Assembly: GCA_036873755.1 (NCBI GenBank) | Contig: JAVTVY010039253.1 | Location: forward strand, 1 to 64,000 | Reading direction: 5' to 3' | Length of the DNA stretch: 64,000 nucleotides | Source of the DNA: Hanleya hanleyi | Taxonomy: Eukaryota; Mollusca; Polyplacophora; Lepidopleurida; Hanleyidae | In this document: piece after piece, positions 1 to 64,000 of the stretch | Position numbering within the stretch: the first letter of the stretch is position 1 | Layout: every line of letters begins with the position of its first letter | Position numbers and translations under genes: made by a program | The notes under the pieces: model-generated | Databases searched by the model: none | Seen by the model: the letters and a program-made list of their open reading frames with translations, nothing else | Told to the model about the DNA's origin: nothing

Positions 1-706
1 GATGGTAGGAATGGTATGGATGGCAGTGATGGCATGGATGGTAGTGATGGTATGGATGGTAGTGATGGTATGGATGGTAGTGATGGTAGGAATGGTATGG
101 ATGATAGGAATGGTAGTGATGGTATGGATGGTAGTGATGGTATGGATGGTAGTGATGGTATAGATGGTAGTGATGGTATAGATGGTAGTAATGGTATGGA
201 TGGTAGTGATGGCATGGATGGCATGGATGGTAGGAATGGTAGTGATGGTATGGATGGTAGTGATGGTATGGATGGTAGTGATGGTATGGATGGTAGTGTT
301 GGTATGGATGGTAGTGATGGTAGGAATGGTAGCGATGGTAGTGATGGTATGGATGGTAGTGATGGTATGGATGGTAGTGATGGTAGGAATGGTAGTGATG
401 GTATGGATGGTAGGAATGGTAATGATGGTATGGATGGTAGTGATGGCATGGATGGTAGTGATGGTAGGGATGGTAGGAATGGTAGCGATGGTATGGATGG
501 TAGCGATGGTATGGATGGTAGTGATGGTATGGATGGTAGTGATGGTATGGATGGTATGATGTAGGAATGGTAGTTATGGTATGGATGGTAGTGATGGTAT
601 GGATGGTAGTGATGGTATGGATGGTAGTGATGGTAGGAATGGTATGGATGGTAGTGATGGTATGGATGGTAGTGATGGTATGGATGGTAGTGATGGTATG
701 GATGGT
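1..706. repeat. 9/18-bp minisatellite (GATGGTAGT / GATGGTATG)
   Basis: The first ~700 bases are an uninterrupted imperfect array of 9-mers of the forms GATGGTAGT, GATGGTATG and GATGGTAGG, usually alternating as an 18-bp unit. Because 9 is a multiple of 3, all plus frames stay open; one reads as a Met-Asp-Gly-Ser-Asp-Gly repeat. Stops and frame shifts near 560 and the lack of any non-repetitive coding flank argue against a gene. The array runs off the left edge and passes directly into the ~195-bp array that follows, so the two may belong to one element. Confidence 0.93.
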
Positions 707-708
707 AT

Positions 709-1785
709 CACAGGTACATCTTTTAATCATAAGAAACATGTGTACCAAGTTTCATAATCATTCAATGACAGCTGACAACTGCAGCAAACTGTGGTGTACA
801 GATGTACATGTGCACTTCGGCTAAACGCAAAACTCAATCAGTTGCCATAATTTGGAGAAAAATTAATATTTCATCTCAAAAATAGCACAAATAAATCCTC
901 CAATCATAAGAAACATTTGTACCAAGTTTCGTAATCATCCAATGAGAGCTGACAACTGCAGCAAACTTATCATGTACATGTATATGTATACATGTAGAGG
1001 CCTACATGTACAATTTACCTAAACAGAAAACTCTTCATTTGCCATAATTTGGAGAAAAATTAATATTTCTTGTCAAAAATAGCACAGGTACATCCTCTAA
1101 TCATAAGAAACATGTGTACCAAGTTTCATAATCATCCAATGACAGCTGACAACTGGAGGAAAGTTACCATGTAGATGTATATGTATAAATGTAGAGGCCT
1201 GTATGTACAATTTACCTAACAGAAAACTCTTCATTTGCCATAATTTTGAGAAAAATTAATATTTCTTCTCACAAATAGCACAGGTACATCCTCTTATCAT
1301 AAGAAACATGTGTACCAAGTTTCATAATCATCCAATGACAGCTGACAACTGGAGCAAACTTACCATGGACATGTATATGTACAATTTACCTAAACAGAAA
1401 ACTCTTCATTTACCATAATTTGGAGAAAATTAATATTTCTTGTCAAAAATAGCACAGGTACATCCTCTAATCATAAGAAACATGTGTACCAAGTTTCATA
1501 ATCATCCAATGACAGCTGACAACTGGAACAAAGTTACCATGTAGATGTATATGTATACATGTAGAGGCCTACATGTACAATTTACCTAAACAGAAAACTC
1601 TTCATTTGCCATAATTTTGAGAAAAATTAATATTTCTTCTCAAAAATAGCACAGGTACATCCTCTTATCATAAGAAACATGTATACCAAGTTTCATAATC
1701 ATCCAAAGACAGCTGACAACTGCAAGAAACTTTCCAAGTACAGATGTACATGTGCACTTCAGCTAAACGCAAAACTCATTCATAG
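709..1785. repeat. tandem array, ~175-197 bp unit, six copies
   Basis: Units begin with CACAGGTACATCCTCT at about 709, 886, 1083, 1279, 1453 and 1650. Each contains an ATCATAAGAAACATGTGTACC block, a GACAGCTGACAACT block and ACCTAAACAGAAAACTC. Spacing is 174-197 bp; the shorter copies lack part of a TGTATATGTATACATG segment. No coding signal. Together with the minisatellite on its left it resembles, in minus orientation, the core-plus-microsatellite part of the Helentron-like elements elsewhere in the window. Confidence 0.9.
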
Positions 1786-1934
1786 GGATTTTAACATTAG
1801 AGTACCCCAGGGGTAGTACCCCCAGGTGGCATACCCACCCCCCATATTTTTTATATTTTTTTTATATTTTTTCTAATTATTCTAGATTTTTTTTTAACTT
1901 GCTAAACCAAAACCCCATTCATTTCCAGGCAGGG

Positions 1935-1973
<39 letters not shown>

Positions 1974-2402
1974 ATCCTCTTTCCCCCTCTCACAATATCT
2001 CCCCTTTACTTCGTAAGGCGAGATAAAAATGAAGCACTGCTGAGGAGACAAACAAATTTTAATAAAATGCACTTTGCTGGATAAATTGTCTAGGCCAAGA
2101 AGAGAAAAAATGTGCTAATAACAATGCAGTATAAATCTTGTGTAGCAGGCTTGAAGTACAACTATAATCTGGTACGCAAATCCTAATCGATATTACAACA
2201 GGTCACATGAGCTAAGCACTCAAGGCATGATATCCAAAAGTCACATTATCCAAAGAACAAAATTACAAAAGAGCGCATTATCCATTTTTGTTTATGTCCA
2301 CCAAACCTTCAACTTTGTTTTCAACTTCATTTTAATTCAAAAAAAAAAAAAAAATTAATAAATCTGACATGTTGAAAAATAACTCTTTTTTTATTTTGGC
2401 TA
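1786..2402. other. non-coding stretch with GACACC microsatellite
   Basis: This stretch has a small G/C hairpin-like run (TACCCC/GGGGTA near 1806-1818), T-rich DNA, and five to six GACACC repeats at 1935-1973. A 61-aa ORF here is only the hexamer repeat plus chance sequence. Nothing else is supportable. Confidence 0.6.
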
Positions 2403-2406
2403 TTAA

Positions 2407-3054
2407 AGTGATCGTAAACCCTCAAGTAAAGTTTCCATCAAATGAAAGACCATTGCGAACAGTGTGGGAAAATATTTATTTTAATTTTTTACGATTTTAT
2501 TACACAGAGTAAACTGCAATTAAAGTATGGTATTCTATGGTGGTCTGTTGCAATCATATTTAGGTCCAGTGACGTCACACTGCCTTAATACATATATTTC
2601 AAACTTTGTATGCACTATCCAATGCTTGATGCAAGCTTAAGGTGTGTATACTTTGAGTTTCAACACAAACTCACTGTTCCAATGTGCATGTTCCAAAATC
2701 TGGGAAATTAAATGCAAGATTGAAATTGACTTGACACTCGTGAGTCACCATCTCCCAGATTTTGGTGAAACATGCACATTGGAACAGTGAGTCTGTGTTG
2801 AAACTCAAAGTATACACACCTTAAGCTTGAATCAAGCACTGGAAAGTGCATACAACGTTTGAAATATATGTATTAAGGCAGTGTGACGTCACTGGACCTA
2901 AATATGATTGCAACAGACCACCATAGAATACCATGCTTTAATTGCTGTTTACTCTGTGTAATAAAATCGTAAAAAATTTAAATAAATGTTTTCCCACACT
3001 GTTTGCAATGGTCTTTCATTTGATGGAAACTTTATTTGAGGGTTTACGTTCACT
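2407..3054. mobile_element. foldback MITE with TTAA target duplication (copy 1)
   Basis: The whole segment is one long inverted repeat. The left arm, from 2407, is complementary to the right arm ending at 3054, with a short centre near 2710-2755. The termini read TTAA-AGTGATCGTAAACCC and, inverted, GGGTTTACGTTCACT-TTAA. TTAA target duplications are known for piggyBac and Kolobok; the lack of CCCT termini and the TIR similarity to the THAP-bearing TTAA element at 49.3 kb favour Kolobok-like. A second copy of the same family is at 61447-61958. No protein is encoded. Confidence 0.85.
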
Positions 3055-3062
3055 TTAAGGTT

Positions 3063-3880
3063 CAATTATTGTGGAACAGGATATGTAGAAATTTTTAAAA
3101 TCAATAGTGATGTATTTAAATTTTTTGAGTGCAGGTCTATTTGACGAAGTTGGAAGTTGCCAGTCTTTTCGGAGGTCACTGCATAGTATGGACAAATGTC
3201 CAAAGTTGTAGGTCTAAATGGAAAAGTTGGCATGCAAAAAGACCCCAGACCTGCAAATAAATACATCAGTGATCGGAAATATTTTGAGATTAGTTCTTCA
3301 CAGGAAGCTGATAGTTTACACACACATACAGCTCAGTATTGTGATACCATAGTAAACCAGTGAATATTCAGTAAATTGATATTACACAATATTTTGTACA
3401 ATTTGTGTCAAAAGATGAAAAATTTGACACGCATAATCATTATAAATGATCCATAATTAGTTCCATTAGGGCCCCATGCAGCTAGATCGGCTAGTTATTT
3501 TGAAACTATAGTACATAGTTTTAATATTATTCGAGATTATAATTTTTATGAAAACCAATACCCTCAATAACTTTACAACTATATCAAATATGACAATAAT
3601 ATCTTTCAGTTCTACCTGTGACCCTACTGGAACTAATTTGCACGAATGCATCATCATTTAAAAATTTTCATCTTGTGACAGAAAAACCACAAAATGCACG
3701 AGTATTTTACAACATCGATTTGTTGTATATTCACTGGTTTATCGATGATACAGTTGCAACATGTTGAGCTGTATATCTGTGTAAATATTCAGTTTTGTGG
3801 GAAGTACCTACCAATCTCAAAATACTTCTTTCGTATTATGAAATATCCTGTTACAACAACAACGTTTCACAATAATTGAT
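3063..3880. repeat. second inverted-repeat (foldback) element
   Basis: The left arm (CAATTATTGTG at ~3063, ATTTTGAGATTAGTTCTTC at ~3280, ACAGCTCAGTATTGTGATAC at ~3330, AAACCAGTGAATAT at ~3352) is complementary to the right arm between ~3722 and 3880. Arms are diverged with small indels; the centre is near 3460-3660. It abuts the TTAA foldback directly on its left. The 60-85 aa ORFs here are shadows of the arms. Confidence 0.65.
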
Positions 3881-4641
3881 CCTTGACACTATTTAGGTTT
3901 ACAAATGCAACATTTCGATCTTCGCCGGATAGACTGACAAATCAATCCGCAGTTTCACAAAATACCATTACCATGTCAAAAGTTATGTTGTAGCACCAAC
4001 ATACATGTGGTAAATTATACAGTCTGACAATGTACGCTGTGTCCCGAAATCTGATAGAGGATTTGAACAATGTACATTCATTTTTGAGATGTTCGATTGT
4101 TCCATTTTTCATTTTAATGATCATCTTTCATTGCTAGCCATTGCTCGAGATCCATCAGACTTCATGGCATCCATCGTCCAGCACACCAATGCACCATCCG
4201 TACATTCGACTATATTTGCCGACCCTCGTTTAGAAATCACAAAACTAAAACCACCCGAATCGCGGAGAGTCAGTATAGTGTCCCCTCGAAAGTTACATCT
4301 TTTCAAAGCTTGCGGAAAAACAAAACGTGGTCGAAGGCGTATTCTACGTCTAAACATGCTAAATGACCAAAAGAGAAGTAAAATTTACACTGAATTTGCG
4401 AGTTCCAGTTTTATATCCCCCTCCCCCCCCCCAACCTCTATGACAGATGCATCAGTTAATGTAGACCGAGAAAAATATGAAAAAAAATCGAAAATTCGAA
4501 CTCTTTCTATTTTACTTTGACAAAATGGAGATCGACAGTTGGAAAACCAAGTAATAAAAAAGGTCTTACAATATAATCAATAGCACATTGAACTGTTCAA
4601 GTACGGTACATACACTTGAGGAATATGACGTACATACGTAC
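3881..4641. other. no confident gene; possible THAP-gene intron or downstream DNA
   Basis: This stretch lies downstream (minus strand) of the THAP exon's splice donor. Overlapping ORFs exist on both strands (4089-4520 plus, 4121-4357 minus), but neither shows a motif I recognise, and the plus one ends in C/T-rich and A-rich simple sequence. A later exon of the THAP gene could be here; I cannot show it. Confidence 0.4.
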
Positions 4642-5001
4642 CTCTACTAGTCGCCGCCGCTTTTCAGCCGCTCCTCGGAAGACAGGCGTAGCCTTCTCTG
4701 TGGTGAAGGCAAAAATAGTAGGACACGCCCCAGGCTTCAGCCGACGGCGCATCGATGAACCCGACGGAGTTTCCATTAGTCCAAAATACACTTTTAAAGC
4801 ATATGATGGCTCAAAACAATCCTCCTCGAAATGTGCAGAACACACCGTGCTGTTTTTTGTAGGTACAAACCCATCCCGCCGAATCAAATGAACCCATTTT
4901 TTCTTGATTTGTTCATCCCGCGGGAAAGCATGGAAACTAATACCCTTCGCCGGAGTACGATCAGTACGATTCGCGCAGTTATATGCGGCACAAAATGGCA
5001 T
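4642..5001 (-). CDS. THAP-domain zinc-finger protein, first coding exon
   Basis: The minus strand opens with ATG at 5001 (MPFCAAYNCANR) and encodes a THAP domain, a sequence-specific C2CH zinc-binding DNA-binding fold found in transcription regulators and in P/Kolobok transposases. Visible hallmarks in order: Cys4 and Cys9 (C-x4-C), the conserved Pro/Phe region FHAFPRD, Trp in KKWVHLIRR, the C-x2-H pair in VCSAHFEEDCF, and the closing Pro-containing box KPGACPTIF, about 90 residues in all. A basic EKRRRL tail follows and the exon ends at a good donor, GTAGAG|GTACGTATG, at 4642/4641. An in-frame upstream Met at 5061 exists, but MPFC is the usual THAP start. Later exons are not identified, so host gene versus domesticated or inactive transposase gene is open. 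The domain shows no stop or frameshift. Confidence 0.85.
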
Positions 5002-5156
5002 GATAACTTTCCCGAATATCCTTGCCGACGGAGGCACAGAAACACCGAGAAATATCTTCAAAAATTAACACTTGTCGCTTCCCTGTCTACATGATTCGCG
5101 CCATGTGCACAGCAGACTGTTGTTCCACTGCTACGTCACGGATCGCAGCGCCCACA

Positions 5157-5244
5157 GGCACAGGGACTCGTATTTGGTCGGTTATTAATTATGATATTAA
5201 TATTTATATATACTAATAACCGACCAAATACGAGTCCCTGTGCC
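5157..5244. repeat. perfect 31-bp inverted repeat with AT-rich loop
   Basis: Arms 5157-5187 and 5214-5244 are perfectly complementary (GGCACAGGGACTCGTATTTG... against its inverse) around a 26-base A/T-only spacer. It could extrude as a cruciform. It is about 156 bp upstream of the THAP ATG on the same strand, so a promoter role or a tiny palindromic MITE are both possible. Confidence 0.9.
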
Positions 5245-6124
5245 CACAAGGGGGAGGTAATCATGTACGGATAGAAATTTCGTTTTGGTACAGCGTTATA
5301 TTTTTTAGTTTTTAGCTTGATTAGGCTCAAGCAAATGCTTTAAAACTAAGATGAAATTAATATGTATACACATTATTTCTCCAATCTTACTGCAAATATC
5401 AAGTGATTCAGAAAAACCTTTGCATTTGATGGTAAGTCTGTCATTTTGTGAATTACTCACTAGCTTGAAGGTCACTCTACAGTTTGAAAAATTGTCATTA
5501 TACACTTTGGATACATTCTGAATATATTTAAATTTTAGCATGTATGTATAATTTAAGTATTTCCACTTGCATTTACAATGTACATGTATTAATGAATTCA
5601 TTAATGGTCAGTTTCAGGTCCTTGATAAAGTTACATGGGTTACTTGAAATGTTTATGTTGGACCAATTTTACTCTTCAGAAGGTTTGAACTGTACTGTAT
5701 AAATAGCACAATTCATACAACCTCTACATGTACATCTGTAGCTTACAATGTACTTTACATTTGCCCAGTTAAAATGTCAGTCATTTGATTTATGTGATTG
5801 CTAGTGTACAAGAGCTTTTGAATGCATGCGTGCGGAATGCGTTCATGCTGATCATTCAATTATTAATGCCATGCGATCATTATGGCTTCCGCATGCATTC
5901 AGGATGAGGAGCGCTTCTGATCATTATGCCTTCCACACTTGGAAGGCATAATGATCGCATAATACGTGCAGCAACTTGAAACAAGCGATCACTCGAGTGC
6001 ATAATCATGAAGGTTCCAATTTAATGCATGCGGAATGCATGCGGATTGCAATCACACAAAAGCTGTAGGAATGCATTCCGCACGCGTTCCGAGCGCTAAC
6101 TTTTTCGGGTAGGGTGGTTCTTAC
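5245..6124. other. non-coding; clustered GCATGCGGAATGC-type palindromes
   Basis: No gene is visible. Between about 5820 and 6095 the sequence repeats variants of GCATGCGGAATGC in both orientations, and it holds a perfect 17-bp-stem hairpin at 5919-5956 (GATCATTATGCCTTCCA, loop CACT, then the inverse). The outer parts are complementary too (AGCTTTTGAATGCATGCG near 5813 versus its inverse near 6060-6090), so the segment is probably a complex foldback element. Confidence 0.65.
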
Positions 6125-6261
6125 CAGGTCGCAGAACTACGACAGTGATCGGTCCTGGGCCTCGGAAATTCGTGTACATGGAGCAGTGGAGAGATACGTT
6201 GTAATCATCTTCTTGTATATCATGGATGGTCAGATTAGCACCCCATATTCTTCTCTCGTCC
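6125..6261 (-). CDS. Ig-domain gene, downstream exon (second half of the domain)
   Basis: This 137-bp minus-strand exon is bounded by acceptor TTTGTTTCAG|GGACGAG and donor CGACCTG|GTAAGAAC. It translates without stops to a segment containing WGANLTIHDIQEDDY, NVSLHC and ITVVVLRP: the D-E-F-G strands of an immunoglobulin domain, with the D-x-Y...C pattern around the second disulphide cysteine. It starts in phase 2 and ends in phase 1. The phase-2 start fits the donor of the exon at 30467-30734, which supplies strands A-C'. N-glycosylation sequons NLT and NVS are present. The protein is probably a cell-surface receptor or secreted Ig protein, with a layout like IL-1R/RTK-type Ig domains, but the family cannot be named from one domain. 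No further exon is recognised to the left. Confidence 0.8.
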
Positions 6262-6832
6262 CTGAAACAAATACATAAATGCGAAATACTCCAAAAAAAC
6301 TTTCATCAGGCTGCTTCCATGGTTGCTATTCTGTAATGACGATAATCGATATTGAACATCTTCGGATGTACTTCACCATTTATAGTCTTGTTCTACTTAC
6401 GTAACATTAGAAATTATTATAATATCTTATATTAGAAAGCTGCATTTTGATTGAATTGGGTTGTAATAAAAAAATCAATGCAATGCATGTTAAAATCTAT
6501 CGTGGAGGCATCCCATTTGCACATGAAAAATAAAAAGTAAACATTCATTATTTCTTAAGATAATGATCAAAAGCAAATATATTGTGGCAAGGTATCCACA
6601 TACATGTATATAGCACCATTTGGGTGCATGTGAATGGACTTTGACCCAGAGTGACATCTCATGACACACACTAAAGTTGAAAATATGACTTAAGTCTTTC
6701 TAATTTTATTGTGTGAAAACAAAATTGTAGTTGGCTGCCAGGTGGCACCATCTATGGGTGTGTAGGGACAGAAAACAATCGCAAATGATTTCATGACATC
6801 TGCAGATCAAATTGGGGAATTAGTGAATCTAA
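6262..6832. other. intron sequence, nothing distinctive
   Basis: AT-rich DNA immediately upstream (minus strand) of the Ig exon acceptor. It contains a pyrimidine tract next to the acceptor and no ORF or repeat that I can support, apart from a GCTGCCAGGTGGCACCATC segment near 6733 similar to one at about 8050. Confidence 0.5.
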
Positions 6833-7642
6833 TTCTAATCTGGATTTGAAGGAAACTACAGATAGCCCTACAGGCACATCTTATTTAGATCTCTATCTCT
6901 ATAAAAATGAAGCGGGCATTCTCTCTCGTCGACTTTATGACAAAAGAGATGATTACAATTTCGACATCGTAAACTATCCCTTTCTGGATAGTAATATTCC
7001 AGTGGGACCTGCATATGGCGTATACATATCTCGCTTAGTAGCATTTGCTAGATCCTGTGTTAAATGTGATGATTTTAATCAACGTCACAAAACATTGTTG
7101 CAGAAACTTATAAAACAGGGATATTCCACCAAGCGCCTCCACTCAAAGTTTCTCAAATTTGGCGATACATATCGCATGCTGATAGCAAAATACGAACGTA
7201 GCGTGCAAGATCTGTGGCGCTGCGTTTCGTAACTTGTGTCTAATTCCGCTTAACCCGGGGCTAGGGGCCGTATGAACCCATGTACTTCAAGATCCTCATG
7301 GTACTCATATGAACAGTCACAATCAAAGCGTGACTGAGATACATCTTTTTTTTTTTAGATGACGACTCTATAACGAATATTATGGATTAAGAATACTGAT
7401 CAGCGATACGGATTTGATATTTTTGGAACATCATGATGTCTTGCCGGCATCATTGAAAACTGTTGACCGCTTCTCTCTTGCAGGAAACAAGCCTATGTTT
7501 ATGTATACTATGATTGTCTTTTTGAATTTGGTGCTAATACTGTTATGCGGCAAATGGAATAGGTCTTTGGATTATGGACGCGGATATTCTCTAATGGACG
7601 ACGGCTGGATTATGAATGACGGACTAGACGCTTGTAATTCTA
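6833..7642 (+). pseudogene. PLE fragment: reverse-transcriptase C-terminus plus 3' tail
   Basis: A 5'-truncated Penelope-like element. From 6846 to 7232 it encodes the end of the RT: GTSYLDLYLYKNEAG, then the thumb region with GPAYGVYISRLVAFARSC and LLQKLIKQGYSTKRL, ending YRMLIAKYERSVQDLWRCVS and stop. No GIY-YIG endonuclease follows, so this lineage lacks the C-terminal nuclease of classical Penelope. Three bases after the stop a structured RNA motif begins, followed by a ~300-bp conserved tail ending GACTAGACGCTTGTAA. Other copies of the same region are at 14991-15770, 42749-43500 (minus), 51823-52213 and 9759-9889 (minus). Confidence 0.85.
7236..7342 (+). ncRNA. candidate ribozyme-like RNA in PLE tail (copy 1)
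   Basis: The motif starts GTGTCTAATTCCGCTTA and ends GACTGAGATAC. Helices visible: P1 GTGTCT/AGATAC; a short stem CCC/GGG after the conserved CCGCTTA; a hairpin TATGA-CCATG...CATGG-TCATA; and CAGTCAC/GTGACTG closing the loop AATCAAAGC. Loop AAGC can pair with the conserved GCTT, making a pseudoknot. The conserved strand CTAAT..CCGC..., the A-rich AAT(A/C)AAAGCG and the GAGA end recall twister ribozymes, but the CAGTCAC/GTGACTG stem is not standard for twister; the identity is tentative. Confidence 0.55.
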
Positions 7643-8408
7643 ATTTTACTGCATGGAAATGAAATGTTCATAGTAGTCTCCCCCTTGCCTTAAAGCAACA
7701 AACACTACTATTTTGGACCGCTTTCTCTAGGAGCTGGTAGAACATCACTACGCCAAAGCTCTTCGGCTGGAGTAAGTCTGCAAAACAAGTGGACATGACT
7801 GCCTCAGCCAGAAGTGCTTAGAAAGGCGGGATTAATGAATTGACTGCATGACATTTACATTCAACGTTTAAACAACGAAAATCTATCAAATATTTTGTTT
7901 AGTACAGTCCGAACACCGAAAGTGGAATCTGCGATGACGTCAGCTCGTTTCTGTCCTGTTATACTGATTGACTGTGATTCCAAGCGTCAGATACCAACGG
8001 TTAGTACTCCGAGCACCAATTGTTTGAACTAACGTGTGAAATGTTAAGTTTGGCATCCAGGTAGCGCCGCCCATGGGTGTATGTGGACTGAAGATATTCC
8101 AGAAAGATATCGATATACCAAATTTGTAAATAATCCACACAGCCGTTCTATAGCAGGTCCAAAATCTCTGTGCACAGCGGAAACCCCAGTGATGGTAAAC
8201 ACTGGGAATATTATGCTGAAAGTGAAACCCTGTAGGATAGATACTGTTCATATAACTTCTCATCTTGACATCCACAAACCCAAGGCTGTCAAATGAGAGG
8301 ATGCATGCACAACCTGGTAGTGTTGGAAATGTCTGGTGGAGGCCGACTGGAAGGTAGGGACCCCGAACAGCACTAAAAGTAGAGGGCACAGTACCCTTAT
8401 GAAGGGCG
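7643..8408. other. no gene recognised; upstream part of transposase remnant likely
   Basis: This lies between the PLE tail and the recognisable transposase. ORFs on both strands are short and carry no motif. It probably holds decayed 5' sequence of the transposon whose transposase begins at about 8409. Confidence 0.4.
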
Positions 8409-9048
8409 ATGCCCTTACGCAATCAAAGAGAAGAGCTTGCACTTAACCATGAAATGTTTGCCAAACTGAAGTCGAAGAAGTGTGACAACATTTCTCTAAC
8501 CTGGAGCTGTGATGGTGTGCCAGTCTTAAACTCATCTAAGTATCCCTGTTGGTCGGTGATCTGCACTATCAACGATTTACCGTACCATATGCGACGTGAC
8601 CACACTCTCTTATTCGCACTTTGGTTTGGCAAGTCGAAAGCCCACATCACATCTTATCTCCAACCTTTTGTCGACGAGATGAATGTACTCGCAACTGAAG
8701 GTGTAACTTAGACCGATCATCACGGAATCTCTCACATCACCAAGGCCATCGCAAGTGTGTGCACATGTGATACCATTGCACGTGCTATTTTGCAGAACTT
8801 CACCTAATTCAATGGACTTCACGGGCGCAGTTTTTGTAAACATCCAGAAAAAAGTTTGGAGAAGAGCAATGGACATGTAAGAGTTTACCCATTATCAGAT
8901 GAACAGCATATGATGAGGACTGATGCAAACAACAGAAAGGACGCTGAAAAAAGAGCAACGAATGATGTGATAAGCGATGGAGTCAAGGGCCCCAGTGTAT
9001 TGATGCTCCTACCACACTTCGACATAAACAGTTTTTCTCCAGACTATA

Positions 9049-9363
9049 CAGCGGGTGGTTGGGTGGGCTCGGGTTCCTGTTGCTTCAATGCATTTTGCTG
9101 AGAAGCAAGAGGAACTTGATAATGTGATGTCTAGCACTGTAATACCACTCGTCTTTATTGCATCATGTAAGCGTCCTGCCTGTGTCTTGTGCGCTGTCAT
9201 CAGTGTTTTATAGGGTGGATGGAGGGTGTCTGGTTCCATGCTGCTTCAAAGATTGCTTCTTTGAAGTAGCAGGAACACAACCGGGCTGGATGGTGCTTAG
9301 TCGGTTCATCGTGATATAGCTGAAATATTAGGAAAGCGACGTTAAATTCTATTTACTCACTCA
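9049..9363 (-). mobile_element. SINE-like insertion with 12-bp target duplication
   Basis: The insertion splits the transposase at CTCCAGACTATA (9037-9048), and the same 12-mer with one mismatch (CTCCAGACTACA, 9364-9375) follows it. Read on the minus strand it begins GAGTGAGTGAGTAAATAG, then TTTAACGTCGCTTTCC and CAGCTATATCACGA, a head shared with the segments at 33.2, 41.9, 50.4 and 63.6 kb. A duplication of this length points to LINE-driven retroposition. Confidence 0.7.
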
Positions 9364-9758
9364 CTCCAGACTACATGCACTCTTCTTGGAGTTGTCAGGA
9401 ATTTTGTTTATTTATGGACTGACACACCTCACCACAAAAAGCCATACTACCTTGGCCCACAACTTGAGCAACTAAATTGCCTTCAGCTTATCCAACCACC
9501 AAATGAGGTTAAACGGCGACCACGTTCACGGACAGAGAGGAAGTACTGGAAGGCATCCGAGTGAAGACACTTCTTGTTGATCTACTCTGGCATTATCCTT
9601 CGAGATATTCTACCAAAGCAGGACTATCATCACTGGTTCCACTTGGTGAATGCAGTTCGACTTTTGATAGGAACCAGCCTCACCCCAGAACACTCAGAAA
9701 CGGTCAAACTCTCCGTGGAGTTCCTGACTTGTACAGTGAGCAGGAAGTACCATTCAAC

Positions 9759-9889
9759 TTACAAGCGTCTGGTCCGTCATTCATAATTCAGCCGTCGTCC
9801 ATTAGAGAATATCCGCGTCCATAATCCAAAGACCTATTCCATATAACAGTATTAGCACCAAATTCAAAAAGACAATCATAGTATACATA
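9759..9889 (-). mobile_element. 5'-truncated PLE 3' tail
   Basis: About 130 bp matching the end of the PLE tail (minus strand, ending GACGCTTGTAA). It interrupts the transposase between the codons for YKRL and VHLLTHLL. It is homologous to 7510-7640 and 42749-42880. Severe 5' truncation with an intact 3' end is expected of target-primed reverse transcription. Confidence 0.8.
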
Positions 9890-10284
9890 AACGTCCATCT
9901 GCTAACGCATTTGTTGAAAACCAGGGACCCCTTTGGGCAACATCAGCATTTGTTGTTGAAGATGCGCATGGCAGACTACAGAATCTCTACCATGGAGCAT
10001 AGCAAATGTTCAAATCTTTCTCCACCAAGAGAGAACTGTCACTGATGGCAAGAATACACCTACCAGGTTCCATTGATGCGGTCTGCAAAATCAACAACCA
10101 CATCAGTGAAAACAGTGGAGAAGTATGATTCTTTCACTGGACTTAAATCCCACTGTTAGAGATCTTGCAATTGACGAAAGTTTAAGGATGCAAGTTGAAC
10201 GCTCTGGGAAATTCTTCAAGCGCTTCATGGTCAATGGGGAACGAGACGTTTCTGCTCTGGAAATATTTAGTCAGCCAAGAAAGA

Positions 10285-11252
10285 TCGGCTTTTCTTGAAA
10301 CTCAACTACTTAGATAAAGGACTGGACATTATTAATTTATCTCGAATCCTGAATGATCCAGAGGTACGCAACGCTGTACCAAACTATTTTAAGTTCACAG
10401 AACCTCCTTGCATTTCATATAAGTATACTAAATCTATAGCCACCAAAATATTCAATTACCCCAAAGCTGTCAAGGAGTTTGACTGGAACTTATACACGTC
10501 AGGAGGCTATAGTTGTGATTGTGAATCGTTGTACTTTATCTATACACCATGTAAACGTGTTGTGAATGGTGACCTGGATGTGGTGAGTGATAAGGACCTG
10601 AAATTACTCCTGATGAAAGGACCTAAATATATGGAGCCGAGAAGAATAAATCTGAAGGCCGACCAGAAGGTAGTCCTGTCTGCATTGGAAGAGTAAGTTA
10701 TTGATTGGTCTGAGCGAGAAAAAGTTGAACCTACAGTACTCGCTGATTGGCTGGACCCCACCAAAGCAAGGTCGTTGAAACAATCCGCCATATTGACAGA
10801 AGTACTCTTCCCCAAGCAAAACAAGTACTGAGCAACCTCAATTCGCAAGAAGTTCTAGCAAATCTCCAGAGTAAATTCGTCATAGTCCCAGCAGACAGAG
10901 CTTCAAATAATATAATATTCATATGTAAATATTACTATTACCAGATGCTGGTTAAAGAATTGAGTGTAGACATATCATCAAATACGTCTACTTACTCCCA
11001 AACTTCACATACTCTGGAAGATTTATTTGACAATCACAAAACGTTTCTCAGGGAAAGAGGTATTTGTCTTCCAACCAATCATAACGACATACCAAAAGTA
11101 TACTGGACTCTCAAAATGCATAAATCACCATACAAAGCTAGATTCATAGCTGGTTCTAGAAGCTGCACCACGAAGCTTCTTTCAACCCCGTTGACGAGGG
11201 CACTTCAGGAGGTAACAGAATTTTGGAAAAGATATTGCGCCACTATTTCTAA
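10285..11252 (+). pseudogene. PLE protein, N-terminal part and start of RT domain
   Basis: The ORF starts MKLNYLDKGLDIINLSR and carries blocks typical of PLE proteins: EPPCISYKYTKSIATKIFNY, GGYSCDCESLYF with a C-x-C pair, KRVVNGDLDVVSDKDLKLLL and KGPKYMEPR (10295-10696). A stop at 10694 breaks the frame. The second segment, 10747-11256, has FVIVPADRASNNIIFICKYY (RT motif region) and KVYWTLKMHKSPYKARFIAG with CTTKLLSTPLT. The frame ends in a 2.1-kb insertion at 11253. The continuation is at 13402-13985 and 14991-15770, so this is one PLE of roughly 2.3 kb split by two insertions. It was itself inserted in the Tnp2-like transposase. No N-terminal nuclease is visible. Confidence 0.85.
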
Positions 11253-11600
11253 CTAGTGGCCACGGCGACACTTGATCCCATCGGCCTAGGGTGAACTTGC
11301 CGTCCCTTTCACATGAGCAATATAAATCTCAGGTATAGACAGATGAAGGGCAATCAATAAGGGGAAACAGAAGTAGTTGGGGGAAAAACAGTCATGTTTA
11401 TTTGTATGGAAATTTGGCTAGAGACAACTAGATATAAAAGGGGCGGGCACCCACCAACCACCCGCTCTGATAAGAGGAGCATTAAAGTGACTATCAATTA
11501 TGTGTAAGGAAATGTTCACATGTATTGTTGGTTAATGCAAAATGTTAAAGGCATAGTACGATAGGCCCAGGTGTATTATACAGATGATGCAATTGTTGCA

Positions 11601-11821
11601 AGAAAATCCTCCCCGCAGTTCTCCGTGAATAGTAAAACAAAACTCAGACAGGCAATTTACAGGTTATTTTCGGACGTGATTGTCATTATGACGTTGGCAC
11701 GTCTGAGTGTTATAACATGCAGGCTTCGCGCCGGGACATCAAAATTTAACCTGCAAATTGCCTATCTGGTTTTTGTTTTTGCTATTCACGGAAAACTACC
11801 TGGTGGATTTTTCTTGATATT
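11601..11821. repeat. small foldback inside element A
   Basis: Arms GAAAATCCTCCCCGCAGTTC...CCGTGAATAG (from 11601) and CTATTCACGGAAAACTACC...GATTTTTC (to 11821) are complementary over about 65 bp, including GGCAATTTACAGGTTA against TAACCTGCAAATTGCC. It is a hairpin MITE or an arm relic; no TSD was identified. The 84-aa ORF over it has no support. Confidence 0.7.
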
Positions 11822-12289
11822 TTGAAATAAAATTGCAGTGTGAAAGTTTAGCTACTGTGCAAAGTTTCACTGTTGAGCAAGCTTACTTTCCCTTGCACAG
11901 AAAAGAACAAACCGAACACTGTCGGAGCGTTTTATTCAAGTGAAGTTCGACCAGTTCATAGCTGAGAGATGTCAGCGCGGCACACTGCCACAAGTGACAT
12001 GGACGAAATAAACAAATTCAAGTTCATTTACTTGCAGTGCTGGCCGTGAGGAAAATGCAGCAGAGTTAGCCATCACTCACATCAAAAAGCTGTAAGGCGA
12101 GTATGGGCGAGTGACCGTCACTCTCCTTGGAAAATGTTTAGGCGAGTGACTCCAAATTGTACTGCCAAATTAAGGAGGATGTTAGTCAAACATTGGTGTT
12201 CAGATCAAACCATCTTCTTGTAAGCTGAATTGTTCGTGGGGCTTTTGTCCGGGCACCCTTTTACACAGACCCAAAAATCGTCACAAATG

Positions 12290-13320
12290 TACCCAATTTC
12301 AATAGGTTTGTGATTTACCACACAATATGCTACCAAATTTGAAGTGTGTAGCTGCAATGGTTTGGTTTCTAAAGCATTAACGTCATTCTGTGGATATTTT
12401 CCATTATGTTGCCATGGAAACAGCAAAAACACCCAAATTTACCCAATTTCAATAACCTTGTGCTTTACCACCCAACATTGCTGTAGACCAAATCTGAAGT
12501 ATCTAGCTGGAACGGTTCGGCTTTTAGAACGTTCAAGTCGTCATGTGGATATTTTTCGTTATGTTGCCATGGAAACCACAAAAATAAAAAAATTGTCCCC
12601 AATTTCAATAGGCTTGCGCTTTACCATGCAACAATGCTGTATACCAAACTTGAAGTTTCCAGCTGCAACGGTTCGGCTTTTAGAGCATTCACGTCGTAAT
12701 GTGGATATTTGTCGTTATGTTGCCATGGAAACCACAAAAACCACCAAAATGTCCCCAATTTCATTAGGCTTGTGCTTTACCATGCAACAATGCTGTATAC
12801 CAAATTTGAAGTCTCCAGCTGCAACGGTTCGGCTTTTAGAGCATTCACGTCGTAATGTGGATATTTTTCGTTATGTTGCCATGGAAACCACAAAAACCGC
12901 CAAAATGTCCCCAATTTCAATAGGCTTGTGCTTTACCACCCAACAATGCTGTATACCAAATTTGAAGTTTCTAGCTGCAACGTTTCACCTTTGAGAGCGG
13001 TCACGTCACCATGTGGATATTTTTCATTATGTTGCCATGGAAACCACAAAAATAAACTAAATGCGCCCAATTTCAATAGGCTTGTGCTTTACCACCCAAC
13101 AATGCAGAATACCAAATTTGAAGTCTCCAGCTGCAACGGATCACCTTTTAGAGCGGTCACATCGTTATATGGATATTTTTCGTTATGTTGCCATGGAAAC
13201 CACAAAAATCAACTAAATGTGCCCAATTTCAATAGGCTTGTGCTTTACCACCCATCAATGCAGTATACCAAATTTGAAGACTCTAGCTGGAACGGTTCGC
13301 CTTTTAGAGCGGTCACTTCG
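12290..13320. repeat. 156-bp tandem array (core of element A)
   Basis: The marker GCCATGGAAAC recurs at 12411, 12566, 12722, 12878, 13034 and 13190, a spacing of 155-156 bp. Each unit also has ATTTCAATAGGCTTGTGC, TACCAAATTTGAAGT and TAGAGCGGTCACGTC. Since 156 is divisible by three, long open frames run through the array on the plus strand; these are artefacts. Confidence 0.95.
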
Positions 13321-13401
13321 TTCATCCAGCCAGCCAGCCATCCAGCCAGCCAGCCGGACAGCGTGGCGACATGATCCCATCCGGCATATATGCCGATGGG
13401 A

Positions 13402-13985
13402 TAAAAACTCTGGCGTTGAATGTATGTGGATATTGAAAAACTCAAAATGTCTCACGGAAGAACTTGATGCTAAAGGTCACATATCGTACAGACATGTATC
13501 CACATGGGATTTCTCGACTCGCTATACTACAATCCCTCTTCAGGACATTATTGACCGTCTAAGTTCATTAATAGTATCTGTGTTCAAGAAAACTGATCGA
13601 GGATATATTAATGTCGGAAGCAATAAAGCATTCTTTAGATCTACTACATACAAGAGATATCATTCATGGGATGTTTCTTTGTTTATAGAGTTGCTTGAAT
13701 TTGTCATTAAAAATATCTATGTGAAATGTGGCAACACAATATGTCAGCAGCATATAGGTATTCCAATGGGTACTAATTGTGCACCCCTATTGGCTGACCT
13801 GTATCTGTTCTTTTATGAATATGACTACATGTATATGCAGGCGCTTTCAAAAACCGATCCATTCAAAGCCCGTTCCTTCTCATTCACCAAACGCTATATA
13901 GACGGTCTTCTCGCTGTGGATAATCGCTATATAAATAACGCAGTGTAGGATATATATCCATCTTCACTGGATTTGAAGGGAACTA
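13402..13985 (+). pseudogene. PLE RT core, catalytic box altered
   Basis: Continuation of the PLE interrupted at 11253. It reads VECMWILKNSKCLTEELDA, then STWDFSTRYTTIPLQDIID (motif A), IGIPMGTNCAPLLADLYLF (motif B, the PMGTNCAP signature of PLEs) and KRYIDGLLAVDNRYI (motif C). The usual YIDD of motif C, intact in the minus copy at 43.6 kb, is YIDG here, which should abolish polymerase activity. A stop follows at 13948 (NNAV*). At 13986 a 1005-bp hAT-like insertion separates it from the thumb region at 14991. Confidence 0.88.
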
Positions 13986-14990
13986 CAGGCACGGCGGAAA
14001 CAATTCATGATCATGATGATTGGGGGGGCTACTATCACAGGACAATTAGGCGAGGGTCCAGGGGCCGCCTAGGCCCCGGAAGCTCCAGGGGTATTAGATG
14101 GCCAGATAGGCGTTCTAGCGCATTTCCGAGCAATAAAACAAGAAATTATCGCCCGTGTAAACTCTATTGGTGTTGCCTGTTTTCCCCAACATTTTTAAAT
14201 GTTCATCGTCAAGCAAAGTGATGTTCGGAAGTATGAATAATTTAAATATATATCAATCCAAATATATTCAATCCAAAGGTTCATTGAGCTTCCATCATGT
14301 CACTCGTACAGAGATTTTTTCTGCTTGTTGGGGAGCCTTTTGTCTCCTTGTGATTCATGTATATTGAAAATTCTACCGCCGTCAGCGAACGTTCAACTTC
14401 TGCGATACCGGTACGTGGGGTGAAAACTCACCTCGGTCCACTGCATGCTCCGAACCGATTCTCGCTGTTGACGAATTCGTTCGCTATATCAACTAAGGTG
14501 ATGGATACAACTTGGTTGATATACATGTAGCGAAGGAAGTCATCAACAACGAGAATCGGAGGTGAGTATTCGGTCGGTTTTTGGAGTAGTCATTCAGTCA
14601 TAATTGAATTGTTATTACAGCGTGTACTAGAGCAGCATTTTATGAACACAACTTGTAAATCATGTGAATAAGCAAGGATGTCTTTCATGGTTGTAACTTA
14701 TCGGAAATGAAAATCTGCATTCAATACAGATATAGGTGTTTACTAAACAATGCCGGTAAAAAAAATTCTAGAGCTTTGGCTGACCCACTAATGCTGGACA
14801 GTTGTAAATAGTTTTAGTTATGCGATAGATATGCGACGCAGACAATTCATTTTACTATTTATTTCGAAAATACGTATTCATTGAAGTATTTTTGCGTTGA
14901 CAGTGTCAATGGCATATGAATTTTAGAAAAGTTGGCCAAATTATTGGGGGGGCTTCAGCCCCCGTAGCCCCCCCGGCTCCGCCGTGCCTG
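13986..14990. mobile_element. hAT-like non-autonomous element, 5-bp TSD (copy 1)
   Basis: Ends are CAGGCACGGCGGA... and ...TCCGCCGTGCCTG (13-bp TIRs) flanked by the 5-bp duplication AACTA (13981-13985 and 14991-14995). The empty site is seen in other PLE copies as GGAAACTACAGATAG. Subterminal runs of G and C include GGGGGGGCTTCAGCCCCC. An internal inverted repeat lies at ~14455-14556 (GATTCTCG...CGAGAATC). No transposase. The CAG-type TIR suggests hAT, where 5-bp TSDs occur in one subgroup. Confidence 0.8.
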
Positions 14991-15770
14991 AACTACAGAT
15001 AGCCCTACAGGCACGTCGTATTTAAATCTATATCTCTACAAAAATGAAGCGGGCATTCTCTCTCGTCGACTTTATGACAAAAGAGATGATTACAATTTCG
15101 ACATTGTAAACTATCCCTTTCTGGACAGTAATATTCCAGTGGGACCTGCATATGGCGTATACATATCTCGCCTTGTAGCATTTGCTAGATCCTGTGTTAA
15201 ATGTGACGATGTTAATCAACGTCACAAAACATTGTTGCAAAAACTTATAAAACAAGGCTATTCCACCAAGCGCCTCCACTCAAAGTTTCTCAAATTTGGC
15301 GATACATATCGCATGCTGATAGCAAAATACGAACGTGGCGTGCAATATCTATGGCGTTACGTTTCGTAACTTGTGTCTAATTCCGCTTAACGGAACTAGG
15401 GGCCGTATGAACCCATGTACTTCAAGATCCTCATGGTGCTCATATGAACAGACACAATCAAAGCGTGACTTACATACATCATTCTCTAGATAACGACTTT
15501 ACAACGATTATTATGGATTAAGAATACTGATCAGCGATACGGATTTGATATTTTTGGAACATCATGATGTCTTGTAGGCATCATTGAAAACTGTTGACCG
15601 CTTCTCTCTTGCAGGAAACTAGCCTATGTTTATGTATACTATGATTGTCTTTTCGAATTTGGTGCTAATACTGTTATATGGATATAGAATAGGTCTTTGG
15701 ATTATGGACGCGGATATTCTTTAATGGACGACGGCTGAATTATGAATGACAGACTAGACGCTTGTATTGT
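14991..15770 (+). pseudogene. PLE thumb region and 3' tail
   Basis: Completes the PLE begun at 10285: GPAYGVYISRLVAFARSC, LLQKLIKQGYSTKRLHSKF and a C-terminus ending LWRYVS-stop at 15367-15369, then the tail to GACGCTTGTATT. An early stop (QARRI*) breaks the frame just after the insertion. The tail matches the copy at 6.8-7.6 kb at nearly every base, with a few substitutions. No C-terminal endonuclease. Confidence 0.85.
15373..15477 (+). ncRNA. candidate ribozyme-like RNA in PLE tail (degenerate copy)
   Basis: Same position, 3 nt after the RT stop. The 5' strand GTGTCTAATTCCGCTTA is kept, but the stem that follows is damaged (CGGAACTAGGGG instead of CCCGGGGCTAGGGG) and the closing strands have changed to CAGACAC...GTGACTT and ACATAC. 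It is probably inactive, in line with the dead RT upstream. Confidence 0.5.
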
Positions 15771-16414
15771 TAAGCAGGCTGTCGTGACAAAACCATGCTG
15801 TGTGTGCCCATTTCAACATCCCTGCTCCTGTGTACCGACATCCCTTCTTCTTGTTTAGCCAGTTCCACTCAAGACTATAACCTGCTTTGACACTTATGCT
15901 GAAATGAACTTGACAGGCTATATCAGTGTGTTTGACAAAAACACGAGATCACATTTATTTGCATGCAAACCAAGTTTGGTTTCTGCAAAGTTTGTTGTAG
16001 TGGATATAATATACGCAGCTAAATTGCCATCATTTGAGTTAGACTAAATTTGTGTGCTCCCGATATGATCATGCAAGTTTTCTCAACTAATCATATTAAG
16101 TTAAAGTTAAATGATTTACATATGCTGTGTTTTAAATGATTTCTTCAGTATGTACTTCGTATTGTCAGCTTTTATGACGAACTTTTAATATATTGAAATT
16201 TTCTTCAGATTCGTGCTTCAATGAAATGATGCATTATAACCATTAACCTGTGTAAACTTCATCCTTTTCATTGAGCTTGGTGAAGTAATTGCTGTAGTAT
16301 GTGCTTTGACATTCACCTGCCACAGCTGTGCTGTAGTATCCATAGTTTTGGTAGCATACGACAAATTTTATTAATACCCCGAAGTATAGCTGAATTTGCT
16401 ATTTCGAAAATATC
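15771..16414. other. unassigned; possibly 3' part of the Tnp2-like transposon
   Basis: This lies to the right of the PLE insertion. One plus frame gives a stretch resembling TGYISVFDKNTRSHLFACKP, which could be a transposase C-terminus resuming after the PLE, but I cannot confirm it. No other structure. Confidence 0.35.
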
Positions 16415-16998
16415 ACATTGTGGCAATGTATATGAAATGTTATTTATATAGGAGTAAAATGCAAACTAAAGTAGTTTTATATATATATGAAGAGTGGTGT
16501 AATTATATACACTCTACATTTGCTAAACATATAAACCGATTGAACGTATATAGTGTAACTGACATTGAACGTATATAGTGTAAGCTGATATATATATAGA
16601 ACGACTGAATACGGCGTATTTGATACGGCGTATTTGACAAAGACGCTTAACGGATATGACAGGCGGATATGGCAGGCGGAAGTATGCTGTGAGCATGCAC
16701 GTTGTGCTCGTGCAAAGCATTGCGGTTCCAGTTCCACGATAACAGTGGCCATTGACTGATTCCCGCTCTCAAACAAGGGTCTCCGACACAATACAACGAC
16801 TCGACTTGGTTGCCAGTCAACAGTGGCCAGTGCCATATTAAAATTTGCGAATAGAGAGAGGTCAGCCCGTCGCCACTTTACGGTGGCCCATAGACGACAT
16901 GCTATATTTTTTAGTTTTGAGTTTATTTTTTTTACTTCTAGGTTTCATTTTTTGTGTTAGGTTTCATTTTTTTGTTTTAGGTTTATTTCTTTAGTTTT

Positions 16999-17110
16999 CA
17001 CCCGGGTGAAAACCTTCTCACTTGGGTGGAAAGTTTACCATCTGAGTGAAAACCTTCTCACCCGGGTGAACACGTTTTAACCTGGGTGAGAAGGTTTTCA
17101 CCTGAGTGGA
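16999..17110. repeat. CACCCGGGTGAAAAC short tandem palindromes (left arm)
   Basis: Six variants of the ~20-bp unit CACCYGGGTGAAAACCTTCT, each with a palindromic centre, in one row. The mirror array sits in the right arm at 22366-22480. Confidence 0.85.
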
Positions 17111-17291
17111 AATTCACGTGATTGTGCCCTCGTTTTAGTTCCCTTGCACTGACATTCCGGCAAAATGGAGGGTGGTTCGTTCAAAAGTATAGATGATCTC
17201 AAACTGTCAAACTGAACTTTCATGTTTGATCATGCAGTCGATAAATGATATTTCACGTCTTGCGTGTTTTACATACCGGTAAGTTGTATTT

Positions 17292-18087
17292 CACCCTATT
17301 GAATCGACAAGTATGATTGTAGGTAAACACCGCCGGTCACGTGTCAAATCACAGTCAATGGTAGGTTTTTCGGTGCTTTCGTTATCAAGCGTGGGCGTGT
17401 GTCTGACCAGACGACAGTGACCACAGCCGAAAATGAACGATTTTCAGCATATCGATGACAGGTATGGTTACTGGTGTCCAGTCATTTTTTGATGGAGAGA
17501 TATCGTACTATATTGTCACGAAATGTAGGCTTATTACTATTTCAAGTTAACAAAAAATTTAAACATTTTTGCGGCGAGAGGTGTTTTTAGGTGTTGGTGG
17601 ACAGTCCATGGTAGGTATTAGCATCGAATTATAGTGTGAGGAAATGAGCACAAAATGAACACATGGGAACTTACTACCTGCCTCATGTATCACTGACTCA
17701 TTCATCTCTCGATTCCTTTCACTTGTGTGTGTTTAAGAGGAGTATGAACCATTAATAGTTTCTCTGTCTGTCTGATATTACGACAGTCCATGGTATCATC
17801 ATCGGGCCGATCGACAGTCCACGGTAGGTCAAAATACGGTCAGTCCGAACTGATGCACGGAGAGCACATCGTCTGATCCAATGATTCGCCAAATGGGCTG
17901 TTGCCAAGAAAAATGGTAGCTACCATGGACTGTCAACATATCTGATATACAATCATATGTTGCCTCATTATAACATTGCAGCTGTTATACGGCTTCAATG
18001 TGAAGTGATCCAATCTACAGTTCATGGTCGCATGACACATGGACTGGTGCATTCACCTATAATCATACTTGTCGATTCAGTAGGGTG
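17292..18087. mobile_element. TIR element with 7-bp TSD, nested in the left arm
   Basis: Ends CACCCTATTGAATCGACAAG... and ...CTTGTCGATTCAGTAGGGTG form ~33-bp imperfect TIRs. TGTATTT flanks both sides (17285-17291, 18088-18094), and the uninterrupted site is visible in the opposite arm (~21380). Inside, the motif GACAGTCCATGGTA occurs at least four times (17606, 17786, 17815, and inverted at 17925). A 7-8 bp duplication with CA-type ends could fit the P superfamily; this is only suggestive. Confidence 0.7.
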
Positions 18088-19207
18088 TGTATTTTCAAAC
18101 CCGTGTTCTCTGCGAGCACACAAGCTTGTCATGTCTGAAAAGAGAAAATTAGGCCCCGTATAATCGAACTCGTATAATCTGCATAAATTGTATTGCCCCG
18201 CATCATTCAGTGATTCAAAGTGTTCGGTAGCTAAAATCGAATAGTCAGATCGCGCAAGTCAAACCACCTAAGACGAATCGTCCAACGCCCTGTGTCGGAT
18301 CGGCCGATGTAGTTTTTGGAGCTTATTGAGTTTTTTTATTTAGTTGGGTGAGGTTTAGATTTGTCCTGATACCTCTAATTGATGCCTGTTAGGGTAACCA
18401 AATACGGTCATTGTACATTTAAATCGCATTAGGCTAAACACATACGATGGAGATAGAGTCGCGCAGTATCACAGCTCAGGATGAGGCTAGGTTAAAAATC
18501 ATCAATGGGACTAATAGTGAGAAATGACGAACGAGAGAATAAACGATAAGTTGATAAATTTTGACCTTCTGCGTTGTCTCGCGTGACTGTTTTGAGTCCC
18601 ACACTAATTATGTGGAGGTTCGAGAAACATAATAGATGAAAAAGCCCAGCTTCAACTGTTAGCCTCCTTTTCTAAACGATGCCCGTCTAGACGCTTACCT
18701 CCCCTTGACTCGTGCTTTTCCCCAAGCCATCCTCATCTTAGGATAATACTAGTGAGATGGGATAGAGTTTAGATCATCGTAGACAAATACTTCGGACTGA
18801 TTCTCATAGTAAAATTATTGCTTTCGTATTAGCTTGAACCTAATTTTGATCTCAAACCCAGCGAAGAAAAGAAGAAATAGTATAGAAGCAATTTGTGTTT
18901 CTGTTTTGGTTCGTTGATACGGTGTTCACGGTAGACCTGTTATACGATAGTATTCACAGGATCTTTTTCCTGAATCCATTCTGCTGTATGGCTCAGAATC
19001 GTCTTCGTCAGCCATTATGGCCCATGTTAAACTGATTTTGAGTTTTCTGCTTTCTAATGTAAGCTTATATAAGTGACTCCACATTTGGCAGATGGGCCGG
19101 TCGAGTGTCAAATGCAGGAATATTTGATGTTAATATGTCTATCAAGCCTGAAACATAAATAATATTCAGTGAGTTTCATGTGCATCCATTGGACTCGGTG
19201 ATTATTT

Positions 19208-19310
19208 TAACCAATTGTTAGACGGATTGCGAAGCAATATCCGTACTATGGATTGGTGAAATCTGACTGGTTTGCGGGCTGGCTGCTTGGTTGCTTGGCT
19301 GGTTGTCCGT
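19208..19310 (-). mobile_element. fragment resembling the right end of a Helentron-like element
   Basis: The hairpin CGGATTGC-gaa-GCAATATCCG (19215-19235) is followed by a GGCTGGCTGCTTGGTTGCTT run and GTCCG. This is the same order (hairpin, tetranucleotide-like microsatellite) as elements A and B read from the right end inward. No tandem core is attached, so it is a relic or chance similarity. Confidence 0.4.
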
Positions 19311-19750
19311 TTTCAACATTTCAGAATACTATTTCATGTTTTGTTAAAGCTTGAGCTCTACCCTGTATTTCACAAACTAAGCCTCGCCTAATCCCATATG
19401 CTGATATATTCAGATAGCATACCTGATGCTGCATTGACTGCACCCATCCACTTCACCCTGGGGTATATCCCCCACCCCAGGAACGGATCTCCAGCAGTGT
19501 ATCTCTGAATCTAAAACTCACCCTACTACGAATGAAAGAAAACCAGCCTCATTAAGCACCAAAATCTACACTGGACGATCTGACACAGGACGTTGGACGA
19601 TTCGTCTTAGGCGGTTCAACTCGCGCGCGATCTGACTATTGGATTTTAGCTACCGAACTCTGTGAATCACTGAATGATGCGGGGCAATACAATTCTGCAG
19701 TACCGATACACAAATAACTTACTGATATATAACAAGCTGAGTAGCTAGCA

Positions 19751-21221
19751 GGTCCTCCGCCAAGTAGCCTGTTTGAGAGCATACAGCATATACGCTTCCA
19801 ATATCTCCTTAAATATAACTTGGAAAGTTGATATGTGTATGTGGAAAGAGACGTTCATCTGGAATTGCTGAGACAATTTGAGGAGGTTTGGAAAGCAGTA
19901 ATGGGTAGTGTAACACTGGAATGTAAGTCTGTAGTTGTATATGGATTTGTGGATGGTGAGGTTTATAAATCGATGAGTGGAATAGATCAAGATATCGCGT
20001 TCACAACACAGATGGGTACAATATGGGTGAGTGAAATCCAAGATGGTCAATGGCAGCCATCTTGGATTACATACTACCTCAATGAAAATCAATACCAATC
20101 GCTGTCTAACTGATGTGAAGCACCGTCTCGGGTTTGAAGTTGATTGGTCAAATTGTTGTCGAGATATCACGTGCACAAGATCCGAGACAGATGGAATCCA
20201 ATATCGTCAATGGCAGCCATCTTGGATTATGTACCTCAGTGAAAACCAATACCAATGGCCGTCTAACTGATGTGAAATACCTTCCCAAGTTTGAAGTCGA
20301 TTGGTTGATTTGTTTTTGAGATATCGTGTTAACAAGATGTGGAATGGAGTGAATCCAATATGGTCCATGGCAGCCATCTTGGATTACGTATCTCAGTGAA
20401 AATCAAAACCAATGGCCGTTTAACTGATGCGAAGCACATTCTCAAGTTTGAAGTGGATTGGTCAAACTGTTGTCGAGATATCGCGTTCACAAGATGTGGG
20501 ATGGACAGAATCCAATATGGTCAATGGCAGCCATCTTGGATTACGTACCTCAGTGAAAATCAATACCAATGGCCGTCTGATGTTAAGAACCTTCCCAAGT
20601 TTGAAGTCGATTGGTTGAATTGTTCTCGAGATATCGCGTTCACAAGATCTGGGACGGATGGAATCCAATATGGTCAATGGCAGCCATTTTGGATTACGTA
20701 CCTCAGTAAAAATCAATACCAATGGCCGTCTGACTGATGTGAAGAACCTTCCCAAGCTTGAAGTTGATTGGTGGAATTGTTCTTGAGATATCGCGTTCAC
20801 AACATGTGGGACGAACAGAATCCAATATGGTCGATGGCGGCCATCTTGGATTACGTACTTCAGTGAAAATCAATACCAATGGCCGTCTAACTGATGTGAA
20901 GCACCTTCCCAAGCTTGAAGTTGATTGGTAGAATTGTTCTTGAGATATTGCGTTCACAACATGTGGGACGAACAGAATCCAATATGGTCGATGGCGGCCA
21001 TCTTGGATTACGTACTTCAGTGAAAATCAATACCAATGGCCGTCTAACTGATGTGAAGCACCTTCTCAAGTTTGAAGTCGATTGGTCGAATTGTTCTCAA
21101 GATATCGCGTTCACAAGATGTGGGACGGACGGACGGACGGACGGAAGGACGGACGGAGGGACGGACGGAAGGACGGACGGCTAGCATTTCCAAGTCCTCC
21201 CACCACTTCGTGGCGGAGGAC
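19751..21221 (+). mobile_element. Helentron-like non-autonomous element B
   Basis: The left end is GGTCCTCCGCCAAG. The right end folds the same motif: AGTCCTCCCACC-acttc-GTGGCGGAGGAC (21193-21221). The core is a ~157-bp array with GGCAGCCATCTTGGATTACG at 20051, 20212, 20369, 20526, 20680, 20836 and 20993, each followed by AATACCAATGGCCGTCT. A GGAC/GGACGGA microsatellite (21123-21180) precedes the right hairpin. The plan matches element A, yet the sequences are unrelated. The several ORFs of 60-140 aa on both strands come from the array. Confidence 0.75.
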
Positions 21222-21478
21222 AATAACGGTGCAGTTTAAATGACGGTAACTGGCTTTGTGGAAAAAAACGGCCATTCTCGAACCCACACCGCAGCAGAAT
21301 GCCCGTGCACAAGATTATACATGGCCTAGTTTTCTTTTTCAGACATGGCAAGCTCGTGTGCTCGCAGAGAGCTCGGGTTTGAAAATACAACTTATATAAA
21401 ACATGCCAGACGTGAAATATCATTTATCGACTGCATGAGCAAACATAAAGTTCAGTTTGACAGTTTGAGATCATTTAG

Positions 21479-22275
21479 CAGGCGCGGCGGAGCCGGGGGG
21501 GCCAGCGGGGGCCCGGCCCCCCCAATATATGAAAAGAGAGGGGGCCAAGGACCACTTTGGCCCCCCCAATAATTTTAACTGACGTGCCTTGAAATGGGTC
21601 AGATATGTGTCTGAAATTCCAAAATTTTTCGGGGGAGTACCCCCGTCCACCCGATCACATCTTCACAAGCCCCAAGTATTGACCGTGTTTACATTTGAAA
21701 CACTGGAATATGCGATCATGTCTCAACTTCTCCATGAAGTTCGTTCTGTCTAATCAACGAACAGCACAATGTCCATCAATAGTTTGTGTTTATAAAGCTC
21801 TCCGCCTATTTCGCCGACAAATAACCTTTACTGAGCACCGGACACTGCAGTCTCCAGGCATAAAAGTATCTATACGCCTTGCGGAAAATAAAAAAAATAA
21901 TTGTGTGAAGATGACCTCCTTGTTGTGTGTATACCAATATGCCAGAACACTATACCCTCATTCGTTGAATATTTACAATGGTCTAAAGTTGTGTTATAAC
22001 TTTTCACTTGGGTGGGTGGGTATAGTTGACAAATATCATCGGCGAATTATATTCGAAGCAACGTGGGGGAAATTTCATTGAAGAACGCCGATTGGATTAT
22101 TTTTTTTAGCTTTTACGAGTCGGTTTTATTGCGAGATATGCTATCCCTTTCAACGTGCTCAGAAGCGCCAAAGTGCATTAAATCAAGTCTAAAATTCCAA
22201 AATTTTCCGGGGGAAACCCCCTCCCTGTGACCCCCGTCTGGCCCCCCCAATATTCAAGTCGCTCCGCCGCGCCTG
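21479..22275. mobile_element. hAT-like non-autonomous element, 5-bp TSD (copy 2)
   Basis: TIRs CAGGCGCGGCGGAGC and GCTCCGCCGCGCCTG, flanked by TTTAG on both sides (21474-21478, 22276-22280). It is the same family as 13986-14990 by TIR (CAGGCRCGGCGGA) and G/C-rich subterminal runs. Inserted in the right arm of the giant inverted repeat, where the left arm gives the empty-site sequence. No transposase. Confidence 0.85.
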
Positions 22276-23162
22276 TTTAGGCCTATACTTTTGAACGAAC
22301 CTCCCTCCATTTTGACGAAATGTCAGTGCAAGGGAACGAACACGAGGGCACCATCACATGAATTTTCACCTGAGTGGAAACCTTTTCACCCAGGTGAAAA
22401 TCTTCTCACCCAGGTGAAAACGTGTTCACCCGGGTGAGAAGGTTTTCACCCAGGTGGAAACGTTTCCACCCGGGTGAAAACTAAAGGAATCAACCTAAAA
22501 AAAAAAATGAAACCTAACGCAAAAAAATGAAACCTAGAAGTTAAAAAAAATAAACTCAAAACTAAAAAAAATTAGCATGTCGTCTATGGGCCACCGTAAA
22601 GCGGCGACGGGCTGACACCTCTCTATTCGCAAATTTTAATATGGCACTGGCCACTGTTGACCGGCAACCAAGTCCAGTCGTTGGATTGTGTCGGAGACCA
22701 TAGTTTGAGAGCGGAAATCAGTCAATGGCCTTTTTTATCGTGGAACTGGAACCGCAATGCTTTTCGCGAGCACAACGTGCATGCTCACAGCATACTTCCG
22801 CCTGCCATATCCGCCTGTCATATCCGTTAAGCGTCTTTGTCAAATACGCCGTATCAAATACGCCGTATTCAGTCGTTCTATATATATATCAGCTTACACT
22901 ATATACGTTCAATATCAGTTACACTATAATACGTTCAATCGGTTTATATGTTTAGCAAATGTAGAGTGTATATAATTACACCACTCTTCATATATATATA
23001 AAACTACTTTAGTTTGCATTTTACTCCTATATAAATAACATTTCATATACATTGCCACAATGTTACAATATACGATAAAACCATCCCATATTCTGTAACT
23101 TTCAATATAACATTTCCAATATAACGACCCAATTCACACCATATTCATTCATTATCACCATA

Positions 23163-24365
23163 TTTCCATGCTCCATTATATATATACACCGTGTATAATA
23201 TTGTCATAAACGGCAGCTCATACATGCCTCCAATCGTATTCGATCGACTGTATCTACATGTAGTTGATATATACATTCCTTGTGACAATTAAGATGTTGA
23301 TTGGTATTGCGTTTCAGAAAGATCTGCCTGTAGGTGGCGCTACTAGGGTTCTTTCCGTTCTTTTGTGCTGCAAGCAATAACTTTGAAACGCTTTGAAATG
23401 TTGCTCAAAATTTGGTTTTTGGCCAAAAACTTGAGAACTGCATGCTCATCGGATTCTTCTCAAATTTAGCATGCATTTACCATGCCGGGAGATGTTGCAT
23501 GGGATTGCCTTTCACTCAATTGCACTTACAGGGGGCGCCACCTGGTGGCAAAATCCCAAATTTGCCTCCGGGTAATACCATGACCTAAGATGTCGCTTGA
23601 GATTGCATTTCGCCCACTTGCGCCTATAGGTGGCGCCATCAGGTGTTAAAATCAAAATTTGTTTTTAGCTATTAACTTGAGAACTGCTCATCGGAATCTC
23701 CTCAAATTTAGCATGCATGTATCATGCCAGGAGATGTTGCGTGGGATTGCGTTTCGTTCACTTTTACTTACAGGTGGTGCCACTTGGTGGCGAAATACCA
23801 GATTTGTTTCCGGGTAATAACTTGAGAACCGCTCGTCAGATTCTTCTTAAATCTGGTATGAATATATCATGACATATGATGTCGCTTAGGATTGCATTTC
23901 GCCCACTTGTGCTTACAGGTAGCACCACCTCGTGTCAAATCTAAATTTGATTTCACTCATCAGATTTTTCTCCAATTTGGTATGCAGGTACCATGCTATG
24001 ATATAACTGCTCATCGGATTCTTCTCAAATTTGGTATTCATGTGCCATAAGATGTCACTTGGGATTGTATCGCACACTTGTGCATACAAATCTAAATTTG
24101 GTTTCCGGGTAATAACCCCTTTTCAGATTCTTCCCAAAGTGTGTATACTGATACACCATGTCATGAGATGATCCTTGGGATTGCATTTCGCCCACTTGCA
24201 CCTACAGGTGGCGACACCTGGTGGCAAATTTAAAATTTGGTTTCCAGACAATAGGTTGAGGATGCATTCAGCTTCTTGTCAAATTTGGTTTTCAGATAAT
24301 ATGCCTTGAGATGTCACTTGGGGTCGCTTCTCGGTTACATAATTTCCATGCTTCATTGCATGGAA
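23163..24365 (+). mobile_element. Helentron-like non-autonomous element C
   Basis: The left end is TTCCATGCTCCATT (23163). The right end is the same motif as a hairpin, TTCCATGC-ttcatt-GCATGGAA (24344-24365). The core is a degenerate array of roughly 145-bp units, marked by GGATTGCATTTCGCCCACTTG and CAGGTGGCGCCACCTGGTGGC variants at about 23315, 23505, 23611, 23752, 23900, 24068 and 24190. No microsatellite is seen here. Third example of the shared plan. Confidence 0.6.
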
Positions 24366-24579
24366 GCTAATTTACAGAAGCAAAAAATGTTCAGTCAACC
24401 GTTCTAAGTTGATTTTAAAACTTGGGAAGGCAGAAAGACCCTCCGAAATCCAACGCCTATGAAGTATAGCAGTTGCCTCCCTCATGTATATCCCCTCGAG
24501 ACCAACAATGCTAAAAAATATTGCTGCCATTCCGGCGGGGGAATAGCATCCTCTGGCTGCTTGTTGGTTTTAGTATAGC
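24366..24579. other. unassigned spacer
   Basis: Short sequence between element C and the GTAGTA satellite. No gene or repeat supported. Confidence 0.4.
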
Positions 24580-25660
24580 ACAACTCCTCTGTAGTACAGT
24601 AAAACACTGCTATAGTAAATACTATACCGGCACTGTAGTAAATTGTAGTAACCACAAAATCCTACAATTCTGTCGTGGCATGCCTTTTTTAGTATAGCCC
24701 AAAAACTCTGTATTACAGTAAAACACTGCTGTAGTAAATACTACACGGACACTGTAGTAAACTGTAGTAACTACATAGCCCCAACAGGGACCTAATGATA
24801 CTGTCATTCATTAGGTCCCACGTACATCTTAGCCACCATCGTAGTGTAGAAGCCCGAATCGTATAAACAATGATTTAGTTGCTCCTTATGCATTTTCCGA
24901 TAAAACATATCATGAACTAGTCCGAATCGTCCGAACGGCCTTTTGTACCAGTCGCCGCTGAAAATTTCAAACAGCTCCGCCATGTTTGTTTCCACGCTGG
25001 AGTGTTGACTGTGCAAACGGTGGCCGCAATAAACACCATACACGCCACCGTTTGCACAGTCGACACTCCAGCGTGAAAAAAAAACATGGCGGAGCTGATC
25101 ATTTATTCAAGCGGGGACTGGTACAAAAGGCGGCGAAATCCACTCAAAAAGACAACAGATGTTGGCCGTTCGGACGATTCGGACTAGCTCATGATATGTT
25201 TTATCGGAAAATGCATGGTAAGGAGCAACTAAATCATTGTTTATACGATTCGGGCTTCTACACTACGATGGTGGCTAAGAGGTACGTGGGGCCTAATGAA
25301 CGACAGTATCATTAGGTCCCTGTTGGGGCTAGTAACTACATTACCGCAAAATACAACACATGAGTTGTAGTATGCTTTAGTTTTTGTAGTACAGTAAAAC
25401 ACTGCTGTAGTAAATACTACACTGACACCGTATTAAAATGTAGTAACTACATTACCACAAAATACAACACATGAGTTATAGTATGCTTTGGTTTTTGTAG
25501 TATAGTAAAGAACTGCTGTAGTAAATACCACACTGACACTGTAGTAATCTATAGTAACTATAGAGTATTACAAAATACTATACCCCATCTATAGTTTACT
25601 ACAAAATACCTCACTTTACCACAAGTTTACAATAGTATTTTGTGGTAAACTGTGGTATAT
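24580..25660. repeat. ~111-120 bp tandem satellite (GTAGTACAGTAAAACACTGC)
   Basis: Units start at 24591, 24710, 25386 and 25497 (GTAGTACAGTAAAACACTGC...GTAGTAAATACTACACTGAC). The first two and last two copies are separated by a MULE-like insertion; subtracting it gives a spacing of ~111 bp. The units are rich in TAGTAA/TTACTA palindromes. Confidence 0.85.
24776..25331. mobile_element. Mutator-like foldback element with 9-bp TSD, carrying coding-like arms
   Basis: The arms are complementary over ~240 bp (TAGCCCCAACAGGGACCTAA at the left end and its inverse at the right), flanked by GTAACTACA at 24767-24775 and 25332-25340. A 9-bp duplication with long TIRs is the Mutator pattern. Each arm, read outward from the centre, carries CACTCCAGCGTG followed by ACATGGCGGAGCTG and an open frame: minus 25043-24804 with SGDWYKRPFGRFGLVHDMFY; plus arm with the same GRFGLxHDMFYRKM and CLYDSGFYTTMVAK. 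The function of this frame is unknown; it may be a captured first exon. Confidence 0.75.
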
Positions 25661-26120
25661 TTTCATAAGAAAATGTAAGAAGACAAGTCCAGACCGTAAC
25701 CACTTATCATTACGGAACTCGGTCAAGACATCATGGATGTACAACCAGAAGTTTCGCTAGACCTGAGGTTAGAGACGTATTAAGTGGTCTGCGTCATGAC
25801 CGGAAACACTGATGTCACCGTGCCCACACCCATGTTTTCATTCCTAGAAGTTATCATGGAAGTTCTCATGTCTGCGTGAGGCTCCAGCACCAGATCATCC
25901 ACACCGGACAACTTTGTTCACAGAGGACGGCACTGATTCCCCTGACAAAGGCATGTCTATCTCAACCAAGGTGGCCTCTGCAGGCAGTGAACCCTCTTGC
26001 ATAACTTCACCCATGAACACAACCTGTATTTTTTAACATTCCTGTAAGCAAAGAATACCTGCCTCTATCTGGAACAATAGAGGAGGGCCTGGATGTGATT
26101 GAGAAACTATAGCTTACGGG
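25661..26120. other. no feature recognised
   Basis: Mixed-composition DNA without convincing ORF or repeat. Confidence 0.4.
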
Positions 26121-26746
26121 AAAGGAGATTCTACAATAAGGCAAGATTTTGGCCTATGCATGGTGCGGTTGAAAAAAAATATTATAAAAATAATTTTGTT
26201 TTAGTATAACAGCAAGAGAATATATGTACACAATAATTAAATGAAAAGTTCTAGCTCGATTGTTATACATACATGTATATAATATGAAACTGAAACCCGC
26301 AGCATGTGCTATTTCGTGAAAAAGTGTCTAAATGAGTCATTGTGAAGTCATGTGGCTTTGTCAGTATGTCGGCACCACTTCCCACTTCCCTTATATGTGT
26401 TGTAATTCAAACACACATTTAGACACGAAGGACCCTTTGGACCAAATCACCATTTAACCAGTTGATGTGCAGTGGCATTATATCTCCACTGCTGGAAAAT
26501 CTTTTTGGTACAAGGGGTCCTTCGTGTCAAATGTGTTTGAATCACTCAATTTAGACATTTTTTTCACGGAATAGCACATGCTGTGGATGTCACTTTCATG
26601 TCATAACTATAATCATAATGCAATCAAGCTACATATATTTTCTCTTACCATTATATTAAAACAATTATTTTTAGGACATTTTCTTTTTTCGATTTCAACC
26701 GCACCACGTATAGGCCAAAATTCCGCCTTATCGTACCATCTCCTTT
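26121..26746. mobile_element. foldback element
   Basis: Arms AAAGGAGAT...TTTTGGCCTAT...GTGCGGTTG (left) and CAACCGCACCACGTATAGGCCAAAA...ATCTCCTTT (right) pair over the whole length to a centre near 26440-26490 (TTTAGACACGAAGGACC / GGTCCTTCGTGTCAAAT). The left arm holds a 63-bp insertion at 26342-26404 that the right arm lacks. No TSD identified. Confidence 0.75.
26342..26404 (+). mobile_element. 63-bp truncated tail of the ribozyme-bearing unit
   Basis: The sequence GTGAAGTCATGTGGCTTTG...CCCTTATATGTGTTGTA matches the last ~63 bp of the 280-bp repeats at 31.2 and 31.7 kb. The opposite arm of the host foldback gives the empty site (GAGTGATTCAAAC), so the insertion is bounded by ATT on both sides. 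It is 3'-anchored and 5'-truncated, as expected of retrotransposition. Confidence 0.7.
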
Positions 26747-26783
26747 GATCAACTCCCGCGGCCTCACACTACATCTCAATCTA

Positions 26784-27201
26784 ATTAAAATTAAATCCTA
26801 TCTGCTCCCCATTTGGATACTGTCGCTTGTAGGATCTAACAGACTTGCAGTAACTCGCGTGTTAACCAATCCTGAGAACGTTTGATAGTTCTTTGAAGGG
26901 AACATTGATGACAAAGAATTTTTGGTTGGCTCAGCCGAAATATCCGGCTCGCTGGCGGGGTGTCTTTTCATGTTGCCGCGGTCCCGACATTGTGGCGCCA
27001 TAATACGGGGTAAATATATGGACTGATCTTTGGTGTAAACATTGGGGTAAATGATCCACAGTTAACCTATCTCCCCTCCCCGACCGCAAATGGATGAGTC
27101 CAGATGCGACCATGATGTCATAATGCTATTAAATATCCATATATGGGCGCTCAGAACACCAAATTCAATTGAAATACGTAAGATCCTATATAGCGACATG
27201 T
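26784..27201. repeat. ~420-bp interspersed repeat (copy 1; copy 2 at 35961-36389)
   Basis: Shares with 35961-36389, in the same orientation, ATTAAATCCTAT, CATTTGGATA..GTCGCTTG, TTTTTGGTTGG.TCAGCCGAA, TATATGGACTG.TCTT, and the end TACATAAGATCCTA-like. Corresponding minus-strand frames are partly open in both (SAEPTK, FSGLV, ASRL), but indels and stops differ. Unknown family. Confidence 0.75.
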
Positions 27202-27409
27202 GCGATTGGGGAGCATTGATAGGATATTAATTTATTAAGATTGACTACATCTCACCGTGTGAACTAAAAGCACGGTGAGACGGAGTTACATGGGTATCAG
27301 CTACATTGTACATTAATATCAGGAGCAGGAACTGAATCCATGCTATAGGCTCCAACATACAAAATAAATTTGTCATTGGGCCATGTTGACATTCTACACA
27401 ATGACCGTC
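27202..27409. other. spacer between repeats
   Basis: Nothing recognised. Confidence 0.4.
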
Positions 27410-28438
27410 AAGGGGGTGACGTATGCCTATACCTTTTTTCATAGAATCACAAGTGATCTGATTACTAAATAGGCAATACAGTGGCCAATATCATATACCA
27501 AAAGGTTCCCGAAACCTTGCTGAAAGTGAATATGACACCTCTTTGAACAAACAAGGTAAATTGGAGAATATAATTACAAAAACAATGGTTCTTGGGACTG
27601 CCAGCAGAAGTACATCAATATAAACAATCAATATTGAAAAGCAATTAAGAAAATTCGGTATAGTATGTTCTACAACAAAGACAATGTTAGATATGAAATA
27701 TGATTTGGGAAGTATTTTTAAATAATTTTTGAACTTCTTCAGTAATTGTCTTAGTCTAGAAATTTTGTGTACCCGACATGTGGATCAGATTACAGATATG
27801 TATCAATTGGCAATTAATTATGCAGCTTCTTTTAGAACCAGGCGCAGTCACAACAGGCTGTGAATGAATGGACCACAATATGCAATTGGGGATTGAATAG
27901 ATAGAATCCAGGGCATTTCACTCACTGACTGCACAAACTGGTTTAGATGTAGGCCCTACCGGATATTAGCTTTTCAAACTAACACAGGTTGGTGAGAGGA
28001 GTGTGACATACAGGTCTGTCTTGCACAGCTCCACACAGCTTTGGACTGTCTCGCATATTGGCTGACCTGAATTATCATTGCCTTGGACAATTATTTTGAA
28101 ATAATAAATGGTAAAAAATCTTTTAAAAATACTTTCCGATGGAATTTTCTTTTCTGCCATAGTCTTTGTTGTAGCAGTGATTTCATACAATTTTTAGGAC
28201 CATCTTTCATGAGTGTTTTTATTCTTTATTGATTTCTGCTGGCACTGCCGAGACGCTTTGTTTCTGTAATTATATTCTCTAATTTACATTGTTTTTCAAA
28301 GAGGTGTCATATTCACATTCAGCAAGGTTTGAGACACATTTTGGTATATGATACTGGCCACCAACTCTATTGCATATTTATTAATCAGATCATTAGTGAT
28401 TCTATGAAAAAAGGTATAGTCGCATATGTCACCCCCTT
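27410..28438. mobile_element. foldback element with GGGGGTGAC termini
   Basis: Left AAGGGGGTGACGTATGCCTATACC and right GGTATAGTCGCATATGTCACCCCCTT are inverted. Pairing continues inward (AGAATCACAAGTGATCTGATTA / TAATCAGATCATTAGTGATTC; AGTGAATATGACACCTCTTTG / inverse) to about 27770 and 28070. No ORF with support. Confidence 0.75.
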
Positions 28439-28439
28439 A

Positions 28440-29438
28440 AGGATCATCAGGATCATTTTGCCAAGTCTGAATTTCCAAAAACGCCCCTCATCATTATAAT
28501 GCCCAAATTTTATGCCACAATGATACCATGAGACATGAAATGACCAAAAATGTATTTCTTTTTTTTTTGGAAATTGTTTTCAAAACCTTTGTGAAGCAAA
28601 AATGTAATGAAATGACAAAGAATTTCGTGAAGCGACTTTCAGAAAATAAATACTATAACAGGCCGGGAAAACGATAACTAAAATGACTCAACTAAGTTTT
28701 GGAGGTCCTACGAGCGAAATTATCCATTTCGTCTGAAGCACGTGGCCGCACTTACATATTTCGACTGTGCACGTGAACACAAAATGCCGCTAAAATTTCG
28801 ACATTTTGCCTCCGACGTCACAAGGAAATAAGATAATTCAATAGAAAATAAACTACAGCAGATATTAAATTCAAATTTTCCACAAATATACAGTTAGATA
28901 CGTACTTTTAAGTCCATCTGTTGGCAAAGAAATCGAATTCAGCGCTTTGAAATCACACAGGTCGGAAAGTGACAGTGCGTGCTTCTTTCCCAAACAAGGT
29001 GACCCATCACATGTTAATAATATTCATACGCGCAAGTAGGCATGTCAAAGATATCGTCCATAACATGTATAAACATCAAAGAGGCATCATGATTCAGTAA
29101 AATATGGTGATATTTAGAATACAAGATATTTAATTGCACAGTTTGAATGGTGAAAATCATTTTTGGAATCCTCCCTAGAGATGTACTTTTTCCAGCCGCC
29201 TTACTCTAATATCATGTCGCCTTCTTCTCGAGAAATCGCGCGAGATTTGATAATTTGGTCAACCTCAGGAAAAACAGATCATCCGTCTAATTACATCAAA
29301 TTTAGACAACAAAGATGGTAGTATAGTGAACTTCGGCGAGAAGCCCTCACACCTGAATGGTTGTGCATTCCGATCGCATGTTCTGAAAGCGTTTGTCGAT
29401 GAGAATGGGTGAACATAAACTTGCTTACCTCAATGCCA
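28440..29438. other. unassigned intronic DNA
   Basis: AT-rich sequence with no convincing ORF, repeat pair or RNA. It contains a T-run near 28558 and CG-containing segments around 28700-29000 without clear meaning. Confidence 0.4.
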
Positions 29439-29442
29439 TTAA

Positions 29443-29554
29443 CCCTCTGCACAACGTGCCAGAAACAACAACAACACGAAACAACAACAATACGTTGAAT
29501 GACTGTCTCATTCAGATGACTTTGAATGACAGGTGTTTAGTTTTCTGCGAAGGG
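29443..29554. mobile_element. piggyBac-like MITE (TTAA-CCCT...AGGG-TTAA)
   Basis: A 112-bp insert flanked by TTAA at 29439-29442 and 29555-29558, with termini CCCTCTGCA and TGCGAAGGG, matching the TTAA/CCCT pattern of piggyBac elements. The 64-aa ORF across it is a coincidence. Confidence 0.65.
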
Positions 29555-29558
29555 TTAA

Positions 29559-30466
29559 TGCATCGAGGCCGGAAAAAGTCCACCTGAGCAGGAAGAAATG
29601 TGAATCGCCATTTTCCCGAACAATTCAGTTTGCTTGACCACGTGTAACATTCTATTTTCCAACAACTTCAAGTAGGTCATTCTTGTTTGACCTCAACGAA
29701 GAGATGATTCAATTTTATTCGTGAGTTAAACAGTCACCACATTTCTTCAATTTCCAAATTTTACTTAAAAAAGTCCATTACATTTTTGATCAATTTTGTT
29801 CCACAGAGTCATTTTTTTCGAATAGAAATAGTCATATTTTCTTGTGTTTAATTGTGTTTCCTATCTTTCTGGGATGAAATAATGCGCCTTTGATAATTTA
29901 GTGCCTTTTTGAAAATTTCAACATGACAAAAAAATGTCAAAATCTCTTTCATCCCCCTTGGCCTTAAAGGAAAGAAATATGTTTGTCCAGGAGCATGGTC
30001 TATCTACATGAATTACATGAGAATGTCATTACTTCTATTAGAACAATGTAAAGAAAAAATATTTCACAACGATCTCTTCTCCGAGACTCTTTTCATTTCC
30101 GACACTGTAAATTACACTAATTAACACTGGTTCGATTACAGGACATCTGATCTCGATGAAGTGGGAGTGAAAAGAGGGCAAGTTCTTGATGTAAGACCTC
30201 CGTCCCATTGAAAAGGTAATATCCTGGACAAAAGACTGACAATAGTACTCGAATGATATCCTTCGTCAGTTATATTTTGTGAGTCTTACACAAATGGCTG
30301 TCGAAAAGAGAGAACGATTATGTTCGACAGTGGAGGATCATGGGACTGGGACATATGCATCATGAGACCAAACGTTTCTCGGTTTCCATGTTTTACATAT
30401 TAGAGATTAGGTAAGAGTATGTGGGGGCCAGCTTAAACCTATAAACATGCCCACACTTATACATAC
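29559..30466. other. intron 3' to the Ig exon (minus sense)
   Basis: Starts immediately after the Ig exon donor (GGTTATTTCAG|GTATGTATAAG at 30467/30466). No exon or repeat recognised. Confidence 0.45.
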
Positions 30467-30734
30467 CTGAAATAACCCTTCACAACATATCTGCGGTTGA
30501 CCGTCAAATCTCTGGTGGGGATGGTGAAGTTAGCACCATTGCGATTAATGGTTTCATCACCTTTCCAGTCGACAAGATAGCAATTTTCAACACAGCCAAA
30601 GAAGGCCTCGCATTGAAATGTGACCTGATCCCCTGGCATGGCGATCCGATTGGTGGGCCTGTAGGTTATCCTGGGTCCAGTCCTCAATGGTTCCTCCTTA
30701 CATGCACATGTATGATTACATGTTGTTGTACATT
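30467..30734 (-). CDS. Ig-domain gene, upstream exon (first half of the domain)
   Basis: A 268-bp minus-strand exon between acceptor GTTAATATTTGCAG|AATGTA and donor TTATTTCAG|GTATGTATAAG, open throughout. It encodes a Cys-rich linker (CTTTCNHTCACKEE) followed by ITYRPTNRIAMPGDQVTFQC (strands A-B with the first disulphide Cys), CVENCYLVDWKG (strand C with the core Trp) and NGANFTIPTRDLTVNRRYVV. It starts in phase 1 and ends in phase 2, so it splices in frame to the exon at 6125-6261, which adds the strand D-G part and returns to phase 1. The two exons total 405 bp: one Ig module with symmetrical phase-1 borders. The extra CVENC pair suggests an additional disulphide. Upstream exons, signal peptide and membrane segment are not seen. 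Confidence 0.8.
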
Positions 30735-30932
30735 CTGCAAATATTAACAACAATTTGTCATTGTAGAAACAAGGTACGGTATACACATCTAATGTGAATG
30801 ATCTGATGATTCAATCACAGGAAATTAAACTTAATTAAATTTAAACTAATGGGAAGGGATCGAAGTTCATGAAATGGTTTAACTTGTTTAAGGTACTGGA
30901 AGTATAATAGCTGTTTTGACATGTTTGAGAAC
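30735..30932. other. intron upstream of Ig exon
   Basis: Contains the acceptor's pyrimidine-rich side (minus strand). Otherwise featureless. Confidence 0.4.
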
Positions 30933-30984
30933 AATTACCAGTATACGAGTTGTCAGAGCATTTCCATCATAGCTCTCTAGATTT

Positions 30985-31079
30985 GTATCTAATACCGCTT
31001 ATGCCGGTGCTAGGGGCCGTGTGGTCATATCATCCAAGTTGCCGCATGAACAGGTACAATAAAAGCGTACCTGAGATAC
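30985..31079 (+). ncRNA. candidate ribozyme-like RNA (left repeat)
   Basis: A 95-nt motif, and the best-formed copy. P1 GTATCT/AGATAC; conserved AATACCGCTTA; stem GCC...GGC (loop GGTGCTAGG); hairpin GTGTGG...CCGCAT; then CAGGTAC-AATAAAAGC-GTACCTG, a perfect 7-bp stem. Loop AAGC is complementary to GCTT of the conserved strand. Compared with the PLE copies, the 7-bp stem differs at two pairs and stays paired (CAGGTAC/GTACCTG versus CAGTCAC/GTGACTG). Confidence 0.6.
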
Positions 31080-31493
31080 AACACATATCACGAATCGTTA
31101 GATTCTTGGTGTGTGCTTTAGAATAGGTTAACCAGAGGACTATTCTGTGAAGTCATGTGACGCAGTCAGTATGTCGGCACCTCTTCCCACTTCCCTTATA
31201 TGTGTTGTAATTTTTTCCTGTATATGGCGAGATTCTGCTGGTGGACGTTTCGTCCCCGAGGCCCGCCCCCTGTACAGACCTTTTGGTCTTTGATATATGT
31301 TGGCATTTGTGGGAAGTTGATGCTGGGTGGACATCGGGCCTTACAGACTAGTCTTTTGTGTTAAATGCCGTCATTTACATCTGACGACGATACAGCTCAC
31401 CAATCTCCAATGTACGAGTTGTCACAGCGAAACAGCTCACCAATTACCAGTATACGAGTTGTCAGAGCATTTCCATCATAGCTCTCTAGATTT

Positions 31494-31588
31494 GTATCTA
31501 ATACTGCTTATGCCGGTGCTAGGGGCCGTGTGGTCATATCATCCAAGTTGCCGCATGAACAGATACAATAAAAGCGTACCTGAGATAC
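31494..31588 (+). ncRNA. candidate ribozyme-like RNA (right repeat)
   Basis: Same 95-nt motif as the left repeat with two substitutions: AATACTGC for AATACCGC in the conserved strand, and CAGATAC for CAGGTAC, leaving one A-C mismatch in the 7-bp stem. If the RNA is catalytic this copy may be weaker. Confidence 0.55.
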
Positions 31589-31721
31589 AACACATATCAC
31601 GAATCGTTAGATTCTTGGTGTGTGCTTTAGAATAGGTTAACCAGAAGACTATTCTGTGAAGTCATGTGACGCAGTCAGTATGTCGGCACCTCTTCCCACT
31701 TCCCTTATATGTGTTGTAATT

Positions 31722-32454
31722 GAGGTCTTTCATTCTTGGAAATGCAACAGCATGAGAGGGAGATTTGGTTTAAGGGAAGAGGCTGGTCGTAAGTACGTAT
31801 TTTTCAGTGAATAATCAGTTATGAGATTTTAACATTTTTCAGTTCCCTAAACCTATAATTTTCACCCGGCTTTGTTGTTTTTGTCAAATAACTTTGAACT
31901 AGAATTTTCTTATTTTATTTTGACATGATTTGTATTTAATAACATATTTATTAATATTGGAATAGCTTTTTATCAAAACATGTTTTCGCATTGGTTCTTT
32001 GGGTAAAAATTAATATCGATAAATATTTCACTAATCTTATTGAAATTTTCTTTGAATTTTCTTTAACCTCTGCTCCATTATCTAATTTTCAAAGTCTTAA
32101 CCTCTACAGGAGCTTGTGTTGATAACACTGCCTGATCAAGATCATTTGGTAAATTATGACAATGTTTATTAAAAGGATTAATTTTGAGTTTTTTAACACA
32201 GAGGGGTGTGAAAATGAGATAATTATATGCCCCATCAATGTGAAGGCTGAAATAAAGAAGTTTTATTAAATAATACTTGGTCAAACAATTTTTACCCAGC
32301 AACGCTTAAAAAACAGAGATTCATCTTTGGAGTTAGTTCTGGTTATTCAAGCAACCTGAAACTTTGCAAGAAATCATATTTCCTTCAAATCTACTTCTGT
32401 GCAAAATTTCATGATCATAGGGCGGTTAGAACTATAGTGAGATGAAATCAAACT
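31722..32454. other. no gene recognised
   Basis: AT-rich sequence without supportable features. Confidence 0.4.
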
Positions 32455-32705
32455 TTTAAGATCCTTGTCCCCCCTTAATGTCACACTCAAGGTTATTTCA
32501 CTCATATGGTGATAGCCAACTTGAATGGTGGAGGAAGCCGGACTACCCAGAGAGAACCACCGCCCGTCAGCCAGTAACGGGCAAGCTTTCACACATGCAC
32601 CAGACATGCCAGCAGGGCTCGAACCCACGCCGGTTCAGTGGTGTGAGACAAGTGATCACCAAGGAATGCGCCTTAGACCACTTGGCCACCAAGGGTCCCT
32701 GTAAC
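32455..32705 (-). mobile_element. tRNA-derived SINE
   Basis: On the minus strand it starts near 32702 with GGTGGCCAAGTGGTCTAAGG, a tRNA-Leu-like 5' part containing an A box, followed by GTGGGTTCGAGCCCTG (B box, 32613-32628), i.e. an internal Pol III promoter. The body then has GACGGGCGGTGGTTCTC and GTAGTCCGGCTTCCTCCACC, which looks like a conserved central domain of metazoan SINEs. The tail reaches about 32455. The plus-strand 80-aa ORF over it is an artefact. Confidence 0.75.
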
Positions 32706-33079
32706 AGTATGATAAGTTGATCAGATCAAATTTTGAGATCAACTGGATGTTAATATTGGAGTGTTAATATATTTTGACAATTTAATTATTATAATATTTA
32801 ACATAGTAGTATCAAACTTTACTAATCTTGTAAGATACTGTTTGTACAAGAAGATGACAACTGTACTATGCAGGTACATCAGAGAAAAGGTCTCATGATG
32901 ACTGGGATCATAACTGCTCATTACAAGACTTCATAGTGAGGGTTAAAAAGCTTGTGTCAGTTTCGGTATAAAGAAAAGAAATTTATCAGGTTTTTTTTCC
33001 ACCAACATATCAATTATGTTTTTAGGCAAAATTGTGTTTTTGAAGTTAAAGGCCTCTTCCAGATGGGTCTCACCTTAAA
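32706..33079. other. no feature recognised
   Basis: AT-rich; nothing supportable. Confidence 0.4.
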
Positions 33080-33340
33080 TAAAATACATGTGTGAGATAT
33101 GATGATGATGATGTATTAAACAATATGAAGGATTGTTGATCTCTCCATTCATCCATCCTCAAATTCATGCACATACAGCAGTGAGTTAATGTGACTTAAC
33201 GTCGCTTTCAACTTTATTTTTGTCATATCACGACATTTGAGTCCTGATCCGTTTTACAATGGGACCCCACAGGTTCCCCAGTTAGTCGCCTCTTATGACC
33301 AGCTATCCGAGGAGATTACACCCGTAATTCTTTCCATGAC
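33080..33340 (+). repeat. gastropod-type interspersed repeat fragment
   Basis: Contains GTGAGTTAATGTGACTTAACGTCGCTTTC and ATATCACGAC, then GGGACCCCACAGGTTCCCC and GTCGCCTCTTATGACCAGC. Related heads occur at ~9355 (minus), 41880-41940, 50440-50500 and 63590-63640. It leads directly into the 40-bp satellite. Confidence 0.65.
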
Positions 33341-33980
33341 CTGAGATGTGCACCGCGACACCGCATGTCAATCTGATAACCTGAGATGTGCACCGCGACA
33401 CCCCAGGTCAATTTGGTAACTTGAGATGTGCACTGCGACACCCCAGGTCAATCTGATGACCTGAGATGTGCACCTCGACTCTTCAGGTCAATCTGATAAC
33501 CTGAGATGTGCACCGCAACACCCCAGGTCAATCTGATAACCTGAGATGTGCACCGCGACACCCCAGGTCAATCTGATAACCTGAGGTGTGCACCGCGACT
33601 CCCCAGGTCAATCTGATGACCTGAGATGTGCACCGCGACTCTCCAGGTCAATCTGATAACCTGAGATGTGCACCGTGACACCCCAGGTCAATGTGATAAC
33701 TTGAGATGTGCACCGCGACACCCCAGGTCAAGCTGATAACCTGAGATGTGCACCGCGACTCTCCAGGTCAATCTGATAACCTGAGATGTGCACCGCGACA
33801 CCCCAGATCAATCAGATAACCTGAGATGTGCACCGCGACATCCCAGGTCAGTCTGATAACCCGAGATGTGCACCGCGACACCCCAGGTCAATCTGATAAC
33901 CTGAGATGTGCACCGCGACACCCCAGGTCAATCTGATAACCTGAGATGTGCACCGCGACACCCCAGGTCAATCTGATAAC
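33341..33980. repeat. 40-bp satellite, 16 copies
   Basis: Exact 40-bp periodicity of CTGAGATGTGCACCGCGACA + CCCCAGGTCAATCTGATAAC from 33341 to 33980, with scattered substitutions (CACCTCGACTCTTCAGG, GTGACA). The unit has no strong internal symmetry and no unique spacers, so this is a minisatellite and not a CRISPR. Confidence 0.97.
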
Positions 33981-35960
33981 CTGGGATGTTCATAATGATG
34001 ACGACCAATCCCCCAGAAGCCCCACAGTGCTACACGATATATACTTGCCATTACTGTTCACTTGGATTATACATGTAAGAATGACCCACACAGAGACAGC
34101 AATAACCACAGTATGGTCTACATTTGTGTCCATCCTGAAAAAAAACAACACAAGCATTGTTATTACGATTATGTTTGAAGACCTGTTGTTTGAAGAAACA
34201 TGCATCCCGAGTTATGTACAGCTGACAAGCAGTGTGAATTACTGAACACTATGATAGGTCCTGATTCAAAACTTCAAGTGAAATCTCTAACCTAATACCT
34301 CTGCTGTTTATTCTACATAGCGTGCTTGAAGTACATATGTTTAATAGATTTGATGGTGATAACTAGATAGACTTTACCAGGTTGGTGATTTCCTGTCATA
34401 AAATCATGTCAGGAATCAGTTTTCTGCACACAATTCATGGGTTTGAAAACAAAGCATGCACCACAACCACAGTGCACTATTTGTTTACTGGTAATCGTAA
34501 TTGTATCAGAACTAGTGAGTGCAACTATTCATGCTAATTGTTGCACCATTTTCTATAGGATTTGACACACTTTTCAGCTGGAACTGTCTAAGCTATTATC
34601 ATGCTCATATATTACACTTAATCGCCATGCAGGGTGTTAGCCAGATAAACATCCAAATATCACATTTTATTAGAATTGGACAAGCTACTTCCATGTTTTC
34701 CTATCTCCCATGTTAAATTGTCTAATTTTTGTCTGTCCAGATTTGCAATTGTCTGTCCAATGCACTGGTGGATGGGTCTCTGGCTAACCCCATGTAGAGC
34801 ATGGACCTGCATATATATGGAGGATGCCTACAATATAGATTTGAAATTATATGGTTCTTGATGGTCTACTGACTATACAGGTACATGGTATATTAGGCAA
34901 TCTCAGTAAATTGTGATGGTCGCTCACGGAGATACACTATCAACTTGCCGATATCTAAAACTGGATGTGCCATACTGTGATGCCACACACAGGGTAAGCT
35001 TTTGAATACCTATCATTCTTAAATAAATTGGATATTATCATTGCTTTTTAAATTGCAGGCGGTAAATTCCACATTAATGGTCCCATTGGGAATTTTTCAA
35101 AACTTATTTGAGACCATATCATACCTAACAACTGAAAGTCCACACCCCCAGCTCCATTGAACTGGTTTCACAGTTGTGACACACCTCTTGGTTCTAAAGA
35201 TTGATCTACTTTTCTGATACTGCATGTGTAGAAGAATACAGGTGATACCCCGACGTGCATCAGATGGTGTACAAAGTACATCTTCATCTTTCTCCATCTT
35301 ATCTTTATTCTGTACAGTGCCGGGGTTGGTTAGTTTATATTTGCTTTGTAACAAGCTTTATCACAAGGCACAATTCCCCTGTTGTGATCTTGATGAGTAT
35401 CCAATGTCCCCTCGGCCTCAATTTTACCGCATAATTTGTTTTTCTTATCAACAGCCCACACATTATATCAAATCTCTCACTTCCTACATCACAGAGTATA
35501 AGACCTTCATTTTAGTTGCAACAGACAAATAGTTGAGGTAAGTGTCAGTACAGCTAATTAAAATCTGTCCAATCAGTCACACTTTTGTGTGGGGTAGCGT
35601 CTGCTTTTTAGAAATGACTGTTAAAAACAAGCGCTGAGAGACATTGGCAAAGGAACGCGCCAAGAGAAAACGCGAAGAGACGTATGAATAGTGTAAGACA
35701 CATCATTCATTGTACCATAACCAATGCGAATTAAAAAAAGAGGAGCAATGAAATCTGCTGAGTCGGAATCTGTGAAAAAGGAGAGAAAAAGACATAGAGG
35801 ACCAGAAATGTAGATGTAGATCTGTAAAATATGAATGTATGGATCAAATATATGTACACAAAAAAGCAATGATAATGATTTTCAGAATCAGAACTGGTGG
35901 TTTTGTGAAATCATCGTTAATACTGATATCAAGTATAGGTTGTCCCATCAGTCCAATGTA
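33981..35960. other. unassigned DNA
   Basis: ORFs of 60-100 aa occur on both strands but overlap, lack motifs and show no splice context I can support. No repeat pair within the window. Confidence 0.4.
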
Positions 35961-36389
35961 ATAAAAATTAAATCCTATAGGTCTGCTCCCCCATTTGGAT
36001 ATGTCGCTTGCAGGGTTTAACCGGCTTGCAATAACTCGAGCATCTACCAATCCCGAGAACTCTTCACAGTGCTTTGAAGAGGACATTAATGGTAGGGGCT
36101 TTTTGGTTGGTTCAGCCGAATCTGACGCCACCATTGTGGGTGTCTTCTGTTGCTGCCGCACACCAGACAGAGTGGCGCCCTTAATCGGGGTAGATATATG
36201 GACTGGTCTTCGGTATAAACCTTGGGATAAACAGAGATTATTACCCTATACCTCTCTCTGACTGCAGGTACATTGTAAAGTAGTCCAAATGCGGTCATGA
36301 TGTTATACGGCTATTAAATATTCATGACCTGGGCGCTCTAAACCCCAACTTCAGTTGAAATACATAAGATCCTACATAGTCACGACATG
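35961..36389. repeat. ~420-bp interspersed repeat (copy 2)
   Basis: Homologue of 26784-27201 with many substitutions and small indels, same orientation. Overlapping open frames on both strands arise from it. Confidence 0.75.
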
Positions 36390-39300
36390 AATTTGCAATG
36401 ACAGATTCCAAAAATATGGGGTCAATTTACTCCCCAAAAAACAGAACAATATAAACTTATCCAAAATAAATGATTTTGTGAATACCTACTGTGGTATCGA
36501 TCGAGAAAAAAAATGTATTTCATCATGGACTAGAGGATTTTTTATCAAGGACGAAGATATGCCCATTTTTGCTAATGTTACATTGAGGTACAATCGGTTA
36601 GACAAAATGGTTTATTGAGTTCTCAACCTAATTGTATCACCATTATCTATCTATCAGAAAAAATAGTGTAGGTTAGCTCCATAACTGCTGCTGCTGTTAT
36701 CTCATTGTTATGTGGCTGAAAAGAATAAGTCTATGATCTGCCTTCCCAGTACCTATAGTTGCTAATGTTATTTTTCTTGAAGGAAAATTTCAGATCACTC
36801 TCTGTAAAAATAAGTGAACACTTGTAACCGGTCTGATTGACGTTTGATTGGCAAACACACATACAGCAAAGAAACGTCCAAAGCAGGGCTGCAGTCGGGA
36901 ACCTTCAATCGGAATTCGAATTCCGTTTGTGTCAAATGTTATCTCCTGAGTTTGATGGAAATAACATTAGCAACAAGTAGTGTTGAATACAAATGTGTTC
37001 CAAAGGAGTTGAACTTCAAATAGCCCGCAAATAAATAACACCCTGGATTATGAATTTTATTTAACATGCTTTCACCACATATCCTGTATCAAACTGTATA
37101 GACTTGTTTGACTGCTACATGTAATGTTACCCATATGGATGGACAAAAGGTCGCATTTAGCAACAAAGGACATTAACTCAACAAAATTATATTGAAAAGA
37201 ATTAACTATGCCATCATAGACATCAAAATCACTTTTGGGATTGATTTACGCGTCAGAAATGACCTGTGACATTCTTACAATAATTCGATTTTCATTTGTA
37301 CATTAACCCCAGCAGCAGTTTTATGCCTTGGAGTTGGGTCCAGCAAATAAGGTTATGTTAGCACATCATATTGCCAAATAGAATCTTTTAAAATGTTTGA
37401 GTGGCCCTTTTTCTTGATATATGAGATAAACAATTACACACATTTTTTAATAGGTAGGAAGGAGTCCTATCTTCAAATGATAGTTTTTTTGACCCTGTCA
37501 AAATGTCACCCACTGGGCGGCCCATTCATCCTGCCGGGAATCTGCCATACATTTGGTTTCAATTTTAATACGGCAGTTGCTGATCATTATCAGTCACAGC
37601 ATAACCGTCCCATCAGTCACAGGTTACTTGCCCTGGTGTGCAGAGTTTAGATACTAATCTTAATCATTGCAATTTTGAGGAACTAGAGGGGGGGTCTGGC
37701 TGTTCAATTTATAACAGCACAGAACTATGCAGACCGATATTTAAATAGCAAGTGAAAAGTGGTTAAGTTACGCTGGAAACCGTGGTCCTCAAAAATCCCA
37801 TCAGTCACAAGGTTTAGACCTTCTGGTGCTTGGCAAACAAAGCAGGCAGGTATGACCCAAAATCCTGGTGTTTTTGAGAAGTTTGAAATGTTGCCTTTGC
37901 TATCATAAGCCAAAAACCAAGATCAGTAACTATCTAAAGCTGTTGTGTTGTCAGAAACATGTTGATTGGGCGAGGTTTGTCGCGGAGGAATTGCCCAGGA
38001 AGCTTATGTCCATACAAGTCATCATGGCGTTCATGAAGGTCTATAGAGCAGCATGTCGTTTAATGTACAGGCCAAATAGGCAAGTTTTGCTGCAAAACTT
38101 AAACACTGATTGAAGTTTACAGTGTTAGTACCGTGTGTACCAAAAATTTAGTTTGTCAACACATACTGTAATTTCGTAATTTTATCATCTGTATATCAAA
38201 AGATATCAGCAAAAAAACCTGATAAGGTCAATAAAGATCAACGGCAAATCTTTGTGATTTGCAGTTGGTTTTGGTTTGGTTTGATTGAGCAAGCCACCAT
38301 AGTACAATGGGCACTGTGTACCGTGTATCGTATGGTAATACCGAGTACCGTATGCCGTGCAACCCGTTTCCCCATACCACACTATACATGTTCCCTCATA
38401 CCAATGACGCATAACCACTGGTTACGAATAAGTGAGTCATACTTTTAATTACAACGGACACAAAATTACCAGGACGGATCCACAACAATCAACCAATCCA
38501 CGAACCCCAAAAGTGTCCTGAAAACTGATGACTTAGGCCCCCTACATCCATGACAATGAAATTCCACTTCTATCCCTTGATGCAATGCATATAGACCCAC
38601 TGAAATGAAGTCCATCTACGAATCGTAATATTTCCAATTTCTTCCCTCCCGAAATCGCCGGACCACTAAAATTGTCCTTCGATTAGTCTTATAATGATAA
38701 ACTGCTCATCAACGATCGTAATTAGTGAGGTCGGTGCATGTGCCCGTTGGTATAATAACACGAGACTGATATGATACAAGTAATGCATATTCCTTTTCGG
38801 ATATATTAGGATAAAGAAACAATTTTGTGTTGCACGACTCTAATAAAAAGATCCTCTTAATTTTGGCATCTTAAAGTATGTGGGTTCGCTATGTTCCTTT
38901 GACATTTTGAGGGTCCGTTGTGGGGTGTAGTGGTGGTACTTTTTGGGTCCGCTGTGGTAAATTTGTGGTATGTTGTGGGTCCGTTGTGTTAATTAGCAGG
39001 ACCGTAATAAGATACATTACCTCGAAGTCCGCGCTGCCCTATACGTACCTCTCTTGCAGTGCACCCAAATTCGTCACTTCTGCATAATATACGGAATATT
39101 AACTGATTAATCACTTACTGATTATTCAATGCACTGGCGTTATATTTTTGTTCTATACAACGTTCTTCTCTGGCTAGGCCTATTCAGTTATCTAACAATG
39201 TCCAACCCATCAACTTATAAGTGAGTAAAAATTTTATTCGGAAATAGCTGAGAGTGAAATTCAAGTCTGGGCATCCTGCTCTGCATCCTGGTCGTGTGCT

Positions 39301-40230
39301 TATTCTCCGCAATCTTCCTTGTTTAGACAGAAGTAGATTATTCACCAAGCCTCGATCAGTTTTCTTCGTTTTACAAACACAACCTTAATTCTGCAGCTGT
39401 TTAGACGACAGATAATGCAATCCAAGCCAGGCGATTCCACTTACTCCGGGTATATTGATCGCTGGTGTTGTTATTGTTGTGTACCACTGACTCTCCGCAA
39501 CCTTCCGCGTGTAACTTTCCCACCACACGTGATCACCAGCCGGATACTGAATCCTGAAAAAACCTAGGCACTATCCAAGTTAGGATCTCGACATCCGACC
39601 TATTCCTCGGAAAAATCATTTGAGTACGCCGGAAAAGGTAAGCAACAGATAACACTGTCTGTATCTTTCTGATTCTGATTACCGGTTATTATTATTAAAT
39701 CCGAAAAAATACCCGTTTCAGAAATACATAGTTTGATAAACATTTCCTTGTAATTCATGGCGAGAAGTTTACCAGTAAAGATGCATGGTGTCGATTAGCC
39801 GGGAATTTACGGCGCTAAATTTCCATCACTTTCCTAGGAAACGCATCCATGTAAATTACGCAATAAAAATCTAAATACATATCTTCATCTCGAGTATTAT
39901 AGGATCATGAAAATATAAATATCATTTCTGGTCCATATAACACTTGTCAATTCAGCTTTCCATCATGCAAAATTGACATCAACTGAAAAGATCTACATTC
40001 CACAAGTATTCGAGCTTTAATTCCATAAATCTCGGAAAATTGAAACTAGAAAGACAGGAAAGGCGCAATTCGTGTCACTCGACCCAAATTTCCTTCTAAT
40101 CAATCTTACGGCTGAAAAAAATCAGATTGTTCATAGTATTCATTTAGTAGAGTACGAATAACTTATTACAAGCACTGCCCCGATTGATTTTTTCGGGTAA
40201 AATGTCACCAGAACCCTCAATTTAGGGTAA
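36390..40230. other. long stretch without recognised genes
   Basis: Only minor items: a 16-bp palindrome CGGAATTCGAATTCCG (~36911); two CCCATCAGTCACA segments (37600, 37798); repeated CCGTGTA/GTACCGTATG near 38315-38360; and four GGGTCCG(T/C)TGTGG-like motifs (38908-38990). None defines a gene or element. Confidence 0.4.
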
Positions 40231-40419
40231 AATAGACCTGTCACTGGGTGTAGTGACCTGCTTGATACCACGATAAAGTTGCCAGAAATTCTTTTGTTCT
40301 ACATTATTCTACCTTTTTGGCAACCAGCTGCATCTGTTCTTTCAATATATGAATATATTGTTTACAAGGGCAGATTATCTTATGAAAATGGCATGGGCAA
40401 AGGTCTGTCACTGGTTTTC

Positions 40420-41660
40420 GGGTCATTGGTGTTACTGTAACTGAAATCGGAGCCAAAAAGCGAACGCCCAAATTAGAAACAAAGTGTTGCTGGAGATTCC
40501 ATACGAAGTGTTTTATGAAACTCTGTTCAGTATTTCAGTCATTTCTAGCTCTGGGTTTTCAGCGTATGTTTATTACCGGTCACTGATGTTACGTGTCAGG
40601 ATCAACATGTAGTGGCTCCCGAATTAAGATATTAACTGGTAATGAAGAAATGTGCGTATGAGTTACAAAATCATTGTTTTTGAACCGTCACGACAATATA
40701 CGAGGGAGCAACAATTAATTCCTTCCGAAATGTCAGTGGTGTTACCTGTCAGTGGTGTTACTATTTGTAAGGTAACACCATTGACAATAATGATGATTTC
40801 GCTCCAAGTTTCAGTACAACTTGAATTTACCTTTCTTCCAGATAATACTAAGTTAAGGATTCTTGTCATATACGTTTTTTGCCCCTAAATAGCTTTCACT
40901 TACGGCTGCATTTTTGCGTCTATGAACAAATTGGTCACTGGTGTTACACGAGATCAGTGGTGTTACTCGAAGTCACTGGTGTTACCAGGTTGTCACTGGT
41001 GTTACATTTCAGTTGGATAAATATTTGAAGAAGAAGAAGCAGTTTTATCAGAAGGCTTTTCATATACCTGTTTTGCCCCTAAATATTCTTCATTTGCAAC
41101 TGCATTTTTGCGTCTATGAACAAATTAATCAGTGGTACGTGTTACACGAGGTCAGTGGTGTTACCGGATTGTCAGTGGTGTTACGGATGCAAGAATCGTC
41201 TAGAAATTCAGAACACTGGTTTAAGTTCTCCCATATTTTGAAAAAGAAACAAACTCGATTAGTTTAAAGTCAGCATCAAGAATAAATAGGTTTGTTATAC
41301 AGAATCTACATGAATGGTTGATACATGCGGTCCAATTGACTGATTTTGGTGAGCTAAGTAGTATAATTAGGATATTAAAAACAAACTTGTTTTCTTAAAT
41401 TCAATATTTTTCCATCATTAGGCATAGTTACACGCAATCTATTGCCTAGCATGTGTGTATCTTCCTATTTCTGTCCTCTTAGTGCCCAATATACTGATCA
41501 TTCCTGCGTAACACCACTGACATGAATGAAGACAACGCCACCGTTAAGTGTTACGAAAAGTTTATTATTCGGAATGTCTGCATTTATTGTACGCATTATA
41601 AAGAGTTTTGTCAATGGACACTCTGTTGAAATCAAATTCTGTAGTCACTGGTGATCTTGA
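40420..41660. repeat. cluster of TCASTGGTGTTAC motifs in a diverged ~193-bp duplication
   Basis: TCACTGGTGTTAC or TCAGTGGTGTTAC occurs at about 40731, 40747, 40933, 40953, 40971, 40989, 41151 and 41171, with looser forms at 40424, 40574 and 41641, and inverted at 40770 and 41510. The surrounding text GCATTTTTGCGTCTATGAACAAATT repeats at ~40908 and 41103, and TTTTGCCCCTAAATA at 40876 and 41072, so part of the clustering reflects a local duplication. Function unknown. Confidence 0.75.
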
Positions 41661-41975
41661 TTTTGAGATATTTTCTCAAGTGAAAATGTGCCTTTCCGTG
41701 AGAATGACCCCTCTACATCGCTCCCGTTTTCGAGCGTTTGGTGTCGGAAAAGTGAAAGTAGAAAAGATGTATAGCTCCACAATTCTCCCCAGCTTTCCAT
41801 CGCGTAAAAGTGGAAGTAAAAAGTTGAAACTTAGCTCATTACCGGGCCTGTAATCCAGATTTGCATTTATTGAGAGAGAGAAAAAATTAAGGTTTAAGGT
41901 GGCATTCAGCAATATTTCAGCTATATAGCGACGATCAAACAAAATTCTAAGTATTCAATTCAACAACTCAGTCAA
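41661..41975. repeat. gastropod-type repeat fragment
   Basis: TTAAGGTTTAAGGTGGCATTC followed by AGCAATATTTCAGCTATATAGC (41888-41932) matches the repeat head seen at 9.3, 50.4 and 63.6 kb. The flanking ORFs (41608-41853 plus, 41676-41942 minus) have no motif. Confidence 0.55.
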
Positions 41976-42748
41976 CTAATGCGTAAAAACAGGTACAAAC
42001 ATTAAAATTTGAACACCAAAACCAATCTCTCTCAAATAATCTAAAATACAATCTTCTTTTACTCGGCTAAAAAGATCTTCCAGCGTAGCTGCTCGATAAA
42101 AAATATCTCTTACAATCTTAAAATCTATACAGTCTATGAAAATATGTTTCACTGTAAGATCTTCATGGCATGGAATACACCTTGGGACCGACTCCTGTTT
42201 CAGTAAATATTCGTGAGTTAATCGTATATGGCCGATCCTACATCGTCTAATCATGGCCTGATCGAAACGTTTCGGACTGTTCAGATGAGTATAACCAACA
42301 GCTTTTTTTTGTAACTCGTGAAGATTGTTATTATCCATAGTATCCAATAAAGATTGAAACAGCTTTCTTACATAAGCGCAGATAGATGGTCTGAAATCGC
42401 TGTATGAGTTCCAACAGGATCAACCTCTTCATCCAGAGCTGCCTTAGCCATTTTACAAGCTTCAGTATTGCCTTAGATGTCAACGTGACTAGGCACCCAG
42501 CAAAACACAATATCTATCTGCTGTTCAAATCTAATGTCATATAATTGTAGAATTTTCAAGATGGTGGGATGAGTTGAATTTCCACTTTAAATCGCATGAA
42601 GGCATGATAGTGAATTTTAGAATATGACATATTTTTTCCTTCTAGTGGACCAAATACCTTCTGAAGCTGATAATTGAGCTTTTGCCTCTGCAGTGAATAT
42701 GGAACTTTTACCTGGTAAACGATACGTTTTAGTTTTGGAACTAAATTT
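41976..42748 (-). pseudogene. LINE ORF2 C-terminus with RNase H remnant
   Basis: Minus frame 42347-41976 reads IRRCRIGHIRLTHEYLLKQE, CIPCHEDLTVKHIFIDC and LFSRVKEDCILDYLREIGFG: the CCHC-like C-terminal domain of non-LTR retrotransposons of the RNase H-bearing type. Upstream (42360-42700), in broken frames, are relics of the RNase H domain (a segment like QIDIVFCWVPSHV and ALDEEVDPVG). Stops and frameshifts throughout. Its 5' side is cut by the PLE that ends at 42749. Confidence 0.75.
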
Positions 42749-44748
42749 CAAGCATCTAGTCCGTCATTCATAATTCAGCCGTCGTCCATTAAAGAATATC
42801 CGCGTCCATAATCCAAAGACCTATTCCATATTTCATATAACAGTATTAGCACCAAATTCAAAAAGACAATCATAGTATACATACACATAGGCTAGTTTCC
42901 TGCAAAAGAGAAGCGGTCAACAGTTTTTAATGATGCCGACAAGACATCATGATGTTCCAAAAATATAAAATCCGTATCGCTGATCAGTATTCTTAATCCA
43001 TAATATTCGTTGTAAAGTCGTCATCTAGAGAATGATGCATCTCAGTCACGCTTTGATTGTGACTGTTCATATGAATACCATGAGGATCTTGAAGTACATG
43101 GGTTCATACGGCCCCTAGCCCCGGGTTAAGCGGAATTAGACACAAGTTACGAAACGTAACGCCATAGATTTTGCACGCTACGTTCATATTTTGCTATCAG
43201 CATGTGATATGTATCGCCAAATTTGAGAAACTGAGTGGGGGCGCTTGGTGGTGTAGCCCTGTTTTGTAAGTTTCTGCAACAATGTTTTGTGACGTTGATT
43301 AAAATCGTCACATTTAACACAGGGTCTAGCAAATGCTACTAGGCGTGATATGTATACACCATATGCAGGTCCCACTGGAATATTACTGTCCAGAAAGGGA
43401 TAGTTTACGATGTCGGAATTGTAATCATCTCTCTTGTTATACAGCCGACGAGAGAGAATGCCCGCTTCATTTTAACAGAGATATAGATCTAAATATGATG
43501 TGCCTGTAAGGCTATCTGTAGTTTCCTTCAAATCCAGTGAAGGTGGATATATATTCTTCACTGCGTCGTTTATATAGCGATTATTCACAGCGAGAAGATC
43601 GTCTATATAGCGTTTGGAATGGATCGGTTTTTGAAAACGCCTTTCCTTAAAGTCATATTCATAAGAGAACAGATATAGGTCAGCCAATAGGGGTGCACAA
43701 TTAGTACCTATTGTAATACCTATATGCTGTTGATATATTGTGTTGCCAACTTTCACATAGATATTTTTAATGAGAAATTCAAGCAACTCCATAAACAAAG
43801 AAACATCCCATGACTGATATATCTTGTATGTAGTAGAGCTAAAGAATGCTTTATGGTTTCCGACATTAATATACGATCAGTTTACTTGAACACAGATGCT
43901 ATTAATGAACTTAGACGGTCAATAAGGTCCTGATGAGGGATTGTAGTATAGAGAGTCGAGAAATCCCATGTGGATACATGTCTGTACGGTATGTGACCTT
44001 TAGCATCAAGTTCTTCCGTAAGACATTTTGAGTTTTTCAATATCCACATACATTCAACGTTTTTAGAAATAGTGGCGAAAAACCTTTCCCAAAATGCTTT
44101 TATCTCCTGAAGCGTCAACAGGGTTGAAAGAAGCTTGGTGGTGCAGCTTCTAGAACCAGCTATGAATCTAGCTTTGTATGGTGATTTATGCATCTTGGGA
44201 GTCCAGTATACTTTTGGTATATCGTTATGTTTGGTTGGAAGACAAATACCTTTTTCCCAGAAAAACGTTTTGTGATTGTTAAATAAATCCAGAGTGAATG
44301 CAGTTTGAGACTAAGTAGACATATTTAATGACGATATGTTTACACTCAATTATTCAACCAGCACCTGGTAATAGTAATATTTACATATGAATATTATATT
44401 CGCTTTGTCTGCTGGGACTATGACGAATTTATTCTGGCGATTTGCTAGAACTTCTTGCGAATTGGGGCTTCTCAGTACTTGTTTTGCTTGGGGAAAGGTA
44501 CTTCTGTCAATATGGCGGATTGTTTCAACGACCTTGCTCTTGGTGAGGTCCAGCCAATCAGCGAGTACTGTAGGTTCAACTTTTTCTCGCTTAGACCAAT
44601 CAATAACGAACTGTTCCAAAGCAGACATGACTATCTTCTGGTTGTCCGATTTATATTTCTCGGCTTTCTATATAGGTCCCTTCATCAGGAGTAATCTTAG
44701 GTGCTTATCACTCACCACATCAAGGTCACCAGTCACAACATGTTTGCA
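42749..44748 (-). pseudogene. PLE, minus strand: RT domain, thumb and tail
   Basis: The most complete PLE RT in the window, though frameshifted. From the 5' side: MSALEQFVIDWSKREKVEPT and NKFVIVPADKA (44628-44350); MHKSPYKARFIAGSRSCTTK and STWDFSTLYTTIPHQDLID, motif A (44193-43882); IGITIGTNCAPLLADLYLF, motif B with the normal PMG altered to TIG; and KRYIDDLLAVNNRYIND, motif C with both Asp (43798-43472). Then the thumb GPAYGVYISRLVAFARPC (43375-43147), stop, RNA motif, and tail ending at 42749. Its N-terminal part continues at 48946-49020, because a 4.2-kb element is inserted at 44749. No GIY-YIG nuclease. Confidence 0.87.
43037..43143 (-). ncRNA. candidate ribozyme-like RNA in PLE tail (minus copy)
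   Basis: Same motif directly after the RT stop: GTGTCTAATTCCGCTTA, CCC/GGG stem, TATGA-CCATG hairpin, CAGTCAC-AATCAAAGC-GTGACTG, closing AGATGC. The last strand has one change (AGATGC for AGATAC), giving G-C at a position that is a G-U wobble... with GTGTCT, GCATCT would pair less well, so P1 is slightly weakened or shifted. Confidence 0.5.
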
Positions 44749-44755
44749 CCCTTAC

Positions 44756-45012
44756 AAAAAAATCTTATAGGATCCTATAAGATTCTGAAAAATCCTATAA
44801 GATTATTCCAAATCTTATAAGATTCTAAAAAATCCTATAAGATTCTGAAAAATCCTATAAGATTCTGAAAAATCCTATAAGATTCTGAGAAAATCTTATA
44901 AGATTCTAAGAAATCCTATAAGATTAAAAAAATCCTATAAGATTCTGAAAAATCTTATAAGATTCTAAAAAAAATCCTATAAGATTCTAAAAAATCTTAC
45001 TGGATTTAATAG
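44756..45012. repeat. AATCCTATAAGATTCTGAA short-period repeats (left terminus)
   Basis: About twelve copies of a 17-22 bp unit built on ATCCTATAAGATT, itself palindromic (ATCTTATAGGATCCTATAAGAT). Mirror array at 48660-48940. Confidence 0.93.
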
Positions 45013-45080
45013 GATAGAAATATAATAATCCTATTGGATTTAATATGACACTCCATAGGATCAATTGTATTAATGATATT

Positions 45081-45287
45081 AAGAAGAGTGGAAATTGATC
45101 CCGCTCAAGTATTTTAGTGAATTATTTCACACAAATTAAGTGCGTTTCACTGAAGTAATTGAATGTAATTTCACTCAAACATTATTTTGCCCACCACTTC
45201 AGTGATTTATTGACTTAATAAGCAAAATCCACCCAACTTGATACTGGACTTCATTCAACTTGAGTGGGATCAATTTCCACTCTTCTT
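45081..45287. mobile_element. 207-bp MITE with 28-bp TIRs
   Basis: AAGAAGAGTGGAAATTGATC (+CCGCTCAAGT) at the left, and ACTTGAGTGGGATCAATTTCC (+ACTCTTCTT) inverted at the right. No coding capacity. Nested in the 4.2-kb element. Confidence 0.8.
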
Positions 45288-47754
45288 GGGAAAAAATAAT
45301 TTTATGTTTTTAGAGAGTGATGTTTATGCGGTCTTCAGTCAAGACAAATATATCTAAAATGCGTTTTTGCTTAATCAGGACAGATCTGTGAATAACCACA
45401 AAACAAGTAGTATTTTGGACCCTATATGATCCAGATCTTATAGGATTTGCAATTTTATATGATCATATACGATTCAATATCAGTTCACAACACCCAAGTA
45501 ATGTTCTCCATATTTGGCTGCTCGCAGTTGTAGAGAGAGATTTTGTACCACAAATCTCCAATCTGCTGCTCATTAGGCATCAAATATCAATTTTGGTAGT
45601 TTCATATGAAATTCAGCTTAAATTTTAACTTGAATTTAATACAAACTCATGATTAATATTTTCAATAGCTATACTATATTACAATTGAATTGAAGGATTA
45701 ATTTTATTTTCATATTGTGTGAATATTCTATCGTTATGCTGATATTTGACTGTGAAGAATTTTGAAATGTCACTTAGGAAATGCTAATAAAAATTGACAA
45801 AAAACCTAATTGCCATCCATCATAGTTCGATATCCAAACAAATGCAAGGTCACTGAAAACTAAATTTAAATATTCTAACTCAAATCGAATTCACTATTAA
45901 TCTTCATCTGAAATTTATTAAAATTGGAATAAATCTATGAAGTTTTGAATATTTGATTGTTTGGAATTAAAGTTTTATTTAAAATTGAATTAAGGATGTC
46001 CGTAATTAACTCTTCGAATAATGTGTGTTGCTGCATTCATAATTGTGTAATATGAGGAATATAGGTCGGTGTGCATTGTTTAGCTGTTGACACTGTTAAA
46101 AAGACGGACCCATGCTCCATTTGATAACCTAGAAAACAAAGGGAATAGCCCAGGTTTTGAATCGTATTCACAAAAAAATTACATAAATAGTATTTAACTT
46201 TTTCCTATATTCTAACTGTTTGGAGACAATCACAATGTCTTTCAAAATTTATCAAATTGGATGAATGTTGCTGCACAAAATTCTCAGCTAGAAGACTTTT
46301 AAAGGAAATCCCTGTCGTTTAATCTAACTCAAACTGACATCCCTTAAACCTTGATTGTCATCATTTCATTATGAAATATGTTTTGTTATCATTCAAATCC
46401 TTGAAGATTCTCATGAATGAATAAACTTCTGATCAGTTCAAATGGTTTCCCAATCTAAATGGTATTTACAAAATCTCTCCACTTCAAATGGAGGGGAGAT
46501 AACTCTGCTTGTTCACACTAGGTGGCGCTGCACAGAGACAAGAAAGATTTTTTTGCAGTTATTTTATTAATAGCGGACTGATTTGAGGACAGTAAAAGTC
46601 ATATTTCCGATTATATATGGCTGATGGAACGGACTCAGATTGATGGTAAGTACCTTTTGCAAATTGTAGGCTAAATTAGCATTCTAAAGTCTCCATTTGT
46701 TAAGTCTGGAATATTTTGGACTAGTTTAAAATATATTTTAGTTATATAAGTAACTTTGTCAGGTTTGTATATTACACTGTAAATACAACAACCAAAACAT
46801 TATACTGCCTTGGAAAGATTTATTTATCTCACCTATTTATGAAAGAAAGGGCTTGTTGGTTGATTTTCTCGTTTTCTCTAATCTCATGGGTAGGATAGTT
46901 AGGCATGTACTTTTATTAAGCCCAGTGTAATTAACCTTAGATATAAAATGCTGTCTAACATATATATATTTCAATAGCTGAACAGACATGTATATTTTGT
47001 TAATTAAAATAACCGGTCAACCTCACAAGAATAGACCAGTTTGTCTTAGTGGTCCATTGTGTAAGGGATTAACCATGCTGGGTGGCTCTTTGCACAGTTC
47101 AATGTGAGAAACCCAGAAGGGGGTGTTTTTACAATCTCATTGTGTCATTTCCTGGTATACCTTCTACCTTCAATAGTCAAGCCATTTCAGATGTTTACAT
47201 GACAAAATTGGCATAACATATGAATGAATTGATAACAGTTGATTTGTGATTCTTTCAAGTCCTGGCTTTTATTTCATACTGTCGGTTTCACAGTCTGAGC
47301 TTCCTGTCCTGTCAAATTGCATCTCTCCTCACCCCACCATAATGAACAGTTTATCAATGATGTTTTTATTATGACGTTCACAGCTTCACTGTGGACTCTG
47401 GCGAAGGAATACAAATACCCTTACAACACAGCTTTGCCCAGTTCCGGGTAGGCCTAATGTACCAGTGGTGTGTACTATTCCTGACAACCCGAACTTTGGA
47501 TGCTTTAATTTGTCGACCTAAGGGCTGATCTATATGATGCTACAAATTGTGGTTAGTATCGTCCATTAATTGTTCACTCCATTCAACACTCCATCGTAAT
47601 AATTAATTATTTTGACCATTGAGAAGATTTCTCATTAATTGTCTCATCTATATTTACTGGTAAGATTTTAAATTTGTTTTTTTGCAAGTTTTCTAACCAT
47701 TAAAATGCATATTAAATGACACTGACTTTTACTGGGTAACAAGCGATCACTTCA
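45288..47754. other. interior of the 4.2-kb element; possible 5' exon
   Basis: No long ORF. At ~46622 an ATGGCTGATGGAACGG segment is followed by a strong donor (GATG|GTAAGTACC at 46645), but a stop lies between them in that frame. GGAGGGGAGATAACTCTGC at ~46490 and the GGTGGCGCTG that follows are common-looking invertebrate repeats. An exon near 47395-47445 is possible but unproven. Confidence 0.4.
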
Positions 47755-47833
47755 ATTTACTAAGATTAATTACATTAAATGATTATTTACAAGACTTGTA
47801 AATAATCATTTAATGTAATTAATCTTAGTAAAT
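47755..47833. repeat. 79-bp perfect palindrome (39-bp arms, 1-nt centre)
   Basis: Arms 47755-47793 and 47795-47833 are exactly complementary around A47794 (ATTTACTAAGATTAATTACA...). The A/T-rich arms could form a long hairpin in RNA or a cruciform in DNA. It lies ~130 bp upstream of the exon-like segment in the 4.2-kb element. Confidence 0.95.
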
Positions 47834-47965
47834 AATAATTCAATGAGATTTGATCCTTGTCAACATGATTCTGCAATTTATGACTATTAACATTCTGACT
47901 GAATATTATCAATCCAATTGTCAGTACACATTTTGTATCTTTTATTTCATCCGAGAAAGATGACC

Positions 47966-48356
47966 ATGGACCTAATGAGTGCATTGTTCATGAGGAATGA
48001 AATGGCCTCCCATACTTTGACAGGGATGAAACCCAATGTGACAAGAGAGGTAGAGGCTAAGCCTGCAATTGACCAAGAAAATATCAAGCCATCCAAGGTA
48101 AAAACTTTTCTTCATAAATATTCCAAACATCTGATAATTAATCCCAAGTTCAATGACCATGTTTTTGATAGCTTATAGTTTGAAATATTGTGATTGAATA
48201 TATTGAAATTCAGTGGCTAACTGCAAATTATTTCATTCTCTTACAGACTACTGCCTGAAGAAATTCCCAAGTTCCGTGAAAGTCATTCGGGAAGCAATGA
48301 AGTCGAAACTCAATGGCGAGCAGAAATTGTACGGAAAACTGATGGAGAGATTATGA
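47966..48356 (+). CDS. exon-like segments inside the 4.2-kb element (terminal part of an unknown protein)
   Basis: Segment 1: acceptor-like TTTATTTCATCCGAG|AAAG near 47957, then an open frame MTMDLMSALFMRNEM...KPAIDQENIKPSK and donor CCATCCAAG|GTAAAAAC at ~48098. Segment 2: acceptor ATTCTCTTACAG|ACTAC at 48246/48247, then YCLKKFPSSVKVIREAMKSK and LNGEQKLYGKLMERL-stop (48249-48356), with AATAAA 49 bp later. Segment 2 looks like the end of a BEN-type or similar DNA-binding domain. The phases do not join directly (phase 0 donor; YCLKK needs phase 1), so an intermediate exon, another donor or decay must be assumed. Confidence 0.45.
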
Positions 48357-48659
48357 TGCCCTCATATGTTCCTCTGTTTATATCTCAAAAGTGCACATGT
48401 ACATAATAAAGAAATATTTATTATATGTATTTGTTTGTTCTTCTTTCTATGCATTAGTTATTTGCCAGATTATCTTTAACATAGCTGTGCTACATCCAAA
48501 ACAAGCAATGTTTATGCTAATACATTTTCTGATGTATTTACTATTTTACAGCACAGGGGCATTTTGTATTTCATGGAGTTACTATAAAAGATGACCTATA
48601 TCACTCATCCAAATATTCCTATAGAAACTTTATATCCTGTAGATTTCTAAGAATCCATT

Positions 48660-48940
48660 CCATAACTAAATTTTATAGGATCCTATTAGAAAATCCTACA
48701 AGATTTTTATCCTATTAAAAAATCCTATAGGATTTCAATCTTATAGGATTTTAATCTTATAGGATCCTGATTTCTAGGATCCTATTAAAAAATCCTATAG
48801 GATTTCAATCTTATAGGATTTCAATCTTATAGGATTTTAATCTTATAGGATCCTATTAAAAAATCTTATAGGATTTTGGGCCAAAATCTTATAGGATCCT
48901 ATACGATTTTATCTTATAGGATCCTATAAGATTTTTTTGT
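48660..48940. repeat. AATCTTATAGGATTTCAA short-period repeats (right terminus)
   Basis: Inverted counterpart of 44756-45012: repeated CCTATTAAAAAATCCTATAGG and CAATCTTATAGGATTTT units, ending ATTTTTTTGTAAGGG. Confidence 0.92.
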
Positions 48941-48945
48941 AAGGG

Positions 48946-49020
48946 CATGGTGTATAGATAAAGTTCGACGATTCACAATCACAACTATAGCCCCCTGACG
49001 TGTACAAGTTCCAGTCAAAC
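48946..49020 (-). pseudogene. PLE N-terminal fragment (continuation of the minus copy)
   Basis: CATGGTGTATAGATAAAG to CTGGAACTT-type sequence, the inverse of 10487-10562, encoding on the minus strand FDWNLYTSGGYSCDC. It ends abruptly at 49020, the 5' truncation point of this PLE copy. Confidence 0.8.
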
Positions 49021-49266
49021 ATTCGCCGGGTGACTGAGCCTACGCCCCACTAAAGAGTTAATTTTGCAGGGAAGGGAATATTTGGCACGTCAAAATCTGC
49101 ACTTTTTTCAGAGCGCGAAATTGATGATTCCTTTGTGGCGATGAAATTTTACAAAAACGAGTAGGTCGACCCCCTATTATTTCACCTTTCCAACATGCCC
49201 GTTGGAAAGGAAAATCATGTCATACGTTTCCTCTGGGTGATGGGTCGAAATTGACACATTCTCATA
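49021..49266. repeat. ~240-bp repeat (second copy at 51115-51352)
   Basis: Both copies share ATTTGGCACGTCAAAATC.GCACTTTTTTC, GATTCCTTT.TGGCGAT, ACGAGTAGGTCGA and TGGGTCGAA.TTGACACATT. They flank, in the same orientation, a region including 50.2-50.9 kb. No coding signal. Confidence 0.75.
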
Positions 49267-49293
49267 TATTTTATGTAGTTGAAGGAGGTTTAA

Positions 49294-49932
49294 AGGAAAC
49301 GTAAACTCTGTGGTAAAACACCGTGGGAATTATTCCAGAGTCCCTATTTTTTTCCAATGAATGAGAAAGACGGAAACATATAAAATACTGTGAGTTGGAA
49401 TTTCTTGAGAGCGTCGCCATGTTTATTTTGGGCATGATTTCAAACCAATGGGAAAGCTTAAAACTCATTTGTGCCGACAATCTCCTACGTCATCGGACAT
49501 TCTCTGTACCGAGATAACATGGCCGCATATGGTCGTTTTTATGCACCTCTCCGTTCCCCTACTGACATGCAATGTTATAGATTAGTTTTGTTAAATATTC
49601 TACCATGACGGACTGCTCTGCATTTGGCTGTCACAGTGTGCCAGGTAATCCCGACATGTCGCATTATCATCCTCGTTCATGTTTGCGAGCCACGGTCTCG
49701 AATACTGCACCTCTGCCAATTGACGCATTTTTACCTCCAGAGGCAGAAGAACTAGTGTATGCTGACGTCACAATTCTTCAAACATGGTGGCCTCTATGTT
49801 GTTTAAATTCCAGCGATGTTAAATCGCTTAGTACTGCTAAAACATGTAAAAAAAATATCTGATAAGCGATTTGGATTCTATGAGGAAAAAGCTTTAACTG
49901 GCCACGCACGTTCAACAGAGTTTACGTTCCCT
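49294..49932 (+). mobile_element. TTAA element with a THAP start (Kolobok-like?)
   Basis: TTAA (49290-49293) AGGAAACGTAAACTCTGT ... ACAGAGTTTACGTTCCCT TTAA (49933-49936). The TIR resembles that of the foldbacks at 2.4 and 61.4 kb (AGTGATCGTAAACCC). An ORF at 49605 begins MTDCSAFGCHSVPG, the first residues of a THAP domain (C-x4-C), cut by a possible donor CCAG|GTAATC. Kolobok transposons combine TTAA duplications with THAP-containing proteins, so this may be a deleted or exon-carrying derivative. Confidence 0.65.
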
Positions 49933-49936
49933 TTAA

Positions 49937-50209
49937 GGAGGATTGCGCGTATTTCCTTTTCAATTTCTATAGTTCACTCGCCTCCTGAAATATGGCACGA
50001 GTTCGCCCACTCAGAAAATATATATTTTTACGGGGTTTTGTTGGAGATTTTAAGGCCGAAAACCCGAGCCCATGCCTTTTTTCAGCCGCACATAAGGTAG
50101 ATGTGGACTGCACCCTTAATGTAGGCTTCCCGGCGCGGTTATATTACACAAGTAGGCCAAATTGAGTACTTTCTCCTTCATTACACTCGTTAAAGGCTCT
50201 TATTTACGC
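49937..50209. other. unassigned spacer
   Basis: Contains a GCACATAAG...TGTGGACTGCACCCTTA segment that recurs at ~51372-51405. No gene. Confidence 0.4.
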
Positions 50210-50900
50210 TTTGTAATGATCTTATATTGCACAGGATCGTAAATTTCATTTACCTTTGTCAGAATTGTTTCGATTCTATGGATACTACATGGTATAGTAC
50301 TGACCTTGTATATATGCTATTTGGACGTATACAAAATTACCTTCCCTTGGAATGTTATATATGTTAAGAGTATGTCTCATGTCAAAATGATTAATTTTCA
50401 ATACGGATCACATCAACACTCTGATCTAGGAGTGAAGGAGTGAGTTAGGGTTTAACGTCGCGTTTAGTGCTATATCGGCCATAAAGCGACGATTCAACTA
50501 ACTACGATACGATCAGCTGGCCATGTGTCACTATCCCTGTACAGTCATCATGTAGGGGACATTAATCTTCAAACAATGGTACAAAACTCACGCTGAATGA
50601 GAGCTTATTATTCTGGTTTTGTACTACCATCCTAATCTTTTGGAAAAGTCGGAATGTAAAATTACTGACATTTTGGCTCGAATTTCAGCTATTTTCGTAT
50701 TTGTTTTGCTTCACATGCCCTATTCGAAAGCTGGTCAACATTTCTGATCGTTGCACATGTGTTTGAATATCACGGTCAAAGCCTAACTCTATGATATTCT
50801 TATTGATCTCCTAAATTCCTGATTTGTGAGCAAAAGTCGCCAAAACGGGATGGCGGGATATCCCATAAAACTGCATATTACAAGCGAGTGTCGCTATCCA
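50210..50900. repeat. ~690-bp repeat (second copy at 63350-64000)
   Basis: Almost collinear with the right end of the window: TAATGATCTTATATTGCACAGG, GATTCTATGGATACTACATGG, GAGTGAAGGAGTGAGTTAGG, TTTAACGTCGCGTTTAGTGC, CCTGATTTGTGAGC. The internal GAGTGAGTTAGGGTTTAACGTCG block is the gastropod-type repeat head. Copy 2 joins the Polinton-region duplication at 63350. Confidence 0.88.
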
Positions 50901-51822
50901 CGAAACTCACAAACACTCCCAGATTCGCATAGCTGAGAGCAGAGAAATTCAGGAAAAACATCCTAGTCTTTAGTGGTGCAGTTCACACTTGCCACTGGTT
51001 CGTACAAAGTGGCTTCTCCCTAATTTCATAATAAAGAAGGTCGCCCGTTTTTGACAGCATGATAATGCTTCCATTTTTACTTACTGATATCTATAATACC
51101 AACTGTTGGACGAAACCATTTCTCCAAACGGGCATATAACATTTGAAGGCTGACGGGCCTATGCGCCACTACAGAGTTAAATATTTGGCACGTCAAAATC
51201 CGCACTTTTTTCGGGACGCGAAAATGATTCCTTTATGGCGATAAGATTTTACAACAAACGAGTAGGTCGATCCTCTACTTTTTTTGCCTTTTCAAAATGC
51301 ATAGAAAGAAAAGCATACGTTTTCTATGAGTTGTGGGTCGAATTTGACACATTTTCATACACTCTTTTTTGAATCGCACATAAGTTTTGTGTAGACTGCA
51401 CCCTTACGTTCTACTTCGCGCTTAGACTGGTTCCCGCTCTCAAACTAAGGTCTCCGATACAATCTAGATTTAGAGCGACACCGGCCGGCATTTTTTGCTA
51501 AGATGGGTGGCGGTAAATTTAGCGGTGTTTGTCTATTGTTGGTCCATGTGAATCAGGCATTGTTCTGAGCATGGTGGAATTGTACAACCAAGATGACACG
51601 GTCTTTAATCTTCTTTTAAACTTATTATGAAATGTTAGCATTAACTTGTACTTTTTGAGGATGGGTGGAGCCGGGAAACAGTGACCGTGTTGTAGTGTCA
51701 GTGCATTTTTGTCACTTGGGTCCAGTTTTCAACATTACGAAAACGACATCCAAACACGAGAAATTAAGAATATCTAATTATGTGTGACTGATAGCTTCAA
51801 AATATATCATGTTTAGAAGCAT
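50901..51822. other. repeat-derived, no gene
   Basis: Holds the second copy of the ~240-bp repeat (51115-51352) and a GGTTCCCGCTCTCAAACTAAGG segment (51430) like one in the arms of the giant foldback (~16760). Confidence 0.5.
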
Positions 51823-51929
51823 GTGTCTAATTCCGCTTAACCCGGGGCTAGGGGCCGTATGAGCCCATGTACTTCAAGACCCTCATGGTACTCATATGAA
51901 CAGTCACAATCAAAGCGTGACTGAGGTAC
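51823..51929 (+). ncRNA. candidate ribozyme-like RNA (solo copy)
   Basis: GTGTCTAATTCCGCTTA ... CAGTCAC-AATCAAAGC-GTGACTG-AGGTAC. P1 is GTGTCT/AGGTAC with one changed position. The central TATGA-hairpin has TATGAGCCCATG for TATGAACCCATG, outside the paired bases. Confidence 0.5.
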
Positions 51930-52213
51930 ATCATTTTTAGATGACGACTCTATAACGAATATTATGGATTAAGAATACTGATCAGCGATACGGATTTGAT
52001 ATTTTGGAACATCATGATGTCTTGCCGGCATCATTGAAAACTGTTGACCGCTTCTCTCTTGCAGGAAACAAGCCTATGTTTATGTATACTTTTGTCTTTT
52101 TGAATTTGGTGCTATACTGTTATATGGAAATGGAATAGGTCTTTGGATTATGGACGCGGATATTCTCTAATGGACGACGGCTGGATTATGAATGACGGAC
52201 TAGACGCTTGTAA
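51823..52213 (+). mobile_element. solo PLE tail (pLTR-like) starting at the ribozyme motif
   Basis: A 391-bp copy of the PLE 3' region whose homology begins at the first base of P1 (GTGTCTAATTCCGC) and runs to GACTAGACGCTTGTAAT. The RT coding sequence that precedes this point in three other copies is absent. Small deletions occur at 52090 and 52120. Confidence 0.75.
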
Positions 52214-52499
52214 TGTGTTGTTGCCATGTTTTCGAGATAAGGCCATAGTATAGTCGGCCATATAATGTCCGCTTTGTCGGTTTAGAAATGGCAAAGTCCC
52301 AGGTAGGTTTCCCCATGTAAGTAGCAAATACTAGAGCATATCCCATTTATTTTTCTTGCCCATGTCGAAGAATTACAAAATTGTGAACAAATTCCGAAGA
52401 TAAAAATGTAACATCCCACCCTGCATTCGAACTTGTTGTTGTTGCTGTATTCCTTAAGGCATTGTCCAATGGATGCTGCCAATCGTCACTCTGTAGAAT
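52214..52499. other. unassigned spacer
   Basis: No gene; a GTTGTTGTTGC run near 52433. Confidence 0.4.
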
Positions 52500-53330
52500 T
52501 CACTGTGGGGGTTCACTTGTGGGCACACATGTACTGTTAGTTAAACAAAAAATCGAGACGAGAACATGGATATGAGCAGGTGTTAAAGTTAATTTAGAAG
52601 CAGCCAGCTTAGATTTCCTTTTTGGTTGCTGCGAGAAAGATTTTAAGGGCTGTCCTGATGTCTTTTTTAGCTTCAGCAGAGAATCTCCCTCCGCCCAGCA
52701 CGGTGCAGGTGTCAATAATTCTTTCCACTGCTGGAACCTTGTGTGTCACAAAACTATGTTCCATGCATGGAGTCCAACAAATGCTGTCTTTCAGTAGAGT
52801 AGTTTGGACAGTGCAGCAGGAAGTGTGTAACTGTCTCATCTGTGTGGCCACAGTCGCTCTTGGTAGATGGCACCACATGCGGGCCCCATTTTGCCCTTGT
52901 ATGATTCAGGAGCGTTGTGCCGAGTCTTAGTCTGTGTATTTTAGTTTAGCTTTTTTGATGGTGGGAGGTTTCTGTGTATTTCTGAAGTTTGGTTCGATTT
53001 CGAAGAAGTGTCTTCCCTTGGTAGAGAGCTGCCACCGTGTTTGCCAGCTTTGATTGATTTTTGTTCTGCAGTACTTCTTCTGTTCCTCTAGGGTGTTTGG
53101 TATTACATTTAGGCTGCTCGTTGCTCTTTTTGCTGCTAGTTTTGCGTGTTTGTCCGCGAGGTCATTTCCTGGCAGGCCGGCATGTCCCGCAATCCAGGCG
53201 AGCTTAACCTTTCTTCCGCCGTTTGCTAGTTTTTTTTCGACATACGTCTTATATTGATGATGGTTTCTGAGTAGGCCTTTGGGAGTTTCGTGTCGCAGCA
53301 TGTTGTTACCGCTGATTGGCAGTCACATAA
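52500..53330 (-). pseudogene. LINE ORF2 fragment: RNase H domain and C-terminus
   Basis: Minus frame 53301-52927: VKLAWIAGHAGLPGNDLADK carries the RNase H H-x-G...GN-x-x-AD signature; just upstream, in another frame, is DCQSAVT, the region of a catalytic Asp. After a frameshift at ~52925 the C-terminal part reads RLGTTLLNHTRAKWGPHVV, DCGHTDETVTHFLLHCPNYS, typical of RNase H-bearing non-LTR elements (I/Jockey-like). Truncated at ~53330 by 5' truncation; further stops to 52500. A different family from the LINE tail at 42 kb. Confidence 0.78.
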
Positions 53331-54984
53331 GATGTGGACGACGCATTCGAACAGTGATTGAAAAACTCAGAAATGTGCTTTGTAACTCTCCAGGATTTCC
53401 CAGATGTTCCCCTGGTGAAATGTGACATGCTATCTGCTCAGCCAAAACCAAACCCAGACCCGTCATTTCAATCGGCAACACTTTGCGTGCAATATACTTG
53501 ACCCTTTTCACTCCTTGGTTGAATGGTTCCCCACATGTAATCACCTATTGTTTGTGTCTTACATGGCGGATTTGCCCAAAACCAAAGGCCTTTGCAGAGT
53601 AATCTGGAATTACCTGTGATTGCTTACATCATTAGAATACATGTAGAAATGAACAATTTGTAATTAATCAGATATGCATTGATTGTTTTTTCATATATCA
53701 TGTATGATAGAAGTTAGCCAGGATATATGTTTTATTTTTTTAATATGTGAATTACATGTTCTTCCTATTTAATCTGCAAGGGCCTTAGATTCAAACATTG
53801 AACAACAACCAGCCTGCCCCATATTATACATGTACATGCTATGCCAGGTAAAAGCAGGTACCCAAGTCATTGTATGTAATTGAATAGAACTTGCCCTGTA
53901 GTTATTTCAGCTTGTCCATCAACATTCACTGGATGGGCATCCGCCATTTACAGCTACATGAAACTGGATGACCAGTAAACTGTTGCTCTGCCATAGACTG
54001 GTCAGTCTCACATTTGTACTACATATACATGTGTATGCTAGCAGCTGTCTGTCTTGACACACATGCATGAGTTTGTGCACTCAGGGTTATTTTACCTGAC
54101 CAGAATATACACATGGAGAGGTGTGCTGCATTTAGGGAACATTTACCAACAACTGGTGTGTTTACACCGGACATTTTTTATTTTCAATCACAGTTTGAAT
54201 GCTGAATGTGATTTCATGGAATTAAGGTAATAAATTGCTTGCCATTTCATTCTTCTCTGACATGGGCAATAAATACTGTCAAGTTTTGTTGTAGTATTTC
54301 AGAATCAAATGGAGATTTTAACTTCTGACTTTGCCATTTCTCGGAAAATCAGTATGGTCTTAAACTGACTTGAAATCCACAAATCACAGCGAGATAAAAG
54401 ACAAACTTCCACACATATACTTTATATCTTGTTGTAATAATAATGTATAATTGGTGAAGATTTGATTAGAAAAGATGTTTCAAATATTTGATGAACAATC
54501 ATGTTTGAAATAATTTCCTTTAGTATTAAGATCAGTATATGGAAAACATATATTGATCATTTTAAAAATAGTGTCAAAAGGACACTCCTAGTAGTTCTTA
54601 TACGTCACTGAATTATGCGAAAAGTAAGATCTTGTGTATCGGTACAAAAAATATACATTGTTTTCGTACCGGTGCTTGTCTCGTTTGAATAATTAGGTGC
54701 CATGTGCATAAACAGGTTATGTGTTCTACCCATAACAGCTTTAACACAACAGCCCCTAGGGATGGTTTAAATATTGTGGGGAGGTGGAGAGTTCCCTGAA
54801 AGAATTCAGGGAGTAGGGGTATTATTCAAATGCTTCGCATCTTGAAACTTTAATCAAGATTATGGGAGACTGTTTTCTCTGTTTTCTGTTTTATCAAAGT
54901 TTGGCCTATATATATGCAGATAATCATATGAGCACATCCAGGTGTAGATTAAAGATCAAGACTTCACAGGCACACCATTTTTTT
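53331..54984. other. no recognised feature
   Basis: AT-rich DNA with CATGTACATG-type simple motifs and a T-run near 54978; short ORFs on both strands without motifs. Confidence 0.4.
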
Positions 54985-55470
54985 TTTTTTTTTCAATTTT
55001 GTATAATATGGGACCAGGTCATCAAATGATATAACCTCTTTCTCTGGTGTAAGGGGGAAAGCATTATAGTCTAAATGTTCTCGATAAGATAGGTCCACAT
55101 CCAGACAATAGCCTTTTTCAGCATTGTCTGGTAAACAAAATTGGGCGCATAGAAGATATTTCTTCTCTGGTCAGCCACCGGCATTTTCCATTACGTAGTG
55201 GTTTTGTCATCATTGTACAGGGAATTAACATCTAACATGTTCAAATAAACACTTTCTTTTAAAGGATCAAATTCATCCATGTGTTTATTGTTGGGTTTAT
55301 TCTCTCGTCTTGTAACTTGTGTCACCCCCTTAATATTGTTTTCAAAGAATAGGCACGAATGGATATATGTTATCAAATCCAGCTCAACTCGCTTCATCTC
55401 CAATGTGGCAGCCCAGATTAATTCAGGGAAAAGACGAACATACACGGATCCAGCTCATGGTGTGTTATAG
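54985..55470 (-). pseudogene. Polinton/Maverick-type DNA polymerase B, C-terminal-side fragment
   Basis: Minus frame 55445-55191 contains KRVELDLITYIHSCLFFEN, VTQVTRRENKPNNKHMDEF and YLNMLDVNSLYNDDKTTT. The D-x-N-S-L-Y box is the PolB motif A (DxxSLYP-type) of protein-primed polymerases. In other frames downstream (55190-54985) are relics such as GKCRWLTREE, SYREHLDYN and PLTPEKEVISFDDLVPYYT. Stops and frameshifts make it non-functional. In full-length elements the polymerase copies the transposon by protein priming. The N-terminal region is represented at 56435-56698 and again at 60128-60559. Confidence 0.75.
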
Positions 55471-55917
55471 ATTTTTCGTGGAAATTTTCAAAACCATCTG
55501 CTAAAAATAATACACCCGTTAATACATTTATGTCATGAAACATTCCCATGTTCGTCAAACACATTTCAAACCAAACTCTTTCTGCTACCTAATCTTCTCC
55601 GGTTACTATTTCTGGTGTCAAGGAGCTATAGTACTTTTTTTCGAGGACCTTTTTTCGAGGAATTTCTGAGTAGATGACATGTATTCGTAGGGATTTATTT
55701 TCGTAGAAAACGATACCGGTAATCTTCTCCTTTGGGAAGTGAGAAGAAAGAACTCTTCTCCATCCATTGCTAAACAATCGACGATGTTTTGCAGTGAAGC
55801 GCCGATGAATTGTATACTGCCAATAAAACCGTAATGATCCTAAAAAGAATGTTAAGTATTTTTTTCATGGAATTTGCGAAACAAGAAAGTCTGAATTGGG
55901 AAATTTTTCAACAGCCT
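55471..55917. other. decayed Polinton interior, no clear ORF
   Basis: Lies between the polymerase fragment and the duplicated unit. One 62-aa minus frame has no motif. Confidence 0.4.
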
Positions 55918-56434
55918 GTAAAATCAGATGGAAATCACGGAACCGTCCATTATGAAACACCAATGGTATTTGATTAAAATGCTTGAACCCCAGATTACAA
56001 GAATTATGAACACGACCGCGGAAGTTATCGTATTATTTATTATGCGGGTGATCTCGAACGGGTTTTTGTTTTTTTCATAATAAGCATGTGGAGTTTGTAT
56101 GTATAAAAGCTCATTAGAGTTATCCGCTCTTAGACCGCATTCTGATCTGTAATTTGGAGAGCCTTCTACCAGGAGTTGGATGGACGCCATTGAGCACATG
56201 TTCTGTTTTGTTCTCAATACATTTGACTTGATTTGAACTGTTGATGAGTTGCCGTTCATCTTCAACCTTACATTTTGGTGTCTCGGGGAAAACCCTCCCT
56301 TCCCCTATCAATTATTTCCTGCGCTTCTTCAGCCAACTTCTTCAACTGCTATTTCCCCACAATAAACAACAGGTGGCTTCGAGAATTTGTAATTTGAACA
56401 AATCAAATGTAGATGCCTTTCAAATACAGTCTCA

Positions 56435-56698
56435 CTAACCAACAGTGAGAAAACTGATTCCTCCCAACCAAAAACATTGACTGGCATGTTGTTTTTTCTC
56501 ATATTTAAGGATTTGATTCACTGACACAGCAAAGTCAATTCCTTCATTATTCAGAGTACTAATATCTTCTCGGTACTGACCTACAGGCTCCGGCGGAATA
56601 CGATATTTGTTTAGTGATAGACCAGCAAGTGCACAGTAAATGAAACACTTGTCATCGTGAAAATGTTGTGGATTTACCAAACATTTCTTACGCTTCAA
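56435..56698 (-). pseudogene. Polinton polymerase N-terminal domain (duplication copy A)
   Basis: Minus frame with KKCLVNPQHFHDDKCFIYCA, SLNKYRIPPEPVGQYREDIS and LNNEGIDFAVSVNQILKYEK. The pattern (KKxLVNxQN..DDKCFxxC...Y..D...LN..GIDF.VSVNQI.KFE) is that of the region N-terminal to the polymerase in Polinton PolB proteins. It runs into a deletion relative to copy B. Non-functional fragment. Confidence 0.7.
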
Positions 56699-56992
56699 TA
56701 CAGTAGGTAATTATATGAAACTATACAGACTGTTGGTACATGTGTTTCGATCACGAGTGAACCAGTTAATATTTCATCAAATATCCAAGCCGAAGATTTC
56801 CGTTAATAATTTTCGAAGGATTATAGTATTTTCTGATAACACTGTATTAGTTGAATTTCAATATTCGTTCCTTCAAACGGGCGTACAATAAACTTTAAAA
56901 ATGGGGAGTTGATGTGACTGTTTCCCCCAACCTAGTTTTTTTTATATCATTTCAATCACTTTTCTCTTTTTTATTTCATTTTTTATGATGGT

Positions 56993-57232
56993 TTGTACTC
57001 CGCTTTTGAATCAGCTCTGAACACTTATTGTTACTGTTTTAGAACATTAACTCATACTGTGTCATGCTCAACTTGTAAGTCTGTGTTTTCTTGCTCTAGA
57101 AAGTGGCAGGAAGCTCACTGGAGAGATCAAAAAGCAATTTGGGAAAGGATAGGTGAGCTGGATGAGAAGGAGAACCGTGCGATTTGTGCACCGAGGCCGC
57201 GAAGCGACCGAGGTGCCCAACGCACAGAATGA
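56993..57232 (+). pseudogene. degenerate MYND-type zinc finger (copy A; also 60840-61076)
   Basis: TVSCSTCKSVFSCSRKWQEA then HWRDQKAIWERIGELDE follows the MYND layout (C-x2-C, YCS-x2-CQ-x2-HW-x2-H-x3-C), but several ligands are replaced: CQ is WQ, the second His is Gln and the final Cys is Trp. The first Cys pair is only a C-x-C. AG acceptor-like sites precede both blocks (GTTTTAG|AAC, GCTCTAG|AAA). Both duplication copies share these losses, so decay predates the duplication. Alternatively a chance resemblance. Confidence 0.45.
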
Positions 57233-58831
57233 GTGTTCATTCGACTTGGACGCCGACTTCGAAGGGGGTAACTAACTTACCGACAGGCGCTATGTCTCAG
57301 GTGATTTATTCTATTTCTTGCAATACCTGTTTGCAACGGGGTTTGCATGTGTAATAATGTTCTTACTTTGAGAGTACAGAAATGTTAAACAGGAATTGGC
57401 GTGACACAACGGAAGACACATTTAAACCCATATATACATTTTCTCTTTTGTCAATATTTAAAATAATCATCCCGCTAGCTGAAACTTCCGACATTTTAGG
57501 GCGTTGACAATAAACTGTTGATATTTTAGTAACGGATGGTAATAAGCATTTGTAAACTTTTTTTATGATCGCTTTAAAATGCAAGATAATGATTTCCAAG
57601 ATATCAGATTCTGGATAAAGCAAGTACCCCATACATATCGTAGTGTCCATATTATTCAGAGAGATTTCTTCATCAAACTGCTTATTTTAAAAAATAGTGA
57701 TAAACAGGGCATTAAATATCCCTAAATTGAAAGTTTGTGGATATTCTTCCAATGAAACCAAGGGAAAACTTATGCAGATAGAGTCGGGGAAATGGGTGAC
57801 AACTCCCGTTTCAAAGCGTAACTCAGTTGGTAATATGCAAATCTCTCAACCCATCACTAAATTGGCCTGTGTATCTGACACGTATATAAACGGTTTGCAA
57901 GCATATTATAATAGAGAAACACGATCTTTTCGACTAGCCCATATTACATTACTTCTCTCATAGCTTAATGATGTTATGTCATTTGTATGCGTTGTCATAA
58001 CATAAAATATGCTGGATATTCTAATGCATGTGTTTCTCTTGAAACGGGAATAGGTCAGTGTTTGACCGGGTGTTCTGAGCCAGATCAACCGGGTGATAAA
58101 CAACGTTCTAACAACTGAGCACATAAAAATCCTGTTGCATATTGGATACTCAAGGAAAAGGATAACTCGCGTGAGACAATAGAACCAGTGTATAAAGCAG
58201 GTTCCTAGGTTTATTTCAGTCCAAAGAATCCGTCCCAACTTCAAAGATTTGCTGGGGCATAAGTGTCACAGATGATTCCGGCTTTAATATTGCGTTTCTT
58301 CCAGATCTTCCGTGCCCTTGCTTGACCTCAAAAAGTTGGTGCGAATGCGCTGCATGAGAAATTAGTGTATCTGTGTGGTAATTGCATAATGCACGTATTG
58401 TCAATGCAGTACAATATCAATGAATTTCAGAAGGCATTAGCCATCATTCCTGCTTATGCAACTACCAGCAGATTAGAAACGATTAGATTCATGGTTGGCT
58501 TCAATAAGCAAGAAACTTCAACTAGTGTTTTAGCTGCATCTAACCATGCAACTTCAAGAGACCTCTGATAATGATTAATGAAGGCCATTCTGTTGTCACT
58601 TCGAACATCCTTGTACTTTGGATTCTCTGTGTTTCGAAAGCTGAGAGGATTGTTCGGACGTTACTTGTCGGACCCATATCCGAGTTGTGAGCTCCGACTC
58701 CCTACTTCTCAGTTCAGATGCAATGCCAATCTGAGATTTAAGAGTTAATGATCGCCGTAGTGGATGTTATCGTGTACGTTTTCGATATTTAGTTTTTGAT
58801 GAGGTACGCCGCTCACAGCTCCCGAGCTAGC

Positions 58832-59089
58832 GTATCTAATTCCGCTTAAGCCGATGTGATGGCTAAGAATGTCCTGGGGATTAGTGTCCCTATTCATATC
58901 CTTTTCTATTGCAACTGAGGATGGAAACCCATCTCCAATGTGGAGAAATATGTCCTAGCTGGGTTAAAAGATAGAAGCCGGACACTCGTAGCCACCGGAC
59001 ATTTTTAGCCTCCACACCGGTGATAGGTGCCGCCTGGAAACTTCATATTCTCCACATGAATAGCCGCAATAAAAGCGCGGCTGAGATAC
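58832..59089 (+). ncRNA. divergent, expanded ribozyme-like RNA (duplication copy A)
   Basis: GTATCTAATTCCGCTTAAGCC at the 5' side and AATAAAAGC-GCGGCT-GAGATAC at the 3' side match the core of the motif. P1 is GTATCT/AGATAC; the post-core stem is AGCC/GGCT with loop GATGTGAT; the last hairpin is AGCCGC-AATAAAAGC-GCGGCT. All three differ in sequence from the PLE copies yet still pair. The middle hairpin is replaced by a ~180-nt insertion, which holds its own repeats. Confidence 0.5.
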
Positions 59090-59409
59090 TAAGGCTACGT
59101 CCGAGAATCCACCGTATTCTCGGGTCTGAATGTTACGTGTCGCGAATATTTTCCTGTAGAGTCATTGTTTGCTTTTTAGTCGCCAGACGTCGTCAGTTTT
59201 GCCCAATTCTTGCATATCGCTCCAATTTTGATCGACGGTCTAAAACTAAACATCGAAAACTTATCACACGATTATATTCGCTACGAAGGTCATTAACTCT
59301 AACGCGCACAATGATAAATATCCTTTTAGTTCAGCTGCGGAATGGTAACTTTTCTGCGAACTTATTCTGTGTTGACGTAGACAATGCTCGCGCGTGTTGT
59401 TCGTTCATG
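59090..59409. other. junction sequence between duplication copies
   Basis: Unique within the window. A hairpin CCGAGAAT...ATTCTCGG (59101-59124) follows the RNA motif. The 130-aa ORF from 59020 crosses the RNA motif and has no recognised domain. Confidence 0.45.
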
Positions 59410-60127
59410 TAAAATGAGATGGAAATAAAGGAACCCTCCATTATGAAACACTAATGGTGTTTGATAGAATGCTTGAATCCCAGATTACAAGAATTATGAA
59501 CACCACCGCGGAAGTTATCATATCCTTTACCATGCGCGTGATGTCGAACGGGTTTTTTTTTCATAACTAGGATGTGGAGTTTGTGTGTATAAAAGCTCAT
59601 TAGAGTTATCCGCCCTTAGACCGCATTATGATCTGTAATTTGAAGAGCCTTTTGCCGGGAGTTGGATGGACGCCATTGAGCACATGTTCTGTTTTGTTCC
59701 CAATACACTTGACCTTATTTGAACTGTTAATGAGTTGTCGTTCATCTTCAACCTTACATTTTGGTGTCACGGGGAAAACCCTCCCTTCCCCTATCAATTA
59801 TTTTCTGCGCTTCTTCAACCAACTTCTTCAACTGCTATTTCCCCACGATAAACAACAGCTGGCTTCGAGAATTTGTAATTTGAACAAATCACTACAGATG
59901 CGTAACCACAAAGTATATGTTTTTGTTGTTTTCTCATCGGTATAATGTGTTTCATATATGTCATGATCTTGTTTACACCTGTATAAGATGGCCTCAAAAT
60001 CACCTTAAATTGCATCATCAGTTTTCAAGCTCTTTCTAACTCCTTGAATTTCATAACGTTTTTTTTTCAATAACAGGTAATTTCACTTTCTGACGTGCAG
60101 TAACTTTACAGCGAAGTAAATGATCTG

Positions 60128-60559
60128 CTAAATTTTCTTACTCAGCAAAACGTTAAGGCAGTAGTTGCAATAAATGTGTTTGTGACCCTCTGATACACCT
60201 CGTAATTGTCCACTCATATCTCTAATGAAGCAATTACGTGTTTTTGTCATCTTCGGAAAGCAAAAGCAAATGTAGATGCCTTTCAAATACATTCTCACTA
60301 ACCAACAGTGAGAAAACTGATTCCTCCCAACCAAAAACAGTGACTGGCATGTTTTTTTCTCAAATTTAAGGATTTGATTCACTGACATAGCAAAGTCAAT
60401 TCCTTCATTATTCAGAGTACTAATATCTTCTCGGTACTGACCTACAGGCTGCGGATGAATACGATATTTGTTTGGTGATAGACCAACAAGTGCACAGTGA
60501 ATGAAACACTTGTCATCGTGAAAATTTTGTGGATTTACCAAACATTTCTTACGCTTCAA
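60128..60559 (-). pseudogene. Polinton polymerase N-terminal domain (duplication copy B)
   Basis: Longer version of the 56.5-kb fragment: KKCLVNPQNFHDDKCFIHCA, YREDISTLNNEGIDFAMSV, NQILKFEK, then after a frame disturbance RNCFIRDMSGQLRGVSEG and HIYCNYCLNVLLSKK. The C-x2-CL pair is a zinc-finger half seen in this region of Polinton polymerases. It retains ~380 bp absent from copy A. Broken; annotated only as a relic. Confidence 0.72.
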
Positions 60560-61446
60560 TACAATAGGTAATTATATGAAACTATACAGACTGTTGGTAC
60601 ATGTGTTTCGATCACGAGTGAACCAGTTAATATTTCATCTAATATCCAAGCCGAGATTCGAAGGATCTTAGTATTTGCTGATAACACTGTATTAGTTGAA
60701 TTTCAATATTCGTTCCTTCAAACGGGCGTACAATAAACTTAAAAAAATGCGGAGTTGATGTGACTGTTTCCCCCAACCTTGTTTTTTTTTATATCATTTC
60801 AATCACTTTTCTCTGTTTTATTTCATTTTTTATGATGGTTTGTACTCTGCTCTTGAATCAGCTCTGAACACTTGTTGTTACTGTTTTAGAACATTAACTC
60901 ATACTGTGTCATGTTCAACTTGTAAGTCTGTGCTTTATTGCTCTAGAAAGTGGCAGAAAGCTCACTGGAGAGATCAAAAAGCAATTTGGGAAAGGATAGG
61001 TGAGCTGGATGAGGAAAACCGTGCGATTTGTACACCGAGGCCGCGAAGCGACCGATGTGCCCAACGCACGGAATGAGTGTTCATTCAACTTGGACGCCGA
61101 CTTCGAAGGGGGTAACTAACTTACCGACAGGCGCTACGTCTCAGGTGATTTATTCTATTTCTTGCAATACCTGTTTGCAACGGGATTCGCATGTGTAATA
61201 ATGTTCTTACTTTGAGAGTACAGAAATGTTAAACAGGAATTGGCGTGACACAACGGAAGACACATTTAAACCCATATATACATTTTCTCTTTTGTCAATA
61301 TTTAAAATAATCATCCCGCTAGCTGAAACTTCCGACATATTAGGGCGTGGACAATAAACTGTTGATATTTTAGTAAACGGATGGTAATAAGCATTTGTAA
61401 ACTTTTTTTCATTTTTGAAGTAACCAGTACCTTTAAGTATCTTTAA

Positions 61447-61958
61447 AGTGATCATAAACCCTCAAGTAAAGTTTTGCTCAAATGAAAGACCATTGCAAAC
61501 AGCGTGTGAAAATATTTATTGTAATTTTTCACGGTTTTATTACACAGAGTAAACCGCAAATAAAGCGTGGTATTCTATGGTGCTCTGTTGCAATCATATT
61601 TAGGTCCAGTGACGTCACATTGCCTTCATACATATATTTCAAACTTTGTATGCACTTTCCAATGCTTGATTCAAGCTTAAGGTGTGTATACCCTGAGTTT
61701 CAACACAGACTTACTGTTCCAATGTGCATGTTTCATCAAAATCTGGAAGATGGTGACTCATGCGCGTCAAGTCAATTTGAATCTTGCCTTTATATGATAT
61801 GATATCATATGATTACAACAGACCAACATAGAATACCACGCTTTATTTGCAGTTTACTCTGTGCAATAAAATCGTAAAAAATACAATAAATATTTTCCTA
61901 CACTATTTGCAATGGTCTTTCATTTGATGGAAACTTTACTTGAGGGTTTATGATCACT
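61447..61958. mobile_element. foldback MITE with TTAA target duplication (copy 2)
   Basis: TTAA (61443-61446) AGTGATCATAAACCCTCAAG ... CTTGAGGGTTTATGATCACT TTAA (61959-61962). The left arm matches 2407-2740 closely; the right arm lacks ~150 bp next to the centre and has a TATGATATGATATCATATGA patch there. It lies only in duplication copy B. Confidence 0.87.
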
Positions 61959-63215
61959 TTAAAAGGTAAGATAATGATTTCCAAGATATCAAATTCTGGA
62001 TAAAGCAAGTACCCAATACATATCGTAATGTCCATATTATTGAGAGAGATTTCTTCATCAAACTGCTTATTTTAAAAAATAGTGATAAACAGGGCATTAA
62101 TTTTTCACTAAATTGAAAGTTTGTGGATATTCTTCCAATGAAATCAAGGGAAAACTTAGGCAGATAGAGTCGGGGAAATGGGTGACAACTCCCGTTTCAA
62201 ATCGAAACTCGGTAATATGCAAATCTCTCAACCCATCACTAAATTGGTCTGTGTATCTGACACGTATATAAACGGTTTGCAAGCATATTATAATAGAGAA
62301 ACACGATCTTTTCGACTAGCCCATATTACATTACTTCTCTCATAGCTCAATGATGTTCTGTCATTTGTATGCTTTGTCATAACATAAAATATGCTGGATA
62401 TCCTAATGCATGTGTTTTTCTTGAAACTGGAATAGGTCAGTGTTTGACCGGGTGTTCTGAGCCAGATCAACCGGGTGATAAACAACGTTCTAACAGCTGA
62501 GCACATAAAAATCCTGTTGCATATAGGATACTCAAGAAAAAGGATAACTCGCGTGAGACAATAGAACCAGTGTGTAAAGCAGGTTCCTAGGTTTATTTCA
62601 GCCCAAAGAATTTGTCCCAACTTCAAAGATTTGCTGAGGCATAAGTGTCACAGATGATTCCAGCTTCATATTGCATTTCTTCCAGATCTTCCGTGTCCTT
62701 GCTTGACCTCAAAAAGTTGGTGCGAATGCGCTGCATGAGAAATTAGTGTATCTGTGTGGTGATTGCATAATGCAGGTATTGTCAATGCAGTACAATATCA
62801 ATGAATTTCAGAAGGCATTAGCCATCATTCCTGCTTATGCAACTACCAGCAGATTATTAGAAACGATTAGATTCATGGTTGGCTTCAATAAGCAAGAAAC
62901 TTCAACTAGTGTTTTAGCTGCATCTAACCATGCAACTTCAAGAGACCTCTGATAGTGATTAATGAAGGCCATTCTGTTGTAACTTCGAACATCCTTGTAC
63001 TTTGGATTCTCTGTGTTTCGAAAGCTGAGAGGATTGTTCGGACGTTACTTGTCGGACCCATATCCGAGTTGTGAGCTCCGACTCCCCACTTCTCAGTTCA
63101 GATGCAATGCCAATCTGAGATTTAAGAGTTAATGATCGCCGTAGTGGATGTAATCGTGTACGTTTTCGATGTTTAGTTTTTGACGAGGTACGCCGCTCAC
63201 AGCTCCCGAGCTAGC

Positions 63216-63349
63216 GTATCTAATTCCGCTTAAGCCGATGTGATGGCTAAGAATGTCCTGGGGATTAGTGTCCCTATTCATATCCTTTTCTATTGCAACT
63301 GAGGATGGAAACCCATCTCCAATGTGGAGAAAAATGTCTTGTGGAGAAA
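63216..63349 (+). ncRNA. 5' half of the divergent ribozyme-like RNA (copy B, truncated)
   Basis: GTATCTAATTCCGCTTAAGCC and GATGTGATGGCT as in 58832, but the 3' strand (AATAAAAGC...GAGATAC) is missing because the duplication is joined to the 50.2-kb-type repeat at 63350. Non-functional by expectation. Confidence 0.5.
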
Positions 63350-64000
63350 AATGTAATGATCTTATATTGCACAGGGTCGTAAATTTCATTTACCTTTGTC
63401 AGAATTGTTTCGATTCTATGGATACTACATGGTATAGTACTGGGCTTGTATATATGCTATTTGGACGTATACAAAATTACCTTCCCTTGGATTGGTATAT
63501 ATGTTAAGAGTATGTCTCATGTCAAAATGATTAATTTTCAATACGCATCACATAAACACTCTGATCTAGGAGTGAAGGAGTGAGTTAGGGTTTAACGTCG
63601 CGTTTAGTGCTATATCGGCCATATAGCGACGATTTAACTAATTACGATACGATTAGCTGGCCATGTGTCACTATCCCTGTACAGTCATCATGTAGAGGAT
63701 ATTAATCTTCAAAAAATGGTACATAACTCATGCTGAATGAGAGCTTATTATTCTGGTTTTGTACTCTCACCCCAATCTTTTGGAAAAGTCGGAATGTAAA
63801 ATTACTCACATTTTGGCTCGAATTTCAGCTATTTTCGTATTTGTTTTGCTTCACATGCCCCATTCGAAAGCTTGTCAACATTTCTGATCGTTGCACATGT
63901 GTTTGAATATGACGGTCAAAGCCTAACTCTATGATATTCTTATTGAGCTCCTAAATTCCTGATTTGTCATGTTTGTGAGCAAAAGTCGTCAAAACAAAGA
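63350..64000. repeat. ~650-bp repeat, second copy of 50210-50880
   Basis: Collinear with 50210-50880 with few substitutions. It includes the GAGTGAGTTAGGGTTTAACGTCG block and runs off the right edge. Confidence 0.88.

What the first reader, a model, noticed from the sequence alone, without database searches (positions are those of the whole stretch)
30985..31588. A covarying, pseudoknot-capable RNA motif (ribozyme candidate) shared by PLE tails and small repeats
Seven full or near-full copies (7236, 15373, 30985, 31494, 43037 minus, 51823, 58832) plus a half copy (63216). All keep TCTAAT.C(C/T)GCTTA near the 5' end and AAT(A/C)AAAGC near the 3' end. Three helices change sequence but keep pairing: terminal GTGTCT/AGATAC or GTATCT/AGATAC; inner CCC/GGG, GCC/GGC or AGCC/GGCT; and CAGTCAC/GTGACTG, CAGGTAC/GTACCTG or AGCCGC/GCGGCT around the A-rich loop. 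AAGC in that loop can pair with the conserved GCTT. The conserved strands recall twister (cleavage expected at the U-A of CUAAU), but the stem closing the A-rich loop does not fit the standard twister layout, so this may be a variant or a new class. Known Penelope ribozymes are hammerheads; I see no hammerhead core here.
Basis: partly seen in the sequence, partly recalled or inferred. Interest (0 to 1): 0.93.

Follow-up and report, generated by a model that had tools for sequence, protein, structure and literature searches.

The report
Possible new ribozyme in jumping genes
A folded RNA of about 95-107 bases, whose paired stems change sequence but stay paired, sits in the end repeats of a Penelope-like jumping gene and of small repeats that seem to borrow its machinery; it stands where such elements elsewhere carry a self-cutting hammerhead RNA but matched no family in the RNA library searched, so it may be a new kind of self-cutting RNA, which only a bench test can show.

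Summary
The motif is real: its 14-base 5' block occurs 8 times exactly in the window and 66,649 times in the 2.48 Gb genome, against 67 for the reversed pattern. Repeat families A-D keep it. Covariation supports hairpins P3 and P4 well, inner helix P2 partly and outer helix P1 weakly. The GCUU/AAGC pseudoknot is conserved almost without variation: possible, unproven.

Family A is the pseudo-LTR of a Penelope-like element with a weak GIY-YIG match ahead of its reverse transcriptase. Family B (30932-31721) is a repeat-centre-repeat unit, 509 bases from motif to motif, laid out like a retrozyme. A, B and D, and C in part, share a box just behind the repeat end, tying the small repeats to the A element.

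Rfam gave no ribozyme match at the motif. Twister's T1 contact and 3' P2 strand are missing.

Best reading: a self-cleaving ribozyme, or ribozyme-like processing element, of undescribed class that releases unit-length RNA (about 0.5). Cleavage is unproven, and sampled element ends do not cluster at the predicted site. Main rival: an RNA recognised by the element's protein.

The parts
30985..31079 (+). RNA motif, first B copy (intact). P1 30985-30990 with 31074-31079; P2 30994-30997 with 31005-31008; P3 31018-31025 with 31041-31048; P4 31051-31057 with 31067-31073; loop AATAAAAGC 31058-31066; possible pseudoknot GCTT 30997-31000 with AAGC 31063-31066; predicted cut (inferred only) between 30990 and 30991
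   Evidence: R1 match 108 bits, in training set
31494..31588 (+). RNA motif, second B copy, 509 bases after the first; one P4 pair broken
30932..31212 (+). left direct repeat (LTR-like) of the B element
   Evidence: 98.9% identical to 31441-31721 over 281 bp
31441..31721 (+). right direct repeat of the B element
31213..31440 (+). centre of the B element, 228 bases
31205..31276 (+). box shared with the A element at the start of its reading frame (82-83% over 72 bp) and with D; C shares mainly its first part
7236..7342 (+). RNA motif, A copy (intact) in an A fragment 6840-7639
15373..15477 (+). RNA motif, damaged A copy at the 3' side of a broken Penelope-like element (pieces 10550-11252, 13414-13988, 14991-15766)
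43037..43143 (-). RNA motif, A copy in an element piece 44748-42744 (minus)
51823..51929 (+). RNA motif, A copy in a 5'-truncated fragment 51822-52214 that starts a few bases before the motif
58832..59089 (+). RNA motif, C copy split by an insert of about 164 bases (58853-59016, boundaries by eye)
63216..63236 (+). 5' part only of a C copy (duplication of the 58832 region)

Best explanation
The motif is a conserved RNA module in the pseudo-LTRs of a Penelope-like retrotransposon and of its small non-autonomous relatives. Shown here: it lies on the sense strand of the element, occurs in both repeats of the two-repeat copies, forms at least two covarying hairpins, and is kept between A and B while most of the remaining repeat sequence is not. 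Inferred: it is a self-cleaving ribozyme, or ribozyme-like processing signal, of an undescribed class, standing where other Penelope-like elements and retrozymes carry a hammerhead. Transcripts through two repeats would be cut at each motif, possibly at CU|AAU, releasing a unit-length RNA (509 bases for B; about 3.4 kb for A in L042) that could be ligated into a circle. The Penelope-like protein would recognise the shared box behind the repeat and copy that RNA beyond one unit length, giving the repeat-centre-repeat inserts seen.
For: 66,649 exact 5' blocks against 67 control. Compensatory changes: 102 double-change cells against 41.4 in shuffles (0 of 500 as high) and at most 24 in slid controls; P3 GC/AU swaps at two pairs, P4 up to five pair types. 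A and B align only at the motif's 5' and 3' parts, not over the rest of the repeat around it. pLTR - coding region - pLTR with a motif in each in L039 and L042, and with an extra fragment in L046. B unit with two motifs 509 bases apart in the window, near-complete again in L020 and L025; C pair 467 bases apart in L031, the second motif disrupted. Shared box next to the repeat end in A, B, D and partly C: in a studied Penelope-like element the protein needs the first 172 nt of the reading frame and starts copying near the pLTR-ORF junction (passages of PMC11167929), so the recognition role may already be filled by the box. No Rfam ribozyme match at the motif. Analogy: hammerheads in pLTRs and in both repeats of retrozymes (passages).
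Against: No cleavage was or could be tested here. A-family left ends are scattered; none of 46 lies within 3 bases of the predicted site. Of 20 copies lacking T before AAT only 4 begin exactly there, without a neighbouring-position control. Two of five covariation measures are not above shuffles (111 and 369 of 500), and relatedness inflates the others. P1, which would hold the site, has only one-sided changes, and a competing hairpin scores about as well. Single copies fold only modestly better than shuffles (5 to 39 of 200 shuffles fold as well). In the studied Penelope-like element the hammerhead is dispensable for insertion in vitro.
Confidence: 0.5

Rival explanations
1. The module is a recognition or assembly element for the Penelope-like protein, kept by non-autonomous elements so that they are copied in trans; it does not cut RNA.
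For: Shared by the coding element A and by small B, C and D repeats; conserved loops and hairpins would suit a protein-bound RNA; the motif lies upstream of a fairly sharp right end.
Against: Distance from motif to box varies (191 to 399 bases in five of six cases, 696 in one), and the box next to the copying start is a better candidate for recognition by analogy with PMC11167929.
Confidence: 0.25
2. The RNA is structured and selected but serves another step: translation start, export, stability, or cutting by a host enzyme.
For: It lies about 400 bases upstream of the reading frame in family A, where leader elements act.
Against: Short B elements without a long reading frame keep two copies of it, which a translation signal would not explain.
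Confidence: 0.14
3. It is a strongly altered or rearranged twister ribozyme.
For: The strand UAAUNCYGC agrees with UAA-NNCN-GC of the Rfam twister-P1 consensus, and a hairpin loop ending AAGC can pair with the GC, as twister's loop contact does (the identity of that contact is recalled).
Against: No Rfam twister match at the motif; no CCC/GGG T1 contact and no 3' P2 strand directly before P1. A published search for missing twister permutations found no promising candidate (passage of PMC10085705).
Confidence: 0.08
4. The likeness is only shared ancestry of repeats; the RNA fold has no function.
For: All copies are repeats, and B, C and D are related in their centres as well; copies within a family are young and much alike.
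Against: Compensatory changes above shuffled and slid controls; A and B keep the motif and box while most other repeat sequence no longer aligns.
Confidence: 0.03

Closest known systems
Penelope-like elements with hammerhead ribozymes (example PAc of Anolis, passages of PMC11167929; Cervera and de la Pena 2014 is cited there, its text is not held)
   Same: pLTR-ORF-pLTR layout, GIY-YIG and reverse transcriptase, an RNA motif in each repeat on the sense strand, element end near the pLTR-ORF junction
   Different: GIY-YIG match lies before, not after, the reverse transcriptase; the RNA is not a hammerhead by Rfam in the element scanned and lies about 400 bases before the reading frame, not at its start
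Retrozymes (passages of PMC7229834 and PMC7761336)
   Same: short non-coding repeat units with an RNA motif in each repeat; low GC as in animals; likely dependence on a Penelope-like element
   Different: no hammerhead match; one and a half units rather than long tandem arrays; a sequence box shared with the autonomous element, which the review says animal retrozymes lack
Twister ribozyme (RF03160, consensus seen)
   Same: UAAYNCNGC-like 5' strand; loop ending AAGC; UAAA-like run and GAG before P1
   Different: no T1 contact, no P2 3' strand before P1, extra covarying hairpins, no model match

Membership tests
Twister ribozyme | match to a Rfam twister model | tested here: not met
   none at the motif: whole window at gathering score; stretches with A, B, C and D copies at E<=10. 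Eleven sub-threshold hits elsewhere in the genome (best 31 of 67.2 bits) are other repeats
Twister ribozyme | UAA strand with NCN then GC next to P1 | tested here: met
   UAAUNCYGC in the copies aligned, against the consensus
Twister ribozyme | P2 3' strand between L2 and the GAG before P1 | tested here: not met
   P4 3' strand runs directly into P1 3' strand
Twister ribozyme | T1 contact, loop CCC with GGG before P1 | tested here: not met
   loop AATMAAAGC and 3' GAG-AUAC lack both strands (which strands form T1 is recalled)
Hammerhead ribozyme | match to a Rfam hammerhead model in the element | tested here: not met
   none in L042 3700-8000 (A) or in stretches around B, C and D motifs. Genome-wide search inconclusive: 73 of 343,663 candidates scored and no control genome rang
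Hammerhead ribozyme | CUGANGA ... GAAA core in the element | tested here: inconclusive
   strict pattern 2 hits in 334,238 bases (same sequence in L008 and L032), reversed control 1; loose strings also occur once in the B element and once in the 43140 element, not in L042 or L046. The B string has no helix II by eye; the other was not assessed
Penelope-like element | reverse transcriptase with GIY-YIG nuclease | tested here: inconclusive
   GIY-YIG E 8e-4, 20.1 bits under cut-off 22.6; RVT_1 E 0.097, under cut-off. 32 homologues, some with precomputed PF01541 or PF00078. Reading frames are broken and were not mended
Penelope-like element | pLTR in tandem around the coding region | tested here: met
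   L039, L042, and L046 with an extra fragment
Retrozyme | short non-coding unit with the RNA motif in both repeats | tested here: met
   B element 30932-31721, L020, L025
Retrozyme | hammerhead ribozyme in the repeats | tested here: not met
   no Rfam hammerhead at E<=10 in 30900-31700; see the inconclusive string above
Retrozyme | circular RNA in tissue | not testable with these tools
   no RNA data here

The most novel reading that the evidence does not exclude
A new structural class of self-cleaving ribozyme, present in tens of thousands of copies in one genome, which replaces the hammerhead in a lineage of Penelope-like elements with an N-terminal GIY-YIG domain and in the retrozyme-like parasites that these elements mobilise through a shared recognition box.
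Probability: 0.4. Interest if true: 0.92.

Novelty: new variant of a known kind. Interest (0 to 1): 0.74.

Why it matters
[quoted passage not shown] A further class in the slot of the hammerhead would suggest that Penelope-like elements need RNA cleavage itself and not one fold. The box shared by autonomous and small elements also makes a stated gap testable: a review says that animal retrozymes show no conserved motif that would point to their autonomous partner.

Tried and rejected
Known classes: no ribozyme family among Rfam hits at E<=10 in stretches holding A, B, C and D copies. The snoRNA, microRNA, lncRNA and CRISPR hits there (E 0.016-9.7) are far under their gathering scores and were set aside. 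By-eye comparison with pistol, HDV and hairpin ribozymes rests on recalled sequences and is only a lead.

Cleavage-coupled insertion: A-family left ends are scattered (46 ends, none within 3 bases of the predicted site; 6 at 1354-1383, where pLTR copies start; 5 are simply the start of the reference). 278 genome copies lack T before AATTCCGC.... Of 20 fetched, 4 (L060, L063, L070, L074) begin exactly at AAT; the other 16 keep some element sequence upstream, by eye only about 7 bases in L064. The 20 were picked by me from the 100 listed (11 with A, 6 with G, 3 with C before AAT). The control at a neighbouring position did not complete, so this is inconclusive.

Outside the genome: 0 hits in viral contigs; 1 in prokaryote genomes (L049), which shows no homology to the fetched loci of 5 kb or more or to the window and which I take as chance. 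No relatives of the protein in viral contigs. No PDB match.

Genome-wide family searches, both capped: twister-P1, 11 sub-threshold hits, 61 of 125,999 candidates scored, which lie in repeats of another kind; hammerhead, 0 at E<=1e-3, 73 of 343,663 scored and no control genome rang. Absence is not shown. Further families of the motif were sought with TCTAATNCYGCTTASN, never answered.

Rows dropped: one search kept 70 sequences and dropped 24 without a 3' block (by eye 18 unrelated, 4 true copies with a broken 3' part, and the window copies 58832 and 63216); duplicates and short matches were skipped uncounted. A2 uses 43 sequences chosen by me: 42 of those 70, partly trimmed, plus 7236. The other 28 (mostly near-identical A or B copies, some with broken P4, two or more spurious) were left out. 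The P4 table (7 of 7 variants paired; 2 of 5040 permutations as good) uses intact copies picked by hand and leaves out L002, L035 and L043 (P4 broken) and L040; it is biased, and one search is the fairer count.

Full report
Observation. The conserved 5' block is present at all eight stated positions. In the 2.48 Gb genome that holds the window it occurs 66,649 times exactly, against 67 for the reversed pattern. Of 66 distinct exact copies in the loci fetched up to and the window, 35 continue as family A (ACCC), 14 as B (TGCC), 7 as C (AGCC) and 10 otherwise.

Structure. On 43 copies chosen by me (A2) the structure P1+P2+P3+P4+pseudoknot pairs in 93.3% of cells against 87.1% in shuffles; 102 cells carry changes on both sides (shuffled mean 41.4, 0 of 500 as high; slid controls at most 24), and the covariation score is 0.225 against 0.126 (0 of 500). 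Two other measures are not above shuffles: pairs with double changes, 7 (111 of 500 reach it), and further pair types, 27 (369 of 500). The signal lies in P3 (two pairs with clear GC/AU swaps, a third with 15 of 40 cells unpaired) and in P4 (three pairs, up to five types). P2 has one covarying pair, unpaired in 8 of 43. P1 has only one-sided changes (GU, AU, GC at its third pair). The pseudoknot strands hardly vary. A competing 5' hairpin that uses part of P1 scores about as well. With the pseudoknot left out, the P1 form has the lower threaded energy in 33 of 43 copies, and the median probability of one P1 pair is 0.79. In six copies folded alone, 5 to 39 of 200 shuffles fold as well or better. 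Cells count related copies and shuffles do not keep relatedness; I read P3 and P4 as strong, P2 as moderate, P1 as weak.

Context, family A. The motif lies in the pLTR of an element whose open frame in L046 (6032-8356, 775 aa) has a sub-threshold GIY-YIG match at residues 140-178, and whose reverse-transcriptase part lies downstream, with a sub-threshold RVT_1 match in L042. There are 32 homologues, the best 46% identical over 92%; some carry precomputed GIY-YIG or reverse-transcriptase domains. That an N-terminal GIY-YIG marks a separate Penelope-like lineage is recalled, not read here. In L039 and L042, and with an extra fragment in L046, a pLTR, coding sequence and a second pLTR follow each other. 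In L042 the motifs start at 4089 and 7485, 3396 bases apart. Of 49 right ends 36 fall in the last 11 bases of the reference, which itself stops there; left ends are scattered.

Context, families B, C and D. B is a 281-bp repeat, 228 bases, and the same repeat again; the full 790 bp recurs in L020 and nearly so in L025. Many B copies are cut short on the left. C has two motifs 467 bases apart in L031, the second disrupted. Right behind the repeat end A, B and D share a box (B against A 82-83% over 72 bp); C shares mainly its first part. Ten box copies were found; six have a motif upstream in the same locus, five of them 191-399 bases away and one at 696, where a further pLTR fragment lies between. 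In the Penelope-like element studied in vitro the protein needs the first 172 nt of the reading frame and copying starts near the pLTR-ORF junction, while its hammerhead is not needed for insertion in vitro (passages of PMC11167929). By analogy the box is the protein's site, which leaves the motif for another task.

What it most likely does. In retrozymes a ribozyme stands in each repeat, and transcripts are cut into units that become circles (passages of PMC7229834 and PMC7761336). The motif has that position, orientation and pairing with a small partner element, and no Rfam ribozyme matched in the stretches scanned. I take a processing ribozyme of unknown class as most likely (0.5), with a protein-recognition RNA as main rival (0.25). 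Cleavage, its site, circles and mobilisation are inferred. Against it stand the scattered left ends and the inconclusive junction test.

Comparison with twister and hammerhead. The Rfam twister-P1 consensus shares UAA-NNCN-GC and a loop ending AAGC, but T1 and the 3' P2 strand are absent here and no model matched, so membership is not claimed. Eckert et al. state that they searched for the missing twister permutations and found no promising candidates (passage of PMC10085705). Hammerhead core-like strings occur in few places and no Rfam hammerhead matched in the stretches scanned.

In print. Ten paper searches listed no title or abstract start that describes such an RNA; the 14-base block as a string gives 0 papers. 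The library holds open-licence papers only. I saw passages, not whole texts, of PMC10085705 (also its outline), PMC6154101, PMC7229834, PMC7761336, PMC11167929 and PMC3846280.

Noticed in passing
L050-L057, near base 1501-1557: A multi-copy genomic segment holds a 51-57 base stretch that scores 27.7-31 bits with the twister-P1 model (gathering 67.2), keeping GGTTCCAAGCCC and GCAGAGG; it is not in the A-D elements and may be chance or a decayed twister.
   Followed up: partly
31205-31276 and L042:4480-4551, L046:6020-6091: The box behind the repeat end links small repeats to the coding Penelope-like element and may be its RNA recognition site.
   Followed up: partly
4597-5061 minus: Open frame with a THAP domain (Pfam E 1.6e-20).
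   Followed up: no
12269-13325: Tandem repeats of roughly 150 bp lie between two pieces of the broken Penelope-like element.
   Followed up: no
33336-33989: Tandem array with a 40-base period.
   Followed up: no
16415-17192 and 22283-23063: Inverted pair of about 780 bp, 92% identical.
   Followed up: no
9759-9892: Inverted copy of the A-element tail (matches 7497-7637 reversed, 93.6%), as inverted pLTRs are described for Penelope elements.
   Followed up: no
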